From: Gemmatimonadota bacterium
GTDB lineage: Bacteria; Latescibacterota; UBA2968; UBA8231
Direction: 5' to 3'
DNA length: 38,411 nucleotides
Assembly: GCA_002712305.1 (NCBI GenBank)
Contig: PATE01000030.1
Location: forward strand, 1 to 38,411
In this document: in pieces, positions 1-38,411 of the stretch
Position numbering within the stretch: the stretch's first letter is position 1
How the letters are laid out: every line of letters begins with the position of its first letter
Position numbers and translations under genes: made by a program
The notes under the pieces: generated by a model
The model's database searches: none
The model's input: only the letters and a program-made list of their open reading frames with translations
Told to the model about the DNA's origin: nothing

Positions 1-422
1 GGGAGATGGCCGAGCAGATCGGCGTAGAAAACATGTTCATCTTTGGTCTCGACGCCCATCAGGTCCAGGAGAAGCGGAACAGCTACGATCCAGGCGGACT
101 GTATGATGGCCATCGGCCATTGCGAACCGTCGTCGACATGATCGCCAGTGGCCAGTTGTGCCCGGCCCGTCCTGATGTCTTCGAACCCCTCGTAGACTCC
201 CTCCTCCACCGAGGCGATCCCTTTATGGTTCTGGCAGACTACGATGCTTACATGGAGGCTCAGCAGCGTGTGGATACGGCCTTTCGTGACCAGGACACCT
301 GGACCCGTACTTCCATTCTCAACTGCGCTCGAATTGGGAAGTTCTCTGCAGATCGTTCCGTCGACGAGTATGCGAAGAAGATCTGGCACGTCGAGTCCAT
401 TCCCAACCACCATAGTTCCTGA
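1..422 (+). CDS. glgP: Glycogen/starch phosphorylase, C-terminal part (5' end outside window)
   Basis: This is the tail of an alpha-glucan phosphorylase, the PLP enzyme that releases glucose-1-phosphate from glycogen in the cytoplasm. The reading frame is already open at base 3 and the visible part ends at the TGA at 420-422. Two family signatures are visible: the block AEQIGVENMFIFGL near the start, and the C-terminal block with GKFSADRSVDEYAKKIW, which matches the GKFSSDRTI-EYA--IW ending of GlgP. The PLP lysine and the catalytic N-terminal half lie upstream of the window. The next gene begins 67 bases later on the same strand, with no clear terminator between. Family assignment is secure; the exact substrate (glycogen or maltodextrin) cannot be read from this fragment. 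Confidence 0.93.
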   Translation, partial: EMAEQIGVENMFIFGLDAHQVQEKRNSYDPGGLYDGHRPLRTVVDMIASGQLCPARPDVFEPLVDSLLHRGDPFMVLADYDAYMEAQQRVDTAFRDQDTWTRTSILNCARIGKFSADRSVDEYAKKIWHVESIPNHHSS

Positions 423-489
423 CAGATCGCACGGTGACGGGGCGTCATCGTCCGATCGCTTGTTGCAGTTTTCCGGTGCTCGACAATCC

Positions 490-951
490 ATGAAAAGCCT
501 GTCCATGCGCTTCGCCGTCGCCGTCGCCGTAGGGTTTGCGGCTCTCGTTCTCACGGGCTGTTCGGGATCGATCACATCGAGTACGGAGATGGTTTTCGAT
601 CCTCCCGACGACGTTGGGATGGGGGAGCCGGCAGACTCTATCGATGCCTCCTTCACTCAAGTCCGTGGTCGGATCTTGGTCCCCAGTTGCGCCCTGAGTG
701 GTTGCCATGGTGACTTCGAGTTTCCCAACCTGTCGGCCTCAAACGCTTACGGGAACACGGTCGGCGTGGCCTCGAGTTCGGGCCAGCCGTTGATCGATCC
801 CGGGTCACCCTCGTCGAGCTACCTGTATCTGAAAGTGACGAACCATGCGTCGATTCAGGGAGGCCAGATGCCGCGAGGAGGTCCTCAGCTGTCGGAGGAA
901 TTGACTGAGCTTCTGCGACTGTGGATTGAGAGGGGAGCTCTCAATGACTGA
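490..951 (+). CDS. Lipoprotein with a mono-haem c-type cytochrome motif (CX4CH)
   Basis: This is a 153-residue exported protein. Residues 1-24 form a lipoprotein signal with lipobox LTGC (Cys24), so it should be membrane-anchored. The only cysteine pair in the mature part is Cys67 and Cys72 followed by His73, a CX4CH arrangement in a context (ILVPS-C-ALSG-CHG) typical of small mono-haem cytochrome domains. Near the C-terminus GGQMPRGG offers a likely distal methionine ligand, followed by the usual LSEEL--LLRLWIERGA ending of such domains. The frame is open further upstream, but the ATG at 490 is the start that gives a signal peptide. It overlaps the next gene by 8 bases (ATGACTGA), so the two are probably translationally coupled. 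The electron-transfer role is inferred. The four-residue spacing is rarer than CX2CH. Confidence 0.72.
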   Translation: MKSLSMRFAVAVAVGFAALVLTGCSGSITSSTEMVFDPPDDVGMGEPADSIDASFTQVRGRILVPSCALSGCHGDFEFPNLSASNAYGNTVGVASSSGQPLIDPGSPSSSYLYLKVTNHASIQGGQMPRGGPQLSEELTELLRLWIERGALND

Positions 952-1579
952 CGACACAACCAGGTTGTTCCAATCCAGCAGTCGATCTGGCACGTTCGTT
1001 AGGATGATCCTGCTGTGCTTCGTCGTCCTCGCGACGCGGGTGGACGGTGCCGAGTGGCATTTGGATCGCAAGGCAGACAGTGACGTCACCTTCACTTCTG
1101 AAGTCGTCAGTTTCAGTTTCGCAGGATCCAACGACAAGGTCGATGGTTATCTCTATTGGGAAGGCCCTGCCCTGTTCGAAGGAAAACCTCAGTTGCTGTT
1201 TCAGGTTGAGGTGATTGCTTTCGACACAGGCATTGGGAAACGCGACAGTGATCTGCGCGACGTCCTGGCCACCGACAAGCATCCCCTGGCGACGTACAAA
1301 GCGTCGATCATCGGACATGAGGCGATCCGCGATAGTTCAGGTGTCGAGACGGGTAGTCACCATGTCCGCACGCGCGGCACAATGAACCTTCGGGGTGTGG
1401 AACGCACGATCGATGTGGACGGTGTCCTCGCCTTCGGTGACAGCACAGCGACCATCACATCTGAATTCGATATCCGTCTCGAACAGTATGGCATCGAAGC
1501 GCCGAGTCTTGCCGCCTTCGTCAAGGTGAGCGAACGGATCGACCTCGCTGTCCATCTCTCGCTGAAACGCGTCAAGTAG
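944..1579 (+). CDS. YceI-like periplasmic lipocalin-fold protein
   Basis: This 211-residue exported protein has a long N-terminal region, then a hydrophobic signal (MILLCFVVLA) ending near VDGA around residue 36. The rest fits the YceI pattern: alternating beta strands, a TGIGKRDSDLRDVL block followed by DKHPLATYKAS (compare the T----RD--L----FD---P-A-F of YceI proteins), and a late RGTMNLRGVERTIDVDG stretch. YceI proteins bind polyisoprenoid or amphiphilic ligands in the periplasm. The ATG at 944 is chosen because AGGGGAG at 931-937 sits 6 bases upstream. A TTG at 926 and an ATG at 1004 are alternatives with no comparable ribosome-binding site. It lies between a haem lipoprotein and a beta-barrel protein, suggesting a shared envelope or redox function. 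Confidence 0.75.
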   Translation: MTDDTTRLFQSSSRSGTFVRMILLCFVVLATRVDGAEWHLDRKADSDVTFTSEVVSFSFAGSNDKVDGYLYWEGPALFEGKPQLLFQVEVIAFDTGIGKRDSDLRDVLATDKHPLATYKASIIGHEAIRDSSGVETGSHHVRTRGTMNLRGVERTIDVDGVLAFGDSTATITSEFDIRLEQYGIEAPSLAAFVKVSERIDLAVHLSLKRVK

Positions 1580-1590
1580 GAGCGCCCAGA

Positions 1591-2469
1591 ATGAGATCTT
1601 TCAATCGACTGCAGATTCTGCTAGTAATGCTGGCGCTGGCGGCTAGTGAAACACACGCACAACCGTCCTGGGAAGCGTCGGAACCGACGATCCAATTGCC
1701 CGTCGAACTGTTCAGCGCCGTACAGATGGCCAACCTGCCCACGACGCAGACCCTGGGACAGGGTGACTTCTTCTACGAAATCTCTCATCGGTTTCACCCG
1801 ACCATCGACGATGGATACGACGCGAATTTCGGACTCGATGGTCCCGTCAGTATGCGCACAGCCCTCAGCTACGGGCTTTCGGATCAGCTGATGGTGTCCA
1901 TCGGGCGCAGCAATGTGCTGGACAATCTCGATGTGGTCGCGAAGTGGAGATTCTTCGAGCGGGATGGACAATGGCCGATAGCCTTGGCCCTGACGGCCGG
2001 TGTCGCACTCAATTCCGACATGCCAGCGATCGTCGATCGCGGGGCAACAGACGCCGACAATCTGCAATGGATCGTGCAGCTTGTGGCCAACACGATGGTG
2101 CTCGATGGTCGACTGGGTGTGGGTCTTGTCCCCTCCTACGTCCACAACAGCGCCATCTTTGCCGTCGAGCGCCAGCACACAGTCACTCTGGGAACCTACG
2201 CCCGCTATGAACTAAATCCCATGTGGGGGGTCTTTGTAGAGTATTCACCCGCCCTTGAAGGGTATCAGGGGATTCTGCTGCCCGGTGAGACCGGTCGTTC
2301 ACACGATTCGCTCTCTTTCGGTTCCTCGCTGTCGACGGGGGGGCACGATTTCTTCCTGTTTGTGACCAACAACACCCGTCTCAATGCCACCCAATACCTG
2401 GTGGGAGCGCCGACCGATGCGGCGCCTGACAATTGGCACCTTGGATTTGGGATCACCCGCCACCTGTAG
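1591..2469 (+). CDS. DUF5777-like outer-membrane beta-barrel protein
   Basis: This 292-residue protein has a cleavable signal peptide of about 24 residues (LLVMLALAASETHAQ). The mature part is rich in alternating strands, with a characteristic early segment NLPTTQTLGQGDFFYEISHRF, then repeated strand-turn units (SYGLSDQLMVSIGRS, VVAKWRFFERDGQWPIALALTAG) and a final strand HLGFGITRHL ending in a hydrophobic residue, as in outer-membrane barrels. This matches the DUF5777 barrel family as I recall it. A good ribosome-binding site (AGGAG at the preceding stop codon, 8-base spacing) supports the ATG at 1591. It is the last gene of a three-gene unit with the haem lipoprotein and YceI-like protein. 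It is followed by a hairpin terminator. Function is unknown. Confidence 0.72.
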   Translation: MRSFNRLQILLVMLALAASETHAQPSWEASEPTIQLPVELFSAVQMANLPTTQTLGQGDFFYEISHRFHPTIDDGYDANFGLDGPVSMRTALSYGLSDQLMVSIGRSNVLDNLDVVAKWRFFERDGQWPIALALTAGVALNSDMPAIVDRGATDADNLQWIVQLVANTMVLDGRLGVGLVPSYVHNSAIFAVERQHTVTLGTYARYELNPMWGVFVEYSPALEGYQGILLPGETGRSHDSLSFGSSLSTGGHDFFLFVTNNTRLNATQYLVGAPTDAAPDNWHLGFGITRHL

Positions 2470-2497
2470 GCGGCACAGTCCGACACGGTCGTAGAAG

Positions 2498-2529
2498 GGG
2501 AGGTGCCCGCTGGGTGCCTCCCTTTTCAT
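2498..2529 (+). terminator. Intrinsic terminator after the cytochrome/YceI/barrel operon
   Basis: GGGAGG (2498-2503) pairs with CCTCCC (2517-2522). An inner CCC/GGG pair closes a GCT loop, and a TG/TG internal mismatch separates the two stems. The stem is followed directly by TTTTCATTT on the + strand. The position, about 30 bases past the stop of the barrel gene, fits a rho-independent terminator. Confidence 0.75.
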
Positions 2530-2638
2530 TTGCCACGACTCGGTTGCGTGGCCGCCGCTGCCGACCCTTCTTCACACGGCCTTGACCGCCTCCGGGTCGC
2601 CTGGTAAGAGCGGCCTGAACAATCGGAGATCTATCACT

Positions 2639-4402
2639 ATGCCTCGTCGTCCACCCCTGCTTTACATCGACACCGCCGTGCCACCCCCTCGCTGGGCACT
2701 ACTGCAGCGCCATTTGTTGGACATGCAAACCCAGGCGTGCCGAGCCTTTTTCGACAAGTATTTCGATCCATACTCCGGTCACTTGCTGTGTGTACCTCGA
2801 TGGGGTGGAGACGATGGACCCGATGACGCGGCCGAGAATCAGCTCAATTGGACGCTCCTGCACGCACTGGGTGCCTCCGATGACATCCTCGATCTGTTTC
2901 GGGTGGGATTCGAGGGTCATATCGACCAGTACACCAAGGCGCGCACCGTGGAAGTGCCCCTGGCGCGCGGCGGCATGTATTACAAAGAGTTTCCTGTCAG
3001 CCTCGACTGGTTCCATCACGGCGAGGGATACTCGGCGTACTTCCTCTACGGGCTGTCCGACCCCTACGATGCCAACTATGAGCGCCGCTTCCGGCGCTGG
3101 GCGGCCATGTACGATGGCACCGACGCATCCACGCCCAACTACGATCCGAATCATCGGCTGATCCGTTCGATGTTCAATGGCAGTCGTGGACCGCTGTTGC
3201 GCAAAGCGACCGGTTTAGACTGGGCCGGTGACCCCATCGAGATCGAGGGTCGTTTCGGTCCTGGGCACGGAGAGCGCAACTTCGCGGAGATGCTCGCCCA
3301 TTTTGAGGACTACACCGACGTCGTCGGCGACTGTCCACTGAATCTGGAGGCGACCCATCTTGGGTTGGTGGCCTACATGATCACCGGCGAAGACCGCTAC
3401 CGCGACTGGGTCGTCGAGTATGTCGATGCCTGGATGCAGCGCACCGACGACAATGGAGGGATTATCCCGTCCAACATCGGTTTGGATGGAACGATCGGTG
3501 GCGCCGTGGGTGGGCGTTGGTGGGGTGGATGTTATGGGTGGGGATTCACCGTCACCGTGCCGCAAACCGGTGCTTTGGCAAACCGACCTGCCTGTTATTC
3601 GCGGGCTCATTGGGGGTTTGGCCATGGATTGTTGTTGACCGGACAGCAGTCCTACATCGATACATGGCGTGGCGTGTTGGACAAGGTGAACGAACACGCG
3701 AAGGAGCAGGATGGCGAGACGGTGTATCCCAGTATGCATGGCGACGATGGCTGGTACGGGTTCCGTCCCCAACCGTTCTCACCGGGGGCCAGTGAGGTCT
3801 GGTACTGGTCACAACGCGAGTCCGATCGTGAACGAATCGCCCATGATCCCTGGGTTCAATTCCTAGGGGGTGAGAATCCGGACTATGCGGAAACGGAGCT
3901 GGAACGAGGGCTTGAACAGGTGCGTTCGAGGATGCAGCGAATGGCAGAGGATGACACCGCCCCGGATACACGCCTGTCTGACGACATGAACGGGATCAAT
4001 CCCGCCATCACCGAACCTCTGGTGCGTACCATGTTGGGTGGTGTGCCCGTGGGTCGGTCTGCTCACACGCTCCACTGCCGACTGCGCTACTTCGATGTGG
4101 ATGCACGTCGAGCCGGTGTGCCGCTTGGGGTAGCGGCCCTGGTGGAACAGATGAGCGACGACTCGGTCACGGTTCAACTAGTCAACACCGATCCAGTACA
4201 TGTGCGGCGCTTAGTCGTGCAGGGGGGTGCCTACGGCGAGCACGAGTTGCTGCGCGTGACAGCCGACGAACAGACGGTCGATGTGCCGGGGGATGGAACC
4301 CACTTCACCGTCGAGCTGGCGCCGGGGGCCGGACAGAGGTTGCAGATCGCACAGAAGAGATTTGTGCGGCAGCCCTCCTTCGCCTTCCCGTGGGATCGCT
4401 AA
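2639..4402 (+). CDS. Large unrecognised protein, possibly an (alpha/alpha)-toroid carbohydrate-active protein
   Basis: This is a 587-residue protein without a signal peptide. The ATG at 2639 is preferred because GGAG lies 8-9 bases upstream; a TTG at 2582 would add 19 unremarkable residues. I do not recognise a named family. Residues about 30-420 are helical and rich in aromatic and acidic residues, with conspicuous motifs HGEGYSAYFLYGLSDP, GGRWWGGCYGWGF (about 291-303) and RAHWGFGHGLLLTGQ, reminiscent of toroid glycosidases or polysaccharide lyases. Residues about 480-575 look like a beta-sandwich appendage (VTVQLVNTDPVHVRRLVVQ and following). Its stop overlaps the start of the sulfatase by 13 bases, so the two are almost certainly co-translated, which hints at action on a sulfated glycan. 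That function is inference only. Confidence 0.6.
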   Translation: MPRRPPLLYIDTAVPPPRWALLQRHLLDMQTQACRAFFDKYFDPYSGHLLCVPRWGGDDGPDDAAENQLNWTLLHALGASDDILDLFRVGFEGHIDQYTKARTVEVPLARGGMYYKEFPVSLDWFHHGEGYSAYFLYGLSDPYDANYERRFRRWAAMYDGTDASTPNYDPNHRLIRSMFNGSRGPLLRKATGLDWAGDPIEIEGRFGPGHGERNFAEMLAHFEDYTDVVGDCPLNLEATHLGLVAYMITGEDRYRDWVVEYVDAWMQRTDDNGGIIPSNIGLDGTIGGAVGGRWWGGCYGWGFTVTVPQTGALANRPACYSRAHWGFGHGLLLTGQQSYIDTWRGVLDKVNEHAKEQDGETVYPSMHGDDGWYGFRPQPFSPGASEVWYWSQRESDRERIAHDPWVQFLGGENPDYAETELERGLEQVRSRMQRMAEDDTAPDTRLSDDMNGINPAITEPLVRTMLGGVPVGRSAHTLHCRLRYFDVDARRAGVPLGVAALVEQMSDDSVTVQLVNTDPVHVRRLVVQGGAYGEHELLRVTADEQTVDVPGDGTHFTVELAPGAGQRLQIAQKRFVRQPSFAFPWDR

Positions 4403-5868
4403 ACCTTCCGGTGCGACCCAATATTCTGTTTGTCCTGGTGGACCAGCACCGGGGCGACTGTTTGCCGACCTATGGCAACCCGGATCTTCGCACTCCTCAC
4501 TTGGACGCCCTCGGTGCTGACGGGGTCGTCTATGACCGGGCCTACTGTGTCTATCCCGTCTGTACCCCGTCTCGCTACAGCTTGTTGAGCGGGCTGCACG
4601 TGCATCAGCACATGGGTTGGTCCAACCACTGTACGCTACCGGCTGGCTTGCCCACGTGGCCGCGGTTGCTACGGGACAGCGGCTATCAGACCGCCGTCGT
4701 CGGGAAGATGCATGTGGCACCAACGTATCTGGATGTAGGATTTCAGCAGATGTCCCTGGCCGAACAGAATGGGCCTGGGCGCTACGACGATGACTATCAT
4801 GCCTGGCTTCGAGAGCGGGACCTGGTGGACGCAACAGATCTCATCGACCAGGAGCGCGAGTATCGGCAGCACGCCTCCGAGCCATACTGGCTCACATGCG
4901 GCGCGGGCCGATCAAATCTGGCTGAAGAACATCACTCGACGACCTGGATCGGCGATCGGGCCATGGAGCAACTCGCCAGCTGGAGCCCCGGGGGTGGTCA
5001 GGCACTGCTGATGAGTTTCATCAAGCCTCATCATCCCTTCGACCCACCGGCACCATGGGACCAGATGTATGATCCTTGCCAGGTTCAGATGCCTCTGGGT
5101 TGGACAGACCAAATCGACCCTGGCGATCTGGCCTTTCAAGGTGGGTATTTCCCGCATGAGGAACTGACCCCCGAGAAGGTGCGACGGGTGGCAGCCTACT
5201 ACTATGCCACCATCTCGCAGATCGATCATCACGTGGGAAGGTGCTTGGATCTGTTGCGCGAACGCGGTCTCTACGATGACACACTGGTGATCTACCACGC
5301 CGACCATGGCGACTATCTCGGCTACCGGCATTTGTTTTTGAAGGGGAATCACATGTACGAACCTCTGATGCGTGTGCCCCTGTTGCTCAAATGGCCACAG
5401 CAGAAACACGCCGGACAGCGATGCAGCGACCTGGTGTGTGGTGTCGATATCGCCCCGACCCTGGTGGCTGCCGCCGGTCTGGAGCCGCCACAGAGTTGGG
5501 CGGGGCTGGATCTGGGAGGCGACGACACAAGGCCGGTCGTGTTTGCCGAGGTCGGACGGGGTCGTCAATACATGGCGGCTGACGCCCGCTACAAGCTTCT
5601 GCTGTGTCGTGAGCGAGACCAGTCAAGGTTGTTCGATCTGGCAGAGGATCCACTGGAGCAGCAGAACCTGTTCGACCAACAAGCGCACGCCGTGACGCAG
5701 CAGCGATTGGAGACCGCGCTATATCATTGGTTGGCCTTCGACTCTCCGACACCGGTCCATCTCGACCCGAAGGCGAAGACCGTAGAGGGCAAACCGAATG
5801 GGGGAACGACCTGGCAGGAAAGCTACGATTTCTTTGCTGCGAAAATGGACGACCACATTGGCCACTGA
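4390..5868 (+). CDS. Sulfatase (alkaline phosphatase superfamily, formylglycine type)
   Basis: This is a 492-residue type I sulfatase. Metal-binding residues appear near the start (VLVDQHRGD, residues 15-23). The formylglycine-forming motif CTPSR is at residues 58-62, in the context YPVCTPSRYSLLSG. The second metal site HADHGDYLG (DHGD at 305-308) follows, then KGNHMYEPLMRVPLL, where the His/Lys contacts of the family lie. Cys58 must be oxidised by a formylglycine-generating enzyme or anSME; neither is encoded here. The GTG at 4390 lies inside the end of the preceding gene with no ribosome-binding site of its own, so coupling is likely; a second GTG at 4411 would remove only 7 residues. No signal peptide is visible, so it looks cytoplasmic. 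The substrate is unknown; neighbours suggest a sulfated carbohydrate. Confidence 0.92.
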   Translation: MGSLNLPVRPNILFVLVDQHRGDCLPTYGNPDLRTPHLDALGADGVVYDRAYCVYPVCTPSRYSLLSGLHVHQHMGWSNHCTLPAGLPTWPRLLRDSGYQTAVVGKMHVAPTYLDVGFQQMSLAEQNGPGRYDDDYHAWLRERDLVDATDLIDQEREYRQHASEPYWLTCGAGRSNLAEEHHSTTWIGDRAMEQLASWSPGGGQALLMSFIKPHHPFDPPAPWDQMYDPCQVQMPLGWTDQIDPGDLAFQGGYFPHEELTPEKVRRVAAYYYATISQIDHHVGRCLDLLRERGLYDDTLVIYHADHGDYLGYRHLFLKGNHMYEPLMRVPLLLKWPQQKHAGQRCSDLVCGVDIAPTLVAAAGLEPPQSWAGLDLGGDDTRPVVFAEVGRGRQYMAADARYKLLLCRERDQSRLFDLAEDPLEQQNLFDQQAHAVTQQRLETALYHWLAFDSPTPVHLDPKAKTVEGKPNGGTTWQESYDFFAAKMDDHIGH

Positions 5869-5920
5869 TCGCTTTAGAAGACCCGCGTCATCAGGCAGGC
5901 CTCATCGCCTTCCATCAGCA

Positions 5921-6766
5921 TCACGCGGGCAACATCCAGGCCGAAACTCCAAGCAGCAAGGGAATCCCGTCGACGCAGATCGCGTATCGAAACCGAGGCC
6001 CGTTGGGGTTCAGGTGCCCGACACAAAACGCCGTGCTTGACAGAGCGATGACGATCGCTGTCTCCGCATGAGTGCCGATAAACACGTCGCCAGCCAGGGC
6101 TAACCCGACACACGAAGCCAGACACAGACCGGCCACGCCCCAGCGTGTGAGGGTGGGGCCGAACAGAACGGGGAGGGTCACGATCTGGCGAGCTCGATCG
6201 GCACGCTCATCGCGCAGATCGAAAAGGGTGACGTTGGACAGGAGCAGGATCCCTAGCAGAAGACTCAGCCGGCACAGCTGAGACAGAGTCACCTCCCCAC
6301 TCGACCAGAGTACCGTGACCCCGATCGTGGCAACCGTCAGCGCACCGGTCACGAAGAAAGGCTTCACGCCAGGCACTTGACGTAGACAGATGTCACCGCC
6401 ACCCCGGCGCGAACCGTAGAGGACACACGGAATCGCGCCCAATCCCACGAGCCAACGCACCGCTTGTGGCGCCTGACCCCAACTCCAGATCAGGACGGCC
6501 AGAGCCATCACCACCGGCACAACCCCTCGGGATGGACGATCGGCGTCGACCCAGCCATCGAAGCGATAGATCAGGAGCGTCGAGGCCGCCACAAGCGCGA
6601 CCGGTGCTCCTCGGATGGGCAGACCCAAGGCGTGTTGGCTGAACAGGACCAGTCCCGCGGCGCCGCCGGCGACCCACAAATGCGTGTCGACGAGGAATCG
6701 CTCGATGATAACCGTCATCCACTGCCTAGTGATTCGCTGAACAGTGATCTGTTGTGGCGTGGTCAC
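5921..6766 (-). CDS. UbiA-like prenyltransferase-family membrane protein
   Basis: This is a 281-residue integral membrane protein with about eight hydrophobic segments. Two acidic loop motifs are placed as in UbiA prenyltransferases: YRFDGWVDADR near residue 70, in the position of NDxxDxxxD, and FDLRDERADR near residue 195, matching the second D-rich DxxxD loop. The first motif is degenerate (no Asn-Asp), so catalytic prenyl transfer is not certain. It starts at a GTG (6764-6766) that overlaps the stop of the methyltransferase upstream by 4 bases (GTGA), a translational-coupling arrangement; an ATG at 6718 is an alternative. Pairing of a UbiA homologue with a methyltransferase recalls quinone or isoprenoid tailoring, but the substrate cannot be deduced. 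It converges with the sulfatase gene, 52 bases apart. Confidence 0.7.
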   Translation of the reverse strand: MTTPQQITVQRITRQWMTVIIERFLVDTHLWVAGGAAGLVLFSQHALGLPIRGAPVALVAASTLLIYRFDGWVDADRPSRGVVPVVMALAVLIWSWGQAPQAVRWLVGLGAIPCVLYGSRRGGGDICLRQVPGVKPFFVTGALTVATIGVTVLWSSGEVTLSQLCRLSLLLGILLLSNVTLFDLRDERADRARQIVTLPVLFGPTLTRWGVAGLCLASCVGLALAGDVFIGTHAETAIVIALSSTAFCVGHLNPNGPRFRYAICVDGIPLLLGVSAWMLPA

Positions 6767-7497
6767 CGTTCAAACACCCAACTGCCAAACCATGGCGGTC
6801 CGAGTCGGCCCCATCGAAAGAAGCGGTGCGCCGTGAGCCGGAATCCATGAGTCTGAGCGGCGGCAGCGACATCGTGAATCTCATGCAGAGCACTATCGGT
6901 CCAACGCGAGAACAGATGCATGGGCAGATCGTGGTAGAGCATCTGCAGAAACTGGTGTCCCATGGCGAAGTCACCGACAATCAACAGCCCCTTGGGACGC
7001 AACAACCCTTGCATCCTCTCCATCATGGCGAGCATGGTGGTCATGTCGAAGACATTGAGAAAGAAGTGAGCCACCACGGCATCGTAGGTTCGTCCAGGCT
7101 CGAAGAATCGAAGGTCGGTCTCGTACATGGTCGCCTGATGCTCGAGGCCACACCTCTGGAGTCGTTTTCTTGCGCGGCTGAGCATGGCCGCCGAACGATC
7201 TACGATGTCACAGTGCACACCACCACGCACCGGATCCACAACCTCTGTCGCCGAGCCGGCCCCGGCGAACAGCACCGACGAACCCGGTTGAAGATGAGCG
7301 ACCCCCCATCGCTTGCAGGCGCCGATCGCTCCGGCGGAGTACGCCCAGGCAAGAGAGTCGTACACCGTGGCCAACAGGGGGCCGTAGTCGTCTCGAGTGT
7401 CGGAACTCATGCCAGCGGTGATCGGGCCCATGGGGCGAAGATCGTCTGCACTGCCTTCGGCGGCCAGGCTGGCTACCCCGTCGATGGGGTGTATCAT
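6763..7497 (-). CDS. SAM-dependent class I methyltransferase
   Basis: This is a 244-residue cytoplasmic protein with a Rossmann methyltransferase core. The glycine-rich SAM loop is SSVLFAGAGSATEVV, followed by an acidic strand end (CDIVDRSAAMLSRARKRL), a TYDAVVAHFFLNVF motif IV-like strand, and LRPKGLLIVGDF, the usual post-core strand. These features resemble small quinone- or phospholipid-modifying methyltransferases. I chose the ATG at 7497 because CAGG lies a few bases upstream; an in-frame TTG at 7512 and ATGs at 7431 and 7410 are also possible. It is the first gene of a two-gene unit with the UbiA-like protein (4-base overlap). It diverges from the PhyH gene, with only 46 bases between starts. 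Confidence 0.8.
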   Translation of the reverse strand: MIHPIDGVASLAAEGSADDLRPMGPITAGMSSDTRDDYGPLLATVYDSLAWAYSAGAIGACKRWGVAHLQPGSSVLFAGAGSATEVVDPVRGGVHCDIVDRSAAMLSRARKRLQRCGLEHQATMYETDLRFFEPGRTYDAVVAHFFLNVFDMTTMLAMMERMQGLLRPKGLLIVGDFAMGHQFLQMLYHDLPMHLFSRWTDSALHEIHDVAAAAQTHGFRLTAHRFFRWGRLGPPWFGSWVFER

Positions 7498-7543
7498 TGA
7501 ACCTGATCGCAACGACGCAGTCTACGACGAAGAGGATCATCCG

Positions 7544-8329
7544 ATGGCCTACGCCGCAACCGACGCTCAGGTGAAACAGTTCCAAGAAGACGGGTTTCTT
7601 CTGATACCAGATCTATACAACACAGAGGAAATGCTGCTGCTGCTTCAGGTGGCCAAGTCGGATATGGGGAGGACGGAGAATGTTAGAGGCCCCGTCGATG
7701 CAGAGGGTCGTCTCAGCAAGTTGTGGCTCACTTCGGATACCGACCGTGATGACATCTACAACGCCATTTGCCATGGTCGCCGACTGGTCGATGCCATGGA
7801 GCGACTGATGGAGGATGAAGTTTACCTGTATCACTACAAGATGATGGTGAAGGAGCCTCGCGTCGGTGGCGCCTGGGAATGGCATCAGGACTATGGATAC
7901 TGGTACAACAACGGATGCCTCTATCCAGACATGGCCAGTTGCATGATCGCCGTCGATCGCGCCTACGAAGGCAACGGATGCCTGCAGGTACTGCGGGGCT
8001 CGCACAAACTCGGTCGGATCGAACACGGAAAGACGGGTACCCAGACCGGCGCTGATCCCGAACGGGTCGAGCTGGCGCAGCAACACCTGGAGCATGTGTA
8101 TTGCGAGATGGAGCCGGGGAGTGCGCTGTTTTTCCATGCCAATCTGCTGCACGCCTCAGCGCCCAACGATTCTCCCGATCCACGTTGGGCTCTGATCTGC
8201 TGCTATAACACTCGACACAACCCTTGTGAGGATCGTGGGGGGCATCCCAGTTATCGTCCCTTGGCGAAATGGGACGACGACCGCGTACTCGAATTGGGCG
8301 AACAGCAGCGCCTGCAACAGGGTGACTGA
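7544..8329 (+). CDS. Phytanoyl-CoA dioxygenase (PhyH) family Fe(II)/2-oxoglutarate oxygenase
   Basis: This 261-residue protein matches the PhyH fold. The iron ligands are visible as HQD (His114, Asp116, context WEWHQDYGYWYNNG) and a distal His203 (LLHASAPNDS). A downstream arginine in PRWALICCYN is placed to bind 2-oxoglutarate. The N-terminal FQEDGFLLIPDL block is also typical. The family hydroxylates small organic molecules at the expense of O2 and 2-oxoglutarate; the substrate here is unknown. The ATG at 7544 is supported by AGAGGAT about 6 bases upstream, although the frame is open further. It lies divergently from the methyltransferase and 74 bases before a small secreted protein. A second PhyH gene of the same predicted length lies at 11836-12621. 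Confidence 0.9.
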   Translation: MAYAATDAQVKQFQEDGFLLIPDLYNTEEMLLLLQVAKSDMGRTENVRGPVDAEGRLSKLWLTSDTDRDDIYNAICHGRRLVDAMERLMEDEVYLYHYKMMVKEPRVGGAWEWHQDYGYWYNNGCLYPDMASCMIAVDRAYEGNGCLQVLRGSHKLGRIEHGKTGTQTGADPERVELAQQHLEHVYCEMEPGSALFFHANLLHASAPNDSPDPRWALICCYNTRHNPCEDRGGHPSYRPLAKWDDDRVLELGEQQRLQQGD

Positions 8330-8391
8330 TTTCGTTAAGCGGCTACGGGGTTGGTTGCGTCAAACCCAGCACGAGGCTGCACCTGACACTC

Positions 8392-8402
8392 AAGGAGGTG
8401 AT
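8392..8402 (+). promoter_or_regulatory. Near-perfect Shine-Dalgarno that fixes the start of the next gene
   Basis: AAGGAGGTGAT is complementary to the 3' end of 16S rRNA over its full length. It contains an in-frame GTG (8398-8400) that might be taken as a start, but that GTG is part of the ribosome-binding site. The usable start is therefore the GTG at 8404, 5 bases after GGAGG. Confidence 0.8.
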
Positions 8403-8403
8403 T

Positions 8404-8886
8404 GTGAGACATCGAGTCATCCGAGCTGTTGTCTTGCTGGTCCTGTGTGGCGTTGCAGGCCAAACAGCCTACGCCCAACGTGGTGAAGGAAGCCGTGATC
8501 GTGAACGACCCACACCTGAACAACGGCAGAAGGCCCGGCAAGAGGCGCGGGCGAAAATGTTCGAAGAGCTGCAGATCCCAAACGAGCAGCAGGTGCTGGT
8601 AGCGGCCCTGCTGGACACGCTGCAGATGGAGCGCGAAAAGATCATGGAGGACGCCCGCAACGGTCCTCGTGATCCGGAGGTCTTCCGCATGGTCCGCCAA
8701 CAAATGGAGGATCTCACTGCCGCGTTCGATGTACGTTTGAAAGAAACGCTGGGTGAGGAGAAGTTTGACCTGTTTGTCGCACACCGAAAGGCGGAACAGG
8801 CAGAACGTGGTGACCGAAGAGGTCGTCGCGGGAACCGGGGTGAAGGGAGAGGTGGCCGCTCCGGTGGCGGCCGTGGTAGAAACTGA
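8404..8886 (+). CDS. Small secreted Spy-like helical protein with an RG-rich tail
   Basis: This 160-residue protein starts at a GTG chosen because of the exceptionally strong ribosome-binding site just upstream. Residues 1-25 form a signal peptide (VVLLVLCGVAGQTAYAQ). The mature protein is charged and almost entirely helical: TPEQRQKARQEARAKMF, then LQIPNEQQ, paired helices with QMEREKIMEDAR and RQQMEDLTAAFDVRLKETLGEEKF. This is the general plan of Spy/CpxP-like periplasmic chaperones, but no clear LTxxQ signature is present. The last about 30 residues are low-complexity Arg/Gly (RGRRGNRGEGRGGRSGG), which may bind anionic polymers or nucleic acid. Envelope-stress or metal-related function is a guess. 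Codon use appears like its neighbours. Confidence 0.65.
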   Translation: MRHRVIRAVVLLVLCGVAGQTAYAQRGEGSRDRERPTPEQRQKARQEARAKMFEELQIPNEQQVLVAALLDTLQMEREKIMEDARNGPRDPEVFRMVRQQMEDLTAAFDVRLKETLGEEKFDLFVAHRKAEQAERGDRRGRRGNRGEGRGGRSGGGRGRN

Positions 8887-8905
8887 TGGAGTCGGTGTTG
8901 GCTCA

Positions 8906-9298
8906 TCACGAGCGGAAAGGATCTAGGGGGCCGTCGCGTTCGGCGTCGTGCTGCAGGATCATCCGATCGTCTTGCCAGCCTCCGGTGAAGTCCAGATAGC
9001 CGCCTTGATTGTCGACCCACGTCTGTTTCCACTGCTGGGCGCGTACGTCGAAGGTCGAAACACTCATCCCTACCAGTGGCGTGCCCGGTCGCCCGTCGAA
9101 GCGCTCGACGATGACCCAGGGTCTCAGATCTGAACTCACCGTGTTGGTGCCCTGGCCCCCCCACGAGACCTGCCAGTGACCCACCCAGAAATCGAATTGG
9201 CGGGCCTCAGGTGACTGGCAGGGGGGCGGGACCTCTTGCTAGGCAGTCAGCGCACCCGTCATCATCCATCCCAGTACGACAACCCATCGCATGTACAT
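8906..9298 (-). pseudogene. DUF1579-like secreted protein, interrupted by a TAG and cut short
   Basis: An ATG at 9298 with GGAGG about 9 bases upstream opens a clear signal peptide (MRWVVVLGWMMTGALTA), but codon 20 is TAG (9239-9241), exactly at the expected cleavage site. The same frame continues after it without a break as QEVPPP, then FDFWVGHWQVSW, VIVERFDG, GMSVSTFD, WKQTWVDNQGGYLDF and MILQHD. Those blocks read in order like the DUF1579 family (FDFW-G-W start, WVDN-GGY core). The frame then stops at 8906 after DPFRS, where family members normally continue with an RM/W-rich C-terminal half. It therefore appears both interrupted and truncated. The alternatives are a sequencing error at the TAG or use of an internal GTG (9184). 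It faces the Spy-like gene tail to tail. Confidence 0.7.
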
Positions 9299-9326
9299 GC
9301 CCCGTTTCCTCCGTACGAATTGAGAC

Positions 9327-9692
9327 TCAGCCACCAACTCGTTTTACCTGATAGCCGCGATCTTCGAGTTCCTTGACGAGCGTATCACGATGCTCCCCCT
9401 GGATTTCGACGATTCCGTCTTTCACAGTACCGCCGGCGCCACAGCGAGCTTTCAGCTGTTTGGCCAACGCCTGCAACTGTTCCCCTCCCAGGGGCACGCC
9501 GGTGATCACCGTGACCCCCTTTCCCTTTCGGCCTTTGGTCTCTCGGGCGACACGGACGACGCCGTCGCCTTTTGCGGTCTCGTTGCGGTGGCCTCGACAG
9601 TCACCGATGGGTTTTCCGCAGGTGGGACAGGTTCGGCCTGTATCCGAGGAGTAAACCAGACTGCTGTTGCTGTTTCTTTTCCGCTGCATCAT
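9327..9692 (-). CDS. yciH: SUI1/YciH-type translation initiation factor homologue
   Basis: This 121-residue protein has an N-terminal zinc-ribbon-like stretch ([11 protein letters not shown]: Cys22, Cys25, Cys32) preceded by VYSSDTGR, as is usual for bacterial YciH. The SUI1/eIF1 fold follows: [51 protein letters not shown], ending [13 protein letters not shown]. Bacterial SUI1 proteins bind the small ribosomal subunit and influence initiation fidelity. Two consecutive ATGs (9692, 9689) are possible. The first overlaps the stop of the upstream enolase homologue (ATGA), so this housekeeping-like gene is the last cistron of a catabolic-looking operon. The N-terminus is rich in Lys, Arg, Asn and Ser. 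Confidence 0.93.
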
Positions 9693-10969
9693 TCGGTTCC
9701 GTTCGAAGGCCTATCGCTTACCGGCGCATACTGGACACGCTGGTAGAGATCGGCAAAATCTTTGCTGTCATCGTCTTCCCTCGTCACCACGTGCACACCC
9801 GATGACCAACCGGGCCCGTGATGGACAGAAGCTGCACCTAGCTGCGCCACGTGTACGCTGTCGCCATCAGGATAGTGGATCGTGTTGATCAACCGCGGCG
9901 GCGGATGAGCATACAGCTGCCCGGCTTGTACCGACGCGAGGGCATCGGCGCTCACTCGATACCGTTCCACCGCTGCGATATCAACCTCCACGCCAAGACC
10001 AGGTTTGTCTGGCACGGATTGATACCCGCCCTGCACGGCAATTGGTTGTGTGAGCAGATGGTGGCTGTAGAGGTTGATACAACTGATCGTCGGCCACGTC
10101 GCATGAGAGAGCACGGCGCCCAGATGGGCTGCCCAGGTCGTAGTCAGCCCATTGCCGACCAGCTGCAGCCAGAAAGGCATGGCCACCTCGGCGGCCAGGA
10201 TCCCTTCTCGGAGCACTCGGCTGGCACCTCCGTTGATGACGAATCCATCGCAGACCTCTTCACGCACTGCCGTCAGGAACGGCGGGCTGCCGAAATGCAT
10301 GGCGATGGGTCGCGCCACACTGCGACGGATCTGCCGATTGCCCAGGATGTCCTTCTGTGGAATCGGCGTTTCGAACATGGCCACCCGGTCAAACTCGGCC
10401 AGTCGTCGAAGGATCGGAATGGCCGTCGCCGCGTTGTCGAGGGTGCCATTGGGATCCATATCGATGCGGAAATGATCGGGCGTCGCCTTGCTGACCGCCT
10501 CGACCTGGGCAAACACGTCCCACCAGGGCCGGGGTTTGGTCTTAAGGCCGGTATATCCCGATTGCACCGCCTCGGTTGATTCAGCCGCCCAGTCTTCTGG
10601 ACCGCTGTGGGAACACCACCACGAGATGGGCGTCGCCTGGCGCACGGCGGTGCCGAGGATTCGATAGACCGGCACCTGTAGGGCTTTGCCCATCACATCG
10701 AACAAGGCCATCTGTAGCCCGGCCCCGATCGAGTCGTCGTAAAGTAGCTGCGCCGCGGGGGCCCCCAGGGCTCTCTCGACGATGGTATCGGTGACTCGTT
10801 GATGTGTGTAGTGGGGAACGGTCTCACCCCAACCGACGTGACCGGTATCGGTGGTGACCCTACACAGCTCCAGTAGCGACCAGTTGTACACCGTACGACG
10901 CGTGATCCGCTGTTGGCGTTCGGTGAAAGGCACATCGAGGAGGATGCGCTCGATGTCGACGATCTTCAT
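9689..10969 (-). CDS. Enolase-superfamily homologue with a substituted metal ligand and long C-terminus
   Basis: This is a 426-residue member of the mandelate racemase/muconate lactonizing group. Start to end it shows the capping domain ([25 protein letters not shown]), then barrel signatures: KTK (Lys143, Lys145), MDPNG (Asp172) and MFETP (Glu200). At the position of the third metal ligand, where most members have Glu or Asp after PIA-G, this protein reads [11 protein letters not shown], placing His225 there. The C-terminal about 70 residues (after the usual GLGVEVD ending) are an extra tail with [19 protein letters not shown] and [13 protein letters not shown]. The start is ATG 10969 with AAGGG about 10 bases upstream. 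It sits 13 bases after the amidohydrolase and overlaps SUI1 by 4 bases. Activity may be altered or lost. Confidence 0.82.
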
Positions 10970-10982
10970 GATGCGAAACCCT

Positions 10983-11813
10983 TCACGGGCCCGTCCGTTC
11001 GAAGTACAAACGATTGGCCGTCTCGCCAAGGATGAGGGCGCGGTCCTGGTCGGTGAAGAAGGGGATCATGTCTCTCATGATCAGGTATTCATAGAAATTC
11101 GCCCACAACAGACGATGAGGACCAAAGCCGTCGTACAGACGCTTCAGATACGGCCACACGTCGTTGAAGGGGAGGGGTTGCTTGGACGGATTGTGCAAGG
11201 ACGTGCGGGAGTAAACGTTGGGCAGTCGCTGCAGCCGAAGCAGGGGTTCGATGCCCTCCTCATCGGGTCGGGTGATGTCGATCATGGCCATGTGGTCGAC
11301 GACGACGGCAACGCCTGGATGACGTTCGGCCATTCGTTCGAGTTGAGGAATCTGCTCGGCAGCGAGGAAGATGTTGAACACACACTTCAGTTCGGCCGCC
11401 TTGCTCCACAACGCATCACAGTCGGGATCATCGAGCCATTGCACATCACGATCATAGATGGGGCTCAAGCGCAGACCGGCGAGACCGTCTTCGGTTGCGA
11501 GTTTTTCCAATCGCTCTGCGTTTTGCTCGCCATCGTGTGGAGAAAACAGCCTGTAGCCCACCAGCAATCCCACTCCGGCGAATCGATCGGGCCAGGTCTG
11601 CACACAGTGGGAGGTGTAATCGTTGTTGCGTCCGTAGTAACACACGTGGCTGATCACGGTGCGATCCACCCCATGGTCCTGCATGCTGGCCAGCAGATCG
11701 TGACCTGATTGCTCGCGTTCTGGAAAATGGTTGGGACAGACCGCCACCTCCTTGTCGAGTGGAAACCGGTCATCCCCAAGAACCCAGGCGTGCTCCGCTG
11801 CGTTGACGATCAT
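10983..11813 (-). CDS. Amidohydrolase-2 family homologue with missing metal-site residues
   Basis: This 276-residue protein has the TIM-barrel layout of the COG3618/LigI-type lactonases: LLASMQDHGVDRTVISH, WPDRFAGVGLLV, LAGLRLSPIYD, HPGVAVVVDHMAM and a final RLLWANFYEY. Compared with the family, the opening HxH is altered: IVNAAEHAW appears where IVDAHxHxW is expected, so the first His is Ala6. The late catalytic Asp of the LLWGTDxP motif is absent in LLWANFYEY. The central His in VVDHM is kept. It may therefore be a non-hydrolytic or mechanistically different relative. The ATG at 11813 has AGGGG 6 bases upstream. It lies between the PhyH gene (22 bases) and the aberrant enolase homologue (13 bases) in the same operon. 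Confidence 0.78.
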   Translation of the reverse strand: MIVNAAEHAWVLGDDRFPLDKEVAVCPNHFPEREQSGHDLLASMQDHGVDRTVISHVCYYGRNNDYTSHCVQTWPDRFAGVGLLVGYRLFSPHDGEQNAERLEKLATEDGLAGLRLSPIYDRDVQWLDDPDCDALWSKAAELKCVFNIFLAAEQIPQLERMAERHPGVAVVVDHMAMIDITRPDEEGIEPLLRLQRLPNVYSRTSLHNPSKQPLPFNDVWPYLKRLYDGFGPHRLLWANFYEYLIMRDMIPFFTDQDRALILGETANRLYFERTGP

Positions 11814-11835
11814 ATTGACCCCTACCAGTTGACCC

Positions 11836-12621
11836 TTACCAGTCTGTCAGACGCGGCATGAGCTGTCGCCCGCCGCGAGCCAGAGGCATGCCCGCCAGTG
11901 CGCAACGGTTGTTCCACTTGTCGATGGCTCCTGCTGACTTGTATTCGTTGATGATGGCATTGCGGCTGCGCTCGGTGAAGTTGTGCCCGGCTCGATGAAC
12001 CGCGAGCACATGGATGACCACGACGTCGCCAGCGTCTGCTTTGCAGACCACCGCTTTCGACTCGTCCACATCCTGCTGAATCAAGGTGGACTTGTCCTCC
12101 TCGGTTGGAAGGGCCGCCAGGTGGCTCTGCGGAATAACTTCGGTCGCCCCCGCCTCAAAGTCGGTGGGATCGAGATACGTGATCGCTGCGGCGAGTTCAG
12201 GTTTGGAGTGCAATTCGTAGGGCCAGTCCTGGTGCCACCCTTGCGTCGACTCGAATCCCGGTGGCTTGTTGCGCACCTTCCCATTGTGGAAGTCGAGGTC
12301 CTGTCCCAGACAATCGACCATGGCTCCCACCAGGCGCGGTTCCGTGAAATGATCAATCCAGAAGTCGCTGGCCATGACCTGGTCCATCATGCCCACCACG
12401 TTCTTCGGGTTGTAGTCGTCAGGTGGATACCCTTCGGCGGGATCCATGTAACTGTACGAGAGGTTCGCCGGACGCTCGTCCGTATGCGTCACAAGCTGGT
12501 GATACTCGTCCCGGAGGCGTTGCAGTTGTTGGCCGGAATAGAACCCCGGAAGGTGCAGAAATCCATGATCGTCGAAGAAACTCTTCTGTTCTCGGCTCAA
12601 TGTCAGCAAGCCGTCATTCAT
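11836..12621 (-). CDS. Phytanoyl-CoA dioxygenase (PhyH) family oxygenase
   Basis: This is a 261-residue Fe(II)/2-oxoglutarate-dependent oxygenase. The N-terminal FFDDHGFLHLPGFYSG, the iron motif HQD (His130, Asp132 in GWHQDWPYELHS), and a distal His209 (VHRAGHNFTERSRNAIINEY, which also carries the 2-oxoglutarate Arg) are all present, so it should be active. The ATG at 12621 gives the family-typical N-terminus; the open frame upstream to 12741 overlaps the preceding enolase gene and is not supported. It lies 16 bases after the canonical enolase-superfamily gene. Within the operon it is the only oxygenase, suggesting hydroxylation of the acid or sugar substrate handled by its neighbours. That pathway role is inferred. 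Confidence 0.91.
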   Translation of the reverse strand: MNDGLLTLSREQKSFFDDHGFLHLPGFYSGQQLQRLRDEYHQLVTHTDERPANLSYSYMDPAEGYPPDDYNPKNVVGMMDQVMASDFWIDHFTEPRLVGAMVDCLGQDLDFHNGKVRNKPPGFESTQGWHQDWPYELHSKPELAAAITYLDPTDFEAGATEVIPQSHLAALPTEEDKSTLIQQDVDESKAVVCKADAGDVVVIHVLAVHRAGHNFTERSRNAIINEYKSAGAIDKWNNRCALAGMPLARGGRQLMPRLTDW

Positions 12622-12637
12622 CGTTGGTCTTCTTTCG

Positions 12638-13738
12638 TCATTGAACGGCGTAACGTTCCAGGACCTGGCGATTGATCTCGATTCCCAGACCCGGGGCGCC
12701 GGGGACCGGCACGTATCCGTCCACTGTTTTGATGGGCTCACACGCCAGCTGCGTGCGCAGACCGTTCTCGGTCATGTCGAATTCGAACAGGCTGGGTTGC
12801 GGGCTGATACCCTCCGGTTCGTCAGGGATCGTCGCGTGCCATTGCACGGTCGCCGCCAACCGAATCGCCGTCCCCCACATGTGCGGCAACACGCGAAGCC
12901 CGTGCGCCTGGGCCAGGGCCTCGATGCGCTGACACTCGGTGAAACCACCGGCGATGGAGAGGTTGGGCTGCACAATGTCGAACGCCCGTTGGCTGATCAT
13001 GTCACGAAACGCCGTGAGGCCTTGGAGCTGCTCGCCACCCGCGATGGGCAACGAAGAGAGCGCCTGCCGCACCTCAATGTTGCCTGCCACGTCGTTGGCA
13101 CCCACGGGCTCCTCGAACCAGTAGAGATCGTGTTCGGCAAGGCGGCGACCCACGGCGATGGCCGTGCCCACATCGTAGCCACAGTTGGCATCGACGGCGA
13201 ACAGGATGTCCTTGCCAATCGCTTGACGGATGGCCCCCACGTTGGTGGTGTCGTAGCCGATTCCCTGGCCCACCTTCATCTTGATCGCGCCGAACCCGGC
13301 ATCGGCATACCCCTGTGCTTCATCCACTAAGGCCGCCGTGTTGTCGGCGCGTTCACGCCGAAACAGACCCGATGCATAAGCGGGGATCCGATGTCTGGAG
13401 GCCCCACCGAGCAGCTGGTAGATCGGCAGTTCAAGGGCCTTGCCACGCAGATCCCACAGGGCGATATCGACGGCACTGATGGCGGCGATATTCCCCCAGC
13501 CATGCTCGGCCAGGTCCAGCCAGATTCGACGACTGTCGAAGGGGTCGCGCCCCAGCAAGTGGGTTTTTGTCGCCTCCTGGGGCAATCTCGCCATACCTTC
13601 ACCCCAGCCGATGTGCCCACTGTCGGTGTGAATCTCCACGACATGGGCCGTCCGGTGATGGACCCAGGTACGCGAATTGGCGAAGGCTTCCTGAAGGGGA
13701 TAGCTGAGATGGTAGCAACGAACGTCAGTGATCTTCAT
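12638..13738 (-). CDS. Mandelate racemase/muconate lactonizing enzyme family dehydratase or racemase
   Basis: This 366-residue enolase-superfamily enzyme has an intact active site. The KxK base is KMK (Lys153, Lys155). The metal ligands are Asp183 (FAVDANCGY), Glu209/210 (WFEEPVG) and Glu236 (AGGEQLQG). A barrel-end histidine is His286 (LPHMWGT). Such enzymes abstract an alpha proton from a carboxylate and are often acid-sugar dehydratases or racemases. The specific substrate cannot be read. Two ATGs are close together (13744, 13738); AGGA sits 7 bases from the second and only 1 base from the first, so 13738 is chosen. It is the first gene of the five-gene minus-strand operon. It diverges from the ABC permease pair across about 125 bases that should hold both promoters. 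Confidence 0.92.
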   Translation of the reverse strand: MKITDVRCYHLSYPLQEAFANSRTWVHHRTAHVVEIHTDSGHIGWGEGMARLPQEATKTHLLGRDPFDSRRIWLDLAEHGWGNIAAISAVDIALWDLRGKALELPIYQLLGGASRHRIPAYASGLFRRERADNTAALVDEAQGYADAGFGAIKMKVGQGIGYDTTNVGAIRQAIGKDILFAVDANCGYDVGTAIAVGRRLAEHDLYWFEEPVGANDVAGNIEVRQALSSLPIAGGEQLQGLTAFRDMISQRAFDIVQPNLSIAGGFTECQRIEALAQAHGLRVLPHMWGTAIRLAATVQWHATIPDEPEGISPQPSLFEFDMTENGLRTQLACEPIKTVDGYVPVPGAPGLGIEINRQVLERYAVQ

Positions 13739-13863
13739 CGACATATCCTGAGGGCGCTGGAGAAACTCGCGAGGAAAGTAAGCGATCCCGGCACCGAGTG
13801 CGTCGAATGTCTACCTCGGGCTTCTAACGCATGGGATGAGGATCGCCATGAGGGGATACGACC

Positions 13864-15243
13864 ATGTTCATGACGCTGCTGGTGCGCGAACTTCGCGCCC
13901 ATCTGCTGACCTATCGCTTTGCCCTGTCCTGTTGCCTGCTCTTCGTTCTGCTCGTGGGATCGGCGACCATCCTGGGCGTCAACTATGACCGCCGCCTGGA
14001 TGCCTTCACCGAAACTCAGCTCGCTCGCGAACAGAAACTAGCTGAGGCAACCGACTTTCGGACACTGCGATGGCAGGGGACCCAGCAGGAGAAACCGCCG
14101 AATCCACTCTCGGTGTTCACCGTAGGTCTTGAGCGTGAGCTGTCACGATCGGTGACGATTGCCAGCCGCGATGAACCCACGTTGGGGCGCAGCAAGTTCG
14201 CCAACCCTCTGTTCGTTCTGTTCCCAGCCCCCGATTTCCTCTACATCGTCAATATCATCGGTTCCTTGCTGGCCATTCTGTTCGCGTTCAATGCGATCTC
14301 GGGCGACCACGAGGACGGCACGTTGCGTCTGGTCATGTCCCACCCGGTACCGCGACACGTGGTCTTGCTGGCCAAATGGGCTGGTGGTTATCTGTCCCTG
14401 ATGTTACCACTGGTGGCCAGTGCCGTCATCGGTCTGCTGATGGCGACGATGACGACCTCCTACAGTCTGCGTGGGTCCGACGTGCCGGCCTTCATGGGGA
14501 TGCTGGGTGTGGCCGCGCTGTATCTGTCGGTGTTCTTTACGCTTGCCCTGGCTGCCTCCGTCCACACACGACGTTCGTCGACCTCTCTGGTCGTGTCGTT
14601 TCTGATCTGGGTCGTTTGGGTGCTTGCGATCCCGAATGTGGCACCCATTGTAGCGCGTGCCGTGGTTCAGGTGCCATCTGCCGGCTCCATTGCCAGCGAG
14701 CGATCGGCGATCCGACGGGCAGCCTTCTCGAGCATGCGTCGTACACGTGGCATGGATCGCGACCAGCGAGATGCGTTGCGAGAAGAGGCCGAGGCGAAAC
14801 AGGCGAAGGAGACGAGCGCCCTCATGGCTGACTTTACTCGTCGACTTCAAGCGCAGGTCGAAGCGGGGACGACCATGGCGCGGCTCTCGCCCTCTGCCAG
14901 TTATGTCTATGCCACCGCTTCGTTGGCGGGCGCAGGTCTGGCAGAGTTTTCTGCCCTGCGAGTGTATATCGATCGTTATCGAGCCGAGTTTGCGGATGCC
15001 CTCGACCGAATCGAGTCGGATCGGCGCCGGCAGGTTCAGGGAATCGAAGATCGTGAGGAGCGAGATGAGATTCTCGAAGCACCCATCGATCCGGATGACA
15101 TCCCCGTCTTCTCACCACCACGGGTACCTCTGGCGCAGGTGATGGCGGACGGCCAGACGGATATCCTGCTTCTGGTCATGCTCAATGGTGTGTTCTTCCT
15201 CATCGCCTATCTGGGATTTCTGCGCTATGACCTGGCCTCTTGA
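13864..15243 (+). CDS. ABC-2 type transporter permease (first of a paralogous pair)
   Basis: This 459-residue integral membrane protein has a first transmembrane helix at about residues 18-38, then a large soluble insert (about 40-120). A cluster of helices spans about 120-265, with the ABC-2 hallmark GDHEDGTLRLVMSHPVPRH followed by LAKWAGGYLSL. A second charged extracytoplasmic or coiled region (about 270-430) carries many Arg/Glu residues, and a terminal helix ends the protein. This double-insert plan matches DUF3526-type permeases of ABC exporters. The ATG at 13864 has AGGGGA about 7 bases upstream. The next gene, 39 bases on, is a clear paralogue. No ATP-binding subunit lies next to them, so it must be encoded elsewhere. 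Substrate unknown. Confidence 0.83.
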   Translation: MFMTLLVRELRAHLLTYRFALSCCLLFVLLVGSATILGVNYDRRLDAFTETQLAREQKLAEATDFRTLRWQGTQQEKPPNPLSVFTVGLERELSRSVTIASRDEPTLGRSKFANPLFVLFPAPDFLYIVNIIGSLLAILFAFNAISGDHEDGTLRLVMSHPVPRHVVLLAKWAGGYLSLMLPLVASAVIGLLMATMTTSYSLRGSDVPAFMGMLGVAALYLSVFFTLALAASVHTRRSSTSLVVSFLIWVVWVLAIPNVAPIVARAVVQVPSAGSIASERSAIRRAAFSSMRRTRGMDRDQRDALREEAEAKQAKETSALMADFTRRLQAQVEAGTTMARLSPSASYVYATASLAGAGLAEFSALRVYIDRYRAEFADALDRIESDRRRQVQGIEDREERDEILEAPIDPDDIPVFSPPRVPLAQVMADGQTDILLLVMLNGVFFLIAYLGFLRYDLAS

Positions 15244-15282
15244 TCCAACCCGCTTCAATATCGACCCCGGGGGGATCAGCTG

Positions 15283-16674
15283 ATGCTGCGTGCCCTGATC
15301 GTGAAAGAGTGGCTCGTGAGCCTGCTCGAACTACGATTCCTCGTTTGCGCCGGTCTCTGTATCGTGCTGGGCGTGATCAGCGTGTTTGTCTTGCGTGCCG
15401 ATCTGAGTTCGCGGCGGGCGGAGTTCACCCACAACCAGAGTGAGTATCTCGATCAGGCGCGCGAGTATGGCTCCTATCGTCAGCTTCAGCGTCAGGGGAT
15501 GCGGGTGGACCGTCCGCCACAGAGCTTTCAGGTCCTGTTTTACGGTGTGGAGAAGACGCTGGATCGAACGGCCGTCGTGACCGATGGCTTTCTGCCGGGA
15601 TTCGCCGGTGACCTGAACACAAACCCGGCGGTGATGCTGTTTCCGGTAGCCGATATGTTGTTCATCGTCGCCGTCGTATTGAGCCTGCTGGCCTTCTTCA
15701 TCTCGTACGACACCGTCGCCGGAGAGCGGGAAACAGGTACCCTGAAGCTACTGTTGTCCTTTCCCGTGCCGCGTGATCTGGTCATCCTGGCCAAGTGGAT
15801 CGGCGGGTATCTATCGCTTGCTCTGCCTTTTGTCGTTGCCCTGCTGGTTGGAGCATTGCTCATCTCGTCGGCGTCAGACATCCCCTTTACGGCCACAGAT
15901 TGGCAGGCCTTCGTCATGGCGGCCGTCGTGTCTCTGTTGTTGTTGGCGGTCATGTTCTCCATTGGCCTGCTCGTGTCGGTACGGGCACGATCTTCGTCGA
16001 CCGCGATCCTGACGCTGCTGTCTTTGTGGGTGCTTCTGGCCCTGGTGGTTCCCAATGTGGGCCCCTACCTGGCCGAAGTGGTCGCCCCCATCCCGGACGT
16101 CGGTCAGGTCGAGCGAGAGATTGGCCTTCGGACCCAACAGATCTCCGACCAGTATCGCACCGATTGGTCGAGCATGCGCAGAAGAATGCGAGGGCTGAGT
16201 AGGCAGGAACGCAGCGAATTGTTCCGCCAGTTTCGCGAGCAACGTGCGAAGCTGCAGGTCGAGGTGAACGAGGCGACGTCCAGAGTCATACGAGATTTCG
16301 AGATTCAACTGCGCAGGCAGACTGATATCGCTCGCCAACTCACAAGAGTCTCCCCCGTGGCCTCCTATGTCTATGCCAGCACCGATATGGGCGCCACGGG
16401 CGTCCGTCACGAGGAACGACTCATCAACTCACTGCGCACCTACCAGCGTCAGTTTGTGCAGTATGTAGGTGAGCAAGCCGGTGAGGGTAGTGGATTCGGG
16501 GGCGGCGGCGACGAGGAGTACGACATCGATACCCTGCCCAACTTCAGCTACAGCGCCGAGGGCCTCGGCGAGCGCTTCGAGTCACGGATGGTCGATACGC
16601 TGCTGCTGCTGTTATTCGCCGTCGCGTTCTTCATGGCCGCCTTTGTGTCTTTCCTGCGAGCTGATGTGACTTGA
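15283..16674 (+). CDS. ABC-2 type transporter permease (second of a paralogous pair)
   Basis: This 463-residue membrane protein is colinear with the preceding gene. It has an N-terminal helix (LVCAGLCIVLGVISVFVL), a soluble insert, and a helix cluster with GERETGTLKLLLSFPVPRD and LAKWIGGYLSLALPF, which aligns residue by residue with the first permease. Further helices are followed by a long Arg/Glu-rich insert, a Gly-rich patch (GSGFGGGGDEE) and a terminal helix. The two proteins probably form a heterodimeric permease. The ATG at 15283 has a purine-rich GGGG tract upstream. It is the last gene of the unit. Immediately after its stop lies a hairpin whose T-tract faces the opposite strand, so termination of this operon is not obvious. 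Confidence 0.83.
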   Translation: MLRALIVKEWLVSLLELRFLVCAGLCIVLGVISVFVLRADLSSRRAEFTHNQSEYLDQAREYGSYRQLQRQGMRVDRPPQSFQVLFYGVEKTLDRTAVVTDGFLPGFAGDLNTNPAVMLFPVADMLFIVAVVLSLLAFFISYDTVAGERETGTLKLLLSFPVPRDLVILAKWIGGYLSLALPFVVALLVGALLISSASDIPFTATDWQAFVMAAVVSLLLLAVMFSIGLLVSVRARSSSTAILTLLSLWVLLALVVPNVGPYLAEVVAPIPDVGQVEREIGLRTQQISDQYRTDWSSMRRRMRGLSRQERSELFRQFREQRAKLQVEVNEATSRVIRDFEIQLRRQTDIARQLTRVSPVASYVYASTDMGATGVRHEERLINSLRTYQRQFVQYVGEQAGEGSGFGGGGDEEYDIDTLPNFSYSAEGLGERFESRMVDTLLLLLFAVAFFMAAFVSFLRADVT

Positions 16675-16682
16675 TTCGCGAC

Positions 16683-16713
16683 AAAAAAAGAGGTCCGACC
16701 ATCGGTCGACCTC
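16683..16713 (-). terminator. Strong intrinsic terminator for the decayed two-component locus
   Basis: Read on the minus strand, a stem built from GAGGTC/GACCTC and GGTC/GACC with a one-base bulge and a 3-base loop (+ strand 16690-16713) is followed by seven T residues (16689-16683). It is a textbook rho-independent terminator for transcription coming from the response-regulator remnant. On the + strand it lacks a T-tract. Confidence 0.85.
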
Positions 16714-16763
16714 GTCCTTCCAACGTGCATCAAGAAGCCGCCCATCTGAGCGGTGGTTCATCG

Positions 16764-17350
16764 TCAGCCGATAATCTTCTCGACCTCTTCTGCCAAACGA
16801 GCACCCAGGTCGCTGCCGAGCACCACGAAAGCCAGCACGTTCTCACCCTTCAGCGATTGAACATCTCGCGGCGTGAACTGTTCGCAAACGACCACCGCCG
16901 GTTTATCGATGCGTGCTTCGCGTCGCAGTCGTCGATCAGGAGAATCGAGGCTTTGCCCTTGGGCTTGGCCAGTTCCTCTTCTTCGATCCCGAGGGCCTTA
17001 TGGTTGGTGTCGCGAAGTCGGTCCCGATTGAAGGGTTTGACCAGATAACCCGCCGGCTGGATTCCTTGGGCACGTGCAACGGTCGTTTTGTCGGTGTCTG
17101 CGGTGAGAAACACGACCGGCGTTTGCGAGCGATCGCCGATGATCTGCGCCGCGTCTACCCCGTCTCGGTTGCCTTACAGACTGATGTCCATCAGCACCAG
17201 ATCGGGACGGGTCTCGGCGGCCTTGGCAACGGCCTCATTGGCGAATTGCGCCGTGCCGACCACCTCGAACCCAAGTCGGGTCAGGGTCTGCTCGATGTCT
17301 CTGGCCACGACGGCCTCGTCTTCGACGGCGAGAATTCGCTTCTTCGCCAT
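16764..17350 (-). pseudogene. Response regulator, interrupted by TAA and a frame break
   Basis: From the ATG at 17350 the frame reads a standard receiver domain: MAKKRILAVEDE (acidic pocket at residues 10-12), then LVLMDISL with the phosphoacceptor Asp55. Codon 59 is TAA (17174-17176). Directly after it the same frame resumes with the expected receiver continuation GNRDGVDAAQII, TPVVFLTAD (the Thr position) and AGYLVKPFNRDRL (the conserved Lys), so this is a nonsense interruption of an otherwise conserved domain. The frame ends at 16850. A different frame (16913-16764) then carries a coherent stretch beginning RIDKPAVVVCEQFTP and ending EEVEKIIG before a TGA, implying a frameshift near 16915-16950. 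It starts in a TGATG overlap with the kinase remnant upstream. Confidence 0.72.
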
Positions 17351-17700
17351 CAGACGTTCCCTGGGAGACGGAGTCCTAGAAATCCGACAGAGTCGATCTC
17401 AAGCACCGGGGGAAAACCCACCCCATCGTCGGATACGCGCAAGGTCACCAATTCCATTGGTTGAGCAAGACAGGTGTGCACCGATGGTTCCAGGTCGGTC
17501 AGCCCACAGAAGAGGCCAGAACGCTTCCCGCCAGAGACCGAATGTAGTCACCGCGGTTCGATGTGGCTCAGCATCTGGCCAGTCGAAGGGTCGTCCGTGA
17601 ACGAACGCCATCGCGTCGATCTGCGATTGAGATTCAGGGAACTCTTCTCAGGAGAGCCCGCAGATCATCGCTCCGCCTGAAGCCCCTCCACTGATGTTTG
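17350..17700 (-). pseudogene. Histidine kinase remnant (HisKA_2/HATPase C-terminal end)
   Basis: Pieces of a histidine kinase can be read in different frames. In one frame EEFPESQSQIDAMAFVHG (about 17649-17596) matches the HisKA_2 segment where RIxAMAxVHE is usual, and is preceded by an in-frame TGA. In another frame, the last about 35 codons give LVTLRVSDDGVGFPP followed by GFLGLRLPGNV and a stop at 17350-17352. That is the G1 box (DDGVG) and C-terminus of the HATPase domain. No sensor domain or complete ATP-binding site can be assembled. The stop overlaps the response-regulator ATG (TGATG), preserving an ancestral operon structure. Sequence error is an alternative but would need several indels within about 350 bases. 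Confidence 0.62.
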
Positions 17701-17773
17701 TGAAAAAGGCCTCTGGATGAGAGGAATTTGGCGCCATGGTTTGGGAAAAGCGCGTGTCGATTATGTTGCATCC

Positions 17774-17797
17774 AGTGTGTGGAAAGCTTTCTCCACA
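17774..17797. repeat. Near-palindrome resembling two inverted DnaA-like boxes
   Basis: The sequence TGTGGAAAGCTTTCTCCACA within this interval is nearly self-complementary. Each arm resembles the DnaA box TTWTNCACA with one mismatch (TTCTCCACA and its opposite CTTTCCACA). It lies in the otherwise empty 125-base stretch downstream of msrA (17701-17826). It could simply be a weak hairpin; there is no T-tract and no cluster of further boxes. Confidence 0.3.
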
Positions 17798-17826
17798 GAT
17801 CGTTGTGACTCAGATCACGACGACGG

Positions 17827-18369
17827 TTATTCGGCTTGCTGAAGATGGTGGGCGAATTGCTGACGAAACTTCGCCACCTTCGGTCCCACGACCATCATGC
17901 AGTAGGGCTGGCCCGGATTTTTCTGAAAGTAGCTGTGGTGGTAAGCCTCTGCTGGCCAGAAACGAGCAAGGGGCTCGATCTGTGTGACGATCGGGTCAGG
18001 GTAAATGGCCTCCTTCGTGAGCCGTTCCACCATCTGTTGAGATGTGGCCAACTGCTGATCGTCCTCAGCGAAAATGGCGGACCTATAGTGGGGTCCCACG
18101 TCATTGCCCTGCCGGTCGACGGTGGTCGGGTCGTGGATGCCGAAGAAAATCTCCAGGATTTCTTCGAAGGAAATCACCTGTGTGTCAAGGACGAGCTGCA
18201 CCACTTCGGCGTGCCCAGTCGTGCCCGAGCACACCGCTTCGTAGGTGGGTGACTCCACCTGACCGCCGGCATATCCTGAGGTCACACTCTGCACACCATT
18301 CACCTGTTCGTAGGCCGCCTCCAAACACCAGAAACAGCCCCCGCCAAGGGTCGCTTTCTCGAGGGTCAC
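17827..18369 (-). CDS. msrA: Peptide methionine sulfoxide reductase A
   Basis: This 180-residue MsrA repairs the S-epimer of methionine sulfoxide in oxidised proteins. The catalytic motif GCFWC is at residues 11-15 (Cys12). Family blocks follow: GVQSVTSGYAGG, PTYEAVCSGTTGHAEVVQL, FFGIHDPTTVDRQGNDVGPHYRSAIF and AEAYHHSYFQKNP, with Tyr and His in the expected places. Length is normal for a stand-alone MsrA. It begins at a GTG (18367-18369) that overlaps the stop of the upstream propeller gene by 4 bases, so it is probably translated by coupling. Cytoplasmic; no signal peptide. No msrB is nearby. Confidence 0.97.
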   Translation of the reverse strand: MTLEKATLGGGCFWCLEAAYEQVNGVQSVTSGYAGGQVESPTYEAVCSGTTGHAEVVQLVLDTQVISFEEILEIFFGIHDPTTVDRQGNDVGPHYRSAIFAEDDQQLATSQQMVERLTKEAIYPDPIVTQIEPLARFWPAEAYHHSYFQKNPGQPYCMMVVGPKVAKFRQQFAHHLQQAE

Positions 18370-20267
18370 GTCGAAGAACCTTCCATGTCGTAGCTGTAGA
18401 GGTGGGAGCCACTCCCGAAGTAGATCCTGCCCTCGTGCAGATCACCACCACACTGGATCGGTATGGGTGGTTCACTGACCTGTTCCAGGCGATAGTGAGG
18501 GCCCTCGCAGACCCGGGCGATGGCTCGTTCGAACAAGACCAGAACATCGCCGGTCTCGGGGATCGTGATGAAGAGACGGGGGCCTTGGTGGTAGGCCGAT
18601 CTGCCCAAAGTATCACCGGTGGCATGCTCCGCTAGGACGCGGCGCCTCTCGACATCGTAGACGAAGAATCGATCTCGGTCGACGATACCGTAGAGCAACC
18701 CTTCCGGCGAGAGACACAGACATATGTACTCCGACGCCGCGTCAAGAATGGGAGCATGCCACGACATAGTCTTCGTATCGAGATCGATCTCAATGAGCTC
18801 GGCCAGGCCTGCCTTCTTCTCGCCGCCTGTGCCCGGTGCTATCGTCGTACCAGCGAGTACGCGGCGATCGTCCAGGGCGACAAGACTCATGACCGAGTGA
18901 TCGGTGATCAGATCAACGTGCTCCCGGAGCACATGAGTCGACTCCAGCCGGTCCCAGAATAGCAGGCCACCACCGGTCAGTCCGTATCCGGGGGTTCCCG
19001 CCAGGATGAGATCCCTCCCATTTGGGTGAGCCAGCAGAGCATGGGGTCGATTGATGGCCGGAGCACTCTGGGTGAGGTACCGGGGATTTGTGTTGGTTTG
19101 CTCGAGATCGGTGGGCACCCACGGGGCCAGTGGATCCCACTCGAGAAGAAAGCCCCCGGTGTAGCCACCAACGAAGAATCGGTCCCCTTGGGCCGCTACG
19201 GTATTCCACTGCCCATGGGAGGCACGATTGGTCCATTCGTCCTGCTCCGGATCATAGCTGAAGAACCGCATGGGAAAGGCGGTGCCCCCACAGATGGTGC
19301 CACCGGGAGCAGCAGCGACTCCCATCAGGTGCGCCCCATCTGAGGAATAGTCGAATGTGCTCTGCCACCTTTTTCCAGTGGCGGGGTCTTCGACAACGAT
19401 CTCTCGCGCGACCGTGTCACATCGGGTGAGGATGCGACCTGAAGGAAAGGTCGCATGGAAGAGAGATTGGCTCTCGGTGATGATCGGTTTTCGCGCTCGA
19501 TGGGGATGGGTTCCCGCGTCGGTACGCTGGCCCTGATACAACCGAAGCCATTCATCGTCATCCTGCTGTGAGGCATCTGCTACGGCATAGACGGCACCGT
19601 CCATGTCGCGCTCGACCAGGGCAGAGGCCCCCTGGGCTCGCTCTTGCTCCAGTAGGATTGGGGTCGCTTTGGCAGTCTCGGGATCGAAGGCGATGACCTG
19701 AGTCGACGTATTACCGACGGCGAAGTAGATCCACCCGGCCTCATCGGCCGCGATCGTTCGTTGATACTGCGGCCAGTTCTGTAGATACACGTGGCCAAAG
19801 TCGGTGAAATCGCGCGTGGACGGATCGAAACGGACCAGCCCACTGTCCGGATAGCTGATGGACCAGATGCACCCTTCGTCATCTTCCGTCATCCCCATCG
19901 ACATCTTCGGTGCGGTGGCGTGGCAGAAGGTGAAGGATCTCGACGTGGGATCGAACTCCACGAAGTGACTGTTGAAATGTGTGTAGAAGCGATTCTGCGA
20001 GGACAGAACCGAAGCGTATGGACAATCATGGCCCGGATCGAAGGGGATCGGAACTTCGCTGGTCTCGCCCGTGATCGCATCGATCATAAGACAGGCGTGG
20101 CCGCCACGATGATCGAAGAGCCAGATCAGCACCACATCGTGCCCATCTGCGTCGCAAGTTGCCACGGTTCCTCGGTGATTGCTAACCGGCGTCGCCACAC
20201 CGTGGTCCCGGTAGCCGTTGCCTAGCGATCTACTGCCGATGGGATGTTGCTCGTTCTGCGTGGACAT
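18366..20267 (-). CDS. Large beta-propeller-like protein of unknown function
   Basis: This is a 633-residue protein without a signal peptide. It contains many repeats of about 40-50 residues, each a four-strand blade with a ligand-like refrain: GCIWSISYPDSGLVRFDPSTRDF, GWIYFAVGNTSTQVIAFDPETA, GTICGGTAFPMRFFSYDPEQD, RFFVGGYTGGFLLEWDPLA and, near the end, GRIYFGSGSHLYSYD. This resembles SMP-30/Vgb-type or regulator propellers more than WD40. The ATG at 20267 is preferred; an earlier TTG at 20306 is weak. It is followed with a 4-base overlap by msrA. It diverges from the Gfo/Idh/MocA gene, sharing a 140-base intergenic region, and may act on the same carbohydrate pathway. Function is not assigned. 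Confidence 0.68.
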   Translation of the reverse strand: MSTQNEQHPIGSRSLGNGYRDHGVATPVSNHRGTVATCDADGHDVVLIWLFDHRGGHACLMIDAITGETSEVPIPFDPGHDCPYASVLSSQNRFYTHFNSHFVEFDPTSRSFTFCHATAPKMSMGMTEDDEGCIWSISYPDSGLVRFDPSTRDFTDFGHVYLQNWPQYQRTIAADEAGWIYFAVGNTSTQVIAFDPETAKATPILLEQERAQGASALVERDMDGAVYAVADASQQDDDEWLRLYQGQRTDAGTHPHRARKPIITESQSLFHATFPSGRILTRCDTVAREIVVEDPATGKRWQSTFDYSSDGAHLMGVAAAPGGTICGGTAFPMRFFSYDPEQDEWTNRASHGQWNTVAAQGDRFFVGGYTGGFLLEWDPLAPWVPTDLEQTNTNPRYLTQSAPAINRPHALLAHPNGRDLILAGTPGYGLTGGGLLFWDRLESTHVLREHVDLITDHSVMSLVALDDRRVLAGTTIAPGTGGEKKAGLAELIEIDLDTKTMSWHAPILDAASEYICLCLSPEGLLYGIVDRDRFFVYDVERRRVLAEHATGDTLGRSAYHQGPRLFITIPETGDVLVLFERAIARVCEGPHYRLEQVSEPPIPIQCGGDLHEGRIYFGSGSHLYSYDMEGSST

Positions 20268-20331
20268 GGCTGTTTCTGAAGCGAAGAGGAATCGATGGAA
20301 AAACAAAGATAACAGGTTCAGCGCAGGTCGG

Positions 20332-20361
20332 TTGTCGCATGGGATTGTGCGGCTCTATACT
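20332..20361 (+). promoter_or_regulatory. Candidate sigma-70 promoter of the Gfo/Idh/MocA gene
   Basis: TTGTCG (20332-20337) and TATACT (20356-20361) are separated by 18 bases. The -10 matches 5 of 6 and the -35 matches 4 of 6 consensus positions. Transcription would start near 20368, leaving a leader of about 40 bases that carries the GGGAGG ribosome-binding site of the gene at 20408. Confidence 0.5.
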
Positions 20362-20407
20362 GAAGGCGCATCGGACGGTCACGAGTAAACCCCATGGGAG
20401 GAAAACC

Positions 20408-21472
20408 GTGAAAACCTATCGCGTCGCCATCGTTGGTTTGGGTCGGATGGGATCAACCATCGATGATGAAGGCCACACGCCTCTGCCCTATTCGGTGGCA
20501 GCCGCGGCGCAGGCGTCACCCCGATTGGAATTGGTCGCCGGTTGCGATCTGGTCGCTGACAAGTGCGCGGCGTTCAGCGAACGTTGGGGCGTGAGTGCAA
20601 CCTACCAGGACATGGAAGAGATGGTGAAGCAGGAACGTCCCGATCTGGTTGCCGTATGCACACGCGCCGCCGGCACCGACCAACGAGAAGCTCCCTCGTC
20701 CAACTATCGTGTAGATGTGCACGCAGACTTGACCATCCGTCTTGCTGAGATGGGTGTGCCCATGCTGTATGTGGAGAAAGCCGTGGCCTGTTCCATGGCT
20801 CGTGCCGATGAGGTTCTTGCGGCCGTCACGGCGAGTGGTTCGGCCTTCAACACTGGTGTACTGCGTCGCTTCGACAATCGTTACGGACCTGTCCGCGAAG
20901 CGGTTCTTGGCGGACGGATCGGTGAGCCACGTGTTGTAATTCATTATGCACCATCGAGCCTCCTTCACGGACATATCCATTCGATGGACACCGTGTCCTG
21001 GCTGATCGGTGACCCGGCGATCCAATCAGTTCGCGGCGAGTTCGAAGACACCGACTATGAGATCGTCGACGGGCACGTCCCTTTTGATCCCCGGGCTACG
21101 TATCAGATGCGGTTTGAAGGTGGTGTCGAAGCCTGGTCTGTACCGGGAGGCTATTGGGAGTTTGAGGTACTCGGTTCACAAGGCAGTGTCCGATCCTTCA
21201 ACAATGGCACAGATGCCCAGCTGCGGGTGGCGGGTGAGGGGCGTGGCTGGGAAATTGAACCGTTGCCAGCCCCAACCCCAACGAGCACCGTCGTCAGCTG
21301 CCTGGAAGATCTGGTCGATGCCCATGAAGCAGGTCAGGCGACCCGAGGGCACGTCCGGGTGACCCATCAGATCACCGAAGCGTGTCTTGCTGTGGCGGAG
21401 AGCCACCGACAGGCAGGTCGCTGGCTGGCGCCGTCTGAGGTCGACCGAAATCTGTACGTTTTTCACATATAG
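20408..21472 (+). CDS. Gfo/Idh/MocA-family NAD(P)-dependent oxidoreductase
   Basis: This 354-residue oxidoreductase starts at a GTG because GGGAGG (20396-20401) lies 6 bases upstream. Residues 5-15 (RVAIVGLGRMG) form the Rossmann nucleotide-binding loop. The hallmark EK motif is in MLYVEKAVACS, and the second-domain HSMDTVSWLIGDP carries the usual catalytic-region histidine and aspartate. Members oxidise or epimerise sugars, inositols and their acids. The C-terminal part is a normal alpha/beta domain ending LYVFHI. It has its own promoter candidate. Downstream lies the convergent sigma-factor gene, with a terminator between. The substrate is unknown; divergence from a propeller protein suggests a carbohydrate role. 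Confidence 0.9.
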   Translation: MKTYRVAIVGLGRMGSTIDDEGHTPLPYSVAAAAQASPRLELVAGCDLVADKCAAFSERWGVSATYQDMEEMVKQERPDLVAVCTRAAGTDQREAPSSNYRVDVHADLTIRLAEMGVPMLYVEKAVACSMARADEVLAAVTASGSAFNTGVLRRFDNRYGPVREAVLGGRIGEPRVVIHYAPSSLLHGHIHSMDTVSWLIGDPAIQSVRGEFEDTDYEIVDGHVPFDPRATYQMRFEGGVEAWSVPGGYWEFEVLGSQGSVRSFNNGTDAQLRVAGEGRGWEIEPLPAPTPTSTVVSCLEDLVDAHEAGQATRGHVRVTHQITEACLAVAESHRQAGRWLAPSEVDRNLYVFHI

Positions 21473-21498
21473 GTAGGCATCGTGGCCCGATCCCGGCG

Positions 21499-21534
21499 CA
21501 ATAAGAAACGACCCGCCACCTGCAAGGTGACGGG
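21499..21534 (-). terminator. Intrinsic terminator of the sigma-factor gene
   Basis: On the minus strand the stem (CCCG and CACCT arms at 21512-21521 pairing with AGGTG and CGGG at 21525-21534, one internal mismatch, 3-base loop) is followed by TCGTTTCTTATTGC. The T-rich side faces the minus strand, so it ends the sigma-factor transcript rather than the Gfo/Idh one. Confidence 0.7.
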
Positions 21535-21575
21535 CCGTAGGTCGGGCCACGACTCGCGACGCGAGTGGTGGGATG

Positions 21576-22427
21576 TCAGTCCTCGAGCGAGCGAAGCTCC
21601 TCGTGTCGGGACGGATGGCGAAGTTTACCGAATGCTCGCTCCTTAAGCTGACGGATCCGCTCGCGAGTGAGTCCCATGCGGTCGCCGATCTGCTCCAGCG
21701 TCATCGGTTCGGAGCCATCCAAGCCGAAATACAACTGGATGATTTCGTGCTCACGCTCATCTATACCGGTCAACACCCGTTCGAGTTGCCGCTGGCTCGA
21801 CATGCGCGTAACGGTCTCATCGGGTTGATCCTGATCTGCGTCGGCGAGCCGTTTCAACAGGGTCGTGTCTTCGTCTTCGTCAAAGACGGCTCGATCGAGT
21901 GAAACCGTACGACGACCACTGAGCATCGTATCCCTGACTTGTGTCACGGGGATCTCCAGGGCCTTGGCGATTTCAGAGTCGTCGGGCTCGCCCTCGTTGG
22001 CGTTGCCGATCTGCTGGGCGGTGCGGGCGATCTTTCGCAACAGGTTCAGACGGTTGAGAGGCAACCGCACAGTGCGGCTGTCTTCAGCCAATGTCTGCTG
22101 AATGGCCTGGCGAATCCACCAGACCGCGTAGGAGATGAACTTAAAACCGCGAGTCGCATCGAAGCGATCGACAGCGGTCATGAGGCCGAGGTTTCCGGCG
22201 CTGATCAACTCGGAGAAGGATAAACCACGATTGCGGTATTGCTTGGCGACGGTGACCACGAACAGAAGATTGGCCTCAGCCAACTCTTCTCTTGCTCGAT
22301 TGTCACCCGCAGCAATTCTTTCCGCCAATTCGGCTTCCTTCGCCCGTGACAGCGGCGTCGAACTCGCGATCTCGCTGAAATACGTCTGCAGACTGACGTC
22401 TTCGTCGGTCCAGCTTTCGTAGTTCAC
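21576..22427 (-). CDS. RpoD/SigA-type sigma-70 factor lacking region 1.1
   Basis: This 283-residue sigma factor of the primary/RpoS group has region 1.2 at about residues 11-42 (VSLQTYFSEIASSTPLS). Region 2 is at about 54-111, with the core-binding and -10 recognition helix (LSFSELISAGNLGLMTAVDRFD, GFKFISYAVWWIRQAI). Region 3 follows (VRLPLNRLNLL). Region 4 has a -35-binding helix-turn-helix at about 245-272 (MTLEQIGDRMGLTRERIRQL). The acidic region 1.1 of full-size RpoD is absent, giving a compact form common in several phyla. It begins at a GTG with AAGGAG 10 bases upstream. A terminator follows. A long non-coding region precedes it, so its own regulation may be elaborate. Whether this is the main or an alternative factor cannot be decided here. 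Confidence 0.93.
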   Translation of the reverse strand: MNYESWTDEDVSLQTYFSEIASSTPLSRAKEAELAERIAAGDNRAREELAEANLLFVVTVAKQYRNRGLSFSELISAGNLGLMTAVDRFDATRGFKFISYAVWWIRQAIQQTLAEDSRTVRLPLNRLNLLRKIARTAQQIGNANEGEPDDSEIAKALEIPVTQVRDTMLSGRRTVSLDRAVFDEDEDTTLLKRLADADQDQPDETVTRMSSQRQLERVLTGIDEREHEIIQLYFGLDGSEPMTLEQIGDRMGLTRERIRQLKERAFGKLRHPSRHEELRSLED

Positions 22428-22813
22428 TCAGCAATAACTCCTTGTGCTGCAGTGGAGACGGGATGTATTCCTGCGACAAAGTCGTAGGGAATGGCGAATG
22501 CAAAAGTTTTTTGTACCGAAATCCACCATTCATTTTTGACCAATCCACACAACATTTTCGCCTTCATTTCGGATGCCTGTACCTCCGTTCAGCAGACACA
22601 CCGGGTCCGTTCCACACCCCACCCTCGTACATGGTCCACATCACTCCCTTTCTCACTTTCCCGGCAGGGAATGGGGCCGTGTGAGGCCCGGTCAGGTGAG
22701 AGGCAGGGAAGGTCACTGCTTCAGAACACAGCAGGGACTGGCACACCAGAAGTGGTGGATGATTCCTCGAAGCGGTGGAATCAGCTATCGATGCAGAGAC
22801 GGCACGTCTGACA

Positions 22814-22861
22814 CCTCGGAGGCGACTCTCGGCTAGCGGAACCCGCGCCTCTGAGGCGACT
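22814..22861. repeat. Two palindromic direct repeats, CCTC(G/T)GAGGCGACT
   Basis: CCTCGGAGGCGACT (22814-22827) and CCTCTGAGGCGACT (22848-22861) differ at one base and start 34 bases apart. Each has a CCTC-N-GAGG inverted repeat at its core. Two equally oriented dyads a little over three helical turns apart look like a paired protein-binding site. The target promoter is not identified. Confidence 0.45.
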
Positions 22862-22895
22862 TGCAGTGGGAGACTTTTGGGGGCTCTGTCGCCCT

Positions 22896-22920
22896 AAGCG
22901 CCAACGCGCTTTCTTCCTTC
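22896..22920 (+). terminator. Possible + strand terminator in the non-coding region
   Basis: AAGCGC (22896-22901) pairs perfectly with GCGCTT (22906-22911) around a CAAC loop and is followed by TCTTCCTTC. The T content is modest. If real, it would end a + strand transcript lying between the sigma-factor and Fic genes, for example a small RNA. Confidence 0.35.
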
Positions 22921-23119
22921 GCACTCCACGGATCTCTTATTCGCGTTTTTCCTGCACTGCGCGTATTAGGCCGTTAGGCAGTTGCAGTCGGGGATAGGGC
23001 GGGCCATACGGGCCGCCGGACCTCAACGTGGACACCGACACGATGGAGGCTGCGTTGTTCCTTCGAGTTTCTTATACTCGTCTTACGCGTATGGCGCGAA
23101 TAACTTCTACGTTCCTTTA

Positions 23120-24262
23120 CTACATCTGCTCGTCGATAGCCTTGAGCAGCCCCGGCGACACAAAGCGGCGGTTCCGCCGGCGGCCAGTGATCTCTTCAAG
23201 GAGCCCGAGCTTGACGAGCCGTTGAGTCAGGATATTGGCGTTGGCGAAGTTGCGATCGCAGATCTCTGCCACTTGAGGAACATCGATCAGTGGCGTGCCT
23301 GGCAACGCTTCCAGCAGCTGGGTGGCCACCGGTCTTTGACCTGGCAAGTCGCGCAGTACCCGATCCGCACTCTCTTGAAGCCAACTCTCCACCTTGGACA
23401 CAAGGGAAGACGCATGTTCGCTCGCTCTGTGGATGCTCCCGGAGAATTCCGCGATCCAACCCTCGAAGTCACCCTGCTCCCGCAAACGTTGTAGAAGTTC
23501 GAAGTGCTCCCGGGAGTTACGTGCCCACACCAGGGAAGGTCGGAGCAGAATGGGAGCCGTCGAATTCTCTGCTCCCGCCAGGCAGCGCACCAGGAGGATG
23601 CGTGCCACACGCCCGCTGCCATCCAGAAAAGGATGAAGGGTTTCCGCCTGATAGTAGGCGAGGGCACTGTGCACGAGCCGAGGCCACTGGGCGCTCTCCG
23701 AGAGATACCGCGACAGGGAAGCGACATGCTCGCGCAGGCCTGTGGGACTGGGAGGCACATAGGGAGCATCGCGGACGGTGCTCCCTCGTGTGCCCAGCCA
23801 GATCACGGAGGAACGCAGCTGTCCTCCCCTGCCCTCTCTCCCCTGAACATGCTGGAAGAGTCTCCCATGGATGGACTCGATATCGAGAGATCCGGCTTCG
23901 ACCACCAACGTGGCATGCTGCGCCGCCAGGCGTAGTGCTCCCGTGTGGCCTCCGACCTCGGCGCGTTCCCCATCGAGCTGCCACCACAGCAATTGCCGTA
24001 GTTCGAGGTGCCCGCCGTCAAGACGCGCGGCCGCTACGGCCTCCTGAAGGGCGGTCAGTTGCACGAGGGCAGGGGCCCAACGAGTACCCTGGAGCTTCCC
24101 TTCAAGCCGGCCGAGGGCTCTTTCTGCATCGGTGACACGTCTCCATTGGGCTGGGCTCAGAGACAGGTCGGGTGAGGGCGGCAAAGGAGATGGCTCGTAA
24201 CAGCGAGCACCGGATCGGTGAGTGACCAACCGGCCGCCTCGTGGTACAACCGTCGTAAACAT
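23120..24262 (-). CDS. Fic-domain protein with C-terminal winged helix
   Basis: This 380-residue Fic protein belongs to a family whose members usually transfer AMP to target proteins. The active-site loop is HPFLDGSGRVAR (residues 210-221), the family HPFxxGNGRxxR with Ser replacing Asn216. The N-terminal self-inhibition helix should read (S/T)xxxE(G/N), but here the corresponding stretch is AARLDG with Ala78 and Asp82, so autoinhibition may be weakened. The C-terminal about 70 residues form a winged helix-turn-helix (IDVPQVAEICDRNFANANILTQRLVKLGLL), as in many Fic-HTH proteins that bind DNA or peptides. The ATG at 24262 is very close to a promoter, so the mRNA may be leaderless. Related TACGCGTA repeats lie at both ends of the gene. 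Such genes often spread between genomes. Confidence 0.9.
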   Translation of the reverse strand: MFTTVVPRGGRLVTHRSGARCYEPSPLPPSPDLSLSPAQWRRVTDAERALGRLEGKLQGTRWAPALVQLTALQEAVAAARLDGGHLELRQLLWWQLDGERAEVGGHTGALRLAAQHATLVVEAGSLDIESIHGRLFQHVQGREGRGGQLRSSVIWLGTRGSTVRDAPYVPPSPTGLREHVASLSRYLSESAQWPRLVHSALAYYQAETLHPFLDGSGRVARILLVRCLAGAENSTAPILLRPSLVWARNSREHFELLQRLREQGDFEGWIAEFSGSIHRASEHASSLVSKVESWLQESADRVLRDLPGQRPVATQLLEALPGTPLIDVPQVAEICDRNFANANILTQRLVKLGLLEEITGRRRNRRFVSPGLLKAIDEQM

Positions 24263-24297
24263 ACGCGTAGTTTATACGCGAACGGAGCCATTGGCAA
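24260..24297 (-). promoter_or_regulatory. Fic promoter overlapping CGCGTAT repeats (probable operator)
   Basis: On the minus strand TTGCCA (24297-24292) and TAAACT (24274-24269) are 17 bases apart, a good -35 and a fair -10. The predicted start of transcription is at or next to the A of the ATG (24262). Between the -10 region and the start codon the sequence holds two CGCGTAT copies, one forming the 8-base palindrome TACGCGTA. The 10-mer TACGCGTATG recurs downstream of the gene (+ strand 23084-23093), in inverted orientation relative to the CATACGCGTA at 24260-24269. This suggests autoregulation by the Fic winged helix or another factor. Confidence 0.45.
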
Positions 24298-24391
24298 TAA
24301 TTAAGTGCGCCCCAAGCTTCAAGCCGCGCAGTGGAGCGGCGGAGTATGTACCGACCTTGTACAGACCGACATAGAACCCGGCTCTGATGGA

Positions 24392-25717
24392 CTAGAGGTT
24401 GACCTTCTTAAACTGGGGCAACCACTTTTCGTTCTTGTTGAACATCTCCTTCACCATCTTCCGGATTTCCGCCAACGACAGCTTTGCGGCGGTGAGTGGG
24501 TCATGGGCGATGGCCTGATACACCAACTCCGCGTCACCCTTCAAACTGCCATCCACGGCCATCATTTCGATCTGCGCACTCAGCCCCGTAAGCATGGCAA
24601 CCGACGCGGGCAACGAACCCACTCTCACCGGCTCCAATCCCTTGCTGCTAGCCAGAACAGGAACCTCCACACAAGCACCTGTGGGCAAATTGTCGATCAG
24701 TCCGTCATTGGCCACGTTGCCGTTGAAGCGATAGAGGTCTCCGCCCATGTACGCGTTGATGATCGAGGCGGCATATTCGTGGCCCCGCGTCAGATCGACC
24801 TGATCCTGGTTGAGCCACTGACGTACGCTCTTCTGCCAGCCTCCGCCTTCTCGATTTCGATATGCCTTGAGGATGTAGGCATACTGACCCGGATTCCAAC
24901 CGGTGCCGTCCCGGCAGTATCTCTTAATCAGATCGGGCCGCTTCCGAAACCACCAGTTGTATTCCGAATTGTGGCCACTGGATTCGGTCACGTAGTAGCC
25001 GAGGGCGAGAAACATCTCGTTGCGGACCTGCTCATGGTCATAGACGGACTTGTCCGCCATCGCCTTCTTCAGACGAGGGTACAGATCACGTCCCTTGTGT
25101 TCGAGGCTCAGATACCAGGCCATGTGGTTGATCCCGGCGCAGGTGTACTCCATCGAGCCGGGCTTGAGCTTCAGCCACCGTTCGATCATGCCCGCCGTGC
25201 CCTGAACGCTGTGACACAGACCAGTGAGTTGGATCGACGTCTGTCGATTCATCGCATAACAGAGCATGGCCATGGGATTGGTGTAGTTGAGCATCATCGC
25301 CCTGGGGCACAGTTGCTCCATGTCACGAGCGATGGCCACCATTTCAGGGATCGTCCGCAGGGCACGGAAGATGCCACTGGGTCCACGCGTATCTCCCACG
25401 TTGGTGTCGATTCCGTAATACTTCGGGATCAAGATGTCGTGCTGCCAGACGCTGGTAGATCCAGACAGGATGGTGACACATACCGCGTCGGCACCCTTGA
25501 GCGCATCGCGTCGATTCAGCGTGGCTGTCACCTTGGCGCCATAGCCGCCCTGATCCACGATCTTTTGACAGGCTCGGCGGGCGAAATCGAGACGCTGTTT
25601 GTTGATATCGACCAGAGCAATCTCGGCATCGCTGAGCAGGTCGAAGGTCAGCAGATCACGAACCAGTCCTCGCGTGAAGCCAAAACTCCCGGCCCCGATG
25701 AAAACGACTTTTGCCAT
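24392..25717 (-). CDS. Glycoside hydrolase family 4, MelA-like alpha-galactosidase/glucosidase
   Basis: This is a 441-residue GH4 enzyme. The N-terminal Rossmann loop [20 protein letters not shown] binds NAD, which GH4 enzymes need for their oxidation-elimination mechanism. The metal site is visible as Cys168-His169 in LCHSVQGTA and His198 in [18 protein letters not shown] is the conserved sugar/NAD-site strand. The CHSVQG form of the motif is closer to alpha-galactosidases such as MelA than to the phospho-glucosidase branch (CHN/CHG), so an unphosphorylated alpha-galactoside or related uronide is likely. The ATG at 25717 has AGGA about 10 bases upstream. It follows the sialidase-like gene by 54 bases on the same strand, probably in one operon. 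Confidence 0.92.
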
Positions 25718-25771
25718 GAAGACTCTATCCTGTTTCGGGTGCAGACTGAACTGCCTGTTTCAGATGAACGC

Positions 25772-26773
25772 CTATTCAATTTGGGGAGTCGGCCACCGTA
25801 AAACACCCATGTGGTAGCGCGTATGCTGTGGAATCTGCCTGGAGTAGTAGGCGGTCACAATGGTGCCATCATCCAACTGGCTGCTTGACGGGTACCCGCA
25901 GTCGGTCGGCTCATCGAGGTGGACGAGCGTCCTTGGAGGCCCCCAGCTGTTGCCTTCGTCCGGGCTGATCCGTACCGCGACCCCGTGCTGGCCCTCAGTG
26001 CGCAGGCCGTAGGACAGCAAAACACGGCCATCGGCCAGTTTCGTCAGATGCCCGGGATGCTGCCGTGCGAGACTCAGGGGCCCCCGATCGGACCAGGTGT
26101 CCCCATCATCCGCAGAGGAAAACAGCTGCAGATTGGCCTCTTCCAGTGTTCGGCACACGGCCACCCATTTGCCCTGACCCAGGTGGAGAAGATCTGTTTC
26201 GTTGTAGTCGTCAGCGGCGATCAGACTCGCCTCACCCCAGGTCTCGCCATCATCGTTCGATCGAAAGAACCATGCTGAGTTGGGGCCACCCTCCGGCGCA
26301 CAGGAGTACATGGACATTCCCAACCCTTTGTCTCCCACCACCACATCCCCAAAGGGGATATACCAGTTTTCCTTGTTGGGTAAGACCACGCTGTCGGCAT
26401 GGTCCCACGTGCGTCCGCTATCGGCTGATCGACAGACCCGAGGGGGCAACACGTGTCGCTTCAGAAAGGCGAAGTTCGGGTCTTCGGTGCCAGGTGCCAG
26501 TACCGGTGACCACCCGGATGAGACCACGATCCAATCGCCTGAGCTGCTGGCGCCCGCTGCGACGTTCATCCGGTTGCCGGGTGGCTCTCCCGCGGCTGCG
26601 ACCCCTATGCGCTCCCACCGCCGGCCGCCGTCCACACTGACCCACGCCTCGACGTCTCCGTGCCATCGACCGTGAACGGGCTGATTGTAGATCGCAACGC
26701 CCAGTTCACCTTCAGACAGGCGCGTCATGTTGGGCCAGGCACAAACTCCGTCGATTGCGATGTAGCGCTCCAT
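25772..26773 (-). CDS. Sialidase-superfamily (Asp-box/BNR) protein
   Basis: This 333-residue protein has a six-bladed propeller signature of at least five Asp-box repeats (S-x-D-x-G-x-x-W): SVDGGRRW, SADSGRTW, SNDDGETW, SADDGDTW and SPDEGNSW. No signal peptide is visible, and the N-terminal arginine triad of true sialidases is not obvious in the usual FRIP form, so the enzymatic activity is uncertain. Related proteins in carbohydrate-using bacteria are often annotated exo-alpha-sialidase without proof. The ATG at 26773 has GAAGG about 9 bases upstream. It lies 27 bases after the exonuclease gene and 54 before GH4. The pairing with GH4 supports a glycan-related role. Confidence 0.85.
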   Translation of the reverse strand: MERYIAIDGVCAWPNMTRLSEGELGVAIYNQPVHGRWHGDVEAWVSVDGGRRWERIGVAAAGEPPGNRMNVAAGASSSGDWIVVSSGWSPVLAPGTEDPNFAFLKRHVLPPRVCRSADSGRTWDHADSVVLPNKENWYIPFGDVVVGDKGLGMSMYSCAPEGGPNSAWFFRSNDDGETWGEASLIAADDYNETDLLHLGQGKWVAVCRTLEEANLQLFSSADDGDTWSDRGPLSLARQHPGHLTKLADGRVLLSYGLRTEGQHGVAVRISPDEGNSWGPPRTLVHLDEPTDCGYPSSSQLDDGTIVTAYYSRQIPQHTRYHMGVLRWPTPQIE

Positions 26774-26800
26774 GCACAGAACCTTCGTTAGGGATCTGGC

Positions 26801-27682
26801 TTAGATGCCAAGACCCATCTGTGGGCCGCCCGCGGGCGCTCGCGTGCGCGCAAGATGGTCCCAGGCGGTGAGATAGGACTGCAGATGCTCGCGCCCGGGG
26901 CGCTGCCCCTCGCGAGTAAGCAGATCGCGAACAAGGCTCTGTTCAGCGGCATACTGATCGGTATCGAAGAATCCGGCAAAATGGGCAACCCGAAGCCACA
27001 GCAGATAGGTCGTGACGGCGTCACACTCGTTGTAGGCCACGATGTGCTCAATTCGGCCTGCCTGCCAAAGATCCTGAACGTCGGAGCCGGCCACATCGAG
27101 TTTTCCGGGGATTCCACTGGCGACGGCCAGTTCGTGTAGAGAGGGCCTGCCTCGACTGCGCCCGGCAAGAATCTCTTGCAGATCGACATGCCAATCACCG
27201 TTGGGGATGAAGTAGTCGACCCCTTCCCACGGTTTGTCAGGTCGTCGAGCAAAGTCACCCGCCTGAACGCCGAGGGCAACGCCTCGCTGCAGAAGAATCC
27301 TCAGATCCGCCCCACCGGAGTTGTAGCCCACCAATTGGGGTTGGGTTCGGCCCACGCCCTCGAGAAAGCGCTGAATCAGATCAGCCTCTGGCAGCGCCTG
27401 AACACCAGTACCGGAGAACGACGGGAGCGACGTCAGTTGCACGCGGACGGTGTCGTCCTCTTCGCTGCGTGTCACGGCCGAGACCGACACCACGCGGCAG
27501 AGGATCGTCTTCAAATAGGGTCGTGGATCTTCCTCCGTCGCCCCACCGCGCTGATACATCAACTCAACGATGTCGTCGACGGCCGTCTCCTCGGCCAACC
27601 CATAGACCTCCCGTCCAGTCTGAGGGTCCGGGACCCATTCCGCATCGAAGGCCCACACGTGGGGCTTGACCGTCTTGAACAA
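26801..27682 (-). CDS. PolB-type 3'-5' exonuclease (DEDDy, RNase H-like)
   Basis: This is a 293-residue stand-alone exonuclease resembling the proofreading domain of family B polymerases. Exo I is AFDAEW (Asp and Glu), Exo II is LVGYNSGGADLRIL (Asn-Gly-type loop and Asp) and Exo III is YNECDAVTTYLLWLR, where Tyr sits four residues before the Asp (DEDDy). It should degrade DNA or RNA from the 3' end using two metal ions. It starts at a TTG (27680-27682) with AGGA about 6 bases upstream; no better ATG lies nearby. It is the first gene of the minus-strand run leading into the sialidase-like and GH4 genes. Functional linkage to these is doubtful. Confidence 0.88.
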   Translation of the reverse strand: MFKTVKPHVWAFDAEWVPDPQTGREVYGLAEETAVDDIVELMYQRGGATEEDPRPYLKTILCRVVSVSAVTRSEEDDTVRVQLTSLPSFSGTGVQALPEADLIQRFLEGVGRTQPQLVGYNSGGADLRILLQRGVALGVQAGDFARRPDKPWEGVDYFIPNGDWHVDLQEILAGRSRGRPSLHELAVASGIPGKLDVAGSDVQDLWQAGRIEHIVAYNECDAVTTYLLWLRVAHFAGFFDTDQYAAEQSLVRDLLTREGQRPGREHLQSYLTAWDHLARTRAPAGGPQMGLGI

Positions 27683-27854
27683 GGGGATTCCTGGTCAGTC
27701 AGAACTCAGAGGAAGTGGAAAGAGGTCCATTGCAGTTGTAGCGAAAAAGCACGACTCGCCACGGCGTCGGGAATGTATGGCCGGGCGCGCGCCAATGGAA
27801 GAGTGGCGCTTTTTGTTTGCGGTCGGCGCGTTCGTACCCCTAATTATCGGCTGA

Positions 27855-27876
27855 CTGGTCACCCCCAAATGACCAG
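27855..27876. repeat. Perfect inverted repeat CTGGTCA-N8-TGACCAG
   Basis: Seven-base arms (27855-27861 and 27870-27876) flank an 8-base C/A-rich spacer in the 274-base gap between the divergent exonuclease and membrane-protein genes. The form suits either a dimeric regulator site about 80 bases before the membrane-protein start or a small RNA hairpin. No other feature in the gap is recognised. Confidence 0.4.
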
Positions 27877-27956
27877 ATCGGCCTGGCTCGCAACGTTGTC
27901 TCTCCATCATTGGCTCCATCCCGACCGCCTGTGCTGGCCGCGAAAGGGCTTCCCCT

Positions 27957-28481
27957 ATGTCTGCAATCACTGGCGTTCTCGCCGCGGTTGTCATCGTTCT
28001 TGTACTGGCCAACATCTACCAGTTTCTGGTACAGCGTTCGGCATTGAGAATCGCGGAGATTCTCTACGTCATGGCTGGTAATGTTCGCGCCAAGGCCCAG
28101 GAAGTACGGCGTGACGGAAAAGACGTGGAGATCATCGAGGCCCATCTGTTCGATATGGCCACGTCCGCCCGCAGCATCCTTCGAGCATTGGGACGTAGTG
28201 AGGATTCCCTCGGCCCCGATCCTGCGCTGACGGTCGGTACCAACGGCAATCGAATGTCCTCCGACTCTCTGTTGCGTTTGGCGGACAACATCTTCTTTGC
28301 CGTCAGCGAAGAGAATCCGGGCGCATCCTGGGACGATCTGCAGACGGAAGCCCTGGAACGATTCCGTTCCAAGGAACCGAACATGGAGCCTGAGGCGGCG
28401 CGTAAGATCGTCACCGTCGTGGCACATCGTTTTCAGAAGGAAAGCAACGGCAAGAAGCCGTTGGCCGTCGCCCACAGCTGA
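27957..28481 (+). CDS. Small single-pass membrane protein of unknown function
   Basis: This 174-residue protein begins with one hydrophobic helix at residues 4-25 (ITGVLAAVVIVLVLANIYQFLV). A charged, mainly helical cytoplasmic or periplasmic domain follows, with RSALRIAEILYVMAGNVRAKAQEVRR and later RSILRALGRSE, ASWDDLQTEALERF and a C-terminal ARKIVTVVAHRFQ. I do not recognise the family. The ATG at 27957 is supported by AAGGG about 9 bases upstream. It stands alone, divergent from the exonuclease and convergent with the AddA gene (25 bases apart). A CTGGTCA/TGACCAG inverted repeat lies in front. A membrane-tethered regulator or scaffold is possible but unproven. Confidence 0.6.
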   Translation: MSAITGVLAAVVIVLVLANIYQFLVQRSALRIAEILYVMAGNVRAKAQEVRRDGKDVEIIEAHLFDMATSARSILRALGRSEDSLGPDPALTVGTNGNRMSSDSLLRLADNIFFAVSEENPGASWDDLQTEALERFRSKEPNMEPEAARKIVTVVAHRFQKESNGKKPLAVAHS

Positions 28482-28506
28482 CCAGGGCTGTGTCCGTCGC
28501 TGGGTT

Positions 28507-31500
28507 TTACCGAGTGTTGGCCTTGCGGTCATCGACCCTCGCGGGCAGCCAACATGCATGGGCCGTCAGCCACAATCCCCCACTGACCTGTTGTCCCGTC
28601 ACCTGTTCCCAGTGGGTGACGTAGGCCGACAGTTGATGTTCGTATCGCTTGAGCATCGCTGAAGCTGATTCGTCGGTGGGTGTACCGTCCGCATCGATCC
28701 TCAGCGGTTGCGTCTTGTAGTCGACGAGACGCCAGCCGGTCTCGGTGCCGAACACCAAGTCAATCACGCCACGTTCAATTCGCTTTCCCGTTTCGGATAC
28801 CGTCGCGTTCGCGTAGGGAACCTCGCAGTGGACTTGTGTCGAAGCTTGGATTTGCTCCCACAAGGGCGAGTTCGTGAAGTCCTTCACCGCCTTCACCGCG
28901 TGCGCCACGAACTGCTCGCCCGCCACGCCCTGCTCCATCAGTAGAGAGCTCGCCAGCGTTTCGATCGTCTGTTCTTTGCCCGTGGGAAGCAGTCCTCGGA
29001 TGCATTGCTCGAACAGACGATGGACCACCCGCCCATACTCGCGACCGTGATGTTCAAGATCGGGACCCCATTCCAGCTCGGAAGCATTCCCCGGCCCAGA
29101 ATCTGGGTGTGAGTCTAGTTGCGAGATTGGTCGTGAATCTGGCCACAGCTCTGCGTCACTGACTGTGATCTGTTCCCACGAGGATCTGGCCGCCTGCTGC
29201 CAGCCGTCTTGGCGTCGCTGTCGTGTCTTGGCCAAGTCGACCGCGCCTCTGCCCTCGGCGTCCCCGACGACGGCTCGTGGTGCGTCGGTGGGAATTGGCA
29301 GATCCTCAACGTCACGGAGCCCGAGATGCAAACTCTTCCAAGGCCCGCTGTGCGTCGGTCCTTGCCCGACGACCAGCACATCGGCAGCACGTGTGGCGGC
29401 CACGTAAACCAAACGTAGTTGCTCGGCTGCCAGGTATCGTTCTTCAAGTTGCTCATCTTCCGCCCAGCCGTCGGGCTCGGCCATGACCCACGGCTTGCGA
29501 CCAGCCTGACTGGTTACGGCCATCGACAGATAGGGCTGCTCGCCGAGTCGTGAGACATGCACATCGACACCGTGTCGTTCAGCACTGGTATCGGTCGGGT
29601 CGACGAGGAATACAACCTTCGCTTCCAGCCCCTTGGCCTGGTGCAGATTCATGATCCGCACGACGTCCTGCCGGCCCGTCTCCAGGGTCATCTCTTCGAT
29701 CCGAAACTCATCTGCCTCCAACAGATCTCTCAGCTCGTTGCCGATCTCGACCCAACCCAACCCTCGTCGCGATTGCCAGTCGCGCACCATCGACAGCACA
29801 CGCAGCAGATTCCCCGCCCGTGCTGACCCCCCCTCCTCTGCGGCGGCGACAGCGGCAAGTCCACTCTCGTCGACGAATCTTTCCAGTGCAGCTGCTGGAG
29901 GACGTATGTGCAGGTCGTGGCGCAGCCGCAGCAGTTGATCAATCGCCCGTGTCGTACGCTGCCGAATGGACGGATCGAGGTCGGTCGGAATCGGGTCTTC
30001 AAGCTGAAATCGCCAGCCCGCCTGACGCAGGACATACAGCTCATCATCGCCCAGGCCGAAGAGCAGGCCTCGTAAGACCGCGACCAGGGCGATGGCGTCA
30101 TCGGCGCGCAGTACAGAATCGAGGGCATCGACGAGGGCCCTCAGTTCACCGGAAGTACGCAATGACCCCGGCCCCGTGATGTCGTAGGGCAGACCGCATC
30201 GCTCCAGAGCGCGACCGTAGTTCGCCAGCCAACGACGTGTTCGTGTGAGAATCATGAAGTCTCCCGGCTCAGCGCCAGGACCCAGAACGGCATCCTCACC
30301 ATTGAGGGAAGTCTCACCGGCGATGGCGGCGCTGATGAAGCGAGCCACCTTTTCTGCCTCTGCTTCCACCAATGCCTGCCGGTTCTTTTTCGGTTGATCA
30401 CTGCGCAACCGAAACACGCCACCGCCCGCAACGTCCTGCCGTTGAGCATGGAGGCGGCGGAAACTGGCCTGGAAGCGTAGGTCCTGCGATTCGAAGAGTC
30501 CTTCGAAGGTGTCGTTGAACCAGCGGGCGAGCCTGGGACTCGCGCGAAAGGTCGATGTCAATTCGATCGGCGCACCCCCACCGGCCTCCAACCGTTGGGT
30601 CACGTGTCGGAAGACATCGACATCTGCCCGGCGAAAGCGATAGATCGATTGTTTCTCATCACCCACGAGGAACAGGCTACCCGGTCGTGGGGTCTGACCC
30701 TGCCACGATCGTTCGGTGAGTTCCTGACCCGTCAGATAGAGAAGGATCTGCGCCTGAAGTGGGTCTGTGTCCTGAAACTCGTCGACGAAGATGATTCGAA
30801 ATCGTTGTTGTAGGCTTCGACGTGTCTCCAGATCGTCGCGCAGCATCGTGGCGGTCGTTTCCATCAGATCGTTGAACGTCAGCATACCTCGCCGTCGCCG
30901 CAGCTGGCGATAGTGCAATGTGGCCTCTTCGACAAACTCCGCAGCCAGGCTGTAGACATACCTGCGCCATGCGGCCAGAACCGGTTGAATGACCTGCGTC
31001 CGCAGAGCTTTCGTCAGTGAGTCACGCAGTGACCGGGCCAGGTGTTGTTCGGGACTGCCGGGTGGTCCCCACCGCTTCAGGGTCACCTGCGTCGCGGCGG
31101 ACGAATCGAATGTTCGCAGGAGGAAGGCACGATCTGCATCGGTTTGGGGCGCGGCGAAGGCAAACCGATGCTGCAGTCGAGTGACCGTCTCCATGAGTCT
31201 GTCCGGCTCTCCCGGCAGATCCTCAGGGATCTGTTGTGCCACCTGGTGGACGAATTCACACAGCTGCTGTGTAGGACCCTCCAGGTCCGGACGCGCTTGT
31301 GTCGTGGGCTTCAGCGGCAGGTCACTGTACTGGTTGCGCGTGAGGAAGAACTGGTAGAATTGTTCGGCCGTCAGCCCCGTGTCTTCAATCGCTTGCAGCC
31401 GGCGATCACCATTTGCCGATCGGGCTTCGAGGAACTGATCCCATGCCTGTCGTGCCAGCCACAGTTCCTCGCGTTCCTCCACTTCGTGGAAGTCCGCCGG

Positions 31501-31965
31501 CAGGCGTGCACGAGCCGGATACTGGCGCAGTAGACGTGCACAGAAAGCATGGATCGTCCCGATCTTACATCGATCGAGATGCCGCACCGCCCGCTGAAGT
31601 CGACGGGCCTCAGAACGATCACCATCGGTCGACATCTCGTCGGTCTGTAGCTCATCTGGCGACAAGTTGTCTGGCGGCAACTCGTCTAGCCCGAGCTCAT
31701 GCTGTCTCTCTGCCTCAAGCTGAGCCGATTGTAGTTGCTGATAGAAGCGCGCGCGCAACTCACCTGCTGCCTTGCGTGTGAAGGTGATCGCCGCCAACTC
31801 GTCCACCTGGCACGTTCCGTGGCGAATACAGGCCACCATGCGCTCGACCAGTTCGTGAGTCTTTCCGGCGCCCGCACCGGCCAGACAGATGAAACTGTGG
31901 TCCAGTTGTTGGCGAATGCGCAGACGCGCAGCTTGGTCTGCCGGTTCGTTCAAGAGTTGATCCAT
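28507..31965 (-). CDS. addA: AddA-type helicase-nuclease (UvrD/RecB family)
   Basis: This 1152-residue protein is the ATP-driven subunit of a double-strand-break processing complex. Walker A is AGAGAGKT (residues 29-36). Further superfamily-1 motifs are ITFTRKAAGELRAR, the Walker B DEFQD (395-399), VGDEKQSIYRFRRAD, LTSTFRAS, the long motif IMNLHQAKGLEAKVVFLVDP and YVAATRAADVLVVG. The C-terminal PD-(D/E)XK nuclease has Asp1069 (RGVIDLVFG) and Asp1082-Tyr-Lys1084 (LVDYKTQ), so both helicase and nuclease appear intact. The ATG at 31965 lies inside the last 16 bases of the AddB-like gene; upstream in-frame codons overlap that gene and look non-coding. It converges with the small membrane-protein gene. 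Confidence 0.93.
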   Translation of the reverse strand: MDQLLNEPADQAARLRIRQQLDHSFICLAGAGAGKTHELVERMVACIRHGTCQVDELAAITFTRKAAGELRARFYQQLQSAQLEAERQHELGLDELPPDNLSPDELQTDEMSTDGDRSEARRLQRAVRHLDRCKIGTIHAFCARLLRQYPARARLPADFHEVEEREELWLARQAWDQFLEARSANGDRRLQAIEDTGLTAEQFYQFFLTRNQYSDLPLKPTTQARPDLEGPTQQLCEFVHQVAQQIPEDLPGEPDRLMETVTRLQHRFAFAAPQTDADRAFLLRTFDSSAATQVTLKRWGPPGSPEQHLARSLRDSLTKALRTQVIQPVLAAWRRYVYSLAAEFVEEATLHYRQLRRRRGMLTFNDLMETTATMLRDDLETRRSLQQRFRIIFVDEFQDTDPLQAQILLYLTGQELTERSWQGQTPRPGSLFLVGDEKQSIYRFRRADVDVFRHVTQRLEAGGGAPIELTSTFRASPRLARWFNDTFEGLFESQDLRFQASFRRLHAQRQDVAGGGVFRLRSDQPKKNRQALVEAEAEKVARFISAAIAGETSLNGEDAVLGPGAEPGDFMILTRTRRWLANYGRALERCGLPYDITGPGSLRTSGELRALVDALDSVLRADDAIALVAVLRGLLFGLGDDELYVLRQAGWRFQLEDPIPTDLDPSIRQRTTRAIDQLLRLRHDLHIRPPAAALERFVDESGLAAVAAAEEGGSARAGNLLRVLSMVRDWQSRRGLGWVEIGNELRDLLEADEFRIEEMTLETGRQDVVRIMNLHQAKGLEAKVVFLVDPTDTSAERHGVDVHVSRLGEQPYLSMAVTSQAGRKPWVMAEPDGWAEDEQLEERYLAAEQLRLVYVAATRAADVLVVGQGPTHSGPWKSLHLGLRDVEDLPIPTDAPRAVVGDAEGRGAVDLAKTRQRRQDGWQQAARSSWEQITVSDAELWPDSRPISQLDSHPDSGPGNASELEWGPDLEHHGREYGRVVHRLFEQCIRGLLPTGKEQTIETLASSLLMEQGVAGEQFVAHAVKAVKDFTNSPLWEQIQASTQVHCEVPYANATVSETGKRIERGVIDLVFGTETGWRLVDYKTQPLRIDADGTPTDESASAMLKRYEHQLSAYVTHWEQVTGQQVSGGLWLTAHACWLPARVDDRKANTR

Positions 31966-34900
31966 GCTTCGATGGCGTCTACCGCGTCGGCAGGCCCAAC
32001 ATCGGACACGGACACGCCCGCTTCGGCAAGCCGCGCCTCGATGACCTGACTGGCCTGTTGCCGACCCGCCGTCTTGGTCTGCGCCCAGCCTTCGACGAGC
32101 CCCGTCCACTGCTCCATCGTTTGACGGCGGTCCGTCAACCCACGACCATCGAGCGCCTCCGAAGCACAGATTCGGCGAAAGTCACAGAAACGGCATGGCT
32201 GAGACGCCCCGGCTTTGTGGACGGAAGGAAACAGACCTCGGTCACCCAGTTCGATCAACGGACCCAGCACCCTCTCCAGATCTGACCGCGTAAGGGGCGC
32301 TGCAGCGAAGCGCTGTCCGGCTCCGCGATCACTGGTGAAAAAGTAGCCGCTTTTGGTGACGGTCGAGTTGTCCGGTAGAAACTGCTCGGCCGCCATGGCG
32401 TACAGCACCCATTGAAGTCGGCGACCGCCGGCGAGCAGATCGGACGGATCAAAGCCAAAGGTGCTCCCGGTCTTGTAGTCCCAGATTTCGACCTGAGACG
32501 TGTCCGAGTCGGACACGTGGTCGATCCGATCGATCCGACCGCGCAACGATATGGGGCGGGCACCGATCTGGATCATCACGGGATCATCCGGATCACCGAA
32601 TTGGCGTTCCACCTCCATCACATGCCGTTTCTCCGTGGCTTCGAATCGCTCAGCTTCAGCTTGCAGGAACACGGCGATAGCCCGCTCGATGTGCTGTCGG
32701 TCCGCGTTGAAAGCCGTGTGCAGTGTAACCGGGATCTGTGCCTGCATGCGTTCCAGAGCCGTGTCGGTGATCGACGTCAGGATCGACGCGTGATCTGCAC
32801 GGGGAATCTCATTTCGTTCTCGCAGATACCGCATGAAGTCAGCGAATACCTCATGGAGGAGCAGACCCATCTCCATGGGCTGGATCCATCGACGGGGGTC
32901 TCGTGGGGCATCGTCAGGTAGGTTGAGCCGGAGTCCATCTTGCCAGAGCCAGCGTCGGGGACATTGGGCCAGCGTCTCCAGCATTCGCGCCGACCAGACA
33001 TCGATGGTGGAGAACGCATCGACATCGGCCCCGATCCAGCCATCGAAGCGCGTTACCCCCCGGCCTCGCGCCCGGCTCGCCGCGAAGCCGGCAGAGGCGT
33101 TTGGATACGCTGCGGCCACCATGTCAGAATAGGCGTGGCGAGATCGCTGCCCGAGCATGCTCTCCAGATCGTCACACCCCAGTCCCCTCTGCGCCATCGG
33201 CCTCTGCCAAAGCGGTCGGATCTGAGTCTGGCGGGCAACCTGTGAAAACAACGGCGTCGGAAAGGGTTCTCGCCCGTCTGCCAAGACCAATCGATGGGCA
33301 CTCAGGGTGACGTGGTGTGCGACGCCGAGCAGTCGAATCAGGTGCGCTGTGTCACCCTGCGATCGTTCACGGCGTTGCGGCATGGACCACCGTGCCCGGT
33401 CCTCGTCGTCGACGGCCGGATCCGGAGAAACGGGCGAGGGGAAGTGGGACTCGGCCAATCCCAGGATGTACAGGTGAGTCCGGTGTGAATATCCTGACTG
33501 GGCAATCGGCGCTATCGAAATGCGACCAGGACATGGCTCGCGCGCATCAATGCGCAGCGACAACAGGCGCTCGGCCAGACATTGGGATTGCCGGGCCTGC
33601 GGCGCCTTTTGAGTGGTCGTCACCGAACCGATGTCCGACAGTCGCCGGCAGAGCATCTGCACAGCTCCGTGCGGATCGGTTTCTTCTTCCGTCTCCGTCT
33701 GATTCGCCGGTGCCATCGCCTGCAGGAATTGGCGGGCACAGCACGCCAGCTCGGATAGGGTGATCTCCGTCTCAGCGGGCACGAAGTCCACAAGCATCTG
33801 CAGGTGTTCCTCGGCCATCTTCAGCCGATCGTGCAGATCCTTCGCCTTGCCTGAGCGTGTCGCAGCGACCCGTCGTAAAGACTGTGACAGGGTGTCGCGG
33901 CCACGATCCACCCGCCCCTGGTGCAACCAACTGGTCACCTCGGCGACGGTCACCTGCTTAGGGGTCCACGCAATGTCGCCGGCACGCAAGGCCGCGATGA
34001 GGACGTGCCCATCGAGTCCTTCTGATATCCAATCGAGAAAGGCCCGCAAACATCGGCCCGCTCTGGTCAGCGTGATGGGGACTCCACAGGTGAAATCCAC
34101 AGGCAGATCGAGCCGACTCACCGCATCGTACAGGAGGGGGAGGTAGGTGTCGTGTGTGGTAGGAAAGGCGATTTCCACATCGTCAAAAACCAATCCGTGA
34201 TCCAACACGTCGCGCAGAACCGCTCGGACTTCGCTCTCGTGTCCCGTCGCCTGCCAGAGCCGGAGCCGATCTGCCTCTTGCTCCTGTAGGCCCGTCGTCA
34301 GCAGGCGGCCTGCGGGCTCGATCTCCACCTCCACTTCTGTCGTTTGGTGTAGCCTCGGCGAAGGTTGGCGCTGGTCAAGAAGTGCGTCTAGAAACAGATC
34401 GCCCTGAATCAGAGCCGAACGGGGCATCGGCGCCGGGGTATCCGGGGCCACCCGATAGCTCGCATCGTGCCCGGGGATCGAGTGTTGAGACAGTTGATGG
34501 TGGGCCCAACGGGTGGGGACGTCGATGCCGTAGTCCATGCGACCGATGCGTTGGATGCTCCCGCCAGCCAGTGCACGAAGGAAGGCCTCATCCCGGACGG
34601 TCATTTCTGTTTCGTCGAGAATGAAGTACTGCTGGTCGGTCTTCGGTGGCGAGGTGGTGGCCGTCTGCGCCGCCCGATCTAGAATCTGAGCATCATCCCA
34701 GCCACCCATCACCATCAGTCTCTGTTCATATGCATCCAACAGGATGCTCAGTGGCTCCTGCCCTTTGCCGGCCGTGCGCAATTGGCTCGGTGTCACGCCC
34801 GCCAGGCGCAGATCGATGAGTGTCTGGAGTAGCACCTGCGACGTGGAGGCGGTCAGGGTACCGTAGCAGGCTTTGACTTCGTCCGCATGTGTCGTGACCA

Positions 34901-35153
34901 CGTCACCGGCGAGCATCCACTGCTCGTCGATGGTGGGTCTGTGCCCACCGGTTACCGCGATCTCGACCTGCGTCCACTCATAGGCCAGCGCAACGGGAGT
35001 CGTGACCCGAAGGTGTGTCCACGTCACACCGTGGCGTGCCAGAGATCCGGTGAGAAGATGACCGACTCTCCGACTCGGAACGAACAGGATCTTGGGCGTC
35101 AACGGCGCGGTGTCACACGCGTCTCGCAGTTGCCTCAGGGGATAGGGAAGCAT
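31950..35153 (-). CDS. addB: AddB-type nuclease subunit with iron-sulfur staple
   Basis: This is a 1067-residue partner of the helicase gene that follows with a 16-base overlap. It has an inactivated-helicase layout with the N-terminal strand KILFVPSRRVGHLLTG (no Walker A lysine-threonine). The C-terminal nuclease has Asp875 (RGRIDRID) and Asp892-Tyr-Lys894 (EIWDYKTG). Four cysteines are placed as in the AddB 4Fe-4S staple: Cys731 (AQCPRRWLW) and the cluster Cys987, Cys990 and Cys996 (CRFCDFRRIC). The iron staple and KTG nuclease motif make AddB more likely than RecC. The ATG at 35153 has no purine-rich ribosome-binding site, but a -10-like TATACT lies 9 bases upstream, so translation may be leaderless. 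Confidence 0.88.
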   Translation of the reverse strand: MLPYPLRQLRDACDTAPLTPKILFVPSRRVGHLLTGSLARHGVTWTHLRVTTPVALAYEWTQVEIAVTGGHRPTIDEQWMLAGDVVTTHADEVKACYGTLTASTSQVLLQTLIDLRLAGVTPSQLRTAGKGQEPLSILLDAYEQRLMVMGGWDDAQILDRAAQTATTSPPKTDQQYFILDETEMTVRDEAFLRALAGGSIQRIGRMDYGIDVPTRWAHHQLSQHSIPGHDASYRVAPDTPAPMPRSALIQGDLFLDALLDQRQPSPRLHQTTEVEVEIEPAGRLLTTGLQEQEADRLRLWQATGHESEVRAVLRDVLDHGLVFDDVEIAFPTTHDTYLPLLYDAVSRLDLPVDFTCGVPITLTRAGRCLRAFLDWISEGLDGHVLIAALRAGDIAWTPKQVTVAEVTSWLHQGRVDRGRDTLSQSLRRVAATRSGKAKDLHDRLKMAEEHLQMLVDFVPAETEITLSELACCARQFLQAMAPANQTETEEETDPHGAVQMLCRRLSDIGSVTTTQKAPQARQSQCLAERLLSLRIDAREPCPGRISIAPIAQSGYSHRTHLYILGLAESHFPSPVSPDPAVDDEDRARWSMPQRRERSQGDTAHLIRLLGVAHHVTLSAHRLVLADGREPFPTPLFSQVARQTQIRPLWQRPMAQRGLGCDDLESMLGQRSRHAYSDMVAAAYPNASAGFAASRARGRGVTRFDGWIGADVDAFSTIDVWSARMLETLAQCPRRWLWQDGLRLNLPDDAPRDPRRWIQPMEMGLLLHEVFADFMRYLRERNEIPRADHASILTSITDTALERMQAQIPVTLHTAFNADRQHIERAIAVFLQAEAERFEATEKRHVMEVERQFGDPDDPVMIQIGARPISLRGRIDRIDHVSDSDTSQVEIWDYKTGSTFGFDPSDLLAGGRRLQWVLYAMAAEQFLPDNSTVTKSGYFFTSDRGAGQRFAAAPLTRSDLERVLGPLIELGDRGLFPSVHKAGASQPCRFCDFRRICASEALDGRGLTDRRQTMEQWTGLVEGWAQTKTAGRQQASQVIEARLAEAGVSVSDVGPADAVDAIEAWINS

Positions 35154-35161
35154 GGGAGAGG

Positions 35162-35167
35162 AGTATA
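35162..35167 (-). promoter_or_regulatory. Candidate -10 element directly in front of addB
   Basis: On the minus strand TATACT (35167-35162) lies 8 bases before the addB ATG, so transcription would begin at or within a base or two of the start codon. No good -35 is visible at 16-18 bases; that region overlaps the terminator hairpin of the upstream gene. Together with the missing ribosome-binding site this suggests a leaderless transcript. Confidence 0.35.
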
Positions 35168-35173
35168 ACCGAA

Positions 35174-35201
35174 GCGGCTCACCGCGTCTGCAGTGAGCCG
35201 C
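35174..35201 (-). terminator. Hairpin terminator after the metalloprotease gene
   Basis: GCGGCTCAC (35174-35182) and GTGAGCCGC (35193-35201) form a perfect 9-base stem with a 10-base loop. On the minus strand TTCGGTTATACT follows, a weak T-rich tail. The position, about 65 bases past the metalloprotease stop and just before addB, fits a transcription terminator between the two units. Confidence 0.6.
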
Positions 35202-35266
35202 CCGATGGATTCAGGTTGAGAGGCGCTGTCGGCGTGTGTGCCAGTTCAGCGGAGGAATCGTCTCCT

Positions 35267-37945
35267 CTATTGTCGCTGATAGCCCGCTTCGAGAATGGCT
35301 GAGATCTGCGCCGTCGTCTCTTCGAGATGAGCCGCCGTCACAGCGTCCATCGGTTGCGCGTGATCCGCCGTCCCGATGGCCTCCGCGATGGCGAGCAGGT
35401 CCGCTCGGGCCAGACTCCGTGCATCGGCTGGCGCCGCCGATGGATTCAGGACGAGCTGTCCCAGGTGCCCCAGGTGTGCTCGCTGCAGATTTCGACGGAA
35501 GCTGTTGATGGGTGTTCCGGCGATCGCCTCAGCCCAGATCGAGGCGCGCAGCGTCGAGAATAATTCTGTCATCGTGAAAGGCTCTTCATCGCTGGCGAAT
35601 CGAAGCTCCAGGTCCTGCAATCGCTGCAGCAGCGTGGGATCGTAGAATCGGTTGAGCGGTTGACGTTGGATGTTGGCCACAATCTGATGGACCGGCATCT
35701 CGATCCGGCCGGTCTTGTAGTACTGTGACCAGGTGAAATCCTGCCAACGCTCGGGCGCCAGCTTGCTCAGCAGTTCGGGGGACCAATTGAAGGCATCGGG
35801 CCCCAGCACGTGCTCGGTGATGAAAGCCAGCGCCTCGCGTTGGCGCGCCGCCGGCACCGGGACGAAGGGAGGTCGCCCCTTCGGATCGCCGATGTGATCG
35901 CGATAGTGATAGATGCCTCCCACGAAACGAGAAACATTGCCGGCGCCGCGTGTGTAGGGTCGAAATCCCCAGCCGAAAACTCGGCTCAATGTCTGATACC
36001 GCTCACCCTTTTTCTCAAAGTGACTCTCCATCGTGGACCACAATTCGTCGGAGATGGCGACCAGGTCGCGGTAGTGGGCGATGGGATCATCGCGCAGATC
36101 GTAGCGGGTGGCGCGAGGATCGATGCCACGGGCGTCGTAGAAGGCATCTTCGTCGGTACCATAGGCCAAGTCGGGTTCGGCGCCACGCGAAGCAATGCGG
36201 CTCAACTGTTTGGGTTCATTCTCGCTATCGAGGAAGGGGCGATAGGCGTACTCGATGGCCCAGTAGTCGTAGACCCCGAGATCCGTCATGTAGTAGTCAC
36301 CTTGAGGGTGACCATCCGGGGCAAGATTGACCGGATTGTAGTCCATCACGGAGCCCGAGATCCCCTCACGACGGATCGTCTCTGGATCGTGAAGCTCTGC
36401 CAGGCTGTGAATGGTGCTAGCCTTGAAATTGTGACGCAAACCCAATGTGTGGCCCACTTCGTGTGCCACCAGATCGATGATCAGCTGCCGGAGATATTGC
36501 TGTGCTTCCGGATCGGCAAGCCCCTCGGCGCCGGCACGCGAATTCAGAACGTGCCAGCCGTAGGCGGCCTCTTGCACCTTCTCATCAGCCAACCTGCACA
36601 CCATCGTGGGATCCCCCAGCAATCCCAGGGCAGCAGCGATGGAATCACCGATCGCCTGCCGACGGGAGAGCGGATCGGCCAATTCGGTGAATTCGCGATA
36701 GGCGTAGCGCAGATAGTCAGCACTTATCTGGATGTCGGCGTCGTAGATCTCGCCTGTAAAGGGATTGGCCCGCGAGGGGCCAACCGCGTAGCCGCGACCG
36801 GGCTGCACGATCCAGCGGATGGTCGAGTAACGTGCATCGGCGGCGTCCCATTCTGCGTCATCTGGCTGCTGCTTCACCTCGATGGCGTCTTCGAATCCGA
36901 TCTGCTCGAACGCATCATTCCACAGCAGGACTCCTTCGCGAACCGCATCTCGGTATTCGACGGGCACCGAGTTTTCGAGCCAGAATACGATCGGTTTCTT
37001 CGGCTTGGAGACCTTGAAACGGGGCTCCGCCTTCTCCAGATGCCATCGTGTCACATGGCGCACATACGGATCGTGGGTCAGGACCGACGAATAGTCCTGA
37101 TACATGGTCAGGAAGTGACCCACCCGGTCATCGGCCTGACGTGGTGCGAAATCAGACTCCGGCAGGCGTGAAAGGCTGTAGTGGTAGATATGCTGGAAGG
37201 ATCGCGAGTCCGGCAAGGTGGGAATCACGATCTTCGGCGACGATGTGGTAAAGGTGAGCACCACATCGATCTCGGTGTTCATGGGGAAGTTCGCCAGCTC
37301 GCTGAAATAGCTCATCCCTCCATCCATCGAGTACGAGACATCGTCGATCTGGGTGAAGATGAAGCCGATCATGGCGATGTCCTGTACGAACATACCTGAT
37401 GGATCGAACAAGACAGCCCCGGTCTCGGGATGGGGCTGCCCCTCGATGGTCCCGGTTCCCATCACGGAGTCGGACAGCCGATCGACGGCTCGACGAATAG
37501 CAGCGTCGGGTTCAGCCCGGTAATACACATTCGGATGCTTGAAGTAGACGGTTTTGCCCACGCGGTCGAAACGCATGGGCATGCCGCCCCAGGAGATTCC
37601 GAGGTCGACGGTGGAAGCCGCGTCGAAGAAATACCCATCCCCTTGCGTGCGACTGACGTTGCACAGGAAGATTTCGCCGAACTGATCTGGCTTGATGGCG
37701 AAAAGAACCTTGTTCTCCTCGTCGTCTATATATAGATCGAACAGACCGGGTAGATGACGGTACCCCTTGACGGTTTCAGCGAAGGTGGGACCCTTGTCTT
37801 CTTCTTCTTCGTCCTCCTCTTCGGCGACGTCCTCGGTGGCCTCCTCGTCGGCTTCGGCGGCCTCGTCGGCGCCCAGGGCCATGGGAGACACGGTGAGCAA
37901 CAACACAGCTGTCAGCCAGCAGGACAGATCGACCATGCGCCGCAT
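35267..37945 (-). CDS. Secreted zinc-dependent metalloprotease (DUF5117/HExxHxxGxxH type)
   Basis: This 892-residue exported protease has a signal peptide (LSCWLTAVLLLTVSPMALGA, about residues 7-25). Directly after it comes an acidic low-complexity linker of about 25 residues, dominated by Glu, Asp and Ala. The middle part contains the N-terminal propeptide-like DUF5117 region. The zinc site HEVGHTLGLRH (residues 495-505; His495, Glu496, His499, His505) is followed by SVMDYNP, matching the Met-turn of metzincins. The C-terminal third holds the usual family domain (RQREALAFITEHVLGPDAF). It should act in the periplasm or outside the cell on proteins. The ATG at 37945 follows aspartate kinase by 18 bases and the two may be co-transcribed. 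A terminator lies after it. Confidence 0.88.
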   Translation of the reverse strand: MRRMVDLSCWLTAVLLLTVSPMALGADEAAEADEEATEDVAEEEDEEEEDKGPTFAETVKGYRHLPGLFDLYIDDEENKVLFAIKPDQFGEIFLCNVSRTQGDGYFFDAASTVDLGISWGGMPMRFDRVGKTVYFKHPNVYYRAEPDAAIRRAVDRLSDSVMGTGTIEGQPHPETGAVLFDPSGMFVQDIAMIGFIFTQIDDVSYSMDGGMSYFSELANFPMNTEIDVVLTFTTSSPKIVIPTLPDSRSFQHIYHYSLSRLPESDFAPRQADDRVGHFLTMYQDYSSVLTHDPYVRHVTRWHLEKAEPRFKVSKPKKPIVFWLENSVPVEYRDAVREGVLLWNDAFEQIGFEDAIEVKQQPDDAEWDAADARYSTIRWIVQPGRGYAVGPSRANPFTGEIYDADIQISADYLRYAYREFTELADPLSRRQAIGDSIAAALGLLGDPTMVCRLADEKVQEAAYGWHVLNSRAGAEGLADPEAQQYLRQLIIDLVAHEVGHTLGLRHNFKASTIHSLAELHDPETIRREGISGSVMDYNPVNLAPDGHPQGDYYMTDLGVYDYWAIEYAYRPFLDSENEPKQLSRIASRGAEPDLAYGTDEDAFYDARGIDPRATRYDLRDDPIAHYRDLVAISDELWSTMESHFEKKGERYQTLSRVFGWGFRPYTRGAGNVSRFVGGIYHYRDHIGDPKGRPPFVPVPAARQREALAFITEHVLGPDAFNWSPELLSKLAPERWQDFTWSQYYKTGRIEMPVHQIVANIQRQPLNRFYDPTLLQRLQDLELRFASDEEPFTMTELFSTLRASIWAEAIAGTPINSFRRNLQRAHLGHLGQLVLNPSAAPADARSLARADLLAIAEAIGTADHAQPMDAVTAAHLEETTAQISAILEAGYQRQ

Positions 37946-37963
37946 GGGGAGACGACCTTTCGC

Positions 37964-38411
37964 TCAGGAAATGGGGGGGAAGAACTCGGCATAGAGAGAG
38001 CGGACCGCGTCGTCCACGTCGTGGTCCTTTACGCCGAACATCATACTTACTTCGCTCGAGCCCTGGTTCATCATTTCGATGTTCACCTGAGCTTTGTGGA
38101 ATGCCGCTGTTGCCCGGGCAGCCAGACCCACCGTGTGGTTCATCCCTTCGCCTACAACCATGACCAGTGCCAGGCCGCGTTCTACGGAAACCTCGTCGGC
38201 GTCGAGTTCATGGCGAATCCGACGCAGCACCCTCTCTTCGGCGGCATGATCGAACCACTCTTCGCGCACGATGATGGATAGGTTGTCGATGCCCGACGGC
38301 GTGTGCTCGAACGGGATCGCTTCGTCTTCGAAGATCTCCAGCAAACGGCGGCCGAATCCGACTTCGCGATTCATCAGGTAGCGACTGACATAGATCGTGC
38401 AGAATCCGGCC
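37964..38411 (-). CDS. lysC: Aspartate kinase, C-terminal part with ACT domains (5' end outside window)
   Basis: This is the end of aspartate kinase, the first enzyme of lysine, threonine and methionine synthesis. The frame runs off the window edge; the last visible upstream residues GFCTIYVSRYLMNREVGF lead into FEHTPSGIDNLSIIV, the conserved start of the regulatory ACT pair. The second ACT domain carries VNIEMMNQGSSEVSMMFGV, the strand-loop where feedback amino acids bind and mutations relieve inhibition. The C-terminus (VRSLYAEFFPPIS) is typical. The kinase domain lies beyond the window. The exact allosteric effector (Lys, Thr or both) cannot be read. It is followed 18 bases later by the metalloprotease gene, an unexpected partner. 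Confidence 0.93.
   Translation of the reverse strand, partial: AGFCTIYVSRYLMNREVGFGRRLLEIFEDEAIPFEHTPSGIDNLSIIVREEWFDHAAEERVLRRIRHELDADEVSVERGLALVMVVGEGMNHTVGLAARATAAFHKAQVNIEMMNQGSSEVSMMFGVKDHDVDDAVRSLYAEFFPPIS

Follow-up and report, generated by a model that had tools for sequence, protein, structure and literature searches.

The described arrangement closest to the one reported here is found in Agrobacterium, where an amidohydrolase-fold lactone enzyme, the galactarolactone isomerase GLI (Atu3138), is encoded with an enolase-superfamily enzyme of the mandelate racemase (MR) type, the galactarolactone cycloisomerase GCI (Atu3139), and GLI followed by GCI constitutes an established pathway (PMC6353982). 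On the scale of whole genomes, the nearest counterparts are the SAR202 Chloroflexota, for which part of one account reports 80 enolase-superfamily genes in cultivated members and a parallel expansion of COG4948 and COG3618 tied to acid-sugar and lactone pathways (PMC10444878). For single residues, the galactarate dehydratase GalrD-II of Oceanobacillus iheyensis (2OQY, 3HPF, 3FYY) has a histidine as third metal ligand.

The locus studied here lies in a window of 38,411 nucleotides, which is one contig of a 4.77 Mb assembly. It consists of five genes on the minus strand, encoding an enolase-superfamily enzyme (E1, 12638..13744), a PhyH-family Fe(II)/2-oxoglutarate oxygenase (PhyH, 11836..12621), an Amidohydro_2/COG3618-like TIM barrel (AH, 10983..11813), a second enolase-superfamily enzyme (E2, 9689..10969) and a SUI1/YciH translation factor (SUI1, 9327..9692). 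The Pfam and NCBIfam families run, in gene order, MR_MLE_N/C, PhyH, Amidohydro_2, MR_MLE_N/C and SUI1/YciH. The coordinates give spacings of 16, 22, 13 and -4 bases, exactly as listed in the first-pass annotation, the last being a 4-base overlap between E2 and SUI1. E1 comprises 368 amino acids when counted from its first ATG; the first-pass annotation had started it at the ATG at 13738, giving 366. That annotation had viewed the run as an undescribed catabolic or modifying module for a hydroxy-acid or acid sugar in which AH and E2 each lack an essential ligand, and our analysis supports it in part. The acid-sugar theme is consistent with our results, and we find that the operon probably serves to degrade sugar acids or the corresponding lactones. 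We rate about even the fuller proposal of a catabolic operon for acid sugars and lactones that resembles GLI-GCI and in which AH acts without a canonical metal site. The apparent pair of broken enzymes is here turned into two testable statements: what looked odd in E2 is shared by its whole family and has a known precedent, and AH has indeed lost the standard site, a loss that is conserved.

AH belongs clearly to PF04909 (106 bits against a cut-off of 26.4), yet the beta-1 HxH and beta-8 Asp that serve as metal and catalytic residues in this superfamily are not in place. The canonical DxHxH is replaced by NAAEH (residues 4-8, 11790..11804, minus strand; NAAEHAW against DxHxHxW in context) and the beta-8 motif GxDWP by ANFYE (residues 238-242, 11088..11102, minus strand; WANFYE against WGxDWP). 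The first beta-1 His and the beta-8 Asp are thus both gone, and the first-pass annotation was right that an essential ligand is missing. The same state holds in orthologues from 17 genomes (58-82% identity), in which beta-1 reads [ND][AGS][AS]EHAW, with the first His replaced by Ala or Ser (AxH or SxH), and beta-8 reads [AG]N[FYN][YFH]E, with the Asp replaced by Phe, Tyr or Asn. None of the 17 reverts to the canonical site, although homologues at about 35% identity retain DxHVHVW; restoration of the missing residues in close relatives was sought among the orthologues of both AH and E2 and never found. AH has therefore truly lost the canonical metal site, and hydrolysis by the standard mechanism is unlikely. 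Outside the class, 33 more distant genomes yielded no match to AH.

The AlphaFold model of AH (pLDDT 91.6) places the fold in the LigI/galactarolactone-isomerase branch, with Z scores of 24-27 against LigI-type structures, the fuconolactonase-type COG3618 protein 4dlf and GLI (Atu3138, 4mup). The COG3618 lactonases (fuconolactonase-type, 4dlf and 4do7) and LigI have the fold and architecture of AH (Z 25-27) but keep DxHxH, whereas AH lacks both DxHxH and the beta-8 Asp. GLI is the more telling comparison: it matches AH by profile at 2.6e-11 and by structure at Z 23.9 with about 19% identity, and in the profile alignment it reads WGTNWP at the beta-8 position, so the loss of this Asp has a precedent in a lactone isomerase. 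AH and GLI share this loss as well as the fold, but AH additionally lacks the first beta-1 His. No such beta-1 change occurs in the solved relatives whose alignments span that strand, and an active AH would therefore need a site of its own. It may be that AH performs metal-free lactone chemistry, or it may have a non-catalytic role.

Such a role is the substance of the first alternative, according to which AH is a dead amidohydrolase kept as a scaffold, an allosteric partner or a ligand-binding regulator of E1 or E2. Both canonical catalytic positions are gone in 17/17 orthologues, and the drift of beta-8 between Phe, Tyr and Asn is what would be expected of a protein that performs no chemistry. 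Yet in about ten genomes the orthologues lie away from any E2, among ABC transporters and other genes, which means that AH has no fixed partner. Furthermore, the second beta-1 His and His174 are kept, and newly invariant polar residues surrounding the mouth of the barrel (E7, H8, H174, N239 and E242) seem to resemble a retained or rebuilt active site. We therefore regard a dead AH as possible but unlikely.

The first-pass annotation had proposed recurrence of the gene order as a check, and this turned out against a wide module. The complete order E1-PhyH-AH-E2-SUI1 is confined to the window and the sole other genome of the genus, which rules out a widely conserved five-gene module. What does stand is that the genes are co-directional and that the second congeneric genome has them in the same order, about 80% identical and 10, -4, 16 and 39 bases apart. 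In four genomes of the sister genus they are found at two separate places, as the conserved units E1-PhyH and E2-X-AH-SUI1 (55-75% identity). The first is divergent from two ABC-2 genes, and the same ABC-2 pair flanks E1 in the window. The second lies beside PhyH2, a further PhyH-family gene (7544..8329, plus strand, in the window), which is 80-88% identical in the sister genus and consistently accompanies the E2/AH/SUI1 unit. In the sister genus the gene between E2 and AH encodes the protein X, of about 625 amino acids; its orthologue in the window (18366..20306, minus strand) lies about 4.6 kb upstream of E1, and its family (625-646 amino acids) had no match among Pfam, NCBIfam and PDB sequences. 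Since the genes are split between two units in the sister genus, the operon is best read as recently assembled by the fusion of two older units. In the rest of the class E1 and AH have different neighbours.

SUI1 is a housekeeping passenger. It scores 168 bits against NCBIfam PRK06824 (cut-off 145). There is one copy in this genome, and 31 of 46 relatives have the gene, mostly apart from the operon genes; being single-copy and usually located elsewhere, it is unsupported as a functional partner, and so is its inclusion in the module by the first-pass annotation.

The confinement of the full order to two genomes of one genus, the separation of its halves in the sister genus and the housekeeping nature of SUI1 also suit a second alternative, that the five genes are a chance co-directional run without joint function, drawn from families that have expanded enormously. 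The genome contains 74 matches to the enolase-superfamily C-domain, 152 to PhyH and 33 to Amidohydro_2, and families so abundant make such neighbours less informative. On the other hand, four genomes of the sister genus preserve each half on its own (55-75% identity), and the fused order persists with tight spacings in the second genome of the genus at about 80%, so that a chance run seems doubtful to us.

Matches above cut-off to PF02746 and PF13378 give E1 the N-capping and (beta/alpha)7beta barrel domains of the enolase superfamily, and its KxK base motif (K155-x-K157), three carboxylate ligands (D185, E211 and E238) and second half-site His (H288), the marks of MR-type enzymes, are invariant in a 12-row orthologue alignment, bearing out the earlier claim that its catalytic residues are intact. 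Its best solved match is Agrobacterium GCI (4ggb/4hpn, E 1.8e-76). By its residues E1 is an apparently intact MR-type enzyme, and the likeness to GCI should be read as best-match similarity; against the NCBIfam equivalogs it fell far under every cut-off, and for this reason we predict no substrate for it.

The acid-sugar/lactone reading draws on the proximity of E1 to GCI, the position of AH in the GLI fold branch, the lactonase-like neighbours and the SAR202 precedent. In three sister-genus genomes the genes next to E1-PhyH include canonical lactonase-like amidohydrolases (with IDTHQH and GGDWP in one), and Xyl-isomerase-like and sulfatase genes lie beside the E2 unit. The operon would be part of a non-phosphorylative route for the catabolism of acid sugars and aldonolactones (or aldarolactones). 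Starting from an acid sugar or its gamma-lactone, E1 would form a 2-keto-3-deoxy acid through proton abstraction assisted by Lys and His, with Mg2+ held by Asp/Glu/Glu. AH would fill the lactone-handling slot as a member of the LigI/GLI/COG3618 branch, either a lactone isomerase or a lactonase, working without a canonical metal site. PhyH would oxidise or O-demethylate the substrate, and SUI1 would take no part. In contrast to GLI-GCI, the operon has no uronate dehydrogenase and contains an additional enolase-superfamily gene and an oxygenase; no sugar dehydrogenase, keto-deoxy aldolase, transporter or regulator was found within it.

PhyH, with orthologues in 38 of 46 relatives, retains the iron site that had been described as intact: the HxD...H triad and Arg of Fe(II)/2-oxoglutarate oxygenases (H130-x-D132...H209 and R220, numbered from the PhyH ATG) are invariant in 12 rows. 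Its best solved match is EvdO2, an antibiotic-tailoring oxygenase. Relatives of PhyH demethylate 2'-O-methyl nucleosides (PMC12709175), and by analogy an oxidation or O-demethylation role could be envisaged. The match to EvdO2, together with methyltransferase and sulfatase genes within 5 kb of the operon, would also be in keeping with a biosynthetic or tailoring module acting, for example, on a small molecule or an exported glycan. The scan of neighbouring genes, however, brought up no glycosyltransferase or NRPS/PKS genes. In other genera PhyH stands alongside an RraA-like aldolase and a pair of MFS transporters, GFO/IDH oxidoreductase and MFS genes adjoin E2 homologues elsewhere, and lactonases adjoin E1-PhyH. 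A biosynthetic function is thus improbable, and breakdown of sugar acids or their lactones is the reading that we retain.

The second enolase-superfamily enzyme does not show the three acidic metal ligands of the superfamily; its triad is D172-E200-H225 (His225 codon at 10295..10297, minus strand), with a K143-x-K145 base motif and a C-terminal extension of about 80 amino acids. The model (pLDDT 93.8) has the two-domain fold, in agreement with Pfam, and its enolase-superfamily neighbours lie at Z of about 35. The first-pass annotation had correctly noticed that a ligand residue differs, but E2 is not ligand-deficient, as a His takes the place of the usual Asp or Glu. Asp172, Glu200, His225 and both lysines of K143-x-K145 are invariant in 27 homologues (alignment A1, 41-80% identity), and His225 is likewise invariant in the ten rows of a more distant alignment (A3). 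Nor is the residue an oddity of this protein: among the enolase paralogues of the genome, 27 of 72 aligned rows have His in this column, and 25 of these fall into a single clade (SH-aLRT 97) when the tree is calculated with the His column left out. E2 is better described, on these residues, as intact, with a metal site that includes a His. Its metal would be bound by Asp172/Glu200/His225, a KxK lysine would act as base, and the reaction would be a second alpha-proton abstraction, either dehydration or epimerisation of another stereoisomer.

To our knowledge, only one studied enzyme provides a precedent for a histidine metal ligand in the enolase superfamily. This is GalrD-II, reportedly an active galactarate dehydratase, for which Mg-bound structures exist; His246 of 2OQY falls in the same column as His225. 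A profile search with this stretch of E2 returned GalrD-II (2OQY, 3HPF) at the top with 8.7e-11, and in the fold comparison with E2 its structures share the top ranks with MLE enzymes (Z 34-35). GalrD-II is described as using a Tyr-Arg dyad in place of KxK, whereas E2 retains the lysines and adds the C-terminal extension. The GalrD-II fragment is also closer to paralogues of this genome outside the E2 clade, so E2 and GalrD-II may have acquired the His independently; for these reasons E2 was rejected as a true GalrD-II. That E2 is an inactive homologue or pseudoenzyme, as the replaced carboxylate and the lack of an aligned equivalent of MR His297 or the MLE second Lys might suggest, is very unlikely given the invariance of His225, Asp172, Glu200 and both KxK lysines over 41-80% identity, the His kept in 25 paralogues of one clade, and the His in that column of GalrD-II.

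A His metal ligand thus defines a clade that makes up one third of the enolase paralogues of this uncultured bacterium, and the AH proteins of 17 genomes form a branch that does without the canonical metal site. Both findings are relevant to the diversification of acid-sugar catabolism among uncultured bacteria rich in enolases, and to the way in which many "mandelate racemase family" genes are annotated. We consider only tentatively, and with more doubt than not, a bolder combination in which Glu7-His8, His174 and Asn239/Glu242 of AH would form a metal-free site for lactone isomerisation or lyase chemistry, beside an E2 from a clade of lysine-base, His-liganded enzymes that would have radiated into at least 25 functions in one genome and would constitute an undescribed branch of the superfamily. 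In its roughly 70-80 enolase-superfamily paralogues and its COG3618 amidohydrolases the genome is similar to SAR202, as that lineage is presented in the part of the account cited (PMC10444878), but it belongs to a different phylum and adds a PhyH expansion of about 150; the same part of that account makes no mention of a His-liganded clade such as the 25 paralogues found here. High numbers of PhyH have been noted in Poribacteria (PMC3909097), and E2-like homologues with the His occur in metagenome-assembled genomes labelled Poribacteria, Gemmatimonadetes and Anaerolineae.

Among the enolase-superfamily paralogues of the window's own genome (G000) considered here, loci L105-L174, the second lysine of the KxK lysine base motif is replaced by histidine (KxH) in part of the clade with histidine at the third metal-ligand position, for example in L158, L159, L163, L164, L166, L168, L171 and L174. 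To judge from their sequences, these KxH members represent a further active-site type. Two more paralogues of the same genome carry the third-ligand histidine outside this main clade, namely L145 (contig C107, 5902-6597) and L173 (contig C78, 5851-6471); the motif PLIEHV of L145 resembles PISEHV of GalrD-II, the galactarate dehydratase of Oceanobacillus iheyensis. As regards E1, the first enolase-superfamily gene of the operon, three orthologues from a single genus (G026:C48, G029:C83 and G032:C64) each contain one in-frame TAG inside the matched range, which may be either a premature stop close to the gene's end or a true disruption.

Directly downstream of SUI1 lies a short DUF1579-like open frame (8930-9238) that looks truncated or frameshifted, and a similar fragment occupies the matching position in a congeneric genome (L045). 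The methyltransferase at 6763-7512 is weakly similar to the corrinoid-associated CpaM, and its sister-genus counterpart, about 39% identical, also adjoins PhyH2 (window 7544-8329, plus strand). The PhyH family itself yields about 150 matches in the whole G000 genome, far above the 14 control genomes, in just one of which it was detected.

Two long window proteins, X (646 aa; 18366-20306) and a second of about 589 aa (2633-4399), have no Pfam or NCBIfam match, and both recur class-wide. At the Poribacteria-labelled loci L002 and L004, a 586-aa gene precedes the E2 homologue; its start makes it look like a relative of the 2633-4399 protein.
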